Source of the DNA: an uncultured Bacteroidales bacterium
GTDB lineage: Bacteria; Bacteroidota; Bacteroidia; Bacteroidales; UBA932
DNA length: 64,000 nt
NCBI GenBank assembly: GCA_900318015.1
Contig: ONJB01000010.1
Location: 39,984 to 103,983 of the forward strand
Reading direction: 5' to 3'
In this document: positions 1-64,000 of the stretch, piece after piece
How positions within the stretch are numbered: the stretch's first letter is position 1
How the letters are laid out: each line of letters starts with the position of its first letter
Translations under genes and position numbers: made by a program
Notes under the pieces: generated by a model
Databases searched by the model: none
What the model saw: only the letters and a program-made list of their open reading frames with translations
What the model was told of the DNA's origin: nothing

Positions 1-510
1 ATGGGCCTGGCGGATGTGGGCCTCCTCGTGGAGGCGGATCACCGGATTCGTTTCCGCATCCTTCCGGCTCATGACAATGGTCCGGCCCCAGCTGAAGGAG
101 GGGACATCGGCCTCGGTCAATACGAGCCTGGTGCCGTCGTCCAGGCGCGTGGCGGCGCCTTTCCGGATGGTCCGATACATCCGGACCATCGCGACGGCGG
201 TCCAGCCCAAAACGGCGAGGAAGCCGATGGCGTAGAGGAGTTCCAGGTAGGGGAAGGGGGAGGCAGCGGACGGGCCGGCCGTCAGCGCCGGCTCGGAAGC
301 CGTCTCGGTCAGTGGCCCGACCATGAGGAACGGTACTTCCACCGTCCGGAGCCGCAGCAACGGCAGCAGGAAGCACACAAGCGTTCCCGCCAACAGCAGG
401 ATGCGGTTCAGGCGGAAGAAGGTCGTCCTGCGCATCACCAGCAGGAAGAATGCGTAGAACAGGGCCAGGTACAGGCTACTCCGGCCGATATATAAAAGGA
501 ACGGTGTCAT
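1..510 (-). CDS. M56-family (BlaR1/MecR1-like) membrane metallopeptidase, N-terminal part
   Basis: The minus-strand frame is open from an ATG at 510 to the window edge (170 codons, no stop). The N-terminus (MTPFLLYIGRSSLYLALFYA) is a hydrophobic helix; further membrane segments follow near residues 35-50 and 90-110. A PSFSWGRTIVMS stretch, typical of M56 peptidases, precedes HEEAH, the zinc-binding HExxH motif, about five residues before the edge. M56 proteins paired with BlaI repressors sense a signal and trigger proteolysis of the repressor; Bacteroidetes versions often carry C-terminal TonB or other extensions that cannot be seen here. The start overlaps the blaI stop as ATGA, indicating translational coupling. 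The ligand is unknown. Truncated by the window edge. Confidence 0.85.
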   Translation of the reverse strand, partial: MTPFLLYIGRSSLYLALFYAFFLLVMRRTTFFRLNRILLLAGTLVCFLLPLLRLRTVEVPFLMVGPLTETASEPALTAGPSAASPFPYLELLYAIGFLAVLGWTAVAMVRMYRTIRKGAATRLDDGTRLVLTEADVPSFSWGRTIVMSRKDAETNPVIRLHEEAHIRQAH

Positions 511-872
511 TTCCGGGCGCTTTCAATCCGCGCAATCAGGTCCTTCAGCTCCTGGAGGTCCATGCGGTCCTCCTCCACGAACTGCGAGACCAGGCTCGCG
601 TAGGAATTGTTATAATACTGGGCCACCATCTCGCCCACGGTCTCCCCGCGGTACTGCTTCTCGGAAACCTTCACATGGTAGCGGAAAGTGTTCGCCATCG
701 GCTCCCGCTCCAGGAAGCCTTTCTCTTCCAGGAACTTCACGAGGGTTGCCACGGTGTTGTAATGCGGCCGCGGCTCCGGCAGCAGCGCCACCAGGTCGCG
801 GATGAAGAGGTCGCCATGCTCCCAGAAAAGGGTCATCAGCTGCTCCTCCTTGGCTGTCAATTTCTGTCTCAT
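507..872 (-). CDS. BlaI/MecI/CopY-family transcriptional repressor
   Basis: 121 aa, the usual BlaI/MecI length. The winged-helix region runs from LTAKEEQLMTLFWEHGDLFI through PHYNTVATLVKFLEEKGFL (about residues 4-65), followed by a C-terminal dimerisation part (VGEMVAQYYNNSYASLVSQF). An ATG at 872 is chosen over an upstream in-frame codon at 899 because the conserved MRQKLTAKEEQ starts there. The downstream partner is the M56 peptidase (4-nt overlap), the classic sensor-protease/repressor pair. A TATATTTG -7 element on the minus strand (877-884) lies only a few bases before the start, and tandem dyads upstream are probable operators, so autoregulation is likely. Regulated targets other than its own operon are unknown. 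Confidence 0.88.
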   Translation of the reverse strand: MRQKLTAKEEQLMTLFWEHGDLFIRDLVALLPEPRPHYNTVATLVKFLEEKGFLEREPMANTFRYHVKVSEKQYRGETVGEMVAQYYNNSYASLVSQFVEEDRMDLQELKDLIARIESARK

Positions 873-876
873 GGTG

Positions 877-941
877 CAAATATAGACAAAAATTTCCAAA
901 CTCCTAATTTTTATAGGAGTATTCCGTATTTTTTTCGGAGT
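877..941 (-). promoter_or_regulatory. blaI promoter and tandem dyad operators
   Basis: A Bacteroidetes -7 box (TATATTTG on the minus strand) lies at 877-884. Upstream are two abutting dyads: ACTCCTA (900-906) with TAGGAGT (914-920), and ATTCCG (921-926) with CGGAGT (936-941). They share the half-site ACTCC. Their position just upstream of the blaI promoter fits binding by the dimeric repressor itself. That they are operators is inference. The rest of 942-1043 is pyrimidine-rich and holds no gene I can support. Confidence 0.5.
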
Positions 942-1043
942 TTCTTAGGAAACCGCCTTCCCCCTTTGTTTCTTTTCCCCTTTTCTTGTTTCTTTTTCTT
1001 TTTTCACATTCGTCACTTTGTCCTGCTCACCCTCGTCCCGCGC

Positions 1044-1070
1044 CGGTGTACAAGTCTCGTATGTGCACCG
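1044..1070. repeat. RAYT-associated short hairpin (H1)
   Basis: Imperfect palindrome: CGGTGTACA (1044-1052) pairs with TGTGCACCG (1062-1070) around a loop that contains GTCTCG. It holds the core CAAGTCTCG shared by all repeats around the transposase gene at 1354-2289. Outermost left member of a hairpin / long hairpin / hairpin triad. Confidence 0.7.
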
Positions 1071-1095
1071 CTCTGCTCCTGGAACTGCGTTTCTC

Positions 1096-1151
1096 TGTAC
1101 AAGTCTCGGCGGGGGAGATCGATTTCGGCCTCTTCCCGAAAGACTTGAACA
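1096..1151. repeat. RAYT-associated long inverted repeat (L1)
   Basis: 56-nt unit bounded by TGTACAAGTCT (1096-1106) and AGACTTGAACA (1141-1151), an 11-bp terminal inverted repeat with one mismatch. The interior also folds (GGGGGAGA against TCTTCCC). A unit of exactly the same length with matching ends lies on the other side of the transposase at 2359-2414. Confidence 0.72.
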
Positions 1152-1179
1152 TAATATCTCCATGGCAGGGACGTTCAGT

Positions 1180-1200
1180 TGCACAAGCGAGACTTGTACA
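1180..1200. repeat. RAYT-associated short hairpin (H2)
   Basis: TGCACAAG and CTTGTACA form an 8-bp stem (one mismatch) around a CGAGA loop. It is the reverse-complement form of the repeat core. It lies 28 nt after the long unit, the same spacing as on the right side. The following 1201-1353 holds no gene I can support. Confidence 0.75.
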
Positions 1201-1353
1201 TGGGGGGCCGACCACCGGAAACCTCTCCACTCGGACCCATCCTCCCGCCGACACCCCCCCCGCGAATAACCACCCATGGACCAGCACCCACGCGGAGGAT
1301 TCCCGCCCACCTAGAAACACCAACGGTACCTACACACAAAAGAGACCCGAGGA

Positions 1354-2289
1354 TCATAGAACGAGGCATCGACGAATCTGTGCCTCACCGGCCAGGCGGC
1401 GGCGAAAGAGTTCGCTGGCGATGTTGTTCTTCTCGCGGGCGGACAGCTGATAGACCGACCGCGCCCGACACTGCGGAACATATTGATTATCAATCAGCTC
1501 ACACAGTTGCAAGTCATTGAATCCCAGCGGCGTGCCGCGGTTCTTCTCGTTGCGGAGCATTTCGGCGATGGTCTTTTCGCGGGAGGCCGCGCGCTGTAAA
1601 ACCAGATCCTCGAAGTTCTCTAGGGTGATAGGCGGGCGGCCGTTGTTATCGGCCTCCTGTTCCTGGCTCCAATCTTCACCGCTCAGACGGGTGATCAGAT
1701 AGTTGAACGCTTTCGGCGTGGCATACAGATTCTCGACCACTTCCGTCTCAATGACCGACTCCCGCAGAAACACCCCCTCCACCCCCATCTTCCACTGAGG
1801 GTTGAATCTCGCCCGGCGAGGCAGGGCAGCCTTGATCTGGGCAGGCGTCAACAGCAAATCCGGCGCATACAGCTTTCCTAGCTCCTTCCGGAAATAGGCA
1901 TTGGCCGAACAGAACGGCCACTCGAACGGCGTAGAGGTTATGCCATGATGGACGGAATTCCTGACGGTATAGGAAATGGCCGTCAACTTATGCTGCAAGC
2001 CCTCCAATTCCATTTTGAAATAACTCGGTTCGCCCAACGGCCCCTTTCGGCCATACTTCTCGTTGAAATAGCAAGTATAAGCCTGGCGCTTAATACGGAT
2101 CAGGAGGTCTGGACATTCCGTTTCATAGCAACCATGATGATGGTTGGGAATGTCGTTCTCGGCTAGACACCGGCTGTCCGTCTTTTCCAAAGCCGAACAT
2201 AAACAATTGAAGGAACGATTCATATCTTCTACATTCCGATACATGACTTCCTGGTGGGAAGTATAACAAAGGTGATATGTCTTAAGCAT
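1354..2289 (-). CDS. REP-associated tyrosine transposase (RAYT; Y1/IS200-like HUH fold)
   Basis: 311 aa from the ATG at 2289 (MLKTYHLCYTSHQEVM). The frame continues upstream to 2415, but that part only translates the flanking palindromes, so I reject it as coding. HUH motif PNHHHGCYE lies near residue 50, followed by the region of the likely nucleophile tyrosine, RQAYTCYFNEKYGRKG, then TVRNSVHHGITSTPFEWPF, equivalent to the NP-H-GIV-P-YPWSS region of RAYTs. About 150 C-terminal residues have no motif I recognise. RAYTs are single-copy relatives of IS200/IS605 TnpA that act on REP-type hairpins. Here the gene sits between two symmetric sets of palindromes carrying CAAGTCTCG, which fits an intact, cognate transposase-REP unit. 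Activity is not shown. Confidence 0.85.
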   Translation of the reverse strand: MLKTYHLCYTSHQEVMYRNVEDMNRSFNCLCSALEKTDSRCLAENDIPNHHHGCYETECPDLLIRIKRQAYTCYFNEKYGRKGPLGEPSYFKMELEGLQHKLTAISYTVRNSVHHGITSTPFEWPFCSANAYFRKELGKLYAPDLLLTPAQIKAALPRRARFNPQWKMGVEGVFLRESVIETEVVENLYATPKAFNYLITRLSGEDWSQEQEADNNGRPPITLENFEDLVLQRAASREKTIAEMLRNEKNRGTPLGFNDLQLCELIDNQYVPQCRARSVYQLSAREKNNIASELFRRRLAGEAQIRRCLVL

Positions 2290-2309
2290 GGTGATTCTCT
2301 TATTGGCCT

Positions 2310-2330
2310 TGTACAAGTCTCGCTTGCACA
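2310..2330. repeat. RAYT-associated short hairpin (H3)
   Basis: TGTACAAG (2310-2317) pairs with CTTGCACA (2323-2330) around TCTCG, with one mismatch. It matches the reverse complement of H2 at 19 of 21 positions. It lies 20 nt upstream of the transposase start codon, so it is probably in the promoter or leader of that gene. Confidence 0.75.
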
Positions 2331-2358
2331 CGATATATATTGTGGGTTGATGTTTTTC

Positions 2359-2414
2359 TGTCCAAGTCTCGCCGGAAAGACCAGAAAACCAGGTATTTCG
2401 CAAAGACTTGTACA
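2359..2414. repeat. RAYT-associated long inverted repeat (L2)
   Basis: 56 nt, the same length as L1, bounded by TGTCCAAGTCT and AGACTTGTACA (one mismatch). The interior differs strongly from L1 while the ends are conserved. That is the pattern expected if the ends and overall fold, not the interior, are recognised. Confidence 0.72.
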
Positions 2415-2443
2415 CGAGACCCGGTCCTCTTGGCCGTTTCGGG

Positions 2444-2462
2444 GTACAAGCGAGACTTGTAC
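2444..2462. repeat. RAYT-associated short hairpin (H4), perfect stem
   Basis: GTACAAG-CGAGA-CTTGTAC: a perfect 7-bp stem and pentaloop with the same loop sequence as H2. It closes the right triad 29 nt after L2 and ends 25 nt before the stop codon of the next gene. Confidence 0.78.
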
Positions 2463-2487
2463 AAGGAAAATGGATGACGGCTCCCTA

Positions 2488-3537
2488 TCAAGGGGGCAAC
2501 GACACCTCCAGCAGGACGGGAAGATGGTCGGAGACGCCGCCGGTATGGCGGGGGCCGGTGTAGGTGCGGAGGGGTTTCTCGCCGGAATGGACGGTGTCGC
2601 GCGTGAGCAGGAAGGGAATCCGGAGGATCTGCATCCGGGCTCGGGCCGATGGGGCCCCAGCCTTGTCCGTCTGTCGATCGACATCTCCCGAGAAAGAATC
2701 CAAGGTCGAAGCGGACGTCGGCGCTACGACCAGGGCCGGGGACACATAGATATGGTCGATGAGATCCCATTTTCCGTCGTACTTGATGGTGCCGAGGCCG
2801 CGGCGGTAAAGGTCCATATGCATCGGCACCAGCGTAGGTTCCAGCCGCCGGAAGACGGGATTGTCGGGGGTATCGTTGAAGTCGCCCCCGGCGATAATCC
2901 GGTCGATGCCGATGGCGGCGAGTGAATCCGCCAGGAATCGGAGCCGCTCCACGGCAATCCGCCGCCGGGGCTCCGACTCCGCCGCTCCGCCATACTTGGA
3001 CGGGTGGTGGTTCACCAGCACGGCGAAAGATAATGGGTCGGTCATGACAAGGGGACCGGCGCGTTTGAACACGCACAGCAGGATATCCCGCGTGGCCATG
3101 ACGGAGTCCGCGGCATAGAGATGGCAGGGCTTGGAGTCCAGAAGTTCCAGGCGGGAGGAACGATAGAGCAGGGCGACATCGATGCCGCGGCGGTCGGGGG
3201 AGTCGTAATGGACATATTTGTAGTCCAGTTTGCGGAGCGCGGTCTTCTGCAGAACCTGCCGCAGGACGAAGGCGTTCTCCACCTCCTCCAGGCCGATGAT
3301 GTCCGGCAGCCGCCCCGTCTCCGTCTCCACCCAGAACAACGCTTTCGCAAAGGCATTCGCCTTCGCCTGGAACCGCTTCCAGGTCCAGTGCCGCTCCCCC
3401 GCCGCCGAAAACTCCATGTCCGACACCGTCGTAGAGTCATTCCGCCAGTCGAAGAAGTTCTCCACGTTCCAGAACATCACCTGAAGCGTGTCCGCCCCCG
3501 GAGCCACAAAGAGCCAAATGAATAACAATGTTCTCAT
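2488..3537 (-). CDS. secreted endonuclease/exonuclease/phosphatase (EEP) family protein
   Basis: 349 aa with a short N-terminal signal sequence (MRTLLFIWLFVAPGADT). EEP-fold motifs run in order: VMFWNVENFFDW (residues 20-31), DIIGLEEVEN (metal-binding Glu, about 80-90), RRGIDVALLYRS, LVNHHPSKYGG, and GGDFNDTPDNPVF (catalytic DxN), with SDHLPVLLEV near the C-terminus giving the final Asp-His pair. All catalytic motifs appear intact. Members cleave phosphodiester or phosphomonoester bonds in nucleic acids, phosphoinositides or sphingolipids; this sequence does not settle the substrate. Export suggests periplasmic or surface scavenging of DNA or phosphate. The gene ends immediately beside the right-hand RAYT palindromes and is a single transcription unit as far as can be seen. 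Confidence 0.85.
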   Translation of the reverse strand: MRTLLFIWLFVAPGADTLQVMFWNVENFFDWRNDSTTVSDMEFSAAGERHWTWKRFQAKANAFAKALFWVETETGRLPDIIGLEEVENAFVLRQVLQKTALRKLDYKYVHYDSPDRRGIDVALLYRSSRLELLDSKPCHLYAADSVMATRDILLCVFKRAGPLVMTDPLSFAVLVNHHPSKYGGAAESEPRRRIAVERLRFLADSLAAIGIDRIIAGGDFNDTPDNPVFRRLEPTLVPMHMDLYRRGLGTIKYDGKWDLIDHIYVSPALVVAPTSASTLDSFSGDVDRQTDKAGAPSARARMQILRIPFLLTRDTVHSGEKPLRTYTGPRHTGGVSDHLPVLLEVSLPP

Positions 3538-3600
3538 GCGCCCAAGTTAGGAGGCGCGGCCGGAACGCAGGGCAAGAAACGTAAGAATGTGGCGAAATGT

Positions 3601-3658
3601 TTTTTGTTGTTCCACTCAAACAACAAAAACGCCCCCCGTGCGAAGCGCAAAGGGAGCG
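3601..3658 (-). terminator. Rho-independent terminator of ychF plus A/T hairpin
   Basis: Read on the minus strand, CGCTCCC pairs with GGGGGGCG (3630-3658) and is followed directly by TTTTTGTTGTTT. The T-rich tail itself forms an 11-bp stem with 3619-3629 (loop 3612-3618). It lies just downstream of the ychF stop codon, so it should end the ppiD-ychF transcript. Confidence 0.75.
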
Positions 3659-3682
3659 TGAATAAAGGTTTAGGTTGAGTAC

Positions 3683-4786
3683 TTACACGTTGAACAGGAA
3701 GTGCATGATGTCACCGTCCTGGACGACGTAGTCCTTGCCTTCGATGCCCATCTTGCCGGCGGCGCGGACGGCGGCTTCGGTCTTGTAGTGGACGAAGTCG
3801 TCGTACTTGATGACTTCGGCGCGGATGAAGCCGCGCTCGAAGTCGGTGTGGATGACACCGGCGGCCTTGGGGGCCTTGTCGCCCACGCGGATGGTCCAGG
3901 CGCGGCACTCGTCGGCGCCGGCCGTAAAGAAGGTCTGGAGGCCCAGGAGGCGGTAGGCGCCCTGGATGAGGCGGACGACGCCCGACTCGGAAAGGCCCAT
4001 CTCCTCGAGGAACATCTGCCGGTCCTCGTACTCCTCGATCTCGGCGATCTCGGATTCGGTCTTGGCGGCGATCACGAGGATTTCCGCATGCTCGTCGGCG
4101 ACGGCGGCGCGGACGGCATCGACATAGGCGTTACCCGTGGCGGCGGAGGCCTCGTCCACGTTGCAAACGTACATGACGGGCTTGTTCGTCAGGAGGTACA
4201 GGTCGCGCGCCATCTGCTCTTCCTCGGGATTCTCGGGAACAACCACGCGGCAGGACTTGCCCTGCAGCAGCACCTCGCGGTAACGCTGGAGCAGCGAAAG
4301 GAGCTTCTTCGCTTCCTTGTCGCCGCCCGTCGTGGCCTGCTTCTCCACCTTCTTGATGCGGTTTTCCACCGTCTCCAGGTCCTTGATCTGCAGCTCCATG
4401 TCAACGACTTCCTTGTCGCGGACCGGGTCCACGGAACCATCGACATGGACGATGTTGCCGTCGTCGAAGCAGCGGAGGACGTGCAGGATGGCGTCGGTCT
4501 CGCGGATGTTGGCGAGGAACTGGTTGCCGAGGCCCTCTCCCTTGGAGGCGCCCTTCACCAGGCCGGCGATGTCCACAATCTCCACCGTGGCGGGAATCGT
4601 GCGCTTGGGCTGGCAGATCTCGGTCAGGACTTCCAGGCGCTTGTCCGGCACGTTGGTGGAACCCACGTTGGGCTCGATGGTGCAGAACGGGAAGTTGGCG
4701 CTCTGGGCCTTGCCCGAGCTCACGCAGTTAAACAAAGTGGACTTCCCGACATTGGGAAGTCCAACTATTCCACATTTCAAAGCCAT
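3683..4786 (-). CDS. ychF: redox-regulated ribosome-binding ATPase YchF (Obg family)
   Basis: 367 aa, the full family length. The P-loop GLPNVGKS (residues 9-16) lies in MALKCGIVGLPNVGKSTLFN. Other G-domain motifs are DIAGLVKGASKGEGLGN and the variant G4 region around NKPVMYVCNVDE. The helical insert follows, and a C-terminal TGS domain (about 280-365) ends in VQDGDIMHFLFNV. YchF prefers ATP over GTP and binds ribosomes, with roles in stress and translation. It starts 3 nt after the ppiD stop codon, so the two are co-transcribed. A strong terminator follows. Confidence 0.97.
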   Translation of the reverse strand: MALKCGIVGLPNVGKSTLFNCVSSGKAQSANFPFCTIEPNVGSTNVPDKRLEVLTEICQPKRTIPATVEIVDIAGLVKGASKGEGLGNQFLANIRETDAILHVLRCFDDGNIVHVDGSVDPVRDKEVVDMELQIKDLETVENRIKKVEKQATTGGDKEAKKLLSLLQRYREVLLQGKSCRVVVPENPEEEQMARDLYLLTNKPVMYVCNVDEASAATGNAYVDAVRAAVADEHAEILVIAAKTESEIAEIEEYEDRQMFLEEMGLSESGVVRLIQGAYRLLGLQTFFTAGADECRAWTIRVGDKAPKAAGVIHTDFERGFIRAEVIKYDDFVHYKTEAAVRAAGKMGIEGKDYVVQDGDIMHFLFNV

Positions 4787-4789
4787 AGT

Positions 4790-6880
4790 CTAGAAGAAAC
4801 GTGCGCGGTTGTCCTTGACGTCGGCATCGTCCATCATCACGGGAAGAATCATCTGCGCGGCGTAGTTCAGGATCTGCGCGTTGGCGTTCTTGGCATCGCT
4901 CTCGGTGTAGAAGGCGCCGGTCTCGCGACCGTTCACCTTGAACACATAGACACCGATGGAACCGGCGACCGGGCCGCAGATCTTGCCTTCCGGAGCGGCG
5001 GCGATGGCGCCGACGAACTTCGGATCCAGGCTGCGGGCGGCCATCGAAGCGAAGGCGACGTCGTTCTGCGTGGACACGGAGGTGCCCAGCTTCTCGGCGA
5101 TGGCCTCGAGGTCGTTCATGCCGGCGATCTGCTCGGCCACCTCACCCTGACGCTTCTCGGCGTACTTTTCGGTGTAGAGCTGGGTCTTGATCTGGGGGGC
5201 CACATCCTCGACGGGGGCGATACCCTCCTTGTGGGCGCCGGTGACGGCCACCACGAAGAAGTAGTTGTTGTCCACGGTGATGATGTTGGACACCTTGCCC
5301 GGCTTGTTGTCGAAGGCCCAGCGGGTGACTTCCTTGGCATGGCCGATGGAACCGTAGGTATCGGTGGCCTCGCTGATGGTCATGCTGTGGGAGTACGTGC
5401 CGATGGAATCGCAGGCGGCGCGGTAGTTCGCGTACTTGCCGCCGGCGAGGGTAGCGACGCGGTTGGCGTCGTTGTAGAACTTGTTGAAGGTCTCCTTGCT
5501 GGAGAGGATCTCCTTCTCGAACAGGGCCACCTGCTTGAACAGGGTCGGCTCACCCGCCGCGGTCACCTCCACGATGTGGGTGGCGATGTTGGACTGGAGG
5601 ATGAACGGCTGGCCCACCTTCGCGTTGAAGATGGCGTTGAAGCCGGTCGGGAGGTAGGAGATGGTCGACTGGGAGATCTCGCCGATCTTGCCGAACTCGC
5701 CGTCGGCCTGGGAACCGCGGTCCAGGGAGAACTCGGTCGCCAGGGCGGTGAAGTCCGCACCCTTCTTGAGTTCGTTCAGGAGGCTGTCGGCCAGGTGCTG
5801 GCCGTCCTCGTTGGACTGGAACATCATGTGGCGGACGGTCACGGTCTCGGGCATGGTCGCGGTCGCCATGATGCGGCCGGCATACAGGGTGTTGTTCGCG
5901 CTGATCACCGGGGAAGTGCCCTCGTTGTTCTCGGACACGAAGGTGTCGAGGTCGGCATTGACGGTGCGCAGGTCACCGGCCTTGTACCACTGGTCGCTCC
6001 ACTGGGTGTCGGAGTTGCGCTGCAGGAAGGCACGCACGTTGTCCGTGGTGGTGAAGTCCTCGTACAGCTTCACGAACTCGTCGTTCGCGGCGGTGATGTC
6101 CTCGGCGGACGGAACCACCTGGAACACGACGTACTCGATGTCGCGGGTCGCCTTCTGCTCGAAGAACTTCTTGTGGTTGTCGTAGTAGTCCCGGATTTCC
6201 TTGTCGCTCACCACGACGGTGCTGTCGGTGGCGTAGGAGAAGGGAACCATGACGAAGTCCACGTCGGCGGTGGTGTTGTTGTCGGCGATGGCCTTGTTCA
6301 CCTGCAGGGCATTCTCCACGTTGGAGTTCATGAACAGCGCATTGTACTTGTTGAAGAACTGGTTCGTGACGATCTGCTCCTGAAGGTAGGCCCAGATGGC
6401 CTTGGCGTTCTCGTCACCCTCTTCCACGTTGCGGAGGAAGTCCACCAGGCGCGCGTTGGAGAACAGGCCGTTCTCGTCCACGAACAGGGAGGCGATGACC
6501 GGGGAAACGGTCTCGCCGTTGGTCAGGTCCATGATCTCGTCCTTGCCGACGTTGATACCGGCGGCCTTGGCGTTCTTGATGAACAGGTTCTCTTCCACGA
6601 ACTGCTGCCAGACCGCGTTGCGGAGCTGCTGCTGCTGTTCCTCGCTGGAAGAAGTGGTGCCGGACATCAGTTCCTGGATGCGGGTCATCCGGTCGACCTC
6701 CGCCTGGAAGTCGGTATAACTGACGGATTTGCCACCGATCTTGCCCACGTCATACTTGGAGGAGACGGACTGGACCGTCTGGATGATCTGGCTCGGATCG
6801 ATGATGAAGAGTAAGAGCGGAAGGGCGACCAGGATGGAAAGGACGATGCCCCAACCGCGGAGTTTCTCTAAAACTGCCAT
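4790..6880 (-). CDS. ppiD: PpiD-like peptidyl-prolyl isomerase / SurA N-terminal domain membrane chaperone
   Basis: 696 aa. An N-terminal cytoplasmic stretch and one transmembrane helix (about residues 12-28, IVLSILVALPLLLFIID) anchor a long periplasmic part. A SurA_N-like region lies at roughly 45-300, and a parvulin-type rotamase domain at about 345-450 (VRHMMFQSNEDGQHLADSLLNELKKGADFTALATEFSLD...GEFGKIG). This is the PpiD/YfgM-type folding helper that meets proteins leaving SecYEG; a second, weaker rotamase-like region may lie downstream. It is followed by ychF after 3 nt. A TAAATTTG box overlaps the stop codon of the upstream lptC and may give ppiD-ychF their own promoter. Confidence 0.93.
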   Translation of the reverse strand: MAVLEKLRGWGIVLSILVALPLLLFIIDPSQIIQTVQSVSSKYDVGKIGGKSVSYTDFQAEVDRMTRIQELMSGTTSSSEEQQQQLRNAVWQQFVEENLFIKNAKAAGINVGKDEIMDLTNGETVSPVIASLFVDENGLFSNARLVDFLRNVEEGDENAKAIWAYLQEQIVTNQFFNKYNALFMNSNVENALQVNKAIADNNTTADVDFVMVPFSYATDSTVVVSDKEIRDYYDNHKKFFEQKATRDIEYVVFQVVPSAEDITAANDEFVKLYEDFTTTDNVRAFLQRNSDTQWSDQWYKAGDLRTVNADLDTFVSENNEGTSPVISANNTLYAGRIMATATMPETVTVRHMMFQSNEDGQHLADSLLNELKKGADFTALATEFSLDRGSQADGEFGKIGEISQSTISYLPTGFNAIFNAKVGQPFILQSNIATHIVEVTAAGEPTLFKQVALFEKEILSSKETFNKFYNDANRVATLAGGKYANYRAACDSIGTYSHSMTISEATDTYGSIGHAKEVTRWAFDNKPGKVSNIITVDNNYFFVVAVTGAHKEGIAPVEDVAPQIKTQLYTEKYAEKRQGEVAEQIAGMNDLEAIAEKLGTSVSTQNDVAFASMAARSLDPKFVGAIAAAPEGKICGPVAGSIGVYVFKVNGRETGAFYTESDAKNANAQILNYAAQMILPVMMDDADVKDNRARFF

Positions 6881-6927
6881 TTTATCGTTACTTTTTTAAA
6901 ATTTTCGTCAATTTTCAGTCAAGGGCG

Positions 6928-6935
6928 CAAATTTA
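6928..6935 (-). promoter_or_regulatory. candidate -7 element for ppiD-ychF
   Basis: Minus-strand TAAATTTG, a full match to TAnnTTTG, about 48 nt before the ppiD ATG and overlapping the lptC stop codon. I see no clear -33 TTTG, so the call rests on the -7 box alone. Confidence 0.4.
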
Positions 6936-7580
6936 GTACCGGCCATTTCTGCCCTTTTTGAGGGGGAAAGGACCGATGAAATTGACGGAATCAAGCACCA
7001 CTTTGGTGGAATCCTGCTCGACGACGCTGTAACTGTTGAACGGACGCTGGATGATGGCGTTCCGGGCCATGTCGTCGGACCGCATCCCGAAACCCTGCAT
7101 GAAACCGGCCGGAGAATACATCTTGATGTAGCAGTCCGTCCAGATTTCTTTGGCCTTCTGGTCCCAGTAGATGGTGTCCGTCTCCATGGTCTCCTGTTTC
7201 ACGATGTTCCGGATGAACACGCTTCCGAACGCCGACCACTTGTCCTCCCCTTCCTTCTTCCGGATGTCGTGGCGGGCCTGCTGCGACCGGATGGTGGTCT
7301 CCAGGGAGCCGTCCTCGGCATAGCCGAAGACCGCAAGGCCCTTCGGGAACAGTTCGTAGGAGACGGTGTCGTGGTCATAGACCTCCATCACGGGCGCCTC
7401 CACGCGCATCTTCAGCTTCCCGTTCTCCGTCTGGACGAAGAACATGCTGTCCACGACCTGGAGCGGAGTCTGGGTCAGGTCCAGCTTCTCCGCCTCGGAC
7501 AGGTTTCCCTTGCACGAAAATACGACGAAAGCAACCGCCAATGCGGTTGCCATCGTCGTAAGTATGCGGTGCAGTCTCAC
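6933..7580 (-). CDS. lptC: LPS export ABC transporter periplasmic protein LptC
   Basis: 215 aa with an N-terminal signal and a possible lipobox (AFVVFSCKG). The LptC signature VDSMFFVQTENGKLKMRVEAPVMEVYDHD covers about residues 43-73. A second beta-rich half follows (FIRNIVKQETMETDTIYWDQKAKEIWTD), corresponding to the OstA/LptC jellyroll that hands LPS from LptB2FG to LptA. Gram-negative LptC is normally anchored by a transmembrane helix; a cysteine after a hydrophobic stretch suggests lipidation instead, as in many Bacteroidetes homologs. It follows the TPR gene after 6 nt and belongs to a conserved coaX-OMP-TPR-lptC run. Confidence 0.92.
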   Translation of the reverse strand: MRLHRILTTMATALAVAFVVFSCKGNLSEAEKLDLTQTPLQVVDSMFFVQTENGKLKMRVEAPVMEVYDHDTVSYELFPKGLAVFGYAEDGSLETTIRSQQARHDIRKKEGEDKWSAFGSVFIRNIVKQETMETDTIYWDQKAKEIWTDCYIKMYSPAGFMQGFGMRSDDMARNAIIQRPFNSYSVVEQDSTKVVLDSVNFIGPFPLKKGRNGRY

Positions 7581-7586
7581 TGAATC

Positions 7587-8924
7587 TTATCTGGTACGGA
7601 CCGTGGTGGTGGTGGTCATGCCACCGCAGGAGACCGTGTAGATCTGGCCCTTGCCCAGGTCATACATGAAGATTTCGCTGGCCTCCGGATAGTAGATGCT
7701 CACCTTGCCGATGGCGGCACGGGCGTCGTCCGCGAGGGTGGCGTCGGCAGCCTGGGCCTTCTGGTAGTAGTCCGTGGCGGCCCAGTAGCGGGCGTACTTG
7801 TCCACGTCACCGCCGCAGCTGGCGGAAGCCCAGAGGTTGCCCATGATCATGTAAGCCTTGCCGGCATAGCCGTTGTCCAGGCGGACCGCCTTGCCGGCGG
7901 CGTCGAAGGCGCGGCCGCGCATGTTGTTCGCATAGCAGAAGCGGGCGAGCTCGTACAGGTACTGGGCGTCGGTGGCCTCGTCGGACTCCTCATAGTCGAT
8001 CGCCTCTTCCAGGTAACGGCAGGCGTCGGCGACATTGCCGCGGGCGGCGTTCAGCTTGTACAGGCCGAAGGCGCTGCGGTAGGACGGATCACCCTTGTGC
8101 ATCTGGGTGACGGCCTTGAAGTAGAGGTCGTTGTTGGCGCAGTCCTCGGCGCTGTTCATCAGCTTCACGATGTTCGTGACCACGGCCATGTTGGTCGGAT
8201 CGGCCTCGAAGCGCGGCGTGAAGATGGCGATGAGGTTGTCGCAGGAAGCGACCTTGCTGTCGGCGAACACGCTCTCGATGGTGGCCTTGGTCTTGAGGTT
8301 GTCCTCCGCCTCGGCGTCGCTCTTGGCGGTGGCGCCGTTGATGGCCTCGGTGACGGTGTCATACATGTTGATCACGTCATCGGCCTGGAGCTTGCCGTCG
8401 CGATAGAGGTTGATCGCCGCCTGGAGGTTGTTCACCAGCAGGCCGCCCTTCGTCTCGTTGCCCAGTTCCTTGATGATGGCCGTGAGGTTGTCATACAGAT
8501 ACTGGGAATCGTCGGAACGGAAGTTGATCATGTACTGACCCTTGTTGTTCAGGATCGTCGCCTTCTGGTCCACGCCCTTCGCGGTCCGCGGATAGTACTG
8601 CAGACGCTCGTCCTGCAGTTTGAGGAGGCTGTCCACCTGCGCGTTGAAGAGGGCCGCGTTCTTGCGGTTCTTGTTGATCTCGCGGTTCAGGAGGGTGGAA
8701 CCGTGGACGAACAGGTTCTGGGACGCGGTGGCCGGGCAGATCGAATACGCTTTCCGCCAGTTCGGGAGGGCGGAATCATAGTTCTTCTGCTTGTAGTACT
8801 CCTGATAGTAGGAGAGGTACTTGATGCACTCGGCGCTGTCCGCACCATACTTTCCCTGGGCAGACGCGTTCTGGCCCATGAAGGCTGCCATGACGGCCAG
8901 GAGGATGAAGGTCAATCTTTTCAT
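7587..8924 (-). CDS. secreted tetratricopeptide-repeat protein
   Basis: 445 aa with a signal peptide (MKRLTFILLAVMAAFMGQNASAQ). The mature protein is helical and rich in TPR-like units: YLSYYQEYYKQKNYDSALPNWRKAYSICP (about 35-65), SAFGLYKLNAARGNVADACRYLEEAIDYEE (about 280-310), YELARFCYANNMRGRAFDAAGKAVRLD (about 320-350) and WAATDYYQKAQAADATL near the end. It lies between an outer-membrane protein gene and lptC, in an order that recurs in Bacteroidales. The context suggests a scaffold linked to envelope assembly, but no specific function is established. Confidence 0.8.
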   Translation of the reverse strand: MKRLTFILLAVMAAFMGQNASAQGKYGADSAECIKYLSYYQEYYKQKNYDSALPNWRKAYSICPATASQNLFVHGSTLLNREINKNRKNAALFNAQVDSLLKLQDERLQYYPRTAKGVDQKATILNNKGQYMINFRSDDSQYLYDNLTAIIKELGNETKGGLLVNNLQAAINLYRDGKLQADDVINMYDTVTEAINGATAKSDAEAEDNLKTKATIESVFADSKVASCDNLIAIFTPRFEADPTNMAVVTNIVKLMNSAEDCANNDLYFKAVTQMHKGDPSYRSAFGLYKLNAARGNVADACRYLEEAIDYEESDEATDAQYLYELARFCYANNMRGRAFDAAGKAVRLDNGYAGKAYMIMGNLWASASCGGDVDKYARYWAATDYYQKAQAADATLADDARAAIGKVSIYYPEASEIFMYDLGKGQIYTVSCGGMTTTTTVRTR

Positions 8925-8956
8925 ATCGCGTTAGAATTTTGTATTTTCTGTTCCTT

Positions 8957-10261
8957 TTACTGGTACTGCGGTTTCCGGAACCAGATGTCGAAGATGTTGA
9001 ATCCGACGTGGAATCCGAGGTAGTCCTCATTTACGAAACCCGTTCCGAAACCTCTCTTTCCGAGGTCAATCGCAAAAGTAATGCCATTGTAGCCCTGGAA
9101 CACCGGAACGGTCATGCCGAGGGTGATGCCGGCCGACAGGATATTCTTCCCGTCCACCTGGTAGTAGGACTGGTCGAAGTAACCGCCCACGCGGTACGTG
9201 CAGCGCCGCAGGAAATAGCGGATGTCGTTCCGGTTCGGGGTGATCTCGAAGCCCGCCTTGACGGACTGCATGGTTCCCGTGCTGAACGCATGGACACCGT
9301 TGTTGCGGAATCCGCGCACCTGGTCGAAGTTGCTGCCGGTCCAGTTGCCCCGGAGGTAATCCACCTCGACGCTCCATCTGTCCCCCTGGGTGAAGCCCAG
9401 GCCGACGCCGATTTCGTCGCCCAGCCAGATGTTGTCCTTCGCCAGGTCCCGTTCGCCGAGGTCCAGTTCCGCCACGTTGCTGTATTCGATGGCATGGCCG
9501 GTCACGCGGGCCTTGAGGCGGTAGGTGGCGCCCAGGACGAACTTGCCGGTGCCGACGGGCTGCTCGTACTGGAGGCCGAACTTGGCGGTATGGGCCCGCA
9601 CCTGCAGGGTGTCGCCGAGGGTCTGGCTCCGGTAGCTCGCGTCGGTGAACTGGCTCATGGAGTACTTGCTGATGGTGCCGAAGTACAGGTTGTACTGCGC
9701 ACCGACGGAAAGACGGTTCCAGAGCGTCGCCGAAGCGGCGGCGAAGAACTGGTGCAGACCTCCGTCCCCATAGGCGCCATAGGCGCGGTTGCCGGTATAG
9801 CCGATGCTCTGGTCGCCGGTCGTGATCTTGTCCGCGTAGGACATGGAGAATCCCGTGTCGCTGAAGGGCTGGATGCCCACCATGAACGCGGTGTGGCGCC
9901 ACATCGGGAAGGAGATCACGAAGTCATTGATGTTGAAGAGGGTCTTCTTTCCCTTCAGATCGCCTTCGCTGAACACGGAGAACTTGCCGGAAAGGCCGAA
10001 ATCCGCCATGAAGGACAGGGAGTCGCGGGCGGTGATCGAGGCCGGGTTCATCGTGTTCACGAACCGCTTGTTGCGCGTGGCGATGCCCACGCCGCCCATG
10101 GAGGCGTTGAAAGCGGTTCCGGCGGCATGGAGGTCTCCGATGCCATATACGGAATAGGGAGAAAAGCCGTTGTACGTGCCGTTCTGCGCAGAGAGCGGCC
10201 ACGCAGCCGCCAGGAAGGCGGCGACGGCGATCCAGATCCTACCGATCATTCTTCTTGACAT
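8957..10261 (-). CDS. outer-membrane beta-barrel protein of the coaX-lptC cluster
   Basis: 434 aa with a signal peptide (IAVAAFLAAAWPLSAQ). The start FSPYSVYGIGDLHAAGTAFNASMGGVGIATRN...NTMNPASI resembles FadL/PorV-type barrels, in which a glycine-rich N-terminal stretch precedes amphipathic strands. The C-terminus ends in strand-like repeats (FHVGFNIFDIWFRKPQYQ). Translation begins inside the end of coaX (stop codon at 10239), so the two are coupled. Function unknown; a transport or assembly role in the outer membrane is inference from fold and neighbours. Confidence 0.78.
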   Translation of the reverse strand: MSRRMIGRIWIAVAAFLAAAWPLSAQNGTYNGFSPYSVYGIGDLHAAGTAFNASMGGVGIATRNKRFVNTMNPASITARDSLSFMADFGLSGKFSVFSEGDLKGKKTLFNINDFVISFPMWRHTAFMVGIQPFSDTGFSMSYADKITTGDQSIGYTGNRAYGAYGDGGLHQFFAAASATLWNRLSVGAQYNLYFGTISKYSMSQFTDASYRSQTLGDTLQVRAHTAKFGLQYEQPVGTGKFVLGATYRLKARVTGHAIEYSNVAELDLGERDLAKDNIWLGDEIGVGLGFTQGDRWSVEVDYLRGNWTGSNFDQVRGFRNNGVHAFSTGTMQSVKAGFEITPNRNDIRYFLRRCTYRVGGYFDQSYYQVDGKNILSAGITLGMTVPVFQGYNGITFAIDLGKRGFGTGFVNEDYLGFHVGFNIFDIWFRKPQYQ

Positions 10262-10967
10262 ATTCGTCAGCCATTAAAGCCAACCCCATCAAAACGAGGT
10301 TACAAATTACAAAGATGGAACTTTTCATCCGTTTTGCAAAATAATTCGCATCGCCGCCGGTAAACACGACGACATTCTCCGGATGAAGCGCCAGGTATCC
10401 CTCTATTTCAAATTGTATGCCCGAGACGACACCGCTTTCGATGGAAGCCTGTTCCGACTGGCCCACCAGGGCGCAGTTTTCGGGGGTGTTCACCAGCGGC
10501 AGGGCGCGGGAATACCGGTTGAGCGCCTTGAACCGCGTACGGCAGCCGAGGGAGATGTTGCCGCCCGTATAGAGGCCGTCTTTGTCGAGATAATCGATGG
10601 TCAGGGTCGTCCCGAAATCCACCAGGGTGCAGCCCATGCCGCGGAACAGGTAGCGTGCCGCGAGGACGGATGCAGCCCGGTCATAGGACAGATAGGCCGG
10701 AAGTCCATGACTCAGAAGCGGTTCCTTGTGATCCTTGTCAAGCAGGAGCAGATAACCGCATTCGCCGGAGAGGGTTTTGCAATCTTCCTCGGTCAGGACG
10801 TAGACGGAGGAAACGACCAGCACGGCGGGCTTCTCCCGGCGGGTGAGCGAGAGGGTGAAGTCCATCCACTTTTCGCCCTGGTACCGGAAGGTCTTTCCGA
10901 GGGTCATCCCGTCGGACCAGGCCGCCTTCAGGGCGGTGTTTCCTATTTCCACCAGCAGATTGGGCAT
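10239..10967 (-). CDS. coaX: type III pantothenate kinase
   Basis: 242 aa from the ATG at 10967 (MPNLLVEIGNTALKAAW); an upstream TTG at 10976 is less likely. The N-terminal EIGNTALK corresponds to the phosphate-binding DxGNT motif, with E in place of the usual first D. LVDFGTTLTIDYLD (about 115-128) and GGNISLGCRTRFKALN (about 135-152) match the other conserved blocks. CoaX phosphorylates pantothenate in the first step of CoA synthesis and, unlike CoaA, is not feedback-inhibited. The upstream promoter leaves almost no leader. The gene overlaps the following outer-membrane protein gene by 23 nt. Confidence 0.92.
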   Translation of the reverse strand: MPNLLVEIGNTALKAAWSDGMTLGKTFRYQGEKWMDFTLSLTRREKPAVLVVSSVYVLTEEDCKTLSGECGYLLLLDKDHKEPLLSHGLPAYLSYDRAASVLAARYLFRGMGCTLVDFGTTLTIDYLDKDGLYTGGNISLGCRTRFKALNRYSRALPLVNTPENCALVGQSEQASIESGVVSGIQFEIEGYLALHPENVVVFTGGDANYFAKRMKSSIFVICNLVLMGLALMADEYVKKNDR

Positions 10968-10973
10968 AGATTG

Positions 10974-11005
10974 CAAAAATAGTGATTTTCGGCGGTTATT
11001 GCAAC
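10974..11005 (-). promoter_or_regulatory. coaX promoter, near-leaderless
   Basis: Minus-strand -7 box TATTTTTG (10974-10981) with a GTTG -33 element (11002-11005) 20 nt upstream, the usual Bacteroidetes spacing. The coaX ATG at 10967 begins 6 nt after the -7 box, so transcription would start at or next to the start codon. Confidence 0.55.
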
Positions 11006-14000
11006 CGCTGGAGCACCTTGAGGGCGGTTTCCAGGGAGTTGACGCCCCGGGAGACGGTCCGCAGTTTGCCCTTGTCCTGGTTCACCTTGAAGAGGACCGG
11101 ATTGTCATTGACCTTGCCGATCACCCGCTCGAACTGCCTGGACTGGTAGTAGCCGGACATCGGGTTGGAAACGAAGAACATGATCTGCATCCCGTTCTTG
11201 ACGATGACCTTCTCGAAACCGGACTGGGCGCCGAGGTTGCGGATCTTCACCACGTACAGGAGATTCTTCACCTGCGGCGGCATCGGCCCGAAGCGGTCTT
11301 CCAGCTGGCGGCCCAGGCGGTCGATCTCGCGGTCGTCCTTGAGACTGTCCAGCTGCTTGTAGATACGGATTTTCTCCGCGGTGATGTCGATGTAGTCGTC
11401 CGGGATGAGCGCCGGCTGGTCGGTTTCCACGGTGCAATCCTCCACGAAAGTCTCGCGGGACTGCTTGGTGGCGATGCCCGTCTCCACGCCCAGTTCTTCC
11501 ATCGCCTCGGACAGGATCTGCTGATAGGTCTCGAAGCCCATGTCGGTGATGAAACCGCTCTGTTCCGCGCCCAGCAGGTTGCCGGCGCCGCGGATGTCCA
11601 GGTCCTGCATCGCGATGTTGAAGCCGCTGCCCAGGTCGGAGAATTCCTCGATGGCCTTCAGGCGGCGTCGGGCATCCTCCGTGATGGAAATGAGCGGAGG
11701 AACCACCAGATAGCAGAACGCTTTCCGGTTGGAACGACCCACGCGGCCTCGCAGCTGGTGTAGGTCAGAAAGGCCGATGTTCTGCGCCTGGTTGATGATG
11801 ATCGTATTCGCGTTCGGAATGTCCAGACCGTTCTCGATGATGGTCGTGCAAAGGAGCATGTCGTAGTCGCCCCGCATGAAGTCCAGCATCTTGTTTTCCA
11901 GTTCCTTCGCTTCCATCTGCCCATGCGCGACGCAGATTTTCATATCCGGAACGAGCCGGTGAAGGATGTCGTGGATGGCCGGGAGTTCTTCCACCTTGTT
12001 GTGCAGGAAGAAAATCTGGCCGCCCCGATTCAGTTCGTAATTGATGATGCTCTTGATTTCCTGCTCGTCGAACAGGATGATTTCTGTCTGAATAGGAATT
12101 CGGTTCGGCGGCGGTGTGCTGATGATACTGAGGTCGCGCGCGCCCAGGAGGGAAAACTGGAGAGTTCTCGGAATCGGGGTGGCCGTCAAGGTCAGAGTAT
12201 CGACCGACGCCTTCAGGTGCCGGAGCCTTTCCTTGGCCGCCACGCCGAACTTCTGTTCCTCGTCAATGACGAGCAAACCCAGGTCCTTGAACTCGAATCC
12301 GGCGCCCAGCACCTTATGGGTGCCGATCAGGATGTCAATCCTTCCCTCTTTCAGACGTTTCTTGATGTCCGTGATTTCTTTCGCGGTCCGCAGACGGCTG
12401 ACATAATCGACCGTGCAGGGGAGTCCCTTGAGCCGGGACTTGAAAGTCTCGAAATGTTGGAGGGCGAGAATGGTCGTCGGCACCAGCACCGCTACCTGCT
12501 TGGAATCGCATACAGCCTTGAAAGCGGCGCGGATAGCCACTTCCGTCTTGCCGAAGCCCACGTCGCCGCAGACGAGACGGTCCATCGGGCAGTTGTCCTC
12601 CATATCCTCCTTGACCGCTTTCGTCGCCCTTTCCTGATCGGGGGTATCCTCGTACATGAAGGAGGATTCCAGCTCTTCCTGGAGATAGTTGTCGGCCGAG
12701 AAGGCGAAACCCTTCGAGGCCCGACGCTTCGCATAGAGTTGGATGAGTTCCTTGGCGATGTCCTTCACGCGGGACTTGGCCGACGATTTCATCGTGGCCC
12801 AAGTCTTCGAACCGAGCTTGTTGATCCGCGGCATTTCCCCTTCCTTGGACCGGAAGCGGGAAATCTTGTGCAGGGAATGGACGGAAACGAAGACGACGTC
12901 GTTGTCCCGATACATGAGTTTCACGACCTCATGGACCCGGCCCTTGTCGTCGGTCATTTTCACCAGACCGCCGAAGACGCCCACGCCATGGTCGATATGG
13001 ACGATGTAATCACCCAGATTGAAGGAACTGAGATCGTTCAGCGTCAGCTGTTCCGACTTTTCCACCGTCCTTCTCAGGCGGACGCGGTGGAAACGGTCGA
13101 AGATTTCGTGGTCGGAATAGCAGCAAATCCGGTCTTCATTGTCGATGAACCCCGCATGGATGTTCTTCCCTTTGACGAACTCCGGCAGGAGCGCGTGCTC
13201 GTCCTGGAGCATGATGGAACGGAGGCGTTCCAACTGGGACTCCTTCTCACCGTAGATATAGACCTTGTAGTTGTTCTCCAGCTTGGTCCGGATGTCCGAA
13301 AGCAGCAGTTCGAAGTTCTTGTTGAACACCGGCTGCGGCGCAATGGCGAAAGCCACGCTGTCCACGCCCTGGTTCTGGAGCGGAATTTCCAGGAACACAT
13401 GCCGGAAAGCGGTCAGTTCCTGGAAGAACGGCTGTTCCTTGTACATGTCGGACGAATCCAGCCATACGACCGCATCTTCCTTCAGCAGGGTCAGGATACT
13501 GACACCGCCCTCCCCCTGGCCGCCGGCGACGATGTCCGGATAGATCTCGGCCTTTTCCACCTTGTCGATGGACAGCTGCGTATTGCAGTCGAAGGTATGG
13601 ATCTTCTCAATCTCGTTTCCGAAGAAAGTGAGCCGGTAGGGATGGTCAAGGGAATAGGAGAATATGTCGATGACGGCGCCGCGGATAGCATACTGTCCCG
13701 GGGCCGATACGAAGTCTACGCGTTCGAATCCCTGCTGTACCAGAGCCTCGCGCAGGGTATCGTAAGAGATTTCCTGTCCTACGCTGACGGTCAGGAGCGC
13801 GCCGGTGATCTTTTCCTGTTCCGGCACCGGCTCTTCCAAAGCCGTCGGATAGGTGACGATGAACAAGGGACCTTCGCCCGGATCCATGATCTTGCCGATG
13901 GCGGCCGTCCGCTGAACCCCGAGGGAAGACTTGTAATTGCTCCGTTCCACCGCGCCGCCGCTGTCCGGCAGGAAAAAGACGCGGTCGCCTTCCACCAGAT

Positions 14001-14187
14001 TATACAGGTCAGCACTGCAATACTCGGCCGCTTCCCGGTTGGGAAGGACGACCAGATGGATTCCTTTTTCCGCGATCTGGGAGAGGACAAACCAACGGGC
14101 AGACAGAAATAGCCCGCTGCAGAATGTCTCCCGGGAGGAATTCATTCTGCGGCGGAGCAAGGCTGTCGATGTTTGACTTATCAACAT
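10996..14187 (-). CDS. mfd: transcription-repair coupling factor Mfd
   Basis: 1063 aa, slightly short of the usual 1100-1150. Domains in order: UvrB-like N-terminal region; CarD-like RNA-polymerase-interacting domain (FNLGDYIVHIDHGVGVFGGLVK, about 390-450); a RecG-type helicase core with Walker A GDVGFGKTE near residue 540, DEEQKFG as the DExx box, TATPIPRTL and QLRGRVGRS; and the TRCF C-terminal domain. Mfd removes stalled RNA polymerase at lesions and recruits UvrA. The ATG at 14187 overlaps a DnaA-box-like 9-mer; a second ATG at 14145 is possible. It is divergent from ruvB and followed by coaX. Confidence 0.97.
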   Translation of the reverse strand: MLISQTSTALLRRRMNSSRETFCSGLFLSARWFVLSQIAEKGIHLVVLPNREAAEYCSADLYNLVEGDRVFFLPDSGGAVERSNYKSSLGVQRTAAIGKIMDPGEGPLFIVTYPTALEEPVPEQEKITGALLTVSVGQEISYDTLREALVQQGFERVDFVSAPGQYAIRGAVIDIFSYSLDHPYRLTFFGNEIEKIHTFDCNTQLSIDKVEKAEIYPDIVAGGQGEGGVSILTLLKEDAVVWLDSSDMYKEQPFFQELTAFRHVFLEIPLQNQGVDSVAFAIAPQPVFNKNFELLLSDIRTKLENNYKVYIYGEKESQLERLRSIMLQDEHALLPEFVKGKNIHAGFIDNEDRICCYSDHEIFDRFHRVRLRRTVEKSEQLTLNDLSSFNLGDYIVHIDHGVGVFGGLVKMTDDKGRVHEVVKLMYRDNDVVFVSVHSLHKISRFRSKEGEMPRINKLGSKTWATMKSSAKSRVKDIAKELIQLYAKRRASKGFAFSADNYLQEELESSFMYEDTPDQERATKAVKEDMEDNCPMDRLVCGDVGFGKTEVAIRAAFKAVCDSKQVAVLVPTTILALQHFETFKSRLKGLPCTVDYVSRLRTAKEITDIKKRLKEGRIDILIGTHKVLGAGFEFKDLGLLVIDEEQKFGVAAKERLRHLKASVDTLTLTATPIPRTLQFSLLGARDLSIISTPPPNRIPIQTEIILFDEQEIKSIINYELNRGGQIFFLHNKVEELPAIHDILHRLVPDMKICVAHGQMEAKELENKMLDFMRGDYDMLLCTTIIENGLDIPNANTIIINQAQNIGLSDLHQLRGRVGRSNRKAFCYLVVPPLISITEDARRRLKAIEEFSDLGSGFNIAMQDLDIRGAGNLLGAEQSGFITDMGFETYQQILSEAMEELGVETGIATKQSRETFVEDCTVETDQPALIPDDYIDITAEKIRIYKQLDSLKDDREIDRLGRQLEDRFGPMPPQVKNLLYVVKIRNLGAQSGFEKVIVKNGMQIMFFVSNPMSGYYQSRQFERVIGKVNDNPVLFKVNQDKGKLRTVSRGVNSLETALKVLQRLQ

Positions 14188-14368
14188 TCTGCTCTAAAAG
14201 GCTGTTGAAAAGCTGTTGATAACCCTGTTGACAGGATGGTGGATAACTCGACCGGAAAATTCCGTCTCGGTTTTCCACAGGTTCCTCCCGGGAAAACCCC
14301 GGAGTTTTCAACAGTTTTCAAAGCACTCAATTAAATGATATACAATTGTTTCCGTATAGTTTTCAACA
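14178..14368. other. cluster of DnaA-box-like 9-mers, candidate oriC
   Basis: Seven 9-mers fitting TTWTCMACA or its complement lie within 190 bp: 14178 (TTATCAACA), 14203 (TGTTGAAAA), 14214 (TGTTGATAA), 14238 (GGTGGATAA), 14271 (TTTTCCACA), 14305 and 14360 (TTTTCAACA). The one at 14271 fits TTWTNCACA fully; others differ by one or two bases. An AT-rich tract follows (about 14325-14420). Every gene to the left (1-14187) runs leftward and the next four run rightward, as expected for leading strands leaving an origin. No dnaA gene is in view. Inference. Confidence 0.45.
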
Positions 14369-14413
14369 AATTGACAGGAACAATAATATCATTCAATTTA
14401 AATCTAAAATAAC

Positions 14414-14421
14414 TATATTTG
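14414..14421 (+). promoter_or_regulatory. ruvB -7 element
   Basis: TATATTTG, a full match to TAnnTTTG, 24 nt upstream of the ruvB ATG. No convincing -33 TTTG at the right distance. Confidence 0.5.
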
Positions 14422-14445
14422 TAGCTGAAACAGACCCGACCGCCC

Positions 14446-15483
14446 ATGAGCGAATTCGACCCGCGCAGCACAACCGACCGCAAAGATAATGAATTGGACG
14501 GAATTATCCGCCCCCAGCAACTGGATGATTTCACCGGACAGAAGGAAATCGTCTCGAATCTGGAAATCTATATCAAAGCCGCCAAGATGCGCGGTGAGGC
14601 TCTGGACCACACGTTGTTCCACGGCCCTCCCGGCCTGGGAAAAACCACCCTCGCGCATATTATCGCCAACGAAATGGGCGTGAACATGAAGGTGACGAGC
14701 GGTCCCGTCCTCGATAAACCCGGCGATCTGGCCGGCCTCCTGACTTCCCTGGAAAAGGGCGACGTGCTCTTCATTGACGAAATCCACCGTCTCTCCCCCG
14801 AGGTGGAAGAGTATCTGTACTCCGCGATGGAGGACTATGTCATAGACATCATGATCGACAAGGGTCCCGGTGCGCGGAGCGTCCGCATCTCCCTGAATCC
14901 TTTCACGCTGATCGGCGCGACGACCCGCAGCGGCCTCCTGACCGCACCGCTCCGGGATCGGTTCGGCATCAACTGCGCGCTGGAATATTATGATACCGAG
15001 GACCTTAGGAAGATCGTCATTCGCAGCGCGACCATCCTGAACATCGAGATTGACAATGACGCGGCGCTTGAAATCGCCCTCCGCAGCCGCGGCACGGCGC
15101 GGATCGCCAACGCGCTGCTCAAGCGCGTCCGCGACTTCGCGCAGGTGCTCGGCGACGGCCGCATCGACGTGGACATCGCCCGCTTCGCATTGAACAAGCT
15201 CAAGATCGACAAGCGCGGACTCGATTCCATCGACCATAAGATCCTCCGCACCCTCATCACCACCTTCAAGGGCGGTCCGGTGGGGGTGGGCACCCTGGCT
15301 ACCTCCATCTCCGAGGACGCCGGCACCCTGGAGGAGGTTTACGAACCCTTCCTGATCAAGGAAGGCTTCCTCATCCGCACCCAGCGCGGCCGCGTCGCCA
15401 CCGACCTCGCCTACCAGCACCTGGGCATGGAATCCTGCCTCCCCCAGCGGAACCCTCTTTTAGACTCTGAGTCTGGCACATAA
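14446..15483 (+). CDS. ruvB: Holliday junction branch migration ATPase RuvB
   Basis: 345 aa, full length. Walker A GPPGLGKT (residues 60-67), Walker B LFIDEIH (about 107-113), sensor 1 LIGATTRSG and arginine-finger region [11 protein letters not shown] are all present. A C-terminal winged helix ends in [16 protein letters not shown]. RuvB hexamers drive branch migration of junctions held by RuvA; ruvA is 29 kb away in this window, so the two are not in one operon, as is common in Bacteroidetes. Divergent from mfd. Confidence 0.97.
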
Positions 15484-15559
15484 GTGCTTGACAATCATAA
15501 GATTAAATAGTTTCCTGTGTAGCCGGAGAAGCACAGGAATGTATAGTAAAGATTTGATT

Positions 15560-16363
15560 ATGAAGAGATTAACTGCCAGTCTTTTGATGCTTTTAGCGTG
15601 GATGGGGCCGGCGCTGGCGTGTACGTCGGTGATCATCAGCGGAAAGGTCCGCGCGGATGGGAAGCCGGTGATGTTCAAGCATCGGGACACGAGCCATCTG
15701 ACGAATGACATCCAGTGGTTCCAGGGCGAGAAGTATGCGTTCATCGGCCTGGTCAATACGGATGTGCCGCTGGAGAAGGAGGTCTGGGCCGGGACGAACA
15801 GCGCCGGGTTCAGCATCATGAATACGGCGACGTACGACCTCAAGGAGGATGATGTGCCGGCCGACCGGATGGACCGGGAAGGCTATCTGATGTATCGGGC
15901 GCTGGAAATCTGCGCAACGGTGGAGGATTTCGAGCATTTCATCGACACGCTGTCCAAGCCGATGGGGGTGGAAGCCAATTTCGGCGTGATCGACGCCCAG
16001 GGAGGCGCGGTTTACTACGAGATGGACAACTGGAAGATCCGCGCCAAGTACGATGTGAATGAGGAACCGACTGGATATCGGGTTGTTACGAACTTCACCT
16101 GGCAGGGACGGGAAGCGGACCGCAAGGGTGTGGACCGTTACGAGAAAGCCCGCAGCCTGCTCGCGGAAACCTGCATTCCCATTGCCGAATGGGACCATGA
16201 TTTCCTGATCAACAAGATTTCCCGCAGCGGTGCTCCGATTCTCCGTTCCATCACCACGGCGGCCGTCGTTTTCGAGAATGGGGTCATGTGGGCTTCCCTG
16301 GGACAGCCGGACAAGAATCCGTACAAACCGTATACGGTAGATGGCCGATCAGGTCGGCCATGA
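15560..16363 (+). CDS. secreted Ntn-hydrolase, linear amide C-N hydrolase / C45-like
   Basis: 267 aa from the ATG at 15560; upstream in-frame codons to 15488 lack a signal sequence. A signal peptide (MKRLTASLLMLLAWMGPALA) is followed directly by CTSVIISGKVRADGKPVMFKHRDT, so cleavage would expose the catalytic N-terminal cysteine. WAGTNSAGFSIMNTATYDL and EANFGVIDAQGGAVYYEMDN are typical of the family, which hydrolyses linear amides (penicillin V, bile-salt conjugates, acyl-homoserine lactones) or processes peptides. The substrate is unknown. The last five codons and the stop codon lie inside a REP unit (16339-16365), so the natural C-terminus may have been replaced; ending at NPYKPYTVD suggests only a small loss. 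Confidence 0.8.
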   Translation: MKRLTASLLMLLAWMGPALACTSVIISGKVRADGKPVMFKHRDTSHLTNDIQWFQGEKYAFIGLVNTDVPLEKEVWAGTNSAGFSIMNTATYDLKEDDVPADRMDREGYLMYRALEICATVEDFEHFIDTLSKPMGVEANFGVIDAQGGAVYYEMDNWKIRAKYDVNEEPTGYRVVTNFTWQGREADRKGVDRYEKARSLLAETCIPIAEWDHDFLINKISRSGAPILRSITTAAVVFENGVMWASLGQPDKNPYKPYTVDGRSGRP

Positions 16364-16365
16364 CG
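16339..16365. repeat. REP unit (AGAT...ATGACG family), overlapping a stop codon
   Basis: Palindrome ATGGCCGA / TCGGCCAT around TCAGG, flanked by AG and GACG. A single unit. It supplies the TGA (16361-16363) of the Ntn-hydrolase gene. Confidence 0.8.
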
Positions 16366-16392
16366 ATAATTCCGCAATAGTCCTATAAAATA

Positions 16393-16423
16393 TTGGAATA
16401 GTCCGGAATTTTGTGTAAAATTG
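16393..16423 (+). promoter_or_regulatory. candidate promoter of frdAB/sdhAB
   Basis: TTG at 16393-16395, 20 nt, then TAAAATTG (16416-16423; one mismatch to TAnnTTTG). It lies between the REP unit and the flavoprotein start codon. Confidence 0.4.
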
Positions 16424-16462
16424 CAAGACATCTGAAATTATAATTTCTCATTTATAACTTTT

Positions 16463-18412
16463 ATGGCTGACTCTAAACTTATCTCCAAGATTCCGGAAGG
16501 GCCGCTCGCCGAGAAATGGTCGAAGCGCAAGGCCGAAATCCGGATCGTCTCTCCGAACAACAAGCGGAAACTCGAGGTGATCGTCGTCGGAACGGGCCTC
16601 GGCGGAGCGTCCGCAGCCGCCTCCCTGGGCGAGCTCGGATACAACGTCAAGATTTTCTGCATCTCCGACTCTCCGCGCCGCGCGCACTCCATCGCTGCGC
16701 AGGGCGGTATCAATGCCGCGAAGAACTACCAGAACGACAACGACTCCATCTACCGGTTGTTCTACGACACCATCAAGGGCGGTGACTATCGTTCCCGTGA
16801 AGCGAACGTGTACCGCCTGGCGGAGGTAAGTGCGGCCATCATCGACCAGTGCGTCGCGCAGGGCGTTCCTTTCGCCCGCGAGTACGGCGGTTATCTGGCG
16901 AACCGCTCCTTCGGCGGTGTGCAGGTGAGCCGTACCTTCTACGCCCGCGGACAAACCGGCCAGCAGCTGCTTCTCGGCGCCTATGCGGCCCTGAACAAGG
17001 AAATCGCCGCCGGTTCCGTCAAGAGCTACCCGCGTCACGAGATGCTGGACCTCGTCATCATCAACGGTGAAGCGAAGGGCATCATCGCCCGCAACCTCGT
17101 GACCGGTGAGATCGAGCGCTTCGGCGCCCATGCCGTGGTCCTCGCCACCGGTGGTTATGGAAATGCCTATTTTCTGTCCACGAACGCGATGAATTCCAAC
17201 GGCTCCGCCGCAATGCAGGCCTACCGCAAGGGCGCTTTCTTTGCGAATCCCTGCTTCGCGCAGATTCACCCGACCTGTATCCCGGTCCATGGCGACCAGC
17301 AGTGCAAACTCACCCTGATGTCCGAGTCCCTGCGTAATGATGGCCGTATCTGGGTGCCGAACAACATGGAGGATGTCATCAAGCTCCGCAAGCACGGAAT
17401 CAAGCCTTCCCAGATTCCTGAGGAGCGCCGTGACTACTACCTGGAGCGCCGTTATCCGGCCTTCGGTAACCTGGTTCCCCGTGACGTCGCTTCCCGCGCC
17501 GCCAAGGAGCGTTGCGACGCCGGCTACGGCGTGAACGAGACCGGCCTGGCCGTGTTCCTTGATTTCGCCGACGCCATCAAGCGCCTCGGTCACCAGCGTG
17601 TGGAAGAGCGCTACGGCAACCTCTTCCAGATGTACGAAAAGATCACCTCCTCTTCCCCTTGGGAGGAGCCGATGATGATCTATCCGGCCATCCACTACAC
17701 CATGGGCGGTCTCTGGGTGGATTACGACCTCCAGACCACCATTCCGGGCCTGTACGCCATCGGCGAAGCGAACTTCTCCGACCACGGCGGCAACCGTCTC
17801 GGCGCTTCCGCCCTCATGCAGGGCCTGGCCGATGGCTACTTCATCCTTCCGTATACCATCGGTGACTATCTGTCCCACAAGTTTGCGGAGCCCAAGACCG
17901 ACACCAACGCTCCCGAATTCGCCGAGGCTGAAAAGGCCGTCCTCGACCGGATCGAGAAGATCCTGGCGGTCAAGGGTACCGAGACCGTGGACAGCATCCA
18001 TAAGAAACTCGGCCACATCATGTGGGAGTATGTGGGCATGGCCCGTAATGAGGCCGGCCTGAAGAAGGCCATCGAGGAAATCGGCGAACTCCGGAAGGAA
18101 TTCTGGAAGACGGTCCGCGTCCCCGGCACGAACGACGAATTCAACCAGGAACTGGAGAAGGCTCTCCGGCTGGTGGACTTCTTCGACATCGGCGAACTGA
18201 TGGCCCGCGACGCCCTGAACCGCAAGGAATCCTGCGGCGGTCACTTCCGCGAGGAAATGCAGACGGAAGAGGGCGAGACCAAGCGTGACGACGAGAACTT
18301 CATGTACGTGGGTGCCTGGGAATACAAGGGCGAAGGCAAGGAGCCTGAACTCCACAAGGAGCCGCTCAAGTATGAGAACATCAAGATTGCGACCCGTAAC
18401 TATAAAGACTAA
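16463..18412 (+). CDS. frdA: succinate dehydrogenase / fumarate reductase flavoprotein subunit
   Basis: 649 aa. FAD-binding motif [21 protein letters not shown] (about 40-60), the substrate and FAD-linking region [17 protein letters not shown] (about 75-91; the histidine before SIAAQGG, in RRAHS, is the covalent FAD site in this family), and catalytic HPTCIPVHG and RDVASRA blocks are present. C-terminal [24 protein letters not shown] is typical of the Bacteroidetes type. It catalyses fumarate/succinate interconversion at the inner membrane; in anaerobic Bacteroidales this is mainly fumarate reduction in succinate and propionate formation. The iron-sulfur subunit follows after 8 nt, but the usual upstream cytochrome b subunit is absent. 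Confidence 0.95.
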
Positions 18413-18420
18413 CGACGATT

Positions 18421-19164
18421 ATGGAATATAACGTGAAAGTGTGGCGTCAGAAGAACGCCAAAGCCAAGGGTCACTTCGAGACCTATCATGTCACCGACGT
18501 GGAAGAGGATGCCTCCTTCCTGGAGATGCTGGACATCCTGAACGACCAGCTGATCCGCAAGGGCGTGGAGCCCATCGCCTTCGACCACGACTGCCGCGAG
18601 GGTATCTGCGGCGCCTGCTCCCTGTATGTGGACGGCCGCGCCCATGGTCCGGACGACCAGGTGACCACCTGCCAGCTGTTCATGCGTCATTTCAAGCCGG
18701 GCGCCACCATCACCGTGGAGCCTTGGCGGAGCGCCGCCTTCCCGGTGATCAAGGACCTCGTCGTGGACCGTCAGGCCTTCGATAAGATCCTCCAGGCCGG
18801 CGGTTTCATCTCCGTCCGCACCGGTGCCGCGCAGGATGCGAATACCATCCTGATCCCGCACGATGACGCGGAACTGTCCATGGATGCCGCCGCCTGCGTC
18901 GGTTGCGGCGCCTGCGTCGCCACTTGTAAGAACGGCTCCGCGATGCTGTTCGTGGCTGCGCGCGTCAGCTCCCTCGCCCTGCTCCCTCAGGGTAAGCCGG
19001 AAGCCGCCCGCCGCGCCCGCGCCATGGTCGCCAAGATGGACGAACTCGGTTTCGGCAACTGCACGAACACCCGCGCCTGCGAGATGGAGTGCCCGAAGCA
19101 TGTCACCATCGACCATATCGCCCGTCTGAACCGCGAATATCTGAAGGCGCGTTTCAGCGAGTAA
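18421..19164 (+). CDS. frdB: succinate dehydrogenase / fumarate reductase iron-sulfur subunit
   Basis: 247 aa. The N-terminal ferredoxin-like domain carries the 2Fe-2S ligands in [17 protein letters not shown] (about 58-74) and a later TTCQLF. The C-terminal domain holds [14 protein letters not shown] (about 158-171) and the [12 protein letters not shown] motif for the 4Fe-4S and 3Fe-4S clusters. It passes electrons between the flavoprotein and the quinone-reactive membrane subunit, which is not encoded nearby. It is the last gene of the operon, followed by a REP pair and a bidirectional terminator. Confidence 0.95.
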
Positions 19165-19166
19165 TA

Positions 19167-19227
19167 AGATGGCCGATCAGGTCGGCCATGACGACTAAGG
19201 TGTCATTCCCGGCTTGACCGGGAATCT
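19167..19227. repeat. REP pair in inverted orientation
   Basis: Unit 1 (19167-19193) has stem GGCCGA/TCGGCC with loop TCAGG. Unit 2 (19201-19227), read on the minus strand, has the same head (AGAT) and tail (ATGAC) but stem TCCCGG/CCGGGA with loop TCAAG. The stems differ by paired changes, so the fold is kept. Confidence 0.82.
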
Positions 19228-19231
19228 ATTA

Positions 19232-19270
19232 AAAGTAAGGGCGACCCGAAAGGGCCGCCCTGTTACTTTA
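19232..19270. terminator. bidirectional terminator between frdB and the PorV/PorQ gene
   Basis: AAAGTAAGGGCG pairs with CGCCCTGTTACTTT (one bulge) around a CCC/GGG-containing loop, giving A-rich and T-rich ends on both strands. It lies between two convergent operons. Confidence 0.75.
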
Positions 19271-19281
19271 AAGAGAATGCT

Positions 19282-20163
19282 TTAGAAGGCGTATCCGAGA
19301 CCGATTGCAAGCGTATTGCCGATGGCTTCATTGAGGGTTAAGAAGCACAGGTCGAAGTGGAAACCGGAGAACTTGGCCCCGGCTCCGAGGGACAGATAGG
19401 TAGGAAGCGGAGACCGTCCGGTTCCTATGTGGGCGCCTGCGCGAACAAAGACCATGTCCTTGAAGGCGAATTCGGTACCGGCCGCCGCTCCGAATCCTCC
19501 GGAGAAGAAATAGTCGAGGTCGGCTCCGAAATACAGTTTGTTTCCAGACAGGTCCACGCCATACCCGACACCGGCTTTCACGGACATCGGCAGGGAATAG
19601 GAATTCTTGCCGGACTTGACTGGAGTGCCTAGGTTAGCCACGCCGGCAGCGGCTTTCAAACCGTCTTTCTTGAAAGAAACGAGGATATCGGCAGCGATGG
19701 CACTGTAGGAATCCTTATCGGACAGTTTTTCCGACGCGAAGCGGACGGTGGCGCCGGCGGAAAGGGTTTCCGTGAACCGGAAACCGAAGCCGGCCCCGGC
19801 CAGCAGGGCCGTCGGCGTGAAGGAACTGCCCGCATTTCCGGAAGCGTCCACAGTCGTATACGGACTTCCGTTCTGGAAAGCGCCCGTCAGGGTGATGCCC
19901 ATCTTATCCCCTACCTTGAACGCACCCAGCAGATTCAGGTTGGTGGAATGGACGGACTTCGGAGCCCAGTTCTGATAGCTGAAAACAAGATTGCTTCCGC
20001 TGAAGGGAACCAGACCCGGGTTCTGCAGGTCGGAAACGGCCTGGATTCCGCCCATCGCCGCCGTGGCGGGGTCCCGGTCTATCCGAAGGAACGGCAGGGC
20101 GTCCTGCGCGTTGACAGCGGTCCAGAGCAGGGAAAGGATACCGACAACAAATATCTTTTTCAT
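19282..20163 (-). CDS. PorV/PorQ-family outer-membrane protein
   Basis: 293 aa, signal peptide MKKIFVVGILSLLWTAVNAQ. The mature start ALPFLRIDRDPATAAMGGIQAVSDLQNPGLVPF matches the FLxIxxDPxxAAMGG...NPA signature of PorV/PorQ barrels. Repeated amphipathic strands run to the end (GNTLAIGLGYAF). PorV and PorQ belong to the outer-membrane attachment complex of the type IX secretion system and bind cargo C-terminal domains. The gene lies 7 nt after a subtilisin that has such a domain, which supports a T9SS role, perhaps for this cargo. Shorter than typical PorV (about 390) and nearer to PorQ; the subtype is not settled. Confidence 0.75.
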   Translation of the reverse strand: MKKIFVVGILSLLWTAVNAQDALPFLRIDRDPATAAMGGIQAVSDLQNPGLVPFSGSNLVFSYQNWAPKSVHSTNLNLLGAFKVGDKMGITLTGAFQNGSPYTTVDASGNAGSSFTPTALLAGAGFGFRFTETLSAGATVRFASEKLSDKDSYSAIAADILVSFKKDGLKAAAGVANLGTPVKSGKNSYSLPMSVKAGVGYGVDLSGNKLYFGADLDYFFSGGFGAAAGTEFAFKDMVFVRAGAHIGTGRSPLPTYLSLGAGAKFSGFHFDLCFLTLNEAIGNTLAIGLGYAF

Positions 20164-20169
20164 AGCCGT

Positions 20170-22800
20170 TTATCTTTTGACGATGGTTTCATGGTATTCC
20201 TTTCCTCCGAACTTGAGGAAGAGTCCGTACTGTCCCGGAGCGAAGGAGGTGAAATCGACCTGGGCAGGATTGAAAGCGCTCGCATTGACCGTTCCTTCCC
20301 AGACGGTGGAACCGGTCGCGGAAACCACCTTGATGCCCGTGCTTTCCTCGTTCATGCCGGTGGCGATGTGGAGATAATCCGACACCGGATTGGGATAGGC
20401 CTGATATTCGACACCGGACTGGCGAACCAGCACCCGGAATGTGATGGAGGCTTTCTCTCCACGGGCGTCGATGGCATAAACCGTCACGGTAGAGGCACCG
20501 AAACCGATCGGAGTGATGTGAAGGACACCGGAGTTCACCGTCGCATGCAGGACGGCAGGTGCCGTGTTTTCAGCATCATAGGTAAGCGGTTCACCATCAG
20601 GATCTTTGAAATATTCCGCCATAGGAATCTGGGCGGCATCGGACTGACCGCTGAGAAGCATGTCCGGAATATCCTTGACGGCCGCGGGCGGCGTATTGGG
20701 AAGGATCCGGTACGTGAGCGTGTAGGTCGATACGGCGTCGAATTCATCCATGGCCGTGATGACGGCCTGGTAGGTGCCGGACTCAACCTTGCTCCCGTCG
20801 ATTCTGACGGTCTGTCCACCAGCGGTTTCCGTCCAGGTTTCCGCCTTGGATCCGGGCGTGACTTCCGTGATGAAGACATGCTCGTCCGGGTCTGTGATGG
20901 TGAACGAAATCTCCTTGCTTTCAAAGCTGCGGATGGCCAGTCCTTCCGTCGGTTCGTCGGGCGTGATGACCGGTGGATTGTTGGCCGGGGTGGTGACGGT
21001 GAGCAGGTCCGATGCTTCCGAATAGGCGGGCTGCTTGTCGAAGCCGATGACCTTGAACCAGTAAGGAGTTTCGAACTTGAGGGACTTCAGGGTAGCGGTA
21101 ATCGTCTCTCCGACCGAATAAGGGGTGGAGATGATGGTGGTTTTCTTGACCCCTTTTCCGGTCTTGTCCTGGGTGGATTCGGCCACGGCATTCCGGTCCG
21201 TGCCGGAGAACAGGTAGTAACCGGCCGCCGGTATTTTGTCCGAACCGGTGACGGTCCAGGAGACCGTGATGGTGTTGGCCTTCGCCGTAGCGGACAGGTC
21301 CGTCACTTTCGCAGGGGTCCGGTCTTCCCCGTAGGTGAAGGCCGCCGTTGCATCCAGCATGACACCGATTTGCTGGACATCCAGGGAAATGGTAGGATTC
21401 TGGGCATTCAGCATCCTTTCGAGCAGCATCTCGCGCGTGAATCCGGGACCGCCGAAATAGGAGACCAGCAGGGCCGCCACGCCCGTAGCGTGCGGGCAGG
21501 CCATCGAAGTGCCCTGGAAATTGCCGTAGGCGTTGTTGGTCCAGGTATTATAGATCTGGCCGTAGTGATAGTCTCCACCGGTCGTGGAAACGTCCACCCA
21601 GTCTCCGTAGCAGGAATAATAGGCACGGCCTCCGTTGGGGCCGATGGCGCCCACTGCGACAGCGCCCGGATATTCGGCCGGAGGACCCCAGGGCTTGCTA
21701 TCGTTGCCGGCGGAGAAGAAGCAGACACCGCCCGCCATGGGACCGACCTGCTTGCCATTGGCGTCCATGCCGGCATACTTGTTAAAGTAATCGATGGCCG
21801 ATTTCAAGGCCGAAGCATATTCCCCGGTATTCGGCTGCAGGAAAAACTCATGGCTTTCCCGGGCTTCCTCGTCCTTGTAGGAGCCGTCGTCATTGCTGAA
21901 ATCATAGCCCCAGCTGTTGTTGCAGAGGACGGCACCATGGTCTGCTCCCCATTTGATGGCGTTTTCGAAACCGCCGCTGCCTTCGCCCGAGAAGACTTGG
22001 CAGGAAATCAGGCGGACACCCGGAATTCCTTCCGCGGCGTCTCCGCCGGCCATCCCGGCGACACCGATGCCGTTGTTGTTGACGGCCCCGATGATGCCGG
22101 CCACATGGGTACCATGGTCGTCCGGCGTGATGTATGTGCTTTTGGTGGCGAAGTTGTAGCTGTTGGTCGCATCGGTGTTTCCGACCAGATCTTCATGATT
22201 GAGCTGGATACCGCCGTCCACGACCGTGACACCGACGGTAGAACTGCCCGTCGTATAATACTTCCAAACCGGAATGACCTGCATGTCGGCTCCGGCCACC
22301 CAGGCGGTGTTGGTTCCTTCATTGTGGTACTGCCACTGGGAGCTGAATTTCGGGTCATTGAAGGGATAGCTCATCCGTTTGGCCTTGATGACCGGTTCAT
22401 AGGCGACGACGCCCTTCACCTGGCGGAGGACATCCGCGGCGCGGTCTTTCTGGACGGAGGGGCTGAAATGGACCCGATACCAGCGGTGGAGTCCCATTTC
22501 CCGCGAGCGCGGTTCGAATTCGCCGGCATCCGGGAAAATCCTTTCCAGGCCGGTCACGCCGATTTCGCCGACGGCCTCGTTGAAAGAGGCGGAGGCCCGG
22601 GTCGCCGGCATGCCCTGTTCGATCCACGCAACGGTCTCCTCATCCAGCAGGATGTTCGCCGTTCCGGGGACATAAATGCTTTCCGGTTGCTTTTCCTCCG
22701 GAGTGACCCGGGTGGCGATTTCGGTTTCCATTTCCTGCTGACAGCCGGCCAGCAGGAAAAGCGCCAGGGCCCATCCGAAGGGAATCAATCTGTCCTTCAT
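20170..22800 (-). CDS. subtilisin-like (S8) protease with fibronectin-type region and T9SS type A sorting domain
   Basis: 876 aa. The N-terminus reads MKDRLIPFGWALALFLLAGCQQE, a lipobox. The propeptide spans about 30-130. The S8 domain has Asp in VTVVDGG (about 192), His in DDHGTHVAGI (about 227) and Ser in GTSMACPHATG (about 430). A fibronectin-III-like segment (AKVTDLSATAKANTITVSW, about 500-600) and a cadherin-like part (about 660-790) follow. The last 80 residues (EYQAYPNPVSDYLHIATG...FTSFAPGQYGLFLKFGGKEYHETIVKR) are a type A T9SS sorting domain. It should be a surface or secreted endopeptidase. An unknown secreted gene precedes it by 4 nt and the PorV/PorQ gene follows. Confidence 0.9.
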   Translation of the reverse strand: MKDRLIPFGWALALFLLAGCQQEMETEIATRVTPEEKQPESIYVPGTANILLDEETVAWIEQGMPATRASASFNEAVGEIGVTGLERIFPDAGEFEPRSREMGLHRWYRVHFSPSVQKDRAADVLRQVKGVVAYEPVIKAKRMSYPFNDPKFSSQWQYHNEGTNTAWVAGADMQVIPVWKYYTTGSSTVGVTVVDGGIQLNHEDLVGNTDATNSYNFATKSTYITPDDHGTHVAGIIGAVNNNGIGVAGMAGGDAAEGIPGVRLISCQVFSGEGSGGFENAIKWGADHGAVLCNNSWGYDFSNDDGSYKDEEARESHEFFLQPNTGEYASALKSAIDYFNKYAGMDANGKQVGPMAGGVCFFSAGNDSKPWGPPAEYPGAVAVGAIGPNGGRAYYSCYGDWVDVSTTGGDYHYGQIYNTWTNNAYGNFQGTSMACPHATGVAALLVSYFGGPGFTREMLLERMLNAQNPTISLDVQQIGVMLDATAAFTYGEDRTPAKVTDLSATAKANTITVSWTVTGSDKIPAAGYYLFSGTDRNAVAESTQDKTGKGVKKTTIISTPYSVGETITATLKSLKFETPYWFKVIGFDKQPAYSEASDLLTVTTPANNPPVITPDEPTEGLAIRSFESKEISFTITDPDEHVFITEVTPGSKAETWTETAGGQTVRIDGSKVESGTYQAVITAMDEFDAVSTYTLTYRILPNTPPAAVKDIPDMLLSGQSDAAQIPMAEYFKDPDGEPLTYDAENTAPAVLHATVNSGVLHITPIGFGASTVTVYAIDARGEKASITFRVLVRQSGVEYQAYPNPVSDYLHIATGMNEESTGIKVVSATGSTVWEGTVNASAFNPAQVDFTSFAPGQYGLFLKFGGKEYHETIVKR

Positions 22801-22804
22801 GGTT

Positions 22805-23503
22805 CTAGAGTAGATTTTCAGTCAGAAAATCAGCCACTTCCGTCAGGGATTCCGGCTGTGACCATTTGATCTTGTGTTCCTTGAAAAAGGCTTTCGCCTT
22901 GTCCTTGTCCAGCCCGGGGACGTCCATGACTTCCCGCTTCAGGGCCGGTACGATCCTGTTCCGACAGAACAGGATATAGGTCTTTTCCGCAATGGGAATT
23001 TCCTTGCCTCCCTCTTTGGAGGCGATGGCCTGGTTGATGTTGATCCCGGCGTTGCTGTCCATGGCCAGGCCGGCCACGTTCTGCGTGGCGGCGACGGAGG
23101 AGCTGACCCCGTATCCGATACTGGCCTTGTTCAGCTGCTCCGTGTCCAGGAAAAGCGCCCGGACGGCGGCGCCGCCTTTCGACTCTGCCAGGACCTTGTA
23201 CAGTTTTCCTGCCACGTTCACGAAGACATCCAGACCGACGCGAACGGAGAAGACTTTGAGCATGTCCGCCTCCATGATGTCCTCACCCTTGATGTAGTAG
23301 AGTTTCTGGTTCAAGACGGACACATTGACCCTTCCGGTCAGGATGTCGTCCCCGGTATCGGAGCAGACGACGCCCTCGGTGAAATCCTCATACAGGAACG
23401 GCCAGGAGTCCTTCGGCTTGAAGGCCCATTTATCGCGGTTGGGCTGCGCAAAAGCGGGAAGGACGGCCATCATTCCCAGCAGCAGGAAAACGATTCTTTT
23501 CAT
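22805..23503 (-). CDS. secreted protein of unknown function in the T9SS protease operon
   Basis: 232 aa from the ATG at 23503 (MKRIVFLLLGMMAVLPAFAQ, a clear signal peptide); upstream codons in frame are not needed. The mature part begins PNRDKWAFKPKDSWPFLYEDFTEGVV. A central alanine- and glycine-rich region (GYGVSSSVAATQNVAGLAMDSNAG) and a C-terminal helical segment (DKDKAKAFFKEHKIKW) are visible. I recognise no family. It is the first gene of a run with the T9SS subtilisin and PorV/PorQ barrel (4- and 6-nt gaps), so a role linked to that protease is plausible but unproven. Confidence 0.75.
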   Translation of the reverse strand: MKRIVFLLLGMMAVLPAFAQPNRDKWAFKPKDSWPFLYEDFTEGVVCSDTGDDILTGRVNVSVLNQKLYYIKGEDIMEADMLKVFSVRVGLDVFVNVAGKLYKVLAESKGGAAVRALFLDTEQLNKASIGYGVSSSVAATQNVAGLAMDSNAGININQAIASKEGGKEIPIAEKTYILFCRNRIVPALKREVMDVPGLDKDKAKAFFKEHKIKWSQPESLTEVADFLTENLL

Positions 23504-23523
23504 GGTTGCAAATAATAAAGGGT

Positions 23524-23556
23524 AAAAGGAGCCCGTCCGCAAGCGGACAGGCTCCC
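23524..23556 (-). terminator. strong terminator of the SusC1-SusD1-lipoprotein operon
   Basis: A 13-bp stem (GGAGCC-GTCCGC against GCGGAC-GGCTCC, one mismatch, AA/TT loop, 23528-23555) followed on the minus strand by TTTTACCC. It lies 20 nt after the stop codon of the Calx-beta lipoprotein, so the protease operon downstream is separate. Confidence 0.85.
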
Positions 23557-23574
23557 TTCAAAAGCAGTAGAAAA

Positions 23575-24423
23575 TTAATTCTTCTTGTAGGTAACGCCAC
23601 CCAGGAGGATTTCATACCAACCGCTGGAGCTGGCAGCACCCCATGCATTCGGGATGAAGAGGGAACCGTCTTCCTGAATGTTGATGATGATGTCAGCCTC
23701 GGAGGATTCGGCATCATTGGGATTGGGAGCGTCGAAACCGTAATAGTTCACACCGTTATAACCGGTAGCCTGACCGGCGGCGACGGTGATGACGGTCTTT
23801 TCCGCATTCAGCACGCCTCTGACGGGGCCCTTGAAGCCATTGCCACCCAGATAAGGCTCGAGGTTGGAGATGGAGAAGCTGTTCACATCACCTTCCCAAG
23901 CAGCCAACTCAATGGTGTGACCGCTGTAGTTATCGCCCCAGTAACCCATGCAATAGGAAGTCGTATAGGAACCGAAGTAATTGATGAGCGGATGGTCTTC
24001 GTCCTTGATGGTGAACTTGACGGAGTTGTAGTTCGGGAACTTGTAGTCGTTGGTCGTGCTGGCAATCTCGATGTTGAAGGTGAGGTTGCCGGTGTAGAGA
24101 CCTTCCTGGTTCTTCACGTTGACCGTGATGTACTGGGTGGAATCCCCGGCGAAAGTCAGGACACCGGAAGCCGGCTCAATGGAGAAGTTGGTGCCGGACT
24201 TGGCAGAACCTTCGACCACCTTGAAGGAAACCGTCGTGTTGGGATTCCCGTTCTGCGGATAGGCATGCACGGGGATTTTTACTGAACCAGCACGCTCGGA
24301 GACAGTGACGGAACCCGTGTGGAAAGCGACGAAATCCTCACTCGTGAAATGAGCGACGTGCGAGCAGGCAGCCAGGGAAAGAGCCGCAAGACCCGCGAGG
24401 CATATGTTAGCTAAATATTTCAT
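23575..24423 (-). CDS. surface lipoprotein with Calx-beta-like domain, SusCD-linked
   Basis: 282 aa from the ATG at 24423. Lipobox LSLAACSH near residue 20. Residues about 35-130 resemble a Calx-beta/immunoglobulin-like domain (SVTVSERAGSVKIPVHAYPQNGNPNTTVSFKVVEGSAKSGTNF...FTIKDED; here only short parts matter: SERAGSVKIPV and TIKDED). A second beta-rich domain follows with several aromatic residues. It is the third gene after SusC1 and SusD1, the position of SusE/SusF-type glycan- or ligand-binding surface lipoproteins. The ligand is unknown. A terminator follows, and an alternative TTG start at 24429 is unlikely. Confidence 0.78.
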   Translation of the reverse strand: MKYLANICLAGLAALSLAACSHVAHFTSEDFVAFHTGSVTVSERAGSVKIPVHAYPQNGNPNTTVSFKVVEGSAKSGTNFSIEPASGVLTFAGDSTQYITVNVKNQEGLYTGNLTFNIEIASTTNDYKFPNYNSVKFTIKDEDHPLINYFGSYTTSYCMGYWGDNYSGHTIELAAWEGDVNSFSISNLEPYLGGNGFKGPVRGVLNAEKTVITVAAGQATGYNGVNYYGFDAPNPNDAESSEADIIINIQEDGSLFIPNAWGAASSSGWYEILLGGVTYKKN

Positions 24424-24447
24424 ATTCAAATTCTTTTAAGGATATGA

Positions 24448-25971
24448 TTATTCTGCGGCGCTGTATCCGGGATTCTGGACCAGATTGTTGTTCACCTCGA
24501 ACTCGTGGGACGGGATCGGCCACAGATAGTGGAAATCACCGGCGGGGAGAGACTTGGACTCGTAGGCGGCACCCTGGGCCAGCGCACCGGCCTCGATGGC
24601 AGAGGCCTGGCCGGGACGGCTGCTGAAACCTTCGTTCCAACGCTTCAGGCAAACCATGCGGTAACCCTGACCGACGGTCTCCTTGAACCACTCGTTGTGG
24701 ATTGTGGTATTGGAAGCTTCCGTAAGGGAAGCGCCACGGGCGGACTGGAGGGTGTTCAGAGCGGACTTCGCGGAGGAGGCGTTGCCAGCGGCGAGGTTCG
24801 CCTCGGCGGCGATCAGGTACATCTCGCTGATGAGGATGGGCTTCACGGCCTGGTAGCCGTCAGGCATGGCATCCGGAGCGGAGCGGAGAGCGGGGTTGCC
24901 GAGGTACTTGGTGAACACGTAGAACACGTCGTTGTGATAGTCGCTGTTGAAGAAGACTTCGTGGCCACCCTTGTCGAACCACTGGGCCAGACGGAGGTCG
25001 TTCACCTCGTACAGGTTCATCAGGTTGGAGGAAGGGATGAAGTACGGACGGAAGTAGTCGCCATGGTCGGGATCGCGGCTGGTATTCGTCCAGGCGTCGA
25101 AGTTGCGGTTCGGACGCTCGGCGTACGTGGCGTACATCTGGAAGACAGGCTCGTTGCCCTTGTCGTTGAGCCACTCGTTCGTCATTTCTTCGGCGGAAGC
25201 GGAGAGCTTGTAACCGGCGGCAGAGGTGATGACCGTGTTGGCGGCGGCGGCAGCCTTCGCATAGTCCTTGATGTCCAGGTAGTAGCGGGCATACAGGGCG
25301 TTCACAGCGTCGATGGTCGGCTTCTGGGCACGGACTTCGCCCTTGACACCGGCGAGAAGCACGGCGGCGGAGTCGAGATCCTTACCGATCTGGTCATAGA
25401 CCTCCTGGATGGTGTTCCGGGCGGGACGGGCCGTCTGGTCATATTCGAGCACCAGGGGAACGCCCAGGTCGGAAGAAGGCGTGCTGTGCGCATAGGCCTT
25501 CGCATACAGGCGGACGAGACGCAGGTAGGAGTCGGCGCGGAAGAAGTAACCTTCACCGCGGACGACGGCGGCCTTCGCCAGAAGGTCGGCCGGGACATTC
25601 TCCTGCAGGCCGTTGATGACCACGTTGTAACGCATGATCGCGTGGTAGATGTTCTCCCAGTGATCTTCGGCGTCATAGTCGGTGGCGGAGAAGGAATTGT
25701 CGGTACGGTGGATGGAACCGTAGTTGTTACCGAAGTCGGCCATGGCGTTGAAGCCGTCGCACATCACCTCGGAAGCGATATTGTACACGCCGTACTGCGT
25801 ACCGCGGAAGTAGGAGAACATACCGTTCTCGAAACCATTGAGGTCGCTGGCAGTCTCCACAATCTGCTCGGGATTGTAGGCGATCGCGTTATTAGGCATC
25901 AGGTCCAGGTCGCAGGAAGCAAGCAGGGTGACGGCCGCGCCGAGCGCAAGGGTATTGATGATCTTTTTCAT
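24448..25971 (-). CDS. RagB/SusD-family nutrient-binding outer-membrane lipoprotein (SusD1)
   Basis: 507 aa. Signal and lipobox MKKIINTLALGAAVTLLASCDLDL. The SusD fold shows as TPR-like helices: ENIYHAIMRYNVVINGLQ (about 105-122), VRGEGYFFRADSYLRLVRLYAKAYA (about 137-161), DAVNALYARYYLDIKDYAKAAAAAN (about 225-250). The C-terminal SusD motif ISEMYLIAAEANLAAGN...LNTLQSARGA and ETVGQGYRMVCLKRW...LWPIPSHEFEVNNNLVQNPGY are complete. It forms the lid of the SusC1 pore and follows susC1 after about 20 nt. The ligand is unknown; no glycosidase is nearby, and the next operon encodes a protease, so peptide uptake is possible. Confidence 0.93.
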   Translation of the reverse strand: MKKIINTLALGAAVTLLASCDLDLMPNNAIAYNPEQIVETASDLNGFENGMFSYFRGTQYGVYNIASEVMCDGFNAMADFGNNYGSIHRTDNSFSATDYDAEDHWENIYHAIMRYNVVINGLQENVPADLLAKAAVVRGEGYFFRADSYLRLVRLYAKAYAHSTPSSDLGVPLVLEYDQTARPARNTIQEVYDQIGKDLDSAAVLLAGVKGEVRAQKPTIDAVNALYARYYLDIKDYAKAAAAANTVITSAAGYKLSASAEEMTNEWLNDKGNEPVFQMYATYAERPNRNFDAWTNTSRDPDHGDYFRPYFIPSSNLMNLYEVNDLRLAQWFDKGGHEVFFNSDYHNDVFYVFTKYLGNPALRSAPDAMPDGYQAVKPILISEMYLIAAEANLAAGNASSAKSALNTLQSARGASLTEASNTTIHNEWFKETVGQGYRMVCLKRWNEGFSSRPGQASAIEAGALAQGAAYESKSLPAGDFHYLWPIPSHEFEVNNNLVQNPGYSAAE

Positions 25972-25990
25972 ATTCGTTCTGTTTTATCCG

Positions 25991-28981
25991 TTAGAACTTA
26001 ACCTCGATACCGCCCAGGAACTGCTTGGAGTTACCACCCACACCGTAGGTGAGGTTGGAGTTGATTTCCGGATCGATACCAGTGTACTTGGTGAAGGTGA
26101 GGAGGTTACGTCCGGTGAAGGTAATCTTGAGATCCTTCACGGCATTCTGCCAGCCCAGGAGGACCTTCGGAAGGCTGTAGGCGATCTGGAGGTTCTTCAG
26201 ACGGAGGAAGGAGGCATCCTCGAGGAGGTGGGTGTCAAACTGCATCACGGCGCCCTTGGACCAGTCAGGCCACTTGGCGTCCCGGTGTTCCGGAGTCCAG
26301 AAGTCGGAGACCGCCTTGTTGGTGTTCATGGTGGAGAAGTTGGCCGGGTTGCCATAGAAGTAACCGTCGTTGGACACGAGGTACTTGCCGAGGACATAGG
26401 AGAAGTCAGCCTGCAGGGAGAGGCCCTTCCAGCCGCCGGAGAGGCTGAAACCACCGTTGATCGGAGCGTAACGCTTCTTGCCGGTGTTCTGGGTCAGACC
26501 TTCTGAGTCGAAAACCTTCGTGGTCTTGTCCATGGTCGTGATGTCGGGATCGTCACCCGGGACATACCACATAGGCATACCGTCTTCCGGATCGACACCG
26601 GCATAGATCGGGTTGTAGAACATGACAGGGCTGCCGACCACGTAGGCGATCATGTAGGAGTACATCGGCCAGGTGTGCTTGCCGTCGAACAGCTCGGTCA
26701 CCTTCTGGGCGTTGTAGTTGAACGTGGTGTTGAAACGCATCCAGTAGTCGCGGGTGCGGAGGATATCGAAGCCGAGGGTCACGTCGACACCGGTGTTCTG
26801 GAGGCTGCCCACGTTGTTGGTAGCTTCGTCGATACCGGTGGTGTACGGCTGGGGAACGTCGAGGAGCATCGAGGAGGTCTTACGGAGGTAGTACTCGAGG
26901 TCGAAGTCCAGGAAGTTGAACAGGCGGCCGGTGAGGGCGGTGGTGAACAGGCCCTGGCGCTCCCAGGTGAGGTGGGAGTTGGCCGGCTGGGCGACATGGA
27001 TACCGTTGGCGTCGGCATACTTGCCGGTGGAACCGACGAGGCCGAGGTGGGCGTAGTTGCCGATACCGGCGTTACCCTGGGTACCATAGCTGACCTTCAG
27101 GTTGAGGTCGTTGACGGCGCGGACGTTCTTCAGGAAGTTCTCCTTCTTGAGTTTCCACATGCCGCCGAGGGACCAGAAGAGCGCGTTGCGGACGTCCTTA
27201 CCGAAACGGGAAGAAGCATCGTTACGGATGGTGGCGTCGAAGATGTAGCGGTCCATGAGCGTGTAGTCCAGGTGTCCGAAGAAGGACAGGAAGCGGCTCT
27301 CGGAGTAGCTCTCGCTGACGGAACGGGAATCGGCGGTACCGTCGTTGACACGGGCCAGGCGGTCATCGGTCTGACCGTTGGAGGAGGCGGAGAAGTAGGT
27401 GTAGTAGTTCTCGACACCTTCGTGACCGGCGAGGACGCTGAACTTGTGGTCATCCGTGATCTGGAAGGAATACTCGACGGTGTTGGTGATGTTGGCGGCA
27501 TACTCCAGCGCGCTGGAGTGACCGACGGTGGCGGTACCACCGTTAGCAGCCACGTAGGACGGCTTGGTCAGCCAGTTGTTCAGACGGATATAGCCGTCGA
27601 CACCGGCGCGGGAGACGAACTTGAGGTTGCGGATGGGCTCGATTTCAACGAACACATTGCCGTTCGCACCGTAGCGGTCGTACTGGTCGATATGGTTGTC
27701 CATGTAGTAGGTCGGGGTGATACGGTTCTGGCCCGGGAACTTCTTCTCGTAGACATTGCCGTTCTCGTCCAAGGCCGGATACATCGGGATGAGGAGGAAG
27801 GACAGACCACCGGAAGTGTAGTTGGACATACCGTTGGCGGCGGAACCCCAGTTCGGGTTCTGCTGGGTGTTGGAGAGGCTGAGGTTCAGGTTGACACCGG
27901 TCTTGAGCCACTCGAGCGGGTGGGCCTGCACGTTGGAACGGAGGGTGTAACGGTCGAAGAAGTTACCAGGGGTGTAACCCTTCTGGTGGTACTGGGAGGC
28001 GGCGATCATGTAAGCCACCTTGGAGCCGCCACCTTCGATGGTGAGGTCATTCTGGTACTGCGGATTCCAAAGATCCATCATGTACTTGTACCAGGGGGTG
28101 TCGTAGTTGTAACCCTTGCTCAGGTAGGTATTGTCGATGTAAGCCTGGTCGTGGATACCGGCGCGCACCCAGAAGTCCATCAGTTCGGAGCTGCTCATCA
28201 TGCTCTCATAGAGAGAGGTGTCGGCGAGGGTGGAAACACCCCACTGGCCACGGTAGGTGACGGAAGCCTTGGTGTTGTAGGAACCGCTCTTGGTGGAGAT
28301 GTAGACGACACCGTTCGCAGCACGGGAACCGTAGATGGAGGTCGCGGACGCATCCTTCAGGACGCTGACGCTCTCGATATCGTTCGGGTTCATGTTCATC
28401 ACAGCGGTGCTGGAGGAAGGAATACCGTCGATCACGTAGAGCGGAGTCGTGCTGGCCTCGAGGGAACCGACACCGTGGAGGGTCATGCTCACCGCGTTAT
28501 CACCGGCGATACCGGAATAGGACAGGACGGACAGACCGGCCACCTGGCCCTGGAGCTGGTCGAGGGCGGAGGAAGACGGGGCGTTCTTGATGGTCTCGGA
28601 GTTCACGGTCGAGACGGAACCCACGATGGAGCTGATCTTCTTGGCGGAACCATAGCCCACGGCGATGGCCTGCTCAAGGACCTCAGCGTCGTCCTCGAGG
28701 ACGAAGTTGATGACCGCTCTTCCGTTGACGGGAGCCGAAGCCTCCTTGTAGCCGACGGAGGAAACCACCAGCGTGCCATTGGAAGGGACGGAAAGCGAAT
28801 AGGATCCGTTCGCGAGCGTCGCCGTACCCACGGAAGAGCTTCCCTGGAGCATGACAGCCGCACCGGGAACCGGGTCGCCATTACTGTCCGTAACGGTACC
28901 GGACACCCTGATGTTCTGCGCAAACGCGGAGCCTGCGACCAGAATCATCAAAGATGCGATCATAAGCTTTACTTTTTTCAT
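25991..28981 (-). CDS. SusC/RagA-family TonB-linked outer-membrane transporter (SusC1)
   Basis: 996 aa from the ATG at 28981 (MKKVKLMIASLMILVAGSAFAQ); an in-frame ATG two codons upstream (28987) is also possible. A carboxypeptidase-regulatory-like domain (VSGTVTDSNGDPVPGAAVML, about 25-105) precedes a TonB box region (LEQAIAVGYGSAKK) and the plug (IDGIPSSSTAVMNMNPNDIESVSVLKDASATSIYGSRAANGV region, about 175-235). The 22-strand barrel ends in GGIEVKF. It imports oligomeric nutrients with SusD1 by TonB energy. The leader resembles that of SusC2 (both open ATGCTTATG/TTGCTTATG-AAAAAAGTAAA). The promoter at 29067-29098 lies between possible recombination sites. Confidence 0.95.
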   Translation of the reverse strand: MKKVKLMIASLMILVAGSAFAQNIRVSGTVTDSNGDPVPGAAVMLQGSSSVGTATLANGSYSLSVPSNGTLVVSSVGYKEASAPVNGRAVINFVLEDDAEVLEQAIAVGYGSAKKISSIVGSVSTVNSETIKNAPSSSALDQLQGQVAGLSVLSYSGIAGDNAVSMTLHGVGSLEASTTPLYVIDGIPSSSTAVMNMNPNDIESVSVLKDASATSIYGSRAANGVVYISTKSGSYNTKASVTYRGQWGVSTLADTSLYESMMSSSELMDFWVRAGIHDQAYIDNTYLSKGYNYDTPWYKYMMDLWNPQYQNDLTIEGGGSKVAYMIAASQYHQKGYTPGNFFDRYTLRSNVQAHPLEWLKTGVNLNLSLSNTQQNPNWGSAANGMSNYTSGGLSFLLIPMYPALDENGNVYEKKFPGQNRITPTYYMDNHIDQYDRYGANGNVFVEIEPIRNLKFVSRAGVDGYIRLNNWLTKPSYVAANGGTATVGHSSALEYAANITNTVEYSFQITDDHKFSVLAGHEGVENYYTYFSASSNGQTDDRLARVNDGTADSRSVSESYSESRFLSFFGHLDYTLMDRYIFDATIRNDASSRFGKDVRNALFWSLGGMWKLKKENFLKNVRAVNDLNLKVSYGTQGNAGIGNYAHLGLVGSTGKYADANGIHVAQPANSHLTWERQGLFTTALTGRLFNFLDFDLEYYLRKTSSMLLDVPQPYTTGIDEATNNVGSLQNTGVDVTLGFDILRTRDYWMRFNTTFNYNAQKVTELFDGKHTWPMYSYMIAYVVGSPVMFYNPIYAGVDPEDGMPMWYVPGDDPDITTMDKTTKVFDSEGLTQNTGKKRYAPINGGFSLSGGWKGLSLQADFSYVLGKYLVSNDGYFYGNPANFSTMNTNKAVSDFWTPEHRDAKWPDWSKGAVMQFDTHLLEDASFLRLKNLQIAYSLPKVLLGWQNAVKDLKITFTGRNLLTFTKYTGIDPEINSNLTYGVGGNSKQFLGGIEVKF

Positions 28982-29036
28982 AAGCATTAGATTAGTTAAA
29001 CAAAATACACTATAAAACAATAATAGTTTTCAATCC

Positions 29037-29050
29037 AAAACGACCATTAT
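29037..29050. other. degenerate third crossover-like site (site A) in the SusC1 leader
   Basis: AAAACGACCATTAT matches the exact inverted-repeat sequence of sites B and C at 9 of 14 positions, keeping both inner half-sites (AAACG and CATT). It lies 16 nt beyond the SusC1 -7 box; site C lies 17 nt beyond the SusC2 -7 box. Its central pair is AC on the plus strand, opposite to site B. It may be a recombination site or only shared leader ancestry. Confidence 0.35.
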
Positions 29051-29066
29051 GGGCGGAATGAACTCG

Positions 29067-29098
29067 CAAAGTTCTAAAATAGATTTCAAATATGCAAA
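29067..29098 (-). promoter_or_regulatory. SusC1 operon promoter
   Basis: Minus strand: TTTG (29095-29098), 20 nt, GAACTTTG (29067-29074). The layout and much of the sequence match the SusC2 promoter at 30121-30152 (TTTGCA, same spacing, AACTTTGC). Expected leader is about 75 nt. It lies outside the exact inverted repeats but between sites A and B. The rest of 28982-29374 is AT-rich spacer without a gene I can support. Confidence 0.6.
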
Positions 29099-29374
29099 TA
29101 ATTATTCACAAATGGTTGTTGAAAAGAGCTTGAAGACCATAGGAGTCAGGCATTTACAGGGGAATCGGGAGCCCGTAAAATGTTAATGTCCTTGACGTGC
29201 CAACGTAGAATAATAACGGGACAAGGAATACGCGTGTTTTCAGCAGCATATACCTTTATCATATTGAACGCCATAGTCGATACCGGTCAGATGCAAGATT
29301 CACTTATAAACGGTCATTTATTGGTACTATTTGAAAAGTGAAAAGAAGAATGATTCATTAACAGTTTGACAATT

Positions 29375-29968
29375 ATGACTATTGCTTACATTAGAGTCAG
29401 TACGCAGATTCAGACCGGGCAAGGCCAGCGATTCGAAATCGAGAACTGGAGTGTCCGCTGCGGAATCACGATCAACACCTGGGTGGAAGAAAAAGTGTCC
29501 GGTATGAAAAAACTGCGCGAAAGGACACTCGGAAGAGCGCTCGGAAGAATGAGCAGGGGAGATTTGTTGGTTTGCACGGAGTTATCCCGGCTGGGACGTA
29601 ACATGATGATGGTCATGTCTATTCTGAACTACTGCAGCGAGAAAGGAATCAGGATACAGTCCATCAAGGACAATTTCGAATTGTCCGAATCCCTCCATTC
29701 GAAAATCATCGCTTTCGCGTTCTCCCTAACCTCTGAGATAGAAAGGAACTTGATTTCCCAGCGGACCAAAGAGGCGCTGGCCGCAAGAAGGGCGGCAGGA
29801 AAGAAATTAGGTCGACCCCGTGGAAAAACGAAACAGCGGATCCGTTTTGAAGCAATGCTTGATGATGTTCTCCGGCTGCGGGAGGAAAAAACACCTTATA
29901 ATATCATAGCAGACCAGGTCGGAGTCCACAAAAACACGCTTTACAGGTACCTGAAAGAGGTGTTGTAA
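29375..29968 (+). CDS. Mpi-like serine site-specific recombinase (DNA invertase)
   Basis: 197 aa from the ATG at 29375 (MTIAYIRVSTQ); a TTG at 29366 is less likely. The catalytic domain shows AYIRVST (Arg6/7 and nucleophile Ser near residue 9), VCTELSRLGRN (conserved Arg pair) and FAFSLTSEIERNLISQRTKEALAARRAAGKKLGRPRG, the long E helix. A C-terminal helix-turn-helix (PYNIIADQVGVHKNTLYRYLKEVL) binds DNA. This small resolvase/invertase form closely resembles the B. fragilis global invertase Mpi. It lies between divergent SusC genes and within exact inverted repeats, which argues for a local invertase rather than a transposon resolvase; no transposase or terminal repeats accompany it. Confidence 0.92.
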   Translation: MTIAYIRVSTQIQTGQGQRFEIENWSVRCGITINTWVEEKVSGMKKLRERTLGRALGRMSRGDLLVCTELSRLGRNMMMVMSILNYCSEKGIRIQSIKDNFELSESLHSKIIAFAFSLTSEIERNLISQRTKEALAARRAAGKKLGRPRGKTKQRIRFEAMLDDVLRLREEKTPYNIIADQVGVHKNTLYRYLKEVL

Positions 29969-30120
29969 GAAGTTTGTTAGAATAATTAAATATTTTTGTT
30001 TTAAATCATAAGTGACATTATTCTTTCAATTTAAACCATTCTGCCTGCTTATTGTGTCAAGATTGTTTGTTACTCAAGAAATAACAACCAAAATCATCAA
30101 AGAATGAGCAGTTTATAGAA

Positions 30121-30152
30121 TTTGCAGATTTCGTTTTTGTTTTACAACTTTG
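30121..30152 (+). promoter_or_regulatory. SusC2 operon promoter inside the invertible segment
   Basis: TTTG (30121-30124), 20 nt, CAACTTTG (30145-30152), five of six fixed bases of TAnnTTTG. It ends 17 nt before the right inverted repeat and points outward to SusC2, giving a leader of roughly 90 nt that includes site C. After inversion it would face SusC1. The remainder of 29969-30252 is AT-rich spacer. Confidence 0.65.
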
Positions 30153-30252
30153 CAACCGGAGTAGTAGTGTAAATGACCGTTTAGCAGTGTATTTCGACTA
30201 AAAGGTAAGGAATTATTACCAATTACAATATGTTTAACCAAAGATCTTGCTT

Positions 30253-33200
30253 ATGAAAAAAGTAAAACTGTTCCTGGCGTGCCTGCTGGCTGTCGCTTCG
30301 ACGGCGCTGTGGGCACAGAACATCACCGTCAAGGGAACCGTCTCCGACGCTTCCAACGGTGAGCCCATCGCCGGTGCAGCCGTCGTCGTGCAGGGAAGCG
30401 CCACTTCCTACGCGCTCACGGACGTGTCGGGTGCCTACTCGCTCACGGCTCCTAGAAACGGCGTCCTCGTCGTCAGCAACATGGGTTACAAGACCCAGTC
30501 TGTCGAGGTCAACGGCATGACCGTCGTGAACGTCGCCCTCGAGCCGGACACCGAGTACCTCGACGAGGTCATCGTGACGGCGCAGGGCCTCACGAGAAAG
30601 CAGAAGGCCATCGGTTATTCCGCCCAGGTCCTCAACGACGAGAAGCTGAACATCACCCACAGCCCCGCCATGGGCAACGCCCTGGCCGGCAAGGTGGCCG
30701 GCGCCCAGTTCTGGGGATCCGGCGGTTCCACCTTCAACGAGGGCCGTATCGTCCTCCGTGGTCCGACTTCCTACAACTCCCAGGAAGGCTCCCAGCCGAT
30801 CTATGTGGTCGATGGCGCCATCTACGGCAGCGCCGCCGCCGTTAACATGGACGATGTGGAGAGCATCAATATCCTGAAGGGCCCTGCGGCTACCGCCCTG
30901 TACGGTTCCCGTGGTGCGAACGGAGCTGTGATCATCACCACCAAGCGCGCCGAGGAGGGTTCCTCCTATGTGGAGTTCACCCAGACCACCGCGGCCGAGG
31001 TGTACTACAACCACCTGAACATCCAGAAGCTCTATGGTGGTGGTTCCATGGCCGCCCAGGCTACCGCCCAGTATGACGGTACGGGTGACGTCAATGATGC
31101 CGTCTGGTGCTTCACCAACAACAATATGAAACTCGCCGACGGAACCTTCGTCTATGACTACGGTGAGGACGTGTCCTGGGGCCCGCGCTTCGATGACAAG
31201 ACCCTCTACCGCACCGCCCTCTCCTGGGATCCGACTTCCGAGTACTACGGAAAGACCGACACCTGGAGCTACCGCATGGACATCCGCGACCTGACCCGCG
31301 TCGCCTGGACGAACAATACCAACGTCTCCTTCACGAAGGCCACCCGGGGCATGAACACCCGCGTTTCTTTCAGCAACGTGGACCGTCCCGGTATCTTCTA
31401 CAACTCCAAGGCCGTCCGCCGTTCCTTCAGTATCTCCTCGCAGATCAAGCCCACTTCCTGGCTCACCGCGGACATCAGCTACCGCTACCGTCTCCGCAAG
31501 AACCAGAACGCTTCCACAGAAGGTTATTCCGCCAACGGTAACTACGTGTGCGACTTCATCCAGTGGGGCCACACCAATGTGGACATCTCCACCCTCAAGG
31601 ATTGGCAGCGTCCGGACGGTTCCTGGCGTACCTGGAACATCAAGGGTGCCACTTCGGGTCCCCGTTTTGACGCCGGCAACTTCAGCCTCGCCACGAACTT
31701 CCATGACAACCCGTTCGCTGTGATGGAAAACTACAACCGTATCGGTGTTTCCCAGTATCACTCCATCGCTGCCGACGTTTTTGCGACCCTTCCGTACAAC
31801 TTCCGTCTCGGTGCCCGTATCAACGAGATGATGAACACCGGCAAGGATGAGTACAAGTATGCTTCCGGCTCCATCAACTTCGACCCGTACTTCCGGACGA
31901 ACCAGAGCCAGACCAACGACATCACCGCCCAGGGTTACCTGACCTGGAGCGGCCAGTTCGCCGAGAACCGGCTCGCCATCGAGGCCGCGGCCTTCGCCGA
32001 GACCCGTGCTTACGATTACTACTACATCAACGGCGCGACCAACGGCGGCCTGACCGTGGATGAGTTCTACAACCTGGCGGCTTCCCAGAGCACCTACAGC
32101 GCCAGCAACAGCGAGACCCACTACCGGACCCGTTCGTTCTTCGCCAATGCCACCATCGGCTGGGACGACCTCGTGTATGTGGACGGTTCCATCCGTTACG
32201 ACCTCGACTCCCGTCTGCCGGCCCAGAACAACGGTTACCTCTACGGCGGCGCGTCCCTGTCCTTCATGGTCAGCAAGCTCATCAACGCCCCTTGGCTGAA
32301 CTTCTGGAAGATCCGCGGCTCCCTCGCCCAGGTGGGTTCCACCCTCGGCGCCTACTCCGTGACTCCGGTTTACTCGGTCAACTCCAAGTTCCATGGCCAG
32401 CCGACGATGTCCGAGCCTTCCACCCAGGTGAATCAGAACATCCGTCCGACCATCTCCACCTCCTACGAGGTCGGTACCGAGTTCAAGCTCTTCAACAACC
32501 GCCTCTACGGTGACGTGAACCTCTACCTCAAGAACACCAAGGACGACATCATCAACTCCGGAGTCATCGCCTACTCCGGCTACAGCACCCGTACGATGAA
32601 CGCCGGCCTGGTGCAGAACAAGGGTATCGAGATCCTCCTCGGCGGCACCCCTGTCAAGACCAAGAATTGGGAGTGGAACATCTCCGGCAACATCTCCAAG
32701 AACATCAACACCCTGGTTGAACTCTTCGGCGATCCGGACGACTATTATTCCTGGTATTCCAACCGGTTCTACTACAACTACACCATCAAGTCCCGCGTCG
32801 GCCAGCCGGTCGGTATCATCCAGACGGATGCCCGTTGGAAGACCAACGAGGACGGCAAGCTGGTCCTCCAGAAACTCTCCGGCAACACCGCCGCCGCGAT
32901 CGGTGACGTCCGTCCGGTCTGGGAGGTCAACGAACCCAAGGAAATCGGTAATGTCCAGCCCGACTTCACGGGCGGTTTCAGCACCGACCTCACCTACAAG
33001 AACCTCACCCTGAGCGCCAACTTCGACTTCGTCATCGGCGGTCAGTTCATCTCCTGGACGAACATGTGGGGCCAGGGTTCCGGTCTGCTCGCAGAGTCTG
33101 CCGCGATCAACCCGAAGGGCAACAACATCCGTGAGCCTGTCCAGGTGGGCGGTGGTGTCTACATGGAAGGTGTCGATGCCGACGGCAACGAACTCACCGG

Positions 33201-33534
33201 TTACATGGATGCCTACTACCACTTCTACTACAAGTATCGCTATGGCAACGACTGCTGGCTGTACGACCGTACCTACCTGAAGATGCGCGAACTCTCCGTC
33301 CGCTATGCGGTTCCCCAGCGCCTGGTGGACAAGCTCGGTATCGGCATGCGGAATGTCAGCATCGCCTTCGTCGCCACGAACCCTTGGCTGATTTACTCCG
33401 CCGCCCCGAACCTGGATCCTTCCGAACTCGGTGGCTCCTCCTACAACTTCCTCGAAGGCGGTCAGGCGATCTCCACCCGTACCTTTGGTATCACGCTGAA
33501 GGCTTCCTTCGGCGAAGGTCGTTCCCGTCGCTAG
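30253..33534 (+). CDS. SusC/RagA-family TonB-linked outer-membrane transporter (SusC2)
   Basis: 1093 aa from the ATG at 30253 (MKKVKLFLACLLAVASTALWAQ); the TTG at 30247 is an unlikely start. Carboxypeptidase-regulatory-like domain VKGTVSDASNGEPIAGAAVVV (about 25-105), TonB-box-like LDEVIVTAQGLTRKQKAIG, and plug motif DVESINILKGPAATALYGSRGANG (shortened: NILKGPAATALYGSRGANG, about 215-233) precede the barrel, which ends in GITLKASFGEGRSRR. It pairs with SusD2 32 nt downstream. It is clearly a distant paralog of SusC1, so a different ligand is expected. Its promoter lies inside the predicted invertible segment, so expression is probably phase-variable. Confidence 0.95.
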   Translation: MKKVKLFLACLLAVASTALWAQNITVKGTVSDASNGEPIAGAAVVVQGSATSYALTDVSGAYSLTAPRNGVLVVSNMGYKTQSVEVNGMTVVNVALEPDTEYLDEVIVTAQGLTRKQKAIGYSAQVLNDEKLNITHSPAMGNALAGKVAGAQFWGSGGSTFNEGRIVLRGPTSYNSQEGSQPIYVVDGAIYGSAAAVNMDDVESINILKGPAATALYGSRGANGAVIITTKRAEEGSSYVEFTQTTAAEVYYNHLNIQKLYGGGSMAAQATAQYDGTGDVNDAVWCFTNNNMKLADGTFVYDYGEDVSWGPRFDDKTLYRTALSWDPTSEYYGKTDTWSYRMDIRDLTRVAWTNNTNVSFTKATRGMNTRVSFSNVDRPGIFYNSKAVRRSFSISSQIKPTSWLTADISYRYRLRKNQNASTEGYSANGNYVCDFIQWGHTNVDISTLKDWQRPDGSWRTWNIKGATSGPRFDAGNFSLATNFHDNPFAVMENYNRIGVSQYHSIAADVFATLPYNFRLGARINEMMNTGKDEYKYASGSINFDPYFRTNQSQTNDITAQGYLTWSGQFAENRLAIEAAAFAETRAYDYYYINGATNGGLTVDEFYNLAASQSTYSASNSETHYRTRSFFANATIGWDDLVYVDGSIRYDLDSRLPAQNNGYLYGGASLSFMVSKLINAPWLNFWKIRGSLAQVGSTLGAYSVTPVYSVNSKFHGQPTMSEPSTQVNQNIRPTISTSYEVGTEFKLFNNRLYGDVNLYLKNTKDDIINSGVIAYSGYSTRTMNAGLVQNKGIEILLGGTPVKTKNWEWNISGNISKNINTLVELFGDPDDYYSWYSNRFYYNYTIKSRVGQPVGIIQTDARWKTNEDGKLVLQKLSGNTAAAIGDVRPVWEVNEPKEIGNVQPDFTGGFSTDLTYKNLTLSANFDFVIGGQFISWTNMWGQGSGLLAESAAINPKGNNIREPVQVGGGVYMEGVDADGNELTGYMDAYYHFYYKYRYGNDCWLYDRTYLKMRELSVRYAVPQRLVDKLGIGMRNVSIAFVATNPWLIYSAAPNLDPSELGGSSYNFLEGGQAISTRTFGITLKASFGEGRSRR

Positions 33535-33565
33535 TTTATGGTCAATTTAAATTAGGAGAATGTAT

Positions 33566-35155
33566 ATGAAAAAGATATATGCCCTTTTGACCGCTGTCGT
33601 GGTTGCCGGTCTGTTCTTCAACAGCTGTGAGAAGATCCGGAGTTTCGGTGATATCAACAAGAGTCCGAACTCTCCGTCTACGGCCTTCACGAGCTACATG
33701 TTCACCCAGTCCCAGCGGTATCTCTACTATTTCGTCACGGGTAACGCCACCAACGCGTACGACCCTTGGCAGCAGCAGTGGAACGGTTATCTGGCCGAGT
33801 GCAAGAACAACCAGTACGGCCCGCTGGGCACGACCACTACGTGGGGTAACAGCACGTTCTATCTGACCCCGCTCAAGAACCTCCACTACATCATCGAGAT
33901 GAACGAGGATCCCGAGCAGGTGGATCTCCCGAACGTGACGGCCCTCGGTACGTCCGCCAACCAGATCGCGGCCGCGAAGACCCTCATGGCCTTCTACTAC
34001 ATGACCCTCTCCGACATCGTCGGTCCGATCGTCATCACCGAGGCCTTCCAGGGCTCTTCCGACGATAACTGGACGCCTAAGTACGACACCCAGAAGGAAG
34101 TGTATGACTTCCTTGACGCTTCCCTGAACGAGGCCTACGGCCAGTTCGACACGAGCGGAGACCTGAACGCTTCGGCCGACGCCTGCTTCGGTGGCGATAT
34201 CGCCAAGTGGAAGAAGTTCAACGCTTCCCTCCGCATGCTCGCGGCCATCAAGCTCTGCGACGTGGATCCGGCCACCGGCAAGTCCCGTTTCGCCAAGGCC
34301 TACAGCGACGGCGGCATGACCAGTTCCAGCGACAACTTCAGCCATACGCACGACGACTTGAACTGGAACATGCTCTACTACTGGAACAACCCGACCTATC
34401 CGAGCGCCAGCTTCGCGATGGCTCCGAACTATTTCATCGTGGAACAGATGAAGAAATTCAAGGATCCCCGTATGTTCAAGTATTTCGACATCGAAGGTTA
34501 CCTGGGCCCCCGCGATCCGGAAAAGTTCCCGCGTGATTCCTACGATTCCTTCTATGGTATTCCGCTCGGCCTGAACAGCAATACGGATGTTACGGCCTGG
34601 ACCCCTTACATCTGCTCCGTCGCCAACAAGATGCTGGCCATGGATGCCACCCTGCCCGTGATCACCGCCGCCCGTGTCCTCCTCACCGAGGCCGAGGCCG
34701 CTGCGAGAGGCTGGATTTCCGCCGATGCGAAGACCCTCTACGAGGCGGGTATCAAAGCTTCCTTCGAGCAGTGGGAAGCGGACGGTGCCGATGCTTATGT
34801 CGCCTCTGAGGCCGTCGCGTTCAACGCGGCCAACGCCATCGAGCAGATCGCGCTCCAGCGCTGGATTGCCGGCTACCTGGCCGACGGTATCGAGGCCTGG
34901 TCCGACTGGCGCCGTCTGGATATCCCGAAGCTCCCTGTCGGTCCGGAGGCTGCCAGAAACGGCAACTCGCACTATCCGTATCGTCTCGCCTATTCCACGA
35001 TGCAGGATCCTGAGCTGAACAACGCGCAGTATCAGGAGGCGCTCAAGGATCTCCGCGGCAGCGGTGACAACGTGAGCAGCCGCGTCTGGTGGGATGTCGC
35101 CGACAATACCGAAGGCGTCCTGACCGCCGAGCAGGTCACTCCTCCTTCCTTCTAG
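33566..35155 (+). CDS. SusD/RagB-family nutrient-binding outer-membrane lipoprotein (SusD2)
   Basis: 529 aa. The ATG at 33566 is preferred over 33560 because AGGAG (33554-33558) is better spaced. Lipobox VAGLFFNSCEK. The sequence (NKSPNSPSTAFTSYMFTQSQ, LMAFYYMTLSDIVGPIVITEAF, KWKKFNASLRMLAAIKLCDVD, LLTEAEAAARGWISADAK, EQIALQRWIAGYLADGIEAWSDWRR) fits the SusD-like_2 subgroup rather than the classic RagB/SusD family of SusD1. It should cap SusC2. The terminator follows directly, so the operon is two genes with no enzyme, which leaves the substrate open. Confidence 0.92.
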   Translation: MKKIYALLTAVVVAGLFFNSCEKIRSFGDINKSPNSPSTAFTSYMFTQSQRYLYYFVTGNATNAYDPWQQQWNGYLAECKNNQYGPLGTTTTWGNSTFYLTPLKNLHYIIEMNEDPEQVDLPNVTALGTSANQIAAAKTLMAFYYMTLSDIVGPIVITEAFQGSSDDNWTPKYDTQKEVYDFLDASLNEAYGQFDTSGDLNASADACFGGDIAKWKKFNASLRMLAAIKLCDVDPATGKSRFAKAYSDGGMTSSSDNFSHTHDDLNWNMLYYWNNPTYPSASFAMAPNYFIVEQMKKFKDPRMFKYFDIEGYLGPRDPEKFPRDSYDSFYGIPLGLNSNTDVTAWTPYICSVANKMLAMDATLPVITAARVLLTEAEAAARGWISADAKTLYEAGIKASFEQWEADGADAYVASEAVAFNAANAIEQIALQRWIAGYLADGIEAWSDWRRLDIPKLPVGPEAARNGNSHYPYRLAYSTMQDPELNNAQYQEALKDLRGSGDNVSSRVWWDVADNTEGVLTAEQVTPPSF

Positions 35156-35179
35156 CAGAAGGACCACCCAACAACGATT

Positions 35180-35209
35180 CGGGCGACCCTCACGGGCCGC
35201 CCGATTTCA
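35180..35209 (+). terminator. SusC2-SusD2 terminator
   Basis: CGGGCG and CGCCCG form a stem (35180-35203) with an inner CC/GG extension, followed by ATTTCATT. It lies 24 nt after the SusD2 stop codon and just before a REP pair. Confidence 0.7.
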
Positions 35210-35216
35210 TTGTATC

Positions 35217-35283
35217 AGATGGCCGATCAGGTCGGCCATGACGGTCGTTCTGTTTCCGTCATTCCCGGCTTGACCGGGAATCT
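35217..35283. repeat. REP pair in inverted orientation
   Basis: Unit 1 (35217-35243) and inverted unit 2 (35257-35283) have the same heads, tails and stems as the pair at 19167-19227, with a different 13-nt spacer. Unit 2 ends at the base before the stop codon of the MG2-like gene on the minus strand. Confidence 0.82.
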
Positions 35284-36951
35284 CTATTCCACCTCGAAGG
35301 AGAATTCCTGATAGACCGGCTTCCCGTCTTCCGTGAAGCCTTCGGCGACGGCCTTGAAACGGCCGGCATAGCCCGGTGTATTGAATTCCAGGCGGTAGTC
35401 GGAACCGGTGTCCAGGTTCAGGATCGGATGCCAGTACAGGAGTTGGCGCAGGTCCTGTCCCTCCCCTTCCGGGACGGCGCCGTTGTAGGCGACCGGGTAG
35501 GCGACGCCCTGGAAATCCACCACCCGCACGCTGGCCGGGAAGTGGAGGGCGGTGACGTAGTTCTTCTTGGTGATGAAGTTCACGATTCCGTGCAGCGGCG
35601 TCCGCCCGCACACGAGCGGCTGGTCGTAAATGTCGATGTCTTCCAGGAGCATCGCGTCGAAACCCAGCAGCAGGTTCAGGTCGCTCAGGAGCACACCGTC
35701 CATCATGACGGCGATGTTGTCCGTCCGGTCACTCCTCCGTTCCAGCGCGTCGGAGTAGGTGAGCAGCAGGGAGGGGACGCCGTGGTCCGTCCGCAAATGG
35801 AGTTCCGGGGTGATTTCAACCAAGATCTCCTTCACCGAATGGAAACGGGTGTAGTCGTCCAGATGGTACCGGCGTGAGGGGATGGACGCCAGCAGGAGGT
35901 CTTCCCGGTGGGTCATGAAAGTGGTGAGCGTGTCGATGCGGCGTGTCTTTTCGGCGCGCAGGGCGGCCTTCCGGGCGTTCAGGTCCGGCCGCAGGGCCGG
36001 ATCCAGCGTCAGTTTGGGCAGGGGACCGGTCTCCGGGAACAGGAACGGGCTCTCGAAGTCGATGTATCCTTCCTGCCGGTCCAGCTGGGAGACCTCGCAC
36101 ACGATTTCCCGGTTTCCATAGATATTGGACGTATAGAAGCGGAGGCGGTCGTCGCCTTCGGCCCTGCCGATGTACAGGTCGGTCGGGGAACCGGCAGCGG
36201 ACAGGGTGGCGAGAGTGAGGTCATCCGCTTTCAAGACCGTCCCCCGGATGCGGGCCGAGATGATTTCCCCGTCATTTTCGACAGACACCGCCCGGGTGGT
36301 GGTAACGGAGGCGGGAAGGGCCTTCAGGAAGCCTGCCGGCGTGTTTTCCCGGCCACCCTCAGGCAAGTCGTCCGCATGGTAGATGGAAAGGCTCACCGAT
36401 GCGGCGGCTCCCCCGTTGTGGAGGTTCAGGACGGCGGACTGTCCTTTCTGGAGGCGGATCCGGGAGGAGAGCTCCAGTTGTCCTTCGGCCACCGGACGTT
36501 CTTCCTGGACCACGGGCGCATTCCCGCTTCCGACGACCACGTTATTGACAACGCGGGCGCGGGAGGTGGTGTTGAAGACCGTCACGAGGCGGGATCCGGC
36601 CAGCCAGGGCGTCCCGTTCTCGGCGGCGTTGACGGCCGTGTAGGCCAGGATGCGGTACGTGCCGGTGGGGGTCGTCACCGGAATCCGGAACGAGCCGGCG
36701 CCGCGGCCCTGCAGCAGGCCGATTTTGGCGGTACAGGCCGTTCCTTCCTCGGAAACGAGTTCCACATAGGAAATGGCGCTGGCGTTCGAATATAGGCCGT
36801 TTTCGTCCAGACAGGTCAGGGAACACCAGACGGCATCGCCGGCCAGATAGGCGCTCCGGTCGGTGGAGACGAAGATGCGCTCCGTGGGCGCCGCCACGGA
36901 CAGGGTCCCGGCGAGGGCCAGGGCAGTCAGGGTCAAGAACATCTTTTTCAT
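35284..36951 (-). CDS. secreted MG2/alpha-2-macroglobulin-like protein of a TonB-receptor operon
   Basis: 555 aa from the ATG at 36951 (MKKMFLTLTALALAGTLSVAA, signal peptide). Residues about 25-130 look like a macroglobulin MG2 domain (ERIFVSTDRSAYLAGDAVWC...GSFRIPVTTPTGTYRILAYT in short: STDRSAYLAGDAVW and PTGTYRILAYT). The middle is beta-rich. Near 430-480 a plug-like segment (DNIAVMMDGVLLSDLNLLLGF and LHGIVNFITKKNY) recalls TonB-receptor plugs. The start overlaps the DUF4249 stop codon by ATGA. It is third in an operon with a TonB receptor and DUF4249 lipoprotein. Probable role in ligand capture at the surface; function not established. Confidence 0.72.
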   Translation of the reverse strand: MKKMFLTLTALALAGTLSVAAPTERIFVSTDRSAYLAGDAVWCSLTCLDENGLYSNASAISYVELVSEEGTACTAKIGLLQGRGAGSFRIPVTTPTGTYRILAYTAVNAAENGTPWLAGSRLVTVFNTTSRARVVNNVVVGSGNAPVVQEERPVAEGQLELSSRIRLQKGQSAVLNLHNGGAAASVSLSIYHADDLPEGGRENTPAGFLKALPASVTTTRAVSVENDGEIISARIRGTVLKADDLTLATLSAAGSPTDLYIGRAEGDDRLRFYTSNIYGNREIVCEVSQLDRQEGYIDFESPFLFPETGPLPKLTLDPALRPDLNARKAALRAEKTRRIDTLTTFMTHREDLLLASIPSRRYHLDDYTRFHSVKEILVEITPELHLRTDHGVPSLLLTYSDALERRSDRTDNIAVMMDGVLLSDLNLLLGFDAMLLEDIDIYDQPLVCGRTPLHGIVNFITKKNYVTALHFPASVRVVDFQGVAYPVAYNGAVPEGEGQDLRQLLYWHPILNLDTGSDYRLEFNTPGYAGRFKAVAEGFTEDGKPVYQEFSFEVE

Positions 36952-38126
36952 TCCGCGTCGTCCCAAAAATCAGGTTTTTTTTGCGTTCCCCCGGCGGCCG
37001 TGCAGTCGTAACAGTACTTCGCGCCCCAGCCGTACGGGCCCATACCCTCTTGTATCTGTTCAGGAAGCAGCTCTTCCAGGGGCAGGAACCCCGTTTCGTA
37101 AAACTCTATGAACTGGTCTTCCTCCGGGTAGAGAAGGGAGTGTGGCCGGGCCAACTGCTGATACCGGCTGTCCAGCCAAGCCCGTTTTTGGACGGTCTGC
37201 GAGAACAGCACATAGCCCAGCACCGTTCGTTCCGGATCGCTTTCGCAACGGAGGTTGCTGGGGAGTTCGCCCGGCGTCGGCGAGAAGAGGTTGTCTCCGG
37301 CGCCGGTATTGGTCTCCAGGTTTTTCAGGAAGCGGTAGGTTTCCTTGGACACGGTCCTCGCCTTGACCGTCACGCAGTAGCGCTTGTGGTTGCGGTCATC
37401 CCTGCGGGAGAACCGCGTGAGCGGCCAGGACGTGACGCCGGACTCGGACATCGCCGTATAATCCACCGGATAGATCTGGTTGTTGTTGCTGCTTTTCCAG
37501 CACCAGTACCGGCTGTAATCCGGATACGTTTCCTCGATGTTCACGCGCGATCCTCGGACGGTGACCGCGAAGCGGGGCACATAATCCGCATGGAATTCCC
37601 AAGTCTCTTCGTACGAGAGCAGGAAATAGCCGGTCGCCGATGCGCCGCCGTCCACGCTGACGTTGACGCTCACCGCCACGTCGTCGGCCGTGAAGTCGAT
37701 CTTCTTGATGACAGGAGGCGCTGCGATATCGCTCCAGTCACTGGCATATTGCGCATCCGGGGTCTTGATGCAAAGCCGGTAGCGCCGGTCGGCGGGCGCA
37801 TTTTCCGTTGCGATGGTATACAGGGCGTTGCCAGGGAAAATAAAATCGTAATACCCGAAATAGGCCGGGTCAGGAACTCCGGGATAGGTCACACCGGTCT
37901 CGTCTTCCACCCAGACTTGAACGCCACTGAGGTCCGGATAGAAAGCATTGTCGCTGGGCCAGACAGAGCGGAGCGTGCTCACCCGGACGGAGGAGACATC
38001 GCCGATGGAAATGTTGGCATCAACCGCCAGGACGCCTTCCGGCGCCTCCTCAAGTTCCGGCGTGTACGGATAGATGCAAGCCGTCGCGCACAGGAATAAG
38101 GCCAATAGGGAAAGGCTCTTTTTCAT
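36948..38126 (-). CDS. DUF4249-family surface lipoprotein
   Basis: 392 aa. Signal and lipobox LLALFLCATACIYPYTPEL. The DUF4249 pattern starts with VLAVDANISIGD and VRVSTLRSVW and includes VWVEDETGVTYPG, YRLCIKTPDAQYASDW and a late VKARTVSKETYRFLKNLETNTGAGDNLFSPTPGELPSN region. DUF4249 proteins are nearly always encoded beside a TonB-dependent receptor, as here (1-nt overlap), and probably act as its surface partner, as SusD does for SusC. No ligand is known. Confidence 0.9.
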   Translation of the reverse strand: MKKSLSLLALFLCATACIYPYTPELEEAPEGVLAVDANISIGDVSSVRVSTLRSVWPSDNAFYPDLSGVQVWVEDETGVTYPGVPDPAYFGYYDFIFPGNALYTIATENAPADRRYRLCIKTPDAQYASDWSDIAAPPVIKKIDFTADDVAVSVNVSVDGGASATGYFLLSYEETWEFHADYVPRFAVTVRGSRVNIEETYPDYSRYWCWKSSNNNQIYPVDYTAMSESGVTSWPLTRFSRRDDRNHKRYCVTVKARTVSKETYRFLKNLETNTGAGDNLFSPTPGELPSNLRCESDPERTVLGYVLFSQTVQKRAWLDSRYQQLARPHSLLYPEEDQFIEFYETGFLPLEELLPEQIQEGMGPYGWGAKYCYDCTAAGGTQKKPDFWDDAE

Positions 38127-41100
38127 CAGAACAGGATGTTAAGGTTGATGTAGGGAATCTGGGTGGCGAAGACGGACAGCAGGTAGCCTTTCGCCACGCT
38201 GGAACCGCCCATGGTCTTGAAGAAGACCGAGTACGGGTTCTTCCGTCCGGTGACGTTGTACACGCCCAGCGTGATGGTCGTATGGAAGGCGGCCTTCAGG
38301 TAATGGCCCGGGTCGATGTTGAAGGCGACGTCGGTCCGGAAATAGTCCGGAATCCGGTATGCGTTGCGTTCGGAATAGGCCATCCGGTAGGTGCCGCCGT
38401 AGAAGTACAGGCCGATGGGCACCGTAACGGGCCGTCCAGTGGAATAGTCCACGTTCACCGAGAAGCTGTAGCGGTGGGTGAGCGCGATGTTCGTCACCAG
38501 CTTGAACTCGTGCGGTTTGTCGTACGGGGCGTTGTACCACCGTCCGTGCGCCAGGGCTTCCAAGCCGCGGTCCCCCATTTCTTTTAAGCGCGCGCGGGAG
38601 TAGCTGTAGGACGCCCAGCCGGTAATCTTGCCGGTGGTCTTGCGGGCCATCAGTTCCACGCCGTACGAGCGTCCCCGCACTTGGACGAGTTCGTCGGCCA
38701 GGTTCGGATTCATGGTCAGGGTGGCGCCGGGCAGGTAATCCAGCGCCCGGTAGGTGTTCTTGTAGTAGGCCTCCAGGGAGAAGTCGATGCCGGTGTTCAG
38801 TTCGGTCCAATAGGCGCCGGCGGCCGTCTGCCAGCCCCAGGTGGGCTTGATCCGGTCGTCGCTCAGTTTCCAGGTGTCCATCGGCGAAACCGCCATCGTG
38901 TTCGAAATCAGATGGATGTTCTGCGACAGGGTGTTCGCGCCGGCCTTGAACGAGATGTTCTCCTCGGGCGAATACTTGAAGGCCAGCCGGACCTCGGGGA
39001 ATCCGTAGAAGGCATGGCCCCGCTGGCCGTAGAAACCCGCCAGGCGGGCGCCGGCCTCCACGGAAAGCTCCTCGGTCGGCTTCCAGGTGTCGGACGCGTA
39101 CAGGGCCGGTTCCAGGGCCATTTCCCGGTCCAGGGCCCGCGCGGCGATCCCGGAGTGGTCGCCATAAGGAACCATCGTGCCCGGGTCCAGGGCATAGCCC
39201 GTCAGATGGACGCCCCAGGACAGCTCGTGCGCGTCGTTCAGCCGCCGTTTGCGGTCGGCCCGGAGGAACGCCTGCCGGATATAGGTGTCCAGGTCGTAGG
39301 CTCCGTATTCCCATTCATGGGCCGAGATCCGGTTGTGGTACTGGTCATAACCGCCGCGGATTTCGAGCCGGCCCTCGGCCGTGCGGTGCTTCCACACGAG
39401 GGAGGCGTTGAGGTTCCCGTACCGGAACGTCGTATCCCCGCCGAAGGAGAAGCGGTCCGTGGCGTAATAACCGTATGCCTGGATGGTGTTGTCATCGTCG
39501 ATGTGGTGGGTAATGCCCAGGTTCGCGTCCGTGAATCCGGCCGTACCGCCGCCGTAGTTGCTTCTCTCCTTCGGGATCCGCTTCAGGATCCAGTCGGAAT
39601 ACGTGGTCCGCGCTCCCGCGATGATGGAGGTCTTCCCCTTGATGATGGGCCCTTCCACGTGCAGGCGGCTCGTCAGGAGGCCGATGCCGGCGGACCCGCC
39701 CCAATGGTCCAGGTTGCCGGTTTTGCTGTCGACCTGCAGGACCGAGGACACCCGGCCGCCGAACTCCGCCGGGATGGAACTCTTGTACAGTTCCACGTTG
39801 TCCACGATGTCGGGGTTGAAGGCGGAGAAGATGCCGAACAGGTGGGACGGGTTGTAGATGGTGTTGCCGTTGAACAGGATCAGGTTCTGGTCGGCGCTGC
39901 CGCCGCGGACATTGAAGCCGCCGGAGGCCTCGCCAACCGTCTTGATGCCCGGAAGCGTGAGGACCGCCTTGATTACGTCGCCCTCACCGAAGGCGGAGGG
40001 GATCTTGTTCACCGTCTTGACGCTCACCTTCTCCACGCCCATCTCCGTATTCCGGTGCTGGGCCATGCTTTCAGCGGAGACGACGGCTTCCTTCAGCATC
40101 GTCACTTTTTCGGTCAGGATGACGTCCAGGCCGCCGTCGGAATGGACTTGGACCCGCAGGGCCAGCTCTTCCTTGCCGTCGGCGCTGAAGTGCAGGACAT
40201 TCTCTCCGACCGGCAGGTTGATGCGATACTGGCCGCGGCGGTCCGTCCGGGTGTAGGTCTTGGTCTCGTCATCGAAGACCAGGACCCCGTACATCGGCTC
40301 GCCGGTTTCGGCTTCCGTCACGGTTCCATGGACCCGGCCCGGCGCGTTCCCTTTGTTCTGTCCCGGGACGCCGACGGTGTAGACCTTGTTCCGGTAGGTG
40401 GCCGTCAGGGGATTGTCCACATACTGTACGATGACGGTGTCCGCCTTGATTTCCTCGAAGTAGCCGTCAGGCAGGCCGCTTCCGGTCCCGGGGAGGTTCG
40501 CTTCCGCGACGCTCCCCCGCGGCGCTCTGGCTTCATGGCTGTGCCAGGTAACGTTTTCCAGGTTGAGCGAGGGCGAACCCGCCGGGGCGGCGAGCCGCCT
40601 TTTCAGGTTTCGCTTACTGATTTTCCGCAGCTGGCCCTTTTCCAGGGCATACAACGTCTCGTTCCGGTAGAAGAAGTTGTGAATCTGCGAGTTATAGTTT
40701 TCGTTATCGCCCCCGATCATGTTCAGGCCGCCGTTGTTTCCGTCGAAGCGGATCTGTTTGTCGACCCGCAGCAGCAGGGGAATCTCTCCGTCCCGAAGGA
40801 CTTCGTAGAACCCCTCCGGCGCATCGGCGTATCCGAGGTAACGCAGATTGACAAAGGTCTTCGGGCCCATGGTGAACCAGGCGACCTGGTTGCGGAAGAC
40901 AACCATGGCGCTGGTGTTCTCCAGCGGCCGGACTTCCAGTTCACCCTGGTAGGCGTCCACGTTCAAGTAGACATTCTTGTACAGCCGCCCGTTGTACATG
41001 ACGTCGCCGGGCTGGAATTCTCTCCGGTCCCAGTAGTACGTGCCGTTGTACTTGTACGGGTAGATTCCCGGCAGCTTTCCTCGAAAGATTCCAGCGTACA

Positions 41101-41185
41101 AGCCTTCCGGATCCTCGCTTTGTGCCACGGCCGTTCCGGCCAGGGAGAGCAGCGACAAAGTAATGAGTATCAGTCGTTTTACCAT
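38126..41185 (-). CDS. TonB-dependent receptor with long N-terminal extension and carboxypeptidase-like domain
   Basis: 1019 aa. Signal peptide MVKRLILITLSLLSLAGTAVAQ. Residues about 30-280 are an extension with motifs such as YYWDRREFQPGDVMYNGRLY and QVAWFTMGPKTFVNLRYLGY. A carboxypeptidase-regulatory-like domain (GTVTEAETGEPMYGVLVFDD, about 285-370), plug (VLTLPGIKTVGEASGGFNVRG, about 410-430; GRVSSVLQV) and barrel follow, ending INLNILF. It should import a ligand bound by the DUF4249 lipoprotein. The start overlaps the end of hflX by 7 nt, so the operon may be read from the hflX promoter. Confidence 0.92.
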   Translation of the reverse strand: MVKRLILITLSLLSLAGTAVAQSEDPEGLYAGIFRGKLPGIYPYKYNGTYYWDRREFQPGDVMYNGRLYKNVYLNVDAYQGELEVRPLENTSAMVVFRNQVAWFTMGPKTFVNLRYLGYADAPEGFYEVLRDGEIPLLLRVDKQIRFDGNNGGLNMIGGDNENYNSQIHNFFYRNETLYALEKGQLRKISKRNLKRRLAAPAGSPSLNLENVTWHSHEARAPRGSVAEANLPGTGSGLPDGYFEEIKADTVIVQYVDNPLTATYRNKVYTVGVPGQNKGNAPGRVHGTVTEAETGEPMYGVLVFDDETKTYTRTDRRGQYRINLPVGENVLHFSADGKEELALRVQVHSDGGLDVILTEKVTMLKEAVVSAESMAQHRNTEMGVEKVSVKTVNKIPSAFGEGDVIKAVLTLPGIKTVGEASGGFNVRGGSADQNLILFNGNTIYNPSHLFGIFSAFNPDIVDNVELYKSSIPAEFGGRVSSVLQVDSKTGNLDHWGGSAGIGLLTSRLHVEGPIIKGKTSIIAGARTTYSDWILKRIPKERSNYGGGTAGFTDANLGITHHIDDDNTIQAYGYYATDRFSFGGDTTFRYGNLNASLVWKHRTAEGRLEIRGGYDQYHNRISAHEWEYGAYDLDTYIRQAFLRADRKRRLNDAHELSWGVHLTGYALDPGTMVPYGDHSGIAARALDREMALEPALYASDTWKPTEELSVEAGARLAGFYGQRGHAFYGFPEVRLAFKYSPEENISFKAGANTLSQNIHLISNTMAVSPMDTWKLSDDRIKPTWGWQTAAGAYWTELNTGIDFSLEAYYKNTYRALDYLPGATLTMNPNLADELVQVRGRSYGVELMARKTTGKITGWASYSYSRARLKEMGDRGLEALAHGRWYNAPYDKPHEFKLVTNIALTHRYSFSVNVDYSTGRPVTVPIGLYFYGGTYRMAYSERNAYRIPDYFRTDVAFNIDPGHYLKAAFHTTITLGVYNVTGRKNPYSVFFKTMGGSSVAKGYLLSVFATQIPYINLNILF

Positions 41186-42363
41186 AAAAAGTTATTGAAC
41201 GGATAGCGGCCGGCATGGATTTCCGCCACCATCTTGTACAGGTCATTCCGCAGTTTGTCGATTCCGATCTTTTCCTTGGCCGAGATGAAGATGCAAGGGG
41301 TCTTTTCCTGGGCGATCCAGCTGTTCTTGAGTTCGTCCAGGGTGCGGTTCTTCGCCTCCTTGGGCGTCAGGGAGAACTCGTCGTAGGGCTCGTAGGTATA
41401 GGCATCGACCTTGTTGAACACCACGAAGACGGGCTTGTTGGCCGCGCCGATGTCCCGGAGCGTCTGTTCCACCACCTGCATCTGTTCCTCGAAGTCCGGA
41501 TGGGAGATGTCCACCACGTGTACGAGGATGTCGGCCTCGCGGACCTCGTCGAGGGTGCTCTTGAACGCTTCAACGAGTTGCGTGGGCAGTTTCCGGATGA
41601 AGCCGACGGTATCGGACAGCAGGAACGGGCAGTTTTCGATGACAACCTTTCGGACCGTCGTGTCCAGGGTGGCGAAGAGCTTGTTCTCCGCGAAGACGTC
41701 GGACTTCGCCAGGAGGTTCATCAGGGTGCTCTTGCCGACGTTTGTATAGCCGACGAGCGCCAGGCGTACCAGGGATCCGCGGTTGCTGCGCTGGGTGGCC
41801 ATCTGCCGGTCCACCTTCTTCAGGTCTTCCTTGAGCTTGGAAATGCGCTGTTTGACGATACGACGGTCCACCTCGATCTGGGTTTCTCCCATACCGCCGC
41901 GGGTACCCATGCCGCCGCGCTGCCGTTCCAAGTGCGTCCACATGCCGGCAAGTCGGGGCAACATGTATTGATAATGAGCAAGTTCCACCTGCATCTTGGC
42001 ATAGGAGGTCTTGGCTCGCTGGGCGAAGATTTCCAGGATCAGGCTGGTCCGGTCAATGACGTCGGAACACTCGATGATCTTTTCGATGTTGCGCTGCTGG
42101 GTGCCGGTGAGCTCGTCGTCGAAGATGACGTACTGGATTTCGTTCTCTTCACAGTATTGCTTGATATCCTGGAGCTTGCCTGTCCCGATGTAAGTGGCCT
42201 TGTCGGGCCGGTCCATCCGCTGCATGAACATCTTGTCGCCGACGGCGCCGGCGGTCTCGGCCAGGAACTGGAGTTCGTCCAGATATTCCTGGACCTTGCG
42301 CTCCCCTCCCTTTTCCAGGACAACGCCTACGAACACTGCTTTTTCTGTCTTGAATTGACTCAT
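41179..42363 (-). CDS. hflX: ribosome-splitting GTPase HflX
   Basis: 394 aa. HflX N-terminal domain (MDRPDKATYIGTGKLQDIKQY and VIFDDELTGTQQRNIEKII), the glycine-rich linker RGGMGTRGGMGETQIEVDRR, then the G domain: G1 GYTNVGKST (about 205-213), G3 DTVGFIRKLP, G4 NKVDAY. C-terminal ISAKEKIGIDKL is G5. HflX binds 50S subunits and splits stalled ribosomes. Divergent from ybeY, with facing promoters. The downstream TonB-receptor start lies within its last codons. Confidence 0.97.
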   Translation of the reverse strand: MSQFKTEKAVFVGVVLEKGGERKVQEYLDELQFLAETAGAVGDKMFMQRMDRPDKATYIGTGKLQDIKQYCEENEIQYVIFDDELTGTQQRNIEKIIECSDVIDRTSLILEIFAQRAKTSYAKMQVELAHYQYMLPRLAGMWTHLERQRGGMGTRGGMGETQIEVDRRIVKQRISKLKEDLKKVDRQMATQRSNRGSLVRLALVGYTNVGKSTLMNLLAKSDVFAENKLFATLDTTVRKVVIENCPFLLSDTVGFIRKLPTQLVEAFKSTLDEVREADILVHVVDISHPDFEEQMQVVEQTLRDIGAANKPVFVVFNKVDAYTYEPYDEFSLTPKEAKNRTLDELKNSWIAQEKTPCIFISAKEKIGIDKLRNDLYKMVAEIHAGRYPFNNFLW

Positions 42364-42393
42364 TCTCTCTTTAAATCACGAACCTATTGTATT

Positions 42394-42426
42394 CTTGCAA
42401 AGATATTTAATTTATTTGTAGATTTG
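42394..42426 (+). promoter_or_regulatory. ybeY promoter
   Basis: CTTG (42394-42397), 21 nt, TAGATTTG (42419-42426), then the ybeY ATG 15 nt later. It faces and overlaps the hflX promoter, so the two may exclude each other. Confidence 0.5.
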
Positions 42427-42432
42427 CACAAA
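42398..42432 (-). promoter_or_regulatory. hflX promoter
   Basis: Minus-strand -7 box TATCTTTG (42398-42405, full consensus) and TTTG at 42429-42432 with 23-nt spacing. It interleaves with the ybeY promoter. Confidence 0.5.
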
Positions 42433-42441
42433 AATTCGGTT

Positions 42442-42861
42442 ATGGTCTCTTATTTCACCGAGGATACGAAATTTACCTTCAAGGAGAAGCGGCTTACCAA
42501 CCGCTGGCTCAAACTGGTTGCCGAAAGCGAGATCCGGCGCCTGGGTGACATTTCCATCATTTTCTGTTCGGACAACTACATCCTGGACGTGAACATGAAG
42601 TACTTGCAGCACGACTACTTCACGGACATCATCACGTTCGACTATTGCGAGGGCGATCGCATCAGCGGCGACCTGTTCATCAGCGTGGATTCCGTCCGGG
42701 AGAACGCGATGTTCTACGGTACCGAATTCGAGAACGAATTGAACCGTGTGATTGTGCATGGTGTCCTGCACTTGATCGGCTACGATGACCATACCAAGGA
42801 GGACATCGCCCAGATGCGGGCCAAGGAGAATTACTACCTTTCTCTCCGGGAGCTCGTATGA
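42442..42861 (+). CDS. ybeY: endoribonuclease YbeY (rRNA maturation)
   Basis: 139 aa from the ATG at 42442 ([17 protein letters not shown]); the open frame extends upstream through antisense hflX and is not coding there. The UPF0054 zinc motif [12 protein letters not shown] (H-x3-H-x5-H) lies near residues 107-118, preceded by [17 protein letters not shown] and [12 protein letters not shown] are further conserved blocks. YbeY takes part in 16S rRNA 3' processing and ribosome quality control. The stop codon overlaps the mnmG ATG (ATGA). Confidence 0.95.
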
Positions 42862-44717
42862 CCTCCCGCTTCGACATCATCGTCGTCGGCGGCGGACACG
42901 CCGGTTGCGAAGCCGCGATGGCCGCGGCCTCGCTCGGCTCGTCCGTCCTCCTGGTCTCCCCCGACCTGAACGGCTTCGCGAAGATGTCGTGCAATCCCGC
43001 CGTGGGTGGAATTGCCAAAGGACAGATTGTCCGGGAGATTGATGCGCTCGGTGGATGGACTGGCGTGGTCACGGACGCGGCGACGCTCCAGTTCCGGATG
43101 CTGAACCGTTCCAAAGGCCCGGCGATGTGGAGTCCGCGTGCTCAGTGTGACAAACTCGCGTTTTCGCTGAAATGGCGCGAAGTTTTGTTAAGTTGCTCTA
43201 ACTTAAGCATTTACGCGGATTTTGTTGAAAATCTTCTCTTTGAGAATGGCGTTTTGGCGGGCGTCCGTACGATTACCGGGGCAATTTTCAAATCTCAGGC
43301 GGTTATTTTGACTGCCGGGACCTTCCTGAACGGCAAGATGTTCATTGGCCCGCACTCTTTCGAGGGGGGCCGCATTGGCGAGCTCTCGGCCTATCATGTC
43401 TCGGACCAGCTCGCTGCCCTCGGCATTCCGACCGCCCGGATGAAGACAGGCACTCCCCCGCGGATCGATGTCCGCTCGGTGGACCTGTCGAAACTTCCGG
43501 TCCAAGTCGGCGACGACTCCCCTGCCCGCTTCTCTTTCCTGGACATCCCTTCCGCCATTCAGGCCGGCGCTCCGCAAATGGACTGCTACATTCTCCATAC
43601 GAATGAGAAGGTCCATGACATCCTTCGCTCCGGCTTCGATCGTTCTCCGTTGTTTACGGGTTTGATCCACGGACGTGGCCCTCGCTATTGCCCGAGCATC
43701 GAGGATAAGCTCCGCACGTTTGCCGACAAGGATTCGCATCAGTTGTTCCTGGAGCCTGAAGGGCGGAACAATGATGAGTATTATTTGCAGGGATTCTCTT
43801 CCTCGCTGCCCCTGGATGTGCAGTTAGATGCCCTGCATGCGATTCCGGGACTAGAGAACTGTGTGGTCTTCAAGCCTGCCTATGCGGTTGAATATGACTA
43901 CTTCGATCCGCAGTATCTGAACTATTCCCTGGAATCTCGCGTGGTTGACAGTCTGTTCCTGGCCGGTCAAGTCAATGGAACGACGGGTTATGAGGAAGCT
44001 GCTGCGCAGGGTCTGATGGCGGGAATCAATGCGCATCGGAAACTGAAAGGAGAGGATCCTTTCGTCTTGAGAAGGGACCAGGCTTACATTGGCGTGCTGA
44101 TCGATGACTTGATCAATAAGGGAGTCGATGAGCCTTATCGGATGTTTACCTCGCGGGCGGAATATCGCATTCTTCTGCGTCAGGACAATGCTGATTTCCG
44201 TCTTACAGAGCTTTCGCATGAGATTGGATTGGCTTCTGAAAAACGCTATGCGGCGGTTTGCAGGAAGAAGGAACAGGTTTCCGAGCTTCAGGAGTACTGC
44301 GAATCCAAGAAGGTTCGTGCCGATGTTGTGAACGATTATCTGGAATCTGTGGACTCTGCTCCCCTCTCCGATTCTCGAAAACTCGCCGAGTTGGTCGCAC
44401 GCCCCGAACTGTCGTTACCCGACCTCCTGGAAATTGTTCCACATGGAACATTTTCTCCGGAAGTGATTGAATCTGTCGAGATTGGTATCAAGTACGCCGG
44501 TTACATTGAGCGCGAAAAACAGCAGGCCGAAAAGAACAATCGTTTGGAATACATCAAGATTCCGGCCGACTTCGACTTTGACAAAGTCCAGAGTCTCTCG
44601 ATCGAATGCCGCCAGAAACTGAAGCGCTATCGTCCTGCCACCATCGCCCAAGCCTCCCGCATCTCCGGCATCTCCCCCGCCGATATCTCTGTCCTGCTCG
44701 TTTATTTCGGCAGATAG
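42858..44717 (+). CDS. mnmG: tRNA uridine-34 carboxymethylaminomethyl-modifying enzyme MnmG (GidA)
   Basis: 619 aa, full length. FAD-binding [17 protein letters not shown] near residues 11-27, [23 protein letters not shown] (about 46-68) and [11 protein letters not shown] are MnmG signatures, and PVHVFQ-like substrate contacts appear as [18 protein letters not shown]. The C-terminal helical domain ends [19 protein letters not shown]. With MnmE it modifies the wobble uridine of several tRNAs. One parS-like palindrome lies inside it (44436-44449, read as IVPHGTF) and another just after the stop codon. Codons from about 43.2 to 44.4 kb look more AT-rich than in neighbouring genes. Confidence 0.97.
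44435..44450. other. parS-like palindrome within mnmG
   Basis: TGTTCCACATGGAACA, a perfect 16-bp palindrome. It differs from the widespread ParB-binding form TGTTCCACGTGGAACA at one central base. It is translated in frame in mnmG. Confidence 0.55.
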
Positions 44718-44728
44718 CTGTCGTCTTT

Positions 44729-44744
44729 TGTTCCACGTGGAACT
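44729..44744. other. parS site downstream of mnmG
   Basis: GTTCCACGTGGAAC (44730-44743) is a perfect 14-bp palindrome with the CACGTG core, matching the chromosomal parS consensus TGTTnCACGTGnAACA except for the last base. It lies 12 nt after the mnmG stop codon. Confidence 0.68.
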
Positions 44745-44772
44745 TTTTCGCGGCCTCCGTTCGTGCAACTCT

Positions 44773-44957
44773 ATCACCCTCGGCATTAGAGAAAGGGTAT
44801 AGGTCCCCGAAGGCGTGTCCACCCCCGGACACGGGTAGGGGGAGGGGCCCGACGGATACAAGTTATTTGCGCAGCAAATGACGCAGGAGACGTTGGGAGG
44901 GGCCGGAGCGAAGCGGAGTCCTTCGGGGACCTATACCCTTTCTCCGACGAGGGTGAT
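44773..44957. repeat. 185-bp nested inverted-repeat element (MITE-like) between mnmG and ruvA
   Basis: A 10-bp outer pair (ATCACCCTCG 44773-44782; CGAGGGTGAT 44948-44957) encloses a perfect 25-bp pair (44789-44813 and 44920-44944; it includes GGGTATAGGTCCCCGAAGG). Inside are smaller hairpins: GTGTCC/GGACAC (44815-44832) and ATTTGC/GCAAAT (around 44865-44880). No ORF of note. The size and terminal repeats resemble a MITE; it lies between convergent genes and may also terminate both. Confidence 0.7.
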
Positions 44958-44964
44958 ATTGCTT

Positions 44965-45552
44965 TTACAGCTTCTTGAGGGCGGCTTTGATGAGGTCTTC
45001 CACGCGCGGGTTCGGGTTCTCCTTGAGGAGGGAAGGCATGACCTTGGCGATGGCGGCTTTGGAGAAGCCGAGCATCACCAGAGCCGTGGTGGCCTCGTCG
45101 ACAAGGGCGTTGTTATCCGTCTTGAAGATAGTACTGTTGTCGGTTCCGGCGCCCTTGACGATCTTGTCCTTGAGTTCCAAAACGAGCCGCTGGGCACTCT
45201 TGAGGCCGATTCCCTTGACACTTTTGATGCGCGCGATGTTCTCGGAAAGGATGGCCTGGCGGATCTCTTCGGAGGTCAGGGACGAGAGCATCATGCGGGC
45301 GGAGGCGACGCCGATGCCGGAGACGCCGATCAGCAGCCGGAAGAGTTCCCGTTCGTCCTTGGTGGCAAAGCCGAAGTAGAGTTCTTCGTCTTCGCGGATA
45401 TAGTGATGGATGTAGGCGACCGCCTGGGTTTTCAGCTGCAGGGCCTCGTAGGTCTGGAGCGAGATGAGGATGCTGTAGCCGATGCCGCCGCATTCGAGGA
45501 TGAGCTCGGTGGGCGTCAGCTCAATGATTTGTCCTTTAATATAATCAATCAT
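44965..45552 (-). CDS. ruvA: Holliday junction DNA-binding protein RuvA
   Basis: 195 aa. N-terminal OB-fold domain MIDYIKGQIIELTPTELILECGGIGYSI, helix-hairpin-helix region LFRLLIGVSGIGVASARMML and IKSVKGIGLKSAQRLVLELK (about 70-130), and C-terminal RuvB-binding domain DEATTALVMLGFSKAAIAKVM (about 150-190). RuvA tetramers hold four-way junctions for RuvB. It is divergent from sufS with a short spacer and converges on mnmG across the nested repeat. Confidence 0.96.
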   Translation of the reverse strand: MIDYIKGQIIELTPTELILECGGIGYSILISLQTYEALQLKTQAVAYIHHYIREDEELYFGFATKDERELFRLLIGVSGIGVASARMMLSSLTSEEIRQAILSENIARIKSVKGIGLKSAQRLVLELKDKIVKGAGTDNSTIFKTDNNALVDEATTALVMLGFSKAAIAKVMPSLLKENPNPRVEDLIKAALKKL

Positions 45553-45566
45553 ATCGCAAAATTATG

Positions 45567-45574
45567 TAAATTTG
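45567..45574 (+). promoter_or_regulatory. sufS -7 element
   Basis: TAAATTTG, a full -7 consensus, 18 nt before the sufS ATG. No clear -33 element at the right distance. Confidence 0.45.
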
Positions 45575-45592
45575 CAGACTTATCAAAGAAGT

Positions 45593-46819
45593 ATGACGGT
45601 ACAGGAAATCAGAAGCCAGTTCCCCGCCCTGGCCCAGCAGGTGTATGGAAAACCGCTCGTCTATCTGGACAATGCGGCGACCGCGCAGCGGCCGTTGGCC
45701 GTGCTCGAGAAGGAGCGCGCCCTGGCGTCGGCGTCCAATGCAAACATCCATCGCGCCGTGCACAAGCTGGCGGTGGATGCGACGGAGGAGTACGAGCGGA
45801 CGCGGGAGATCGTGGCCGATTTCCTGAATGCCGAAAGCCCGAAGGAGATCGTGTTCACCTCCGGGACTACGATGTCCATCAATCTCGTCGCGTCCTGTTT
45901 CGGCGAAGCGTTCGTCGGGGAAGGGGACGAGATCATCGTGTCCGTCGCCGAGCACCACTCGAACATCGTCCCGTGGCAGCTTCTCTGCCAGCGGAAAAAG
46001 GCCGAGCTGAAAGTCCTTGAGATTGACGAATTCGGCGGCCTGCAGGTCGAGGCGCTGCAAAAATTGATTTCTCAGCGCACCAAAATTATAGCTATCTCGC
46101 ACATTTCCAATGTGTTAGGCCTTGTTAACCCCGTGCAGGAAATCATCCGGATTGCGCATCATAACGGCATTCCGGTGCTCGTGGACGGTGCGCAGGGGAG
46201 TATCCACGCGAAAGTCGATGTACAGGAGCTGGACTGCGACTTCTACGCGTTTTCCGGGCACAAGGTGTACGGCGCGACCGGCACCGGCGTGCTGTACGGA
46301 AAGAAAAAGTGGCTGGAGGCGATGCCGCCGTACATGGGCGGGGGAGAGATGATCGAGACGGTCCGGTTCTCCGGCACGACGTTCGCGCCGGTCCCCGGCA
46401 AGTTCGAGGCGGGCACCCAGAATTTCAATGCGGTCCCCACCCTTCAGGAAGCGCTCCGGCTGGCCCACGAGTTCCAGGAGGATCCGGAAGTCGCCCAGCG
46501 CGAATGGGCGATCACGCATTATCTGACGGAGGCCTTGACGGCCGACCCCCGCATCCATCTTTACGGTGTTCCCCGTGGAACGCAGGTGAAAGTCCCGCTC
46601 TTCTCCTTCACGGTCGAGGGGGCGCACCACGAGGACCTGGCGCTGATCCTGGACAAGATGGGCATTGCCGCCCGGTCCGGCCAGATGTGCGCCGAGCCGC
46701 TGATGGACCGCTTCGGCGTCATCGGCATGCTCCGCGTTTCCTTCGCCCCGTACAACACGATGGAGGAGGCGGAATACTTCGTAAAGTGTTTGAACAAAGC
46801 GATAAACATGTTGATTTGA
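45593..46819 (+). CDS. sufS: SufS-type cysteine desulfurase
   Basis: 408 aa from the ATG at 45593 (MTVQEIRSQFPAL); upstream codons in frame cover the promoter. Class-V aminotransferase features: YLDNAATAQRP (about 24-34), HHSNIVPW, the pyridoxal-phosphate lysine in SGHKVYGATG (Lys224), and the SufS-type active-site cysteine in RSGQMCAEP (about residue 365). It moves sulfur from cysteine to SufE for Fe-S cluster assembly. A REP pair starts at its stop codon, then comes a SufE-MIP18 fusion. A parS-like 14-mer lies within the gene (46568). Confidence 0.95.
   Translation: MTVQEIRSQFPALAQQVYGKPLVYLDNAATAQRPLAVLEKERALASASNANIHRAVHKLAVDATEEYERTREIVADFLNAESPKEIVFTSGTTMSINLVASCFGEAFVGEGDEIIVSVAEHHSNIVPWQLLCQRKKAELKVLEIDEFGGLQVEALQKLISQRTKIIAISHISNVLGLVNPVQEIIRIAHHNGIPVLVDGAQGSIHAKVDVQELDCDFYAFSGHKVYGATGTGVLYGKKKWLEAMPPYMGGGEMIETVRFSGTTFAPVPGKFEAGTQNFNAVPTLQEALRLAHEFQEDPEVAQREWAITHYLTEALTADPRIHLYGVPRGTQVKVPLFSFTVEGAHHEDLALILDKMGIAARSGQMCAEPLMDRFGVIGMLRVSFAPYNTMEEAEYFVKCLNKAINMLI
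46567..46582. other. parS-like site within sufS
   Basis: GTTCCCCGTGGAAC (46568-46581), one base off the palindrome GTTCCACGTGGAAC. Third such site in 2.2 kb. It loses the CACGTG core, so it is the weakest of the three. Confidence 0.35.
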
Positions 46820-46881
46820 GATGCCCGATCAGGTCGGGCATGACGAGAATAGCACGTCATTGTCGGCTTGACCGGCAATCT
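46819..46881. repeat. REP pair in inverted orientation, variant stems
   Basis: Unit 1 (46819-46845) has stem ATGCCCGA/TCGGGCAT, where other copies have ATGGCCGA/TCGGCCAT: a compensated double change. Unit 2 (46855-46881) has ATTGTCGG/CCGGCAAT with loop CTTGA. It begins at the last base of the sufS stop codon. Confidence 0.8.
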
Positions 46882-46894
46882 GAAGTACGATAGA

Positions 46895-47710
46895 ATGAGT
46901 TTAGAAGATAAGAAACAGGCGGTCATCGAGGAGTTCTCGATGTACGACGAGTGGCTGGACAAGTACGAGTACCTGATCGAGCTCGGAAAGGCCCTGGAGG
47001 CCTATCCGGAGGAGCAAAAGACGGAGGAGAAGCTCATCAAGGGCTGCCAGTCCCGCGTGTGGCTGGACTATGAGCTGAAGGACGGGAAGCTGTATTTCCG
47101 GGCCGATAGCGACGCCATCATCACCAAAGGAATCATCTCGCTGCTGATCAGCGTCTATTCCGGCCGCACCCCGGCGGAGATCGCGGCCGACGATTTCGGT
47201 TTCGTCGACCAGATCGGCCTGAAGGAAAACCTTTCCCCGACCCGCGCAAATGGACTGGTGTCCATGATCGACACCATTAAATGGGTGGCGAACGAGATGG
47301 CCGAAAAGGAAAAGATGGCCGATCAGGTCGGCCATGACGAAAAGGGCGTCCTCACGGCCGAGGACGTCGCGGCGCTGCAACCGCTGTATGCCGATGTGAT
47401 CCTGGCGCTGAAGCAGGTGTACGACCCGGAGATTCCGGTCAATATCTACGACCTCGGTCTCATCTATGAGCTGAATATCGACAAGGACCGCAAGGTGTCC
47501 ATCGTGATGACCTTCACGGCTCCGAACTGCCCGATGGCGGACGAGGTCATGCATGAGGTGGAAGACAGCGTGAAACGGGTGCCCGGCGTGACCGGCTGCT
47601 CGATCGAGCTGACCTTCGAACCGGTCTGGGACCGCAGCATGCTGTCCGAGGAGGCCCGCGTGGACCTGGGCCTGGACTACGAGGAAGACGAATACGGGAA
47701 GCTCAGCTAG
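46895..47710 (+). CDS. SufE sulfur acceptor fused to MIP18/DUF59 Fe-S assembly domain
   Basis: 271 aa from the ATG at 46895. Residues 1-138 are SufE: YDEWLDKYEYLIELGKAL, catalytic Cys51 in LIKGCQSRVWL, and ADSDAIITKGIISLLISVYSGRTPAEI. Residues about 155-260 are a MIP18/DUF59 domain (LKQVYDPEIPVNIYDLGLIYEL, Cys212 in TAPNCPMADEV). Residues 140-149 (KMADQVGHDE) that join them are encoded exactly by a REP unit (47313-47339). SufE takes sulfur from SufS; MIP18-like proteins help Fe-S maturation. The genes are often adjacent but separate; here a REP unit sits at the junction. folK starts at the next base after the stop codon. Confidence 0.88.
   Translation: MSLEDKKQAVIEEFSMYDEWLDKYEYLIELGKALEAYPEEQKTEEKLIKGCQSRVWLDYELKDGKLYFRADSDAIITKGIISLLISVYSGRTPAEIAADDFGFVDQIGLKENLSPTRANGLVSMIDTIKWVANEMAEKEKMADQVGHDEKGVLTAEDVAALQPLYADVILALKQVYDPEIPVNIYDLGLIYELNIDKDRKVSIVMTFTAPNCPMADEVMHEVEDSVKRVPGVTGCSIELTFEPVWDRSMLSEEARVDLGLDYEEDEYGKLS
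47313..47339. repeat. REP unit inside a coding sequence
   Basis: Same unit as at 16339 and 48206 (stem ATGGCCGA/TCGGCCAT, loop TCAGG). It is 27 nt, a multiple of three, and is translated as the inter-domain linker of the SufE-MIP18 fusion. Confidence 0.85.
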
Positions 47711-48193
47711 ATGGCCTTCGTGAGCGTATATCTGGGACTGGGTTCCAACCAGGGGAACCGCCTGCAGAATCTGACGCAGGCGCTGGACCTGCTGGACGCG
47801 GCGCTGGGGTGCCATTACACGGCGCTGTCCCGGATCATCGAGACCAAAGCGTGGGGGTTCAAGGGAGATAAGTTCTTGAATGCCTGCGTGTTATATCGGA
47901 TTTTCAAGAAAGGGACGCCCGAGGAGCACGGCCATGAAATCCTGGCCGCGTGCAAGGATATCGAGCGGAAGCTCGGCCGGGACGACGCCCCCGAATACGA
48001 CGCCGACGGTCGGCGGGTATACCACAACCGGGCCATCGACATCGATATCCTTTTCTATGGCAAGGAACGGATCGACTGCGAGGACCTGCAGGTCCCGCAT
48101 CCGCTCATCGCGCAGCGCGATTTCGTGAAGATCCCGCTCGCCGAAATCGCGAAACCCTCGCTGAAAGCGGCGTTTCCCGAATATTTTATGTAA
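47711..48193 (+). CDS. folK: HPPK, 2-amino-4-hydroxy-6-hydroxymethyldihydropteridine diphosphokinase
   Basis: 160 aa. YLGLGSNQGNRLQNLTQAL (about 7-25), FLNACVLYRI, and the signature YHNRAIDIDILFYG (about 104-117) with the Mg-binding DxD are present; VPHPLIAQRDFVKIPLAEI is the C-terminal block. It transfers pyrophosphate from ATP to the pterin in folate synthesis. Its ATG follows the SufE-MIP18 stop codon with no gap, so translation is coupled. Confidence 0.95.
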   Translation: MAFVSVYLGLGSNQGNRLQNLTQALDLLDAALGCHYTALSRIIETKAWGFKGDKFLNACVLYRIFKKGTPEEHGHEILAACKDIERKLGRDDAPEYDADGRRVYHNRAIDIDILFYGKERIDCEDLQVPHPLIAQRDFVKIPLAEIAKPSLKAAFPEYFM

Positions 48194-48198
48194 TTTTG
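48191..48198 (+). promoter_or_regulatory. glyS -7 element
   Basis: TAATTTTG, a full match to TAnnTTTG, overlapping the last codon and stop codon of folK. The start of transcription would fall at or just before the REP unit at 48206, making the hairpin the 5' end of the message. No -33 TTTG seen. Confidence 0.45.
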
Positions 48199-48205
48199 CA
48201 AACTT

Positions 48206-48232
48206 AGATGGCCGATCAGGTCGGCCATGACG
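48206..48232. repeat. REP unit in the glyS leader
   Basis: Same 27-nt unit as at 16339 and 47313. Its tail supplies an in-frame ATG (48227), seven codons before the likely natural glyS start codon (48248). Confidence 0.82.
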
Positions 48233-48247
48233 AAAGAACCAAAGCAT

Positions 48248-49786
48248 ATGACACAGGATGAACTTTTCAAAGTGCTGGTAGCCCACTGCAAGGAGTACGG
48301 CTTCATTTTCCCCTCCAGCGAGATCTATGACGGCCTCGCCGCCGTGTACGACTATGGCCAGATGGGCGTCCAGCTCAAGCAGAACATCAAGACCTATTGG
48401 TGGGAGGCGATGACCCGCCTGCACGAGAACATCGTGGGCATCGACTCGGCCATCTTCATGCATCCCCGCATCTGGGAGGCCTCGGGCCACGTGGGCGCCT
48501 TCAACGACCCGCTCATCGACAACAAGGACTCCAAGAAGCGCTATCGCGCCGACGTCCTGATCGAGGATTTCCTCGGCAAGATCGAGGAGAAGATCAACAA
48601 GGAGGTCGCGAAGGGCCGCAAGCGCTTCGGCGATTCCTTCGACGAGGCCCAGTTCCGCGCGACGAACCCCAACGTCCTCCGCGAGCAGGCCAAGTGGGAT
48701 GAAGTCCACAACCGCTACGTGGCCGCCGAGAAGGCCAACGACCTCGCCGAATACCGGCAGATCATCATCGACAACAACATCGTCTGCCCCATCAGCGGCA
48801 CCTGCAACTGGACGGACGTCCGCCAGTTCAACCTGATGTTCCAGACCTCCATGGGCTCCACCGCCGAAGGCGCGAACATCATCTATCTGCGTCCGGAGAC
48901 GGCCCAGGGCATTTTCGTCAACTACCTGAACGTCCAGAAGACCGGCCGCATGAAGATTCCTTTCGGCATTGCGCAGATCGGCAAGGCCTTCCGTAACGAG
49001 ATCGTGGCCCGGCAGTTCATTTTCCGCATGCGCGAGTTCGAGCAGATGGAGATGCAGTTCTTCATCAAGCCCGGCACGGAGCTCGACTGGTTCGCCAAGT
49101 GGAAGGAAGCCCGCATGAAGTGGCACGTGAACCTCGGCATGGGCGCGGAGAACTACCGTTTCCACGACCATGAGAAGCTGGCCCACTACGCCAACGCCGC
49201 CACCGACATCGAGTTCAACTTCCCGTTCGGCTTCAAGGAGCTCGAGGGCATCCACAGCCGCACGAACTTCGACCTGGGGAACCACCAGAAGTTCTCCGGC
49301 AAGAAGATCGAATACTTCGATCCGGAGGAGAACGTGTCCTACACCCCGTACGTCATCGAGACGTCCATCGGCGTGGACCGCATGTGCCTCGCCGTCATGG
49401 CCCATTCCTACACCGTCGAGAAGCTCGAGAACGGTGAGGAGCGCGTCGTGATGAAGATTCCCGCCCCGCTCGCCCCGATCAAGGTGGCCGTGATGCCGCT
49501 CGTGAAGAAGGACGGTCTGCCCGAGGTGGCCCAGAAGGTGGTGGACGAGCTCAAGTACGACTTCTCCTACCAGTACGACGAGAAGGATTCCATCGGCAAG
49601 CGCTATCGCCGTCAGGATGCCATCGGCACCCCGTTCTGCGTGACCGTGGACCACGACACCCTCGTCGACGGCTGCGTCACCGTCCGCGACCGTGACACGA
49701 TGACCCAGGAGCGCGTGAAGATCGAAGACCTCCGCGCGATGATCGACAAGAAAGTCTCCCTGACGAACCTCCTGCGGAATTTGTAA
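48248..49786 (+). CDS. glyS: glycyl-tRNA synthetase (dimeric, class II)
   Basis: 512 aa from the ATG at 48248 (MTQDELFKVLVAHCKEYGF); Bacteroidales homologs begin close to this point. The ATG at 48227 lies in a REP unit and would add MTKEPKH. Class II motifs: FPSSEIYDGLAAVYDYGQMG (N-terminal), motif 2 region IAQIGKAFRNEI with FRMREFEQMEMQFF, motif 3 ETSIGVDRMCLAVM. The C-terminal anticodon-binding domain (APIKVAVMPLVKKDGLPE...) follows, with YDEKDSIGKRYRRQDAIGTPFC. The single-chain eukaryote/Gram-positive type, as expected in Bacteroidetes. The REP hairpin in the leader could affect translation. Confidence 0.96.
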   Translation: MTQDELFKVLVAHCKEYGFIFPSSEIYDGLAAVYDYGQMGVQLKQNIKTYWWEAMTRLHENIVGIDSAIFMHPRIWEASGHVGAFNDPLIDNKDSKKRYRADVLIEDFLGKIEEKINKEVAKGRKRFGDSFDEAQFRATNPNVLREQAKWDEVHNRYVAAEKANDLAEYRQIIIDNNIVCPISGTCNWTDVRQFNLMFQTSMGSTAEGANIIYLRPETAQGIFVNYLNVQKTGRMKIPFGIAQIGKAFRNEIVARQFIFRMREFEQMEMQFFIKPGTELDWFAKWKEARMKWHVNLGMGAENYRFHDHEKLAHYANAATDIEFNFPFGFKELEGIHSRTNFDLGNHQKFSGKKIEYFDPEENVSYTPYVIETSIGVDRMCLAVMAHSYTVEKLENGEERVVMKIPAPLAPIKVAVMPLVKKDGLPEVAQKVVDELKYDFSYQYDEKDSIGKRYRRQDAIGTPFCVTVDHDTLVDGCVTVRDRDTMTQERVKIEDLRAMIDKKVSLTNLLRNL

Positions 49787-49850
49787 GGAATTCCATGCAA
49801 GATTCAGCAAGGGGCGGGATTATACAGTCGGATTCTAAAGGAAAGCAACC

Positions 49851-51149
49851 ATGAAATCGAGACTGTTTCTCCTGCCCCTGGCCATTCTTGCCGTCGCCTG
49901 CGCCGAAAAGCCGTCGACAGACAATCTTGTGACCGAACCGGAAGATGCGTTCGCCGTCACGGCGCCCACGCCCACGGAGACCGTGGCCCATCTCCGCCTG
50001 GACGAAGCCCAGGAGGGCTATGTCCGCGCGGGCCACGAGAAGTCCTTCCGGCTGCTGAAGCAGTTGGCTCGCGAAACGGCCACGTCGTACGTCTGCTCGC
50101 CGCTGAGCTTGCAGGTCGCGATGGCGATGCTCGCGAACGGTGCGGAAGGGGAGACCCGGGCGGAGATCCTGTCGGCCCTGGGCTATGGACAGGACGATGT
50201 CGAGGGCCTCAATCGGTTCGTCCGGTCCCTCATCCTGCAGCTGCCGGCCCTGGACCTGGAGGTGACGCTCCGGCTGGCCGACGCGCTCCTGGTCACGGAC
50301 CGGTATCCGATCCGGAATGACTTCAGGGCCGCCATCCGGGATTCTTACTTTGCACCCGCCACCATCGTTCCGTTCCATGACCCCCAGTATGTGATGGACC
50401 TGGTCAACGGCTGGGCCGACCGGAACACCAACGGCCTGATCAACCCGATGCTGGAGGAAATCGACCCGAATACGGTCGCGCTCCTGCTGAATGCGCTCTA
50501 TTTCAAGGCCCCCTGGCAGGAAGTGGAAGGATCGGCGATTTTTGACCCGAATGCGACGGCGGAAGATGTCTTCCACCGCTCCGCCGGCACTGAGACAAAG
50601 GTTTCCTATATGACCGCCATGAAGCGTTTCCGGTATGCCGACAAGGGGTCGTACGAGGTCCTTTCCCTCCCGTATTCCAACGGGCAGTTCTGCCTGTATG
50701 TGCTGCTGCCCAAGCGTTTCCAGGACTTCTATCCGATGCTGGACGAACTCATCGCCACGCCGTGGGAGGAGGTTATTCCCCGCGCCGACGCCTTCAAGCG
50801 CGTCGCCCTGCGCCTGCCCAAGTTCGACACCGCCGGCGACTTCAATCTGAACATCGCCCTCGGGAGCCTGGGCGTTCGGCGGATCTTCGACGACAACCTG
50901 GCCCAGTTCGGGCCGATGTTCGAGGTGGACCGATCCGGTTTCTACGTGAGCCGGGTGCTGCAAAAGGCCAAGATTTCCCTGGCTGAATGGGGTACCGAGG
51001 CGGCCTCGGTTACTGCTGTGGAAGTGACCGAGAAGTCCGCGCCGCAGCCGGATGTGAGATTCGAAGCGGACCATCCTTTCGTGTACGTCATCGCTGGAAG
51101 CGATGCGGACACGCCGATTCTCTTCGGCGGCGTCTTCGCCGGCGTTTAG
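49851..51149 (+). CDS. secreted lipoprotein serpin (serine-protease inhibitor)
   Basis: 432 aa. Lipobox LPLAILAVACAEK. Serpin fold: SYVCSPLSLQVAMAMLANGAEGETRAEI (shortened; about 80-107), NALYFKAPWQEVE, VLSLPYSNGQFCLYVLLP, and C-terminal DHPFVYVIAGSDADTPILFGG. The reactive-centre hinge EWGTEAASVTAVEV is of the inhibitory type. Counted against alpha-1-antitrypsin, the scissile bond falls at Lys395-Ser396 (VTEK/SAPQP), predicting trypsin-like targets. It probably protects surface proteins from host or competitor proteases. It precedes the TonB receptor gene, which has its own promoter. Confidence 0.93.
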   Translation: MKSRLFLLPLAILAVACAEKPSTDNLVTEPEDAFAVTAPTPTETVAHLRLDEAQEGYVRAGHEKSFRLLKQLARETATSYVCSPLSLQVAMAMLANGAEGETRAEILSALGYGQDDVEGLNRFVRSLILQLPALDLEVTLRLADALLVTDRYPIRNDFRAAIRDSYFAPATIVPFHDPQYVMDLVNGWADRNTNGLINPMLEEIDPNTVALLLNALYFKAPWQEVEGSAIFDPNATAEDVFHRSAGTETKVSYMTAMKRFRYADKGSYEVLSLPYSNGQFCLYVLLPKRFQDFYPMLDELIATPWEEVIPRADAFKRVALRLPKFDTAGDFNLNIALGSLGVRRIFDDNLAQFGPMFEVDRSGFYVSRVLQKAKISLAEWGTEAASVTAVEVTEKSAPQPDVRFEADHPFVYVIAGSDADTPILFGGVFAGV

Positions 51150-51166
51150 CTCCCCATTTGTTGGGA

Positions 51167-51198
51167 TTGCCGATTGCGGGGAAAAAATCGTATCTTTG
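51167..51198 (+). promoter_or_regulatory. promoter of the TonB receptor-DUF4876 operon, near-leaderless
   Basis: ATTG (51167-51170), 20 nt, TATCTTTG (51191-51198, full consensus). The ATG at 51207 is 8 nt after the -7 box, so transcription should begin within a few bases of the start codon. Confidence 0.6.
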
Positions 51199-51206
51199 TA
51201 ATCGGT

Positions 51207-53978
51207 ATGAAACGATTCCTGTGCATTCTGCTCATGCTGGCTGCAAGCGTCGAGATGCTTGCAGCCGGTTTCCGTGTACGCGGGCGCGTGACGGACGCGC
51301 AGGGGGAACCGTTGCCCGGCGCCGTCGTACACCTGGACGAGAACTACCTGTGGGCCGTCACGGACGCCCAGGGCGATTTCGTCCTGGCGTCCGTGGAGGC
51401 CGGCACATACCGGATGGAAACCGAATGCCTGGGTTATGCGACTGACGTACGGACGCTCCGTGTGAGCAAGGCGGTCGACGACCTGGTCATCGTCCTGCAG
51501 GAACAGACCCTGGCCTTGAACGAGGTGGTCGTGACGGCCGAGCAGTCCAAGGAAAACCTGAATACGACCCGACGGATCGAGCGGACGGCCCTGGAACACC
51601 TCCAGGTGTCCGGCCTGTCGAATATCGCGGCCCTGATGCCCGGCGGTAAGACCGTCAATCCGGACCTGACGGCCGCGACGGAACTGACCGTCCGCGGGGG
51701 CGGGTCCGGCGCCGGCAACGCCGCCTTCGGCACGGCGGTGGAAGTGAACGGCGTCCGCATGGGCGACAACGCCGCGTTCGGTGGCCTCGCCGGTGTGGAC
51801 ACGCGCAGCCTCCAGGTGGAGAACATCGAGTCCGTGGAGGTCGTTTCCGGCGTCCCTTCGGCCGAATACGGCGACTTGGGCAGCGGCATGGTCCGGGTGA
51901 CCACCCGCAAGGGCCGCACGCCCGTCCAGGCCACTTTTTCGGTCAATCCCCGCACCTACGACGTCTCGGTTTCCAAGGGCGTCGCCGTGGGGGAGGGCGT
52001 CTTGAACGTCAGCGGCCAATGGACCCGGGCCACGCAGAAACTTACCTCGCCTTATACCTCCTACACTCGCCGCGGTTTCACGGCGGAATACAACCGGACT
52101 TTCGCCCGCGTGCTGCGGCTGGAGGCCGGCGTGACCGGAAACCTCGGCGGCATGGACAGCAAGGACGACCCGGACGCCTTTTCCGAGGAATATGCGAGGG
52201 CCCATGACAACCTCCTGACTCCGCACGCGAAGCTTACCTGGATGCTCAACCGCTCCTGGATCACGAACCTGAGCCTGGAAGGGTCGGTGTACTACCACGA
52301 CAATCGGACGCACGAGCACCTGTACAACTCCTACGGCTCTTCGCAACCGGCCGTGCACGCGGAAGAACAGGGTTATTTCCTCGCGACACCGCTGCCGCTC
52401 ACCTTCTATGCGGACCGCATCACGGACTCCCGGGAGCTCGATTATGCCGCGTCGCTCAAGTACGACTGGCTGCACCATTTCGGCGCCGTGAAAAGCGTCC
52501 TGAAGGCCGGCGTGCAATGGAAGGCCGACGGCAACGTGGGCGCGGGTGAATACTACGAGAATCCCGACTTGGCGGCGAACGGCTACCGTCCGCGGCCCTA
52601 CACGGACTATCCGTACATGCACAATCTGGCCGTGTATGTGGAAGAGAAGCTCTCTTGGGAAGGCTTGGAAGGAAGCTTCGGCCTGCGGGGAGAAAGGACC
52701 TTTATCGAGGGGACGCAATACAGGAACCTCCAGACTCTGTCGCCCCGCCTGAACCTTCGCTGGCACGTGACGGACCGCCTGTCGCTCCGCGGCGGCTGGG
52801 GCGTCACCCGGAAACTCCCGGGCTTCTACATCCTGTTCCCCCGGCAGGAGTACCGCGACATCCAGACCTTCGGTTTCTCGCACGGAACGGGCGCCTCGTA
52901 CATCTACTACACCATCCCTTACACGATGGCCTACAATCCGGACCTGCGCTGGCAGTCCAACCGGAATGCGGAGGTGGGTATCGACTATGAGCGCGGCGGC
53001 TGGAAGCTCTCCCTCGCCGGGTTCCGCAATGTGACGAAGGACCCGTACGAGCTGGTGAACCAGTACGTCCCGTTCTCCTACAACGCCCTGCAGATTCCGA
53101 CGGGCTTTGTGATGCCTTCTGACCCCGAAATGGTCGTTGACCACCAAACCGGTGCCGTTTACCTGCGAAATAACACGGACGAATTCTTCACGCCGATGGC
53201 CCTCCGGGTCGCGGACCGGACCTTCGTAGGCAACCGGATGCAGCGCGGCGGGGCGGACATCGTCCGTTCCGGCCTCGAGTTCACGGCGGACTTTCCGGAG
53301 ATCGCCGTCCTGCGGACGCACCTGCGCCTGGACGCCGCCTACACGCACACGAAGACGCTGGACGAAAACGAATCGGCCTACTACCAGACGGGATGGTCGC
53401 ATACCGAATTGCCGGGTCGTTCCTATCAGTATGCCGGCCTCTATGCGGGCGGTCCGTCCATCGCCAACGGCCGCAAGACCGACTGGCTGGACGCCAACCT
53501 GACGGCCATCACGCACATCCCGGAAGTCCGGCTGATCGTCACCTGCCGCGTGGAGGCCACGCTCCTGCGCAACTCGCAGAACCTCTCCACCCATGCCTTT
53601 ACCGTGACCGGAAACAGCCTTTCGCCGACCGGTGAAGACATCTACGACGGCAGCAGCTACACCGCCGTTTGTCCGGTCGCTTACATCGACCTGGACGGCG
53701 TGCGCCATCCCTGGACCGCGGCCTCGGCCGACGATCCCGCCCTGCAGCGGCTCATCCTCCGCTCGGGGAACATGTACACCTTCGCCCGGGACGGCTATGA
53801 CCCGTATCTGTCGGCGAACCTGAGCCTCACGAAGGAGATCGGCGACCACGTGTCCCTATCCTTCTTCGCGAACAATTTCACGAACGCCCGTCCGTACCGG
53901 AAGAGCCACGCCACCGGCGTCAGCGCGATTTTCACGCCGGCCTTCTACTACGGTCTTACCTGCCGGATCAAGCTATGA
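51207..53978 (+). CDS. TonB-dependent receptor with carboxypeptidase-like domain, partner of DUF4876
   Basis: 923 aa from the ATG at 51207 (MKRFLCILLMLAASVEMLAA). Carboxypeptidase-regulatory-like domain VRGRVTDAQGEPLPGAVVHL (about 24-105), TonB-box-like LNEVVVTAEQSKENLN, and plug region with VRGGGSGAGNAAFGTAVEVN and EVVSGVPSAEYGDLGSGMVRV (about 155-230). The barrel ends FYYGLTCRIKL. It shares a 4-nt overlap with the DUF4876 lipoprotein, its likely surface partner. The substrate is unknown; the S46 peptidase downstream suggests peptides, by context only. Confidence 0.93.
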   Translation: MKRFLCILLMLAASVEMLAAGFRVRGRVTDAQGEPLPGAVVHLDENYLWAVTDAQGDFVLASVEAGTYRMETECLGYATDVRTLRVSKAVDDLVIVLQEQTLALNEVVVTAEQSKENLNTTRRIERTALEHLQVSGLSNIAALMPGGKTVNPDLTAATELTVRGGGSGAGNAAFGTAVEVNGVRMGDNAAFGGLAGVDTRSLQVENIESVEVVSGVPSAEYGDLGSGMVRVTTRKGRTPVQATFSVNPRTYDVSVSKGVAVGEGVLNVSGQWTRATQKLTSPYTSYTRRGFTAEYNRTFARVLRLEAGVTGNLGGMDSKDDPDAFSEEYARAHDNLLTPHAKLTWMLNRSWITNLSLEGSVYYHDNRTHEHLYNSYGSSQPAVHAEEQGYFLATPLPLTFYADRITDSRELDYAASLKYDWLHHFGAVKSVLKAGVQWKADGNVGAGEYYENPDLAANGYRPRPYTDYPYMHNLAVYVEEKLSWEGLEGSFGLRGERTFIEGTQYRNLQTLSPRLNLRWHVTDRLSLRGGWGVTRKLPGFYILFPRQEYRDIQTFGFSHGTGASYIYYTIPYTMAYNPDLRWQSNRNAEVGIDYERGGWKLSLAGFRNVTKDPYELVNQYVPFSYNALQIPTGFVMPSDPEMVVDHQTGAVYLRNNTDEFFTPMALRVADRTFVGNRMQRGGADIVRSGLEFTADFPEIAVLRTHLRLDAAYTHTKTLDENESAYYQTGWSHTELPGRSYQYAGLYAGGPSIANGRKTDWLDANLTAITHIPEVRLIVTCRVEATLLRNSQNLSTHAFTVTGNSLSPTGEDIYDGSSYTAVCPVAYIDLDGVRHPWTAASADDPALQRLILRSGNMYTFARDGYDPYLSANLSLTKEIGDHVSLSFFANNFTNARPYRKSHATGVSAIFTPAFYYGLTCRIKL

Positions 53979-55189
53979 AACGGTTCCTGTTCATAGGATT
54001 GGCCCTGCTGCTGGCGGCCTGCGCCGAGGAATACAAGAGTCCCTGGCCGGACGCCCTGCAGCTGCTTTCAGTGAACGCCGTCTATCCGGACGGCTATGCC
54101 CATGCGGTCCATGAAGGCGCGGTCATCCGCATCGAGGAGATCTCCTCCGGCGCCGCGTACCTGGCTCGGACCGACCGCCGCGGCCTTGCGGAAATCGAGG
54201 TTCCGCCGGGCATCTACCGCATTACCTGCAGCGACCGAACCGGGAAAGACCTCTTCAACGGCGCGGCGGACAAGGTGGTGGTCACGGAGCGGCGCATCGT
54301 GGACCTGCGGCTGTCGCATTCCACGGCCGGCGGGCTCGTGATCAAGGAAATCTATACCGGCGGCTGCAGCAAGGCCCCGCAGGAAGGCACCTACCAGAGC
54401 GACCAGTATTTCATCATCCACAACAACGACTTCGAGACCGTGTACCTGGACAGCCTCTGCTTCGGCACGCTGTCGCCGTTCAACAGCACGGCCGTCAACC
54501 ATTGGACGGAGCGCGACCCGGTCACGGGGGAGACCGTTTTCCCGGATTTCGCTCCGGTCTCGACCGTGGTCTGGCAACTGCCCGGGAGCGGGAAGGATTT
54601 CCCGCTGGCTCCTGGCGCCGATGCCGTCGTGGCCCTCCGCGGAGCGATTGACCACACGCTCCAGTACCCGCTGTCGGTGAATCTGAACCGGCCGGACCTA
54701 TTTGTCTGCTACAACCCTACCTATTTCCCGAACCCGACCTACCATCCCGCGCCTGGCGACCTGGTGAAGCCGGAGCGTTACGCGCAGGTGGTCATCAAGA
54801 CCGGCCAGTCCAATGCCAATACCGTCTCCATCTCCTCGCCGACGCTCGTCCTCTTCCGGACGCCGATGCCGGCCGGGGAATACGTCCTGGAGCCCGACGT
54901 CGTCCGGGTTACGCCCGGCAGCAGCGCGGACCGCGTGGTGGTCGTCCCTTACGAGTGGATCGTGGATGCCGTAGAGGTGTTCGACGGCCGTTCTTCCAGC
55001 AACGGGAAACGGGTTGCGCCGGCCGCCGATGCGGGATTCGTCATCCAGAGCGATATTTACAAGGGGCATACGCTCCGGCGCAAGGTGGACGAGAAGGCGT
55101 CGGCCGAGAACGGGTACGAAGTCCTCACGGACACGAATAATTCAAGCAATGACTTCTATGAGAGCGAGATACAGAGCCTGCATCCTTAG
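53975..55189 (+). CDS. DUF4876-family surface lipoprotein
   Basis: 404 aa. Lipobox ALLLAACAEEY. An N-terminal Cna-B/carboxypeptidase-like beta domain (AVIRIEEISSGAAYLARTDRRGLAEIEVPPGIYRI in short: RTDRRGLAEIEVPPGIYRI, about 65-85) precedes a DUF4876 body: LVIKEIYTGGCSKAPQEGTY, SDQYFIIHNNDFETVYLDSL, and a late SNDFYESEIQSLHP. DUF4876 genes typically follow a TonB receptor. It probably binds ligand at the surface. It overlaps the next barrel gene by about 30 nt. Confidence 0.85.
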   Translation: MKRFLFIGLALLLAACAEEYKSPWPDALQLLSVNAVYPDGYAHAVHEGAVIRIEEISSGAAYLARTDRRGLAEIEVPPGIYRITCSDRTGKDLFNGAADKVVVTERRIVDLRLSHSTAGGLVIKEIYTGGCSKAPQEGTYQSDQYFIIHNNDFETVYLDSLCFGTLSPFNSTAVNHWTERDPVTGETVFPDFAPVSTVVWQLPGSGKDFPLAPGADAVVALRGAIDHTLQYPLSVNLNRPDLFVCYNPTYFPNPTYHPAPGDLVKPERYAQVVIKTGQSNANTVSISSPTLVLFRTPMPAGEYVLEPDVVRVTPGSSADRVVVVPYEWIVDAVEVFDGRSSSNGKRVAPAADAGFVIQSDIYKGHTLRRKVDEKASAENGYEVLTDTNNSSNDFYESEIQSLHP

Positions 55190-56627
55190 CCTGCTGGTGC
55201 CGCTGGTCCTGCAGGGCCAGGACATCGGCTTGCTGCGGCTGAACCCGGTAACGGGCGGCCGGGGCAAGGCCGACGTGTACGGCGGCTACGAGGCGGGCGG
55301 CTACCATCCCGCCTTCGCCCCGGCTACGCTCTGGAAGGCCGGCGCCTCGGCGCAGGGTACGCGCCACGGAGAGCGAACGTCCTTCACGGGTTCCTTCTCT
55401 TTCGAGCAAGTCGAAGGCAAGGAGCAGTTTACGTCCGTGTTCCTGGAACCGGGTTATTTCCCGGTCGATGTGCTCGAGTTCACCCCTGGCGACAAGACTC
55501 GCCAGACGTACAAGCTGGGCGGCGGTTTTGCCACCACGTTCGCGGAGGATTTCGTCTTCGGCGTCAAGGCCAACTATACGGCTGCCAACTATGCCAAGCG
55601 CAAGGATATCCGCTATACGACCTATGGCATGGACCTGCAGGTGGAGCCCACCATCGCCTTCGTCAACAACGGCGTCGGGTTATCTGCCGCCTATGTCTTC
55701 CGCAAGCGCACGGAAACGATTGACGCCGAGCAGGTCGGCGCTGCGACGGACCAGTCCTATTTCGCGTTCCTGGACAAGGGCATGCGGTACGGCACCTATC
55801 AGGTCTGGGACGGTGACGGAATCCATCTGGACGAGGCCGGCGTGGGCGTCTTTCCCGTGAAGGAATTCACGCACGGATTCTCTTACCTCATAGATGCGCC
55901 CATGCTTGCGGGCGGCATGAGCCTGCTGTGGAAGCACGGTTCCGTGGGCGAGAAGGGTTATGACTGGTTCCGGTACCCGGGCTTCTCCTGGAAGGTTTTC
56001 CTGGAAGGACGCTTCCAGGGCGGGCATTCGCTCCGCCTGGACCTGAACCTGCAGGACGACCAGTTGGAGGAGTCCGTGCTGGACAAGGTCACAGCCGGCG
56101 GCATCACCACGCCGACGGTGTACGCTTGGAATGCCGTCTCCGACCGGGCTTGGAGCAGCGTGGACCTGACCTACGCCGTCCGGTTCCGGAACGGTCCCCT
56201 GAAGCTCTTGCGGGCCGTTTTGCACGGCGGCTACTGGGACGAGAAATCCTATCTGATGTATCCTTACGAGGACCGGACGCACCGCTATAACGGCATGGCG
56301 ACGCTCGTCGCCGCCTTCGGGTTCGGTCCCGTGGACCTGAACCTCCGGGTGAACGGCGGCGCCGGCGCCTGGAAGGACCAGGGCCTCAAAGGCGGCACGG
56401 ATGCGGTCGATTCCGTCCCGTTCCGCCTGACCCCCGACTGGCTTCGGAAAATGGAGTATTTCTCCACGACGAAGGCCGGCGCGGGATTGACATTGACTTA
56501 TCACCTGCGGTCCGTCAAGGGCCTTTCCCTCCAGGCGGAGGGGACGTGGCTGCACGGCTTCGGCATCGACCTCCTCCCGGGGGCCGACCGCTGGAGTTCG
56601 ACCGTCCGCGTCGGTTATGATTTTTGA
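55158..56627 (+). CDS. DUF6850-family outer-membrane beta-barrel protein, copy 1
   Basis: 489 aa from the ATG at 55158 (MRARYRACILSLLVPLVLQG, signal peptide); an ATG three codons earlier (55149) is possible. The mature start GQDIGLLRLNPVTGGRGKADVYGGYEAG and the PGYFPVDVLEFTPGDKTRQTY block are shared with the next gene. Alternating strands and final WSSTVRVGYDF suggest a porin-like barrel. Function unknown; the family travels with TonB receptor-DUF4876 pairs. Confidence 0.8.
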   Translation: MRARYRACILSLLVPLVLQGQDIGLLRLNPVTGGRGKADVYGGYEAGGYHPAFAPATLWKAGASAQGTRHGERTSFTGSFSFEQVEGKEQFTSVFLEPGYFPVDVLEFTPGDKTRQTYKLGGGFATTFAEDFVFGVKANYTAANYAKRKDIRYTTYGMDLQVEPTIAFVNNGVGLSAAYVFRKRTETIDAEQVGAATDQSYFAFLDKGMRYGTYQVWDGDGIHLDEAGVGVFPVKEFTHGFSYLIDAPMLAGGMSLLWKHGSVGEKGYDWFRYPGFSWKVFLEGRFQGGHSLRLDLNLQDDQLEESVLDKVTAGGITTPTVYAWNAVSDRAWSSVDLTYAVRFRNGPLKLLRAVLHGGYWDEKSYLMYPYEDRTHRYNGMATLVAAFGFGPVDLNLRVNGGAGAWKDQGLKGGTDAVDSVPFRLTPDWLRKMEYFSTTKAGAGLTLTYHLRSVKGLSLQAEGTWLHGFGIDLLPGADRWSSTVRVGYDF

Positions 56628-56655
56628 CAACAAAGGACACTAAAACAAGCATACT

Positions 56656-58044
56656 ATGAAAATAACTAGCAAAGCCTGTCTGCTGAGCCTGCTCTTCCCG
56701 ATCCTGGCACAGGGTCAGGAAGCCGGCCTGCTTCGGATGAACCGGGAGAAGGCCGTTTCCAGCACGGAAACCGCCATTTTCGGCGGCGTGGAAGAGGGCT
56801 TGTTCCGGCCTACGTACGCGGGCTCCTTCCAGTGGAATGCCGGCGCGGAGGCCAAGACAGTCCGCCACGGAAGGAAGACTTCCTGGACCGGCGGCATCTC
56901 CTTGCAGCAGATGATGGGCTACAACATGGGTTCGTCCATGCTCCTGGATCCGGGGTATTTCCCCGTGGACATCCTCGATGCCGCCGAAGGGACGAAATCC
57001 CGCGAGACCGGGAAGTTGGAAGGCAGTTTCCTCACGGACCTGGGCTATGAATGGGCCGCCGGGCTCAAGGCGTCCGCGCAGGTGGATTACATGACGAAGC
57101 AGCGGGATATCAAGCATTCGTCCTTCGGGGTGGATGCGAAGCTGGAGCCGACGGTCACCTATGTGATGGACGACGACATGGGCCTGGTCTCTTCCTATCA
57201 TGCCCGCGTGCGGATGGAATGGCTCCGCATCGGGCAGCGGGAAGACGGCGCCCAGCCATTCCTGGACATGGGCATGCGTATCGGCGCATATGAGAACATC
57301 GAGCAGTTCCCCATCCTGGAGATCGCCCATGGGTTCAACGAGTTGCTGTATATGCCCGAACTGAACGCCGAATTCGGAATCACCTGGAAACGCGGCTGGG
57401 CCGGGCGGCTGGATCTCAGTCGGTTCCGGTTCCCGGGCAGTACGCTGCACGCCGGATTCGGGCAGACATTCCAGGCGGATAACCTGGACCATGTGTACCA
57501 CATCGCCTATCGGCGCGATCGCGACCAGTTGCGGGAACCCACGGGCGAAGGTCGGGGATTCAATTCCCTGTATGGCCGTCACCAGAGAAACCTGGACTTG
57601 ACGTATGAAGTGCGGTTCCTGCACGGGGCCGTCAAGCGTGTCGGAGTGGAACTGGGTGGCAACCACTGGAAGGATCAGGGAATGATGCCCCAGCAGCCCA
57701 GTGCGGCCCAGTGGTATGACGGGATGGCCAAGCTCCTCGCTTCCTTCTCCTTCGGCCCCGTGGACCTGGACCTCAACGCGCTGGCGGCCCAGGGGTGGTG
57801 GAAGGACCGCGGCCGGATCGAGAATACCCCTGTTCCCGGTCGGTTGATGAGCGACTGGCTCCGGAACATGGATTACCGCACGGCGCCCCGCATCGGGGTG
57901 GGCGGGACCATTACCGTCCGCATCCCCGGCGTAAAGGGCTTGTACGCCCAGCTGGACGGCAGCTGGCTCCACGCCCTGTCGGTGGTCTATGCCGGCGGCC
58001 AGAACCGCGAGACAGGCATGCTTAGAATCGGATATAAGTTTTAA
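56656..58044 (+). CDS. DUF6850-family outer-membrane beta-barrel protein, copy 2
   Basis: 462 aa, signal peptide MKITSKACLLSLLFPILAQGQ. It is a tandem paralog of the previous gene: GLLRMNREKAVSSTETAIFGG, LLDPGYFPVDILDAAEGTKSR, MGMRIGAYENIEQFP and the ending ETGMLRIGYKF align with copy 1. The copies have clearly diverged, so the duplication is old. A 28-nt gap separates them. Function unknown; possibly two alternative or paired barrels for one surface system. Confidence 0.8.
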   Translation: MKITSKACLLSLLFPILAQGQEAGLLRMNREKAVSSTETAIFGGVEEGLFRPTYAGSFQWNAGAEAKTVRHGRKTSWTGGISLQQMMGYNMGSSMLLDPGYFPVDILDAAEGTKSRETGKLEGSFLTDLGYEWAAGLKASAQVDYMTKQRDIKHSSFGVDAKLEPTVTYVMDDDMGLVSSYHARVRMEWLRIGQREDGAQPFLDMGMRIGAYENIEQFPILEIAHGFNELLYMPELNAEFGITWKRGWAGRLDLSRFRFPGSTLHAGFGQTFQADNLDHVYHIAYRRDRDQLREPTGEGRGFNSLYGRHQRNLDLTYEVRFLHGAVKRVGVELGGNHWKDQGMMPQQPSAAQWYDGMAKLLASFSFGPVDLDLNALAAQGWWKDRGRIENTPVPGRLMSDWLRNMDYRTAPRIGVGGTITVRIPGVKGLYAQLDGSWLHALSVVYAGGQNRETGMLRIGYKF

Positions 58045-58055
58045 AACACGTGCAT

Positions 58056-59651
58056 ATGAAAAAGATGATGATTCTCGCAGGCGCCGCCCTCCTGGCCCTT
58101 GTCGCCTGCAACAAAACCCCGAACACCGAGCCCCAGCCGGTGGATTTCTCCCAGTATAAATTGAAGGTGGAACCGGTGATCACCCGCGTGACGGAGACGA
58201 ATTTCGAGAATGGCGACGCCATCGGCCTGGCCGTCGTCCGTACGGGAGGCGCCTATGCCGCCAACGAGAAACTGACCTACGACGGGTCCGCCTTCTCCGG
58301 CAGCCTCAACTGGTATGACAACGGCGACGAAGCCTGCACCCTCAAGGCTTATTATCCGTACAAGGAAGGCGAAGGGCTTCCGACCATGTTCTCCGTCCAG
58401 CAGGACCAGACCAAGGGAACGGCCGCATCCGACTTCGTCTCGGCCGTCAAGGAGAATGTCCTTCCGAGCGCCAACGCCGTCTCGGTGGTGTTCAAGCACC
58501 AGCTGAGCCGCGTGGTCACCACGGTGAAGAACCTCTCCGGCGCCGACATCGAGGACATCGTGTTCGAAGAGTTCGTCCCGGTCGCCACCATTGGCGCCGA
58601 CCTGACGGCGAAGGCGACGGACGGCGCGAAATGGCAGCCGATGAAGCCTTTCTTCAAGGAGGACAAGTACTACCTCATCGTCCCGGCCCAGACCGTGAAA
58701 CCGGTCGTGAAAGTGACCGTGGGCGGCAAGACGCTGACCCAGGAACTCACCGAGGTCTCCCTGGAGCCCGGCAAGGAGTACAGCCTGTCCATGGTCGTGA
58801 AGAAGGAGGAGATCAAGGTCGTCCTCGCGGGCGAGATCGAGAACTGGAACGACGGCGGCGAGATCATCGGCGGTCCTTCGTTCTCGGAGAACCTCGAGGA
58901 GAGGTATTTCACCTATGACGGCGTCAAGTACAGCGTGGTCAAGATGAAGGACGGCAAGTGGTGGATGGCCCAGAACCTGGCCTATCTGCCGGAAGGCTAC
59001 ACCCCGGCGACCGACCTTACGGCCGTCACCGCGGGCGTCTTTGCGCCGCTGCAGGTTAAAGCGGACCATTCCGGCCTTGAGTTCTCGACCGACCCGGCCG
59101 TCGTAGCCAAGAACGGCTACCTGTACCAGGCCGAGGTCGCCCTGGGCCTGAAGGTCGGCGACCTCCAGAGCGAGGCCGACGCGAAGTTGCTGGAAGCCGC
59201 CCAGGGTGTCTGTCCGAAGGGCTGGCATGTGCCGACCATCCAGGACATCATCGGTCTCGTGGGCAAGGCGGTTTCTCCCATCGAGACCAATGCGGACGCC
59301 CCGTACTATGACGGCGCCAACGGTTTGATCAAGCTGCTCAATGCGGACGGTTTCAATATGGATGCTTTCGGCGCCATCTCCATCCAGGACAACACGAAGA
59401 CGGCCGGCACGTTCATGGGCTGGGCCAAGGGCTATCCCGACAAGCTTTCTTCTGGCATGTTCTGCGGTTCAACCTTCGCCAGCGCTACCTACAACACCAG
59501 CGGTGACGAGACCTCCGGCGTGAAGAACCTCCAGTTCTACGGCCTGATGCCGATGACCAACAAGGCCTCCGAGGACCAGTACACCTGCAATGGCACCAAG
59601 GTCAGCTACCGCATCGCCGGTCCTGTCCGTTGCGTCCGGAACGTCAACTGA
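58056..59651 (+). CDS. fimbrillin-like lipoprotein with C-terminal FISUMP domain
   Basis: 531 aa from the ATG at 58056; lipobox ALLALVACNKTP. Residues about 30-260 follow the fimbrillin (FimA/Mfa-like) two-domain layout: FENGDAIGLAVVRTGG, LTYDGSAFSGSLNWYDNGDE, VFKHQLSRVVTTVKN and ENWNDGGEIIGG. Residues about 285-531 form a FISUMP domain: KWWMAQNLAYLPEGY, GVCPKGWHVPTIQDIIGLVG, and the ending VSYRIAGPVRCVRNVN. It may be a fimbrial tip or surface adhesin rather than a main subunit. The S46 peptidase ATG overlaps its stop codon by one base. Confidence 0.82.
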   Translation: MKKMMILAGAALLALVACNKTPNTEPQPVDFSQYKLKVEPVITRVTETNFENGDAIGLAVVRTGGAYAANEKLTYDGSAFSGSLNWYDNGDEACTLKAYYPYKEGEGLPTMFSVQQDQTKGTAASDFVSAVKENVLPSANAVSVVFKHQLSRVVTTVKNLSGADIEDIVFEEFVPVATIGADLTAKATDGAKWQPMKPFFKEDKYYLIVPAQTVKPVVKVTVGGKTLTQELTEVSLEPGKEYSLSMVVKKEEIKVVLAGEIENWNDGGEIIGGPSFSENLEERYFTYDGVKYSVVKMKDGKWWMAQNLAYLPEGYTPATDLTAVTAGVFAPLQVKADHSGLEFSTDPAVVAKNGYLYQAEVALGLKVGDLQSEADAKLLEAAQGVCPKGWHVPTIQDIIGLVGKAVSPIETNADAPYYDGANGLIKLLNADGFNMDAFGAISIQDNTKTAGTFMGWAKGYPDKLSSGMFCGSTFASATYNTSGDETSGVKNLQFYGLMPMTNKASEDQYTCNGTKVSYRIAGPVRCVRNVN

Positions 59652-61579
59652 TGAAACGCCTCATTCTTCTGGCCGCCCTGGCGCTCCTGCCAGTGGCGGC
59701 TTTTGCCGATGAAGGGATGTGGATGATCCACGCCCTGAACCAGGCCCTGGAAAAGAAGATGCAGGAGCGGGGGCTGCAGCTCTCCGCCGGAGAGATCTAC
59801 AACGCCGACGCGCCGGGGGCCACGGTCTCCGACGCCGTCGTGTCCCTAGGCTTCTACTGCACCGCCAGCGTGATTTCCGACGAGGGTCTCCTTATCACGA
59901 ACCATCACTGTGCCTACAGCGACCTGTTCGACCTGTCCACTCCGGAGAAAAACTACCTGGAGGACGGTTACTGGGCGTTTCACCGCCAGGATGAGATCCC
60001 GCTCCAGGGGAAGGAAGTGTATTTCCTCAAGCGGGTCCTGGACGTGACGGACGAGGTTGCCGCCGTGTCGGATTCGCTGACCGCCCGGGGCGAACGCTTC
60101 GGTTCGCGGAAACTTACCTCCATCCTGGAGCGCCGTTATGCCGCGCGTACTGGCCTGGAGGCCTCGCTGAATTCCATGTGGGCGGGGGAGAAGTACTATC
60201 TGGCCCTCTACACGACCTATAAGGACATCCGCCTGGTGGGCGCCCCGCCGGTGTCCATCGCCGCCTTCGGCGGGGACGAGGACAACTGGGAATGGCCGCA
60301 GCACAAGGGCGATTTCGCCCTGTACCGCATCTATGACCACGGCGAGCCGCTCCAATCCCCCTGGCACCTGCGCATTTCGCGGGCCGGCTACCGGGAAGGG
60401 GACTACGCGATGGTCATCGGCTATCCCGGCCGTACCGACCGTTACAGCAGCTCCTACAAGGTGGATTATCAGACCCGCGTCGAGCGTCCGGTGACGAACC
60501 GCCTCCGCGGCAACCAGATGGAAATCGTCCGGAAATGGATGGATGCCGATCCCGGCGTCCGCGCGAAATACTCCGACTGGTTCTTCTCCCTGTCCAACGT
60601 CCAGGAGATGCAGGAAGGGGAAGTGCAGTGCGTGAAGCGTTTCGGCGTGGTGGAGGAGAAGCGGGCCCAGGAGAAAGATCTCCCGCAGGATATCCTGCAG
60701 GGGCTGGCCGACGAGTACGCCGCCATCGAGGACATCGAACGGGAGAAGGCCTACTACCGCGAGACGATCGTGCGCGGGATGCGCATCACGCCCACGATGC
60801 TCCGGATGTCCAACGCCAAGACGCCCGAGGCCCGCGATGAAATCTATCGCCGGGACATCGGCGCCCTGGATGCGCGCGTGGAAAAGGACCTCATCGCCTA
60901 TTCGCTGGAGGAGTATTTCGGCCACATGCCGGCCGATGTTGTCGGCCACCGGCAGGATTCCCTGCGGAAGGCCTTCGGCGGCGACTGGAAGGCGATGGCG
61001 GAACACCTGTGGGACCATCCGCTTGCGCTTATGGACTTCGTCACGGAGGTCAAGATCACGACCTTCAACGACCGGGAACAGCATACGGGCGACCTGACGG
61101 ACCTGCAGCACCGCTACACCCGGGCCCTGTACCACGACCGCGAGGCGAAGGGCATGGTCCAGTATCCGGATGCGAACTCCACCATGCGCCTGACTTATGG
61201 CGTCGTGTCTTCCCTGGAACCGTGGGATGCGGTCTATACCTCTTGGTATTCCTCCCCGCGCGGTCTCCGCGAGAAATACGACCCGGCGCAGCACGATTTC
61301 GCCCTGCCGGCGGACTTCGTCGCGGCGCTGGACCGCTATGACGGCCCCGTCAACTTCCTCACGGACAACGACATCACGGGCGGTAACTCCGGATCACCGG
61401 TGCTGAACGCCCGGGGCGAAGTCATCGGCCTCGCCTTTGACGGGAACAAGGAATCCCTCGCTTCCGACGTGTCTTTCACGCCGAACTACAACAAGTGCGT
61501 CTGCGTAGACATCCGGTATGTGCTGTGGATCCTGGAAGATTACGTGGGGCTGGAACGGATCGTCAAGGAGCTGGAGTAG
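59651..61579 (+). CDS. S46-family dipeptidyl-peptidase (DPP7-like)
   Basis: 642 aa, signal peptide MKRLILLAALALLPVAAFA, mature start DEGMWMIHALN. Chymotrypsin-fold triad: His in LLITNHHCAYS (85/86), Asp in GGDEDNWEWPQHKGDF (about 210-225), Ser in DITGGNSGSPVLN (about 579). Eighteen residues after this Ser is Gly (AFDGNKE), the position that, as I recall, is Gly in DPP7 (hydrophobic P1) and Arg in DPP11 (acidic P1). S46 enzymes release N-terminal dipeptides in the periplasm. It is about 70 residues shorter than Porphyromonas DPP7/DPP11, mostly between Asp and Ser. Its 3' end overlaps the convergent gene by 17 nt. Confidence 0.9.
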   Translation: MKRLILLAALALLPVAAFADEGMWMIHALNQALEKKMQERGLQLSAGEIYNADAPGATVSDAVVSLGFYCTASVISDEGLLITNHHCAYSDLFDLSTPEKNYLEDGYWAFHRQDEIPLQGKEVYFLKRVLDVTDEVAAVSDSLTARGERFGSRKLTSILERRYAARTGLEASLNSMWAGEKYYLALYTTYKDIRLVGAPPVSIAAFGGDEDNWEWPQHKGDFALYRIYDHGEPLQSPWHLRISRAGYREGDYAMVIGYPGRTDRYSSSYKVDYQTRVERPVTNRLRGNQMEIVRKWMDADPGVRAKYSDWFFSLSNVQEMQEGEVQCVKRFGVVEEKRAQEKDLPQDILQGLADEYAAIEDIEREKAYYRETIVRGMRITPTMLRMSNAKTPEARDEIYRRDIGALDARVEKDLIAYSLEEYFGHMPADVVGHRQDSLRKAFGGDWKAMAEHLWDHPLALMDFVTEVKITTFNDREQHTGDLTDLQHRYTRALYHDREAKGMVQYPDANSTMRLTYGVVSSLEPWDAVYTSWYSSPRGLREKYDPAQHDFALPADFVAALDRYDGPVNFLTDNDITGGNSGSPVLNARGEVIGLAFDGNKESLASDVSFTPNYNKCVCVDIRYVLWILEDYVGLERIVKELE

Positions 61580-63158
61580 TCTCGCTGCGCCGCGCGAGCG
61601 GCACGGCGATGGGCTTGCCGTCCAGGTAGGCCACGATTTCCGCGCTCGGGAAGCCGAGGGCGCGGAGGGGATTGAGCTGTAGGAGCGCCTCGTTGTAAGT
61701 GCGGAAAACACCTACGGAATAGGTGTATCGCAGGGCGTTTGTCAGGCGCTCATACACCGGGTCCAGACCTTTGATTTCGTCCAGAGTTGCGTGTCGCGGC
61801 GACGTGAACAGCTGAATTTGATAGACGATGCCTTCCGGCAGGGAGGTGTCCTGGGCGAAGCGGCCGACGGGCCCCACCTGGAAGGTGGCGGGCGCGGCCG
61901 GCGGCGCCGGTGCCACGTTGAGTTTCAGTTTCGATCCGGGCGCGTTCTTCGAGAAAGTATAGCTGCTGCGGGCGCCCACGAATTCTCGGTCGGCCCGGTC
62001 GGTGTCCGTGACGACGCCGCGCTGAAGGAAGGACTGTTCGATGGTCCGCACCGCCCGGTTGGTCTCTTCCAGCCGGCGGCGGAGCGGCGCGAGGGCGGCC
62101 TCGCGGTCGGCGATGGCCGACGTCAGGGCCGTCCGGTCCTCCGCCCCGGCCGTCAGCCGCTGCCGCAGGGAGTCCAGCCGCTGTTCGTGCCGATAGATGG
62201 AATCGCGCAGGACACGGGCTTCGGCGGTCATCTGCATGTAACGGCGGGTGTCATCGTTCCCCGGCGCATTGTCCGCAACCGCGGCGCCGTGGTCCTGGCG
62301 GGTCGGGTCTTTCAAAGGAACCAGGGCGGCGGTCCGGGCGAGCGCGACGGGGTCGCGCATCGGCACACGGACGAGAATCGGCTGCTTTTCCGTTACATAG
62401 ATATAGACGCTGTCCGGGGCGCAGTCCCGGTTGGAGGCGAACAGCGTGTAGCGCCCGTCCGGCGAGTCCACCAGCAGGAAATCGTCGCCGGGGGAGGAGA
62501 AGGGGAAGCCCAGGTTCACGGGTTCGCCCCAGGCGCCCGTCTCTTCATTCCAGGTGGACCGGTACAGGTCATATCCGCCCATGCCGTGGAGGCCGTCCGA
62601 GGAAAAGGTCAGGGTTTTCCCGTCTTCCGACAGGATTGGGAACACTTCGTTGCCCGGCGAAAGCAGGGATTCGCCCATCAGCGCGGGGTACGACCAGACA
62701 GAACCGTCGGAAGAAGACACATAGAGGTTCCGGGACCCGGTGGCGTCCGGGGCGGAGAAGCAGAGGGACTGCCCGCCGCGCGGCGCATAGGTGGGGAAAC
62801 CGTCCGTGGACGGGTCCAGCGAATGCGGCGGCAGGCGCCAGGTCTGGTTTTTCAGGGGGTAGAACAGAAAGAAATCCTTCCGGGAGAAGCGCTCGCGGGC
62901 GACCACCACCGGATCGGCGCAGAAATCCGTCATGTTTAGGGCGTTCTGGGACCGGTCCATACGGTCGCGGAGCAGCCGGATGGTGTCGGCGTCCGTCGTC
63001 TGGGCCGACGCCCGGGCGTACAGGTCCATCGCTTCCTCGAACCGGTATTGCCGGTGCAGGCGGTCGCCCTCGATGAGGAGCGAGTCGGACTGCGCCCGAA
63101 GGCCGGCGGCCGTCAGGAAAAGGACGGCCAGGATGGATAAACCCCTTCTAAACACCAC
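61563..63158 (-). CDS. secreted PD40/TPR-like protein with coiled coil, SPOR-like C-terminus
   Basis: 531 aa with a GTG start at 63158 (or GTG at 63155); no ATG fits the signal peptide MVFRRGLSILAVLFLTAAGLRAQ. A TPR-like stretch (EGDRLHRQYRFEEAMDLYARA) leads to PD40/beta-propeller repeats (FPILSEDGKTLTFSSDGLHGMGGYDLYRS; shortened LSEDGKTLTFSSDG, about 175-190; SPDGRYTLFASNRD). A coiled coil follows at about 315-375, then a C-terminal region (YQIQLFTSPRHATLDEIKGLD...YSVGVFRTYNEA) that resembles SPOR-type peptidoglycan binding. Related Bacteroidetes proteins link the outer membrane to the wall near T9SS or motility machinery; the role here is unproven. Confidence 0.72.
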   Translation of the reverse strand: MVFRRGLSILAVLFLTAAGLRAQSDSLLIEGDRLHRQYRFEEAMDLYARASAQTTDADTIRLLRDRMDRSQNALNMTDFCADPVVVARERFSRKDFFLFYPLKNQTWRLPPHSLDPSTDGFPTYAPRGGQSLCFSAPDATGSRNLYVSSSDGSVWSYPALMGESLLSPGNEVFPILSEDGKTLTFSSDGLHGMGGYDLYRSTWNEETGAWGEPVNLGFPFSSPGDDFLLVDSPDGRYTLFASNRDCAPDSVYIYVTEKQPILVRVPMRDPVALARTAALVPLKDPTRQDHGAAVADNAPGNDDTRRYMQMTAEARVLRDSIYRHEQRLDSLRQRLTAGAEDRTALTSAIADREAALAPLRRRLEETNRAVRTIEQSFLQRGVVTDTDRADREFVGARSSYTFSKNAPGSKLKLNVAPAPPAAPATFQVGPVGRFAQDTSLPEGIVYQIQLFTSPRHATLDEIKGLDPVYERLTNALRYTYSVGVFRTYNEALLQLNPLRALGFPSAEIVAYLDGKPIAVPLARRSETTPAP

Positions 63159-63180
63159 AGGATTGTTCGTTTTGCGGGCA

Positions 63181-63188
63181 CAAAATTA
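63181..63188 (-). promoter_or_regulatory. -7 element for the PD40-like gene
   Basis: Minus-strand TAATTTTG, a full consensus, 22 nt before the GTG at 63158. Back to back with the secDF promoter. Confidence 0.45.
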
Positions 63189-63229
63189 AGAAATAGTTGC
63201 GAGAATCTTCGTTTATCAGAAAAAATTCG

Positions 63230-63237
63230 TATTTTTG
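63230..63237 (+). promoter_or_regulatory. secDF -7 element
   Basis: TATTTTTG, a full match to TAnnTTTG, 88 nt before the secDF ATG, which leaves a leader of about 80 nt. No clear -33 element. Confidence 0.45.
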
Positions 63238-63249
63238 TGCCCTTATTTT

Positions 63250-63281
63250 GCCGAAGTCTGCTTGGTTCGGCCCGAGCGGGC
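63250..63281 (+). promoter_or_regulatory. structured secDF leader
   Basis: Two adjoining perfect stems: GCCGAA (63250-63255) with TTCGGC (63266-63271), and GCCCG (63270-63274) with CGGGC (63277-63281). They share bases 63270-63271, so they are partly exclusive. The GC-rich pair lies in an otherwise AT-rich 5' leader. I do not recognise a known riboswitch; a regulatory role is inference. Confidence 0.3.
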
Positions 63282-63325
63282 GCGGCCTAATGGGAAAAAT
63301 ACTAATATTATAATAAAGTACTACA

Positions 63326-64000
63326 ATGCAAAGCAAAGGCTTAATCAGACTGTTCGCCATCCTGCTTGCCTTGGCCAGCCTCTGGCAGCTCTCCTTCACC
63401 GCGGTGACCCGCATCCAGGAGAAGAAAGCTGCCAAAATCGCTGCCGAACGCGCCCAGCAGTTCGTTGACGCGAACAACGTCGCCGCCGAGGTCCGGGAGT
63501 TCGTCCTTGACTCGGTGGCCAACATCCGGAACCGTGCCTACATCGACTCCATCGGCACTGAAAAGGTCTATCTCGGATACACCTACCAGTCCGCCAAGGA
63601 GAAGGAGATCAACCTCGGCCTCGACCTCAAGGGCGGCATGAACGTCATGCTGCAGGTCCAGCTCGAAGACCTGGTGAAGGCGCTCTCCGGCAACAGCACC
63701 GATCCCGCCTTCCTACAGGCGCTCGCGCTTGCGAAGAAGAACAACGTGAACTCCAGCCAGGATTTCATCGGCCTGTTTGAAAACGCCTGGGCCGAGACCG
63801 CGAACGGCCGCCGGCTCGCCGAGGTCTTCGGTACCTACGAGCTTCGCGACAAGGTGAAGCCGGAGTCCACCGACCGGGAAGTCATCGACGTCATCCGCAA
63901 CGAAGCGAAGAGCGCCATCGACAACTCCTTCAACGTGCTCCGCAACCGTATCGACCGTTTCGGCGTCACCCAGCCGAACATCCAGCGCATCGAGAACAGC
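63326..64000 (+). CDS. secD: protein translocase SecD/SecDF, N-terminal part
   Basis: 225 codons to the window edge from the ATG at 63326 (MQSKGLIRLFAILLALASLW, first transmembrane helix). INLGLDLKGGMNVMLQVQLEDLVKAL (shortened LGLDLKGGMNVML, near residues 95-107) is the SecD D1 motif and NVLRNRIDRFGVTQPNIQRIE begins the P1 periplasmic region. SecDF uses proton flow to pull exported proteins out of SecYEG. Bacteroidetes normally encode one fused SecDF of about 1000 aa; the fusion cannot be seen here because the gene runs off the edge. Confidence 0.93.
   Translation, partial: MQSKGLIRLFAILLALASLWQLSFTAVTRIQEKKAAKIAAERAQQFVDANNVAAEVREFVLDSVANIRNRAYIDSIGTEKVYLGYTYQSAKEKEINLGLDLKGGMNVMLQVQLEDLVKALSGNSTDPAFLQALALAKKNNVNSSQDFIGLFENAWAETANGRRLAEVFGTYELRDKVKPESTDREVIDVIRNEAKSAIDNSFNVLRNRIDRFGVTQPNIQRIENS

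Follow-up and report, generated by a model that had tools for sequence, protein, structure and literature searches.

A probable either/or inversion cassette between divergent SusC/SusD operons of uncultured Bacteroidales, in a copy where SusC1 appears to have a promoter of its own

Does the short segment between two divergent SusC/SusD operons of an uncultured Bacteroidales bacterium act as a promoter switch, and if so, which of the two operons does it control? The 64,000-nucleotide stretch analyzed here (the window) belongs to a 3.2-Mb, 106-contig assembly (G000; 92.5% complete). Its leftward operon comprises SusC1, a TonB-linked outer-membrane transporter of the SusC/RagA type (25991 to 28981, minus strand), SusD1 (24448 to 25971, minus) and, downstream of SusD1, the gene for a Calx-beta-domain protein (23575 to 24429, minus). 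The rightward operon comprises SusC2, likewise SusC/RagA (30253 to 33534, plus), and SusD2, a SusD-like_2 protein (33560 to 35155, plus). Between them lies an 877-bp segment (29307 to 30183) consisting of a left inverted repeat (s2), an invertase gene, an outward promoter (promoter B) and a right inverted repeat (s3). An earlier note on this DNA had proposed that inversion of the segment toggles a single promoter between the two transporters. We consider it likely that the window holds a member of a group of self-contained inversion cassettes, one which works as an either/or switch in its family, and in which SusC1 has here acquired independence through its own promoter.

The invertase gene is an intact open reading frame of 200 residues on the plus strand (29366 to 29968, counted from a TTG); its true start is likely the ATG at 29375 (29375 to 29968). 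The product matched Resolvase (PF00239, 1.1e-29) and HTH_7 (PF02796, 3.2e-06), i.e., a resolvase catalytic domain with a C-terminal helix-turn-helix, and could be aligned to the solved DNA invertases 4m6f/3uj3. Residues R10, S12, R75, R78, E124, and R127 were invariant in an alignment of five family members. Its best match was the NCBIfam Mpi-family model NF009949 (235.7 bits over residues 4 to 198); since the equivalog cut-off of 272 was missed, the enzyme is related to Mpi but is not filed as Mpi itself. A promoter-like pair within 150 bp upstream of the invertase gene was present in 4 of 66 family loci, a sigma-70-type scan of 28900 to 30300 returned 3 sites with 3.2 expected (using a model that does not cover Bacteroides promoters), and no terminator-like site was found in the scan of the same region.

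The repeat s2 (TAAACGGTCATTTA, 29307 to 29320, plus) has a 12-bp core at 29308 to 29319 with the centre GT, and s3 (TAAATGACCGTTTA, 30170 to 30183, plus) a core at 30171 to 30182 with the centre AC. Complementarity between the two reaches 23 bp at 87%. Within the 3.2-Mb assembly, the 14-mer matched exactly at s2 and s3 only. With 2 mismatches it matched at 4 further places, which is no more than chance because a reversed-motif control gave 12 matches at two or fewer mismatches. The exact 14-bp inverted repeats, the Mpi-like serine recombinase gene between them (an intact frame with both domain matches) and the flanking SusC/SusD operons (SusC/RagA proteins, each followed by a SusD-type protein) were thus all found as the earlier note had described them. 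Its proposal that the enzyme acts locally and from its own gene also agreed with the data, as the gene lies inside the segment and the exact 14-mer occurs in G000 at this locus only. In the mechanism that we propose, a local Mpi-family invertase, encoded within the segment, would recombine the two inverted 12-bp dyad sites and thereby reverse the segment, whose far end carries a single outward promoter.

A protein search for Mpi-type invertases gave hits in 32 of 101 relatives (E <= 0.001) and in 125 of 400 genomes of the genus (E <= 1e-30). From these, 92 places were fetched with their flanks, comprising most of the hits with at least 49% identity plus a sample of lower ones. A scan of named genomes gave 15 further loci, of which 12 lay on contigs already in the set, two were new (L152 and L165) and one, a 28-residue piece at a contig start (L166), was left out; with the two new loci and the window, this made 95 loci. 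The relatives were metagenome-assembled genomes of uncultured Bacteroidales/Bacteroidia, several of them from the fore-stomach of sheep, goat or deer. In a tree of 94 invertases (the fragment L066 was omitted), a clade of 68 that includes the window was recovered with support of 98/98. Divergent SusC genes flanked the invertase on both sides in 47 of its members, and in 8 more SusC was present on one side and the contig ended on the other; in the other 13, something besides SusC or a contig end was found on at least one side. The arrangement was also seen in other genera of the family, where, among six hits outside the genus, 4 of 5 loci inspected had SusC on both sides and the fifth ran off its contig on one side; at E <= 1e-57, a draw of 398 genomes across the family yielded the invertase in 33, representing 4 of 25 genera. 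A neighbouring clade of 21 Mpi-type invertases from the same genus (including L049-L058, L060-L062, L131, L143, L144, and L149) had no SusC neighbour in 18 of its 21 rows, several of which lie very near contig ends. Some loci (L038, L098, L099, L108, and L129) contained 1 to 2 kb of extra DNA between the left site and the invertase.

The recombination site of the family reads AAACG-NN-CGTTT. A looser paired-site search that required matching centres found a pair in 45 of the 61 loci with a right-hand SusC. Because this search assumes that the centres match, sites were also chosen independently, taking for each side alone the best site located 40 to 130 bp from the SusC gene's start. When no more than one mismatch was allowed, a left site was found in 36, a right site in 38 and both in 29 of 47 loci. 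In all 29 two-sided loci the centres were reverse-complementary and non-palindromic (GG in 9, AG in 9, GT in 5, TC in 4, GA in 1, and AC in 1). Shuffled windows gave no two-sided locus in 50 rounds, and six control motifs gave 0, 0, 2, 0, 4, and 0, the count of 4 belonging to a motif that departs from the true site by a single base in each half. The other 18 loci did not carry such a site on both sides; the window is among them because of a degenerate left-hand sequence (s1, described below). The asymmetric central GT had been read in the earlier note as part of a serine-recombinase layout; asymmetric, matching centres, GT and AC in the window, are a feature that the strict two-sided loci share without exception. 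Repeats that are not conserved in relatives keeping the recombinase had been named there as evidence against a switch; they are conserved in 29 of 47 loci by the strict count and in 45 of 61 by the looser one. One left leader (L124, genome G267) held a site-like sequence with two mismatches and a centre unlike that of the cassette's own pair; perhaps this left operon was brought in with a foreign site.

Promoters were sought as TTG and TTTG 22 to 28 bases apart, with 27 as the commonest spacing, and usually lay 16 to 21 bp from a site. The -33 element of Bacteroides promoters is TTTG. Promoter B (TTTG ... CAACTTTG, 30121 to 30152, plus) points toward SusC2, 18 bp inside s3 and with a spacing of 27. 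The outward promoter reported in the earlier note is no peculiarity of the window. Of 45 right arms scored, that of the window among them, 37 carried the same one-ended arrangement, as against none of 45 left arms (mean 1.8 and maximum 7 after shuffling of the right arms). Seen from the genes, a promoter was located 70 to 150 bp upstream of 44 of 59 right-hand SusC genes and of 1 of 51 left-hand ones (two truncated genes omitted), the single case being SusC1 of the window. In the relatives, the lone promoter would thus be aimed at either one of two divergent SusC/SusD operons, and the best reading of the family, judged from sequence, is an either/or inversion switch.

If so, orthologous SusC genes may be found on either side of the cassette. 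SusC orthologues of at least 80% identity formed 19 same-side and 23 opposite-side pairs, with 9 of 14 clusters represented on both sides; at 90% or more, there were 5 and 8 pairs, and 6 of 8 clusters were on both sides. For pairs of at least 70% identity, we mapped the point ahead of the SusC start at which DNA homology breaks off; 32 of 70 pairs were usable (22 had no good site and 16 no alignment across the start). Homology of opposite-side pairs ended no more than 35 bp past the site in 17 of 18 cases (7 within 0 to 9 bp past it, 8 before it). Same-side pairs ran more than 40 bp past the site in 7 of 14 cases and ended early in the other 7; the difference between opposite- and same-side breakpoints was modest, with a one-sided p of 0.017 from pairs that are not independent. 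The only opposite-side pair to run on was L044/L134, in which the left arm resembles a promoter arm. This left arm of L134 (G244) matches the right, promoter-bearing arm of L044 at 79%, and L134 is possibly another dual-promoter case, though its site polarity is unlike that of the window.

SusC2 itself has an orthologue (87%) on the opposite, promoter-less left side of L152, with which it shares leader and site; homology stops 1 bp past the site. The alignment of SusC2 with the right-hand paralogue at the same locus (84%) continues into the cassette. A breakpoint at the site is what a past inversion predicts, but replacement of an operon can mimic it. L188 and L189 share ~90% identity across cassette and right-hand operon, and yet the whole left SusC differs from ~20 bp inside its start (as placed from match coordinates). 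This suggests that operons can be swapped as modules behind a kept leader, as with the apparently replaced left SusC of L189, so that opposite-side orthologues need not all stem from inversion. L187 to L189 (G634, G601, and G526) come from three species of another genus; their invertase proteins are identical, their cassettes ~90% identical, and the orientation is the same in all. The comparison of orientations that the earlier note had suggested was therefore partly favourable: both orientations relative to orthologous SusC genes occur between species, but no single operon pair was seen in both. At L093, which has the nearest orthologue of SusC1 (82.5%), a second SusC was absent from the 3 kb on the opposite side, and the locus was thus unusable as an inverted control. 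Within a locus, the leaders of the paired SusC genes had a mean identity of 0.75 versus 0.62 between loci, 20 of 45 exceeding the 95th percentile; the window (0.63) was not among the raised loci. The two genes often share leader and signal-peptide sequence, e.g., in L043, L118, L125, L126, and L152, and look as if homogenised.

The window copy has a different left side. Its s2 lies 326 bp from SusC1, and the left site of relatives is usually 50 to 110 bp away. A third, degenerate site-like sequence, s1 (AAACGACCATTA, 29038 to 29049, plus; centre AC on the plus strand), sits 57 bp away from the start of SusC1, at the position that the site occupies in relatives. It has 2 mismatches to AAACGNNCGTTT; the relatives, too, include sites with two mismatches (paired-site search). 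The window copy reads AAACG-GT-CATTT, with one half-site mismatch to the family's AAACG/CGTTT. The 3.2-Mb assembly contained AAAYGACCRTTW at 4 places, 3 of which belong to this locus, and its reversed control at 1; the fourth match (L179) lies inside an apparent open reading frame and was taken as chance. Between s1 and s2 extends an extra stretch, x (29050 to 29306), which is single-copy in its own assembly and whose match in the fetched relatives is limited to the first ~50 bases (29050 to 29099). It contains promoter A (TTTG ... GAACTTTG, 29067 to 29098, minus), directed toward SusC1 from 85 bp upstream and 17 bp inside s1. This motif-based promoter lies outside the 877-bp segment and has the same spacing (27) and the same distance from its site as the canonical right-arm promoters; the region 28981 to 29099 could be aligned to the arm of L094 that holds promoter, site and leader (63.8%, E 2e-4). 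With promoter A at SusC1, the window departs from the family pattern, in which a promoter serves solely the operon next to the promoter-bearing end. Promoters A and B each differ by one mismatch from the Bacteroides -7 consensus, given as TAnnTTTG in one account (PMC4747536).

In the window, promoter B is now aimed at SusC2; an s2-s3 inversion would cut SusC2 off and leave promoter B facing SusC1 across x. Since promoter A is outside the 877-bp segment, SusC1 should stay on after the flip. The predicted outcome is probably that SusC2 is switched on and off and SusC1 is on throughout, rather than a clean toggle. We infer inversion in the window strain, the action of the invertase on s2 and s3, and this transcriptional result from the features listed above. 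From the toggle proposed earlier, the separation of SusC2 from promoter B is retained, and either/or control fits the relatives, but the dependence of SusC1 on the flip is not, as it has promoter A. Our starting reading, in which SusC1 is off in the present orientation, was likewise made less likely by promoter A.

The window could still be a clean either/or toggle if promoter A were inactive or too weak and SusC1 needed promoter B. That is the arrangement of the relatives, in which left-hand SusC genes hardly ever have a promoter and right-hand ones mostly do, and promoter A is one base off the -7 consensus (PMC4747536). Promoter B is so as well, promoter A is canonical by spacing and distance (27 and 17, against 27 and 18 for promoter B), and no scored feature differs between them; we regard this alternative as unlikely. 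Alternatively, the switch might be locked or dying, with an inactive invertase and both operons expressed constitutively from their own promoters. The degenerate s1 and the long branch of the window invertase (0.9 in the invertase tree) would fit, but the reading frame is intact, the active-site residues are kept, and the 14-bp repeats s2 and s3 match each other exactly, which makes such decay rather improbable. Mobile elements often carry small serine recombinases, and the repeats might be incidental to an ordinary resolvase or a mobile-element remnant. Against this stand the covariation of centres in every strict two-sided locus and the recurrent placement between divergent SusC genes, and we give this explanation hardly any weight.

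A more elaborate version would make the window a three-site, two-segment switch with four expression states and feedback. The outward centre is GT at s1 (toward SusC1) and AC at s2 and s3 (from the cassette), so that s1 can pair as an inverted repeat with s2 and not with s3. L099 has outward GT on both sides, and hence the polarity of s1 exists in the family; where a second left site occurs elsewhere (L046, L097, L132, L134, and L108), both left sites are of like polarity. The inverted pairs s1/s2 (GT/GT about x) and s2/s3 (AC/AC) would share s2, and inversion of x would turn promoter A away from SusC1, so that it reads across s2 into the invertase gene. A single flip would then shut down one transporter and at the same time increase expression of the enzyme by which the other is switched. 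We consider this scheme quite doubtful. Under the favoured reading of a cassette with an independently expressed SusC1, a compact natural either/or importer switch would be present in many species of a Bacteroidales lineage that is uncultured and lives largely in the ruminant gut, with enzyme, promoter and sites all within less than 1 kb in the window copy. That copy would show such a switch rewired, one operon having escaped its control. The site centre varies naturally and is always matched within a strict locus (29/29), which makes it a clear comparative example of the serine-recombinase overlap rule. Variation of SusC/SusD at the surface could affect nutrient choice and exposure to phages or host immunity.

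A search of an open-access library met no report of this cassette, which does not establish its absence from print. Mpi of Bacteroides fragilis is a serine invertase of the same family that inverts promoters of surface loci. Its repeat is quoted as ARACGTTCGTN, i.e., ARACG-TT-CGTN (PMC8375218), in which the half-sites agree with the family site AAACG-NN-CGTTT and the centre is TT. As described in one report, Mpi acts on 13 scattered regions (PMC4747536), whereas exact sites of the window are local only, the gene is inside the segment, and the centre varies between species. The score of the window invertase is also below the Mpi cut-off. Many dispersed sites, the trait of a master invertase, were not found, the exact 14-mer being present at the locus only; in an assembly that is 92.5% complete, degenerate distant sites are possible.

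The Hin flagellar switch of Salmonella similarly uses a serine invertase and has an outward promoter at one end, which drives one operon on and off and leaves the alternative flagellin under a repressor, whereas in the relatives of the window the lone promoter would directly face either of two divergent operons. Tsr0667 is a tyrosine-type master invertase on several clusters, unlike the serine invertase inside a single promoter segment described here. Like the enzyme of the window, Hin is encoded within its invertible segment, according to one source (PMC5903667); Tsr0667 is described as varying SusC/SusD outer-membrane proteins in B. fragilis by shufflon-type inversions (PMC4747536). In the same account, Tsr19/BF2766 of B. 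fragilis combines local and distant promoter inversion (PMC4747536). It resembles the present case by local promoter inversion through a neighbouring recombinase and in that its loci include some where two or more repeats separate promoter from gene, but it is a tyrosine recombinase that also inverts a distant promoter and controls a polysaccharide and another gene cluster. Compared with these systems, the device is real and recurrent and probably new as a variant, and the toggle of the earlier note fits the kind, but probably not the copy in the window.
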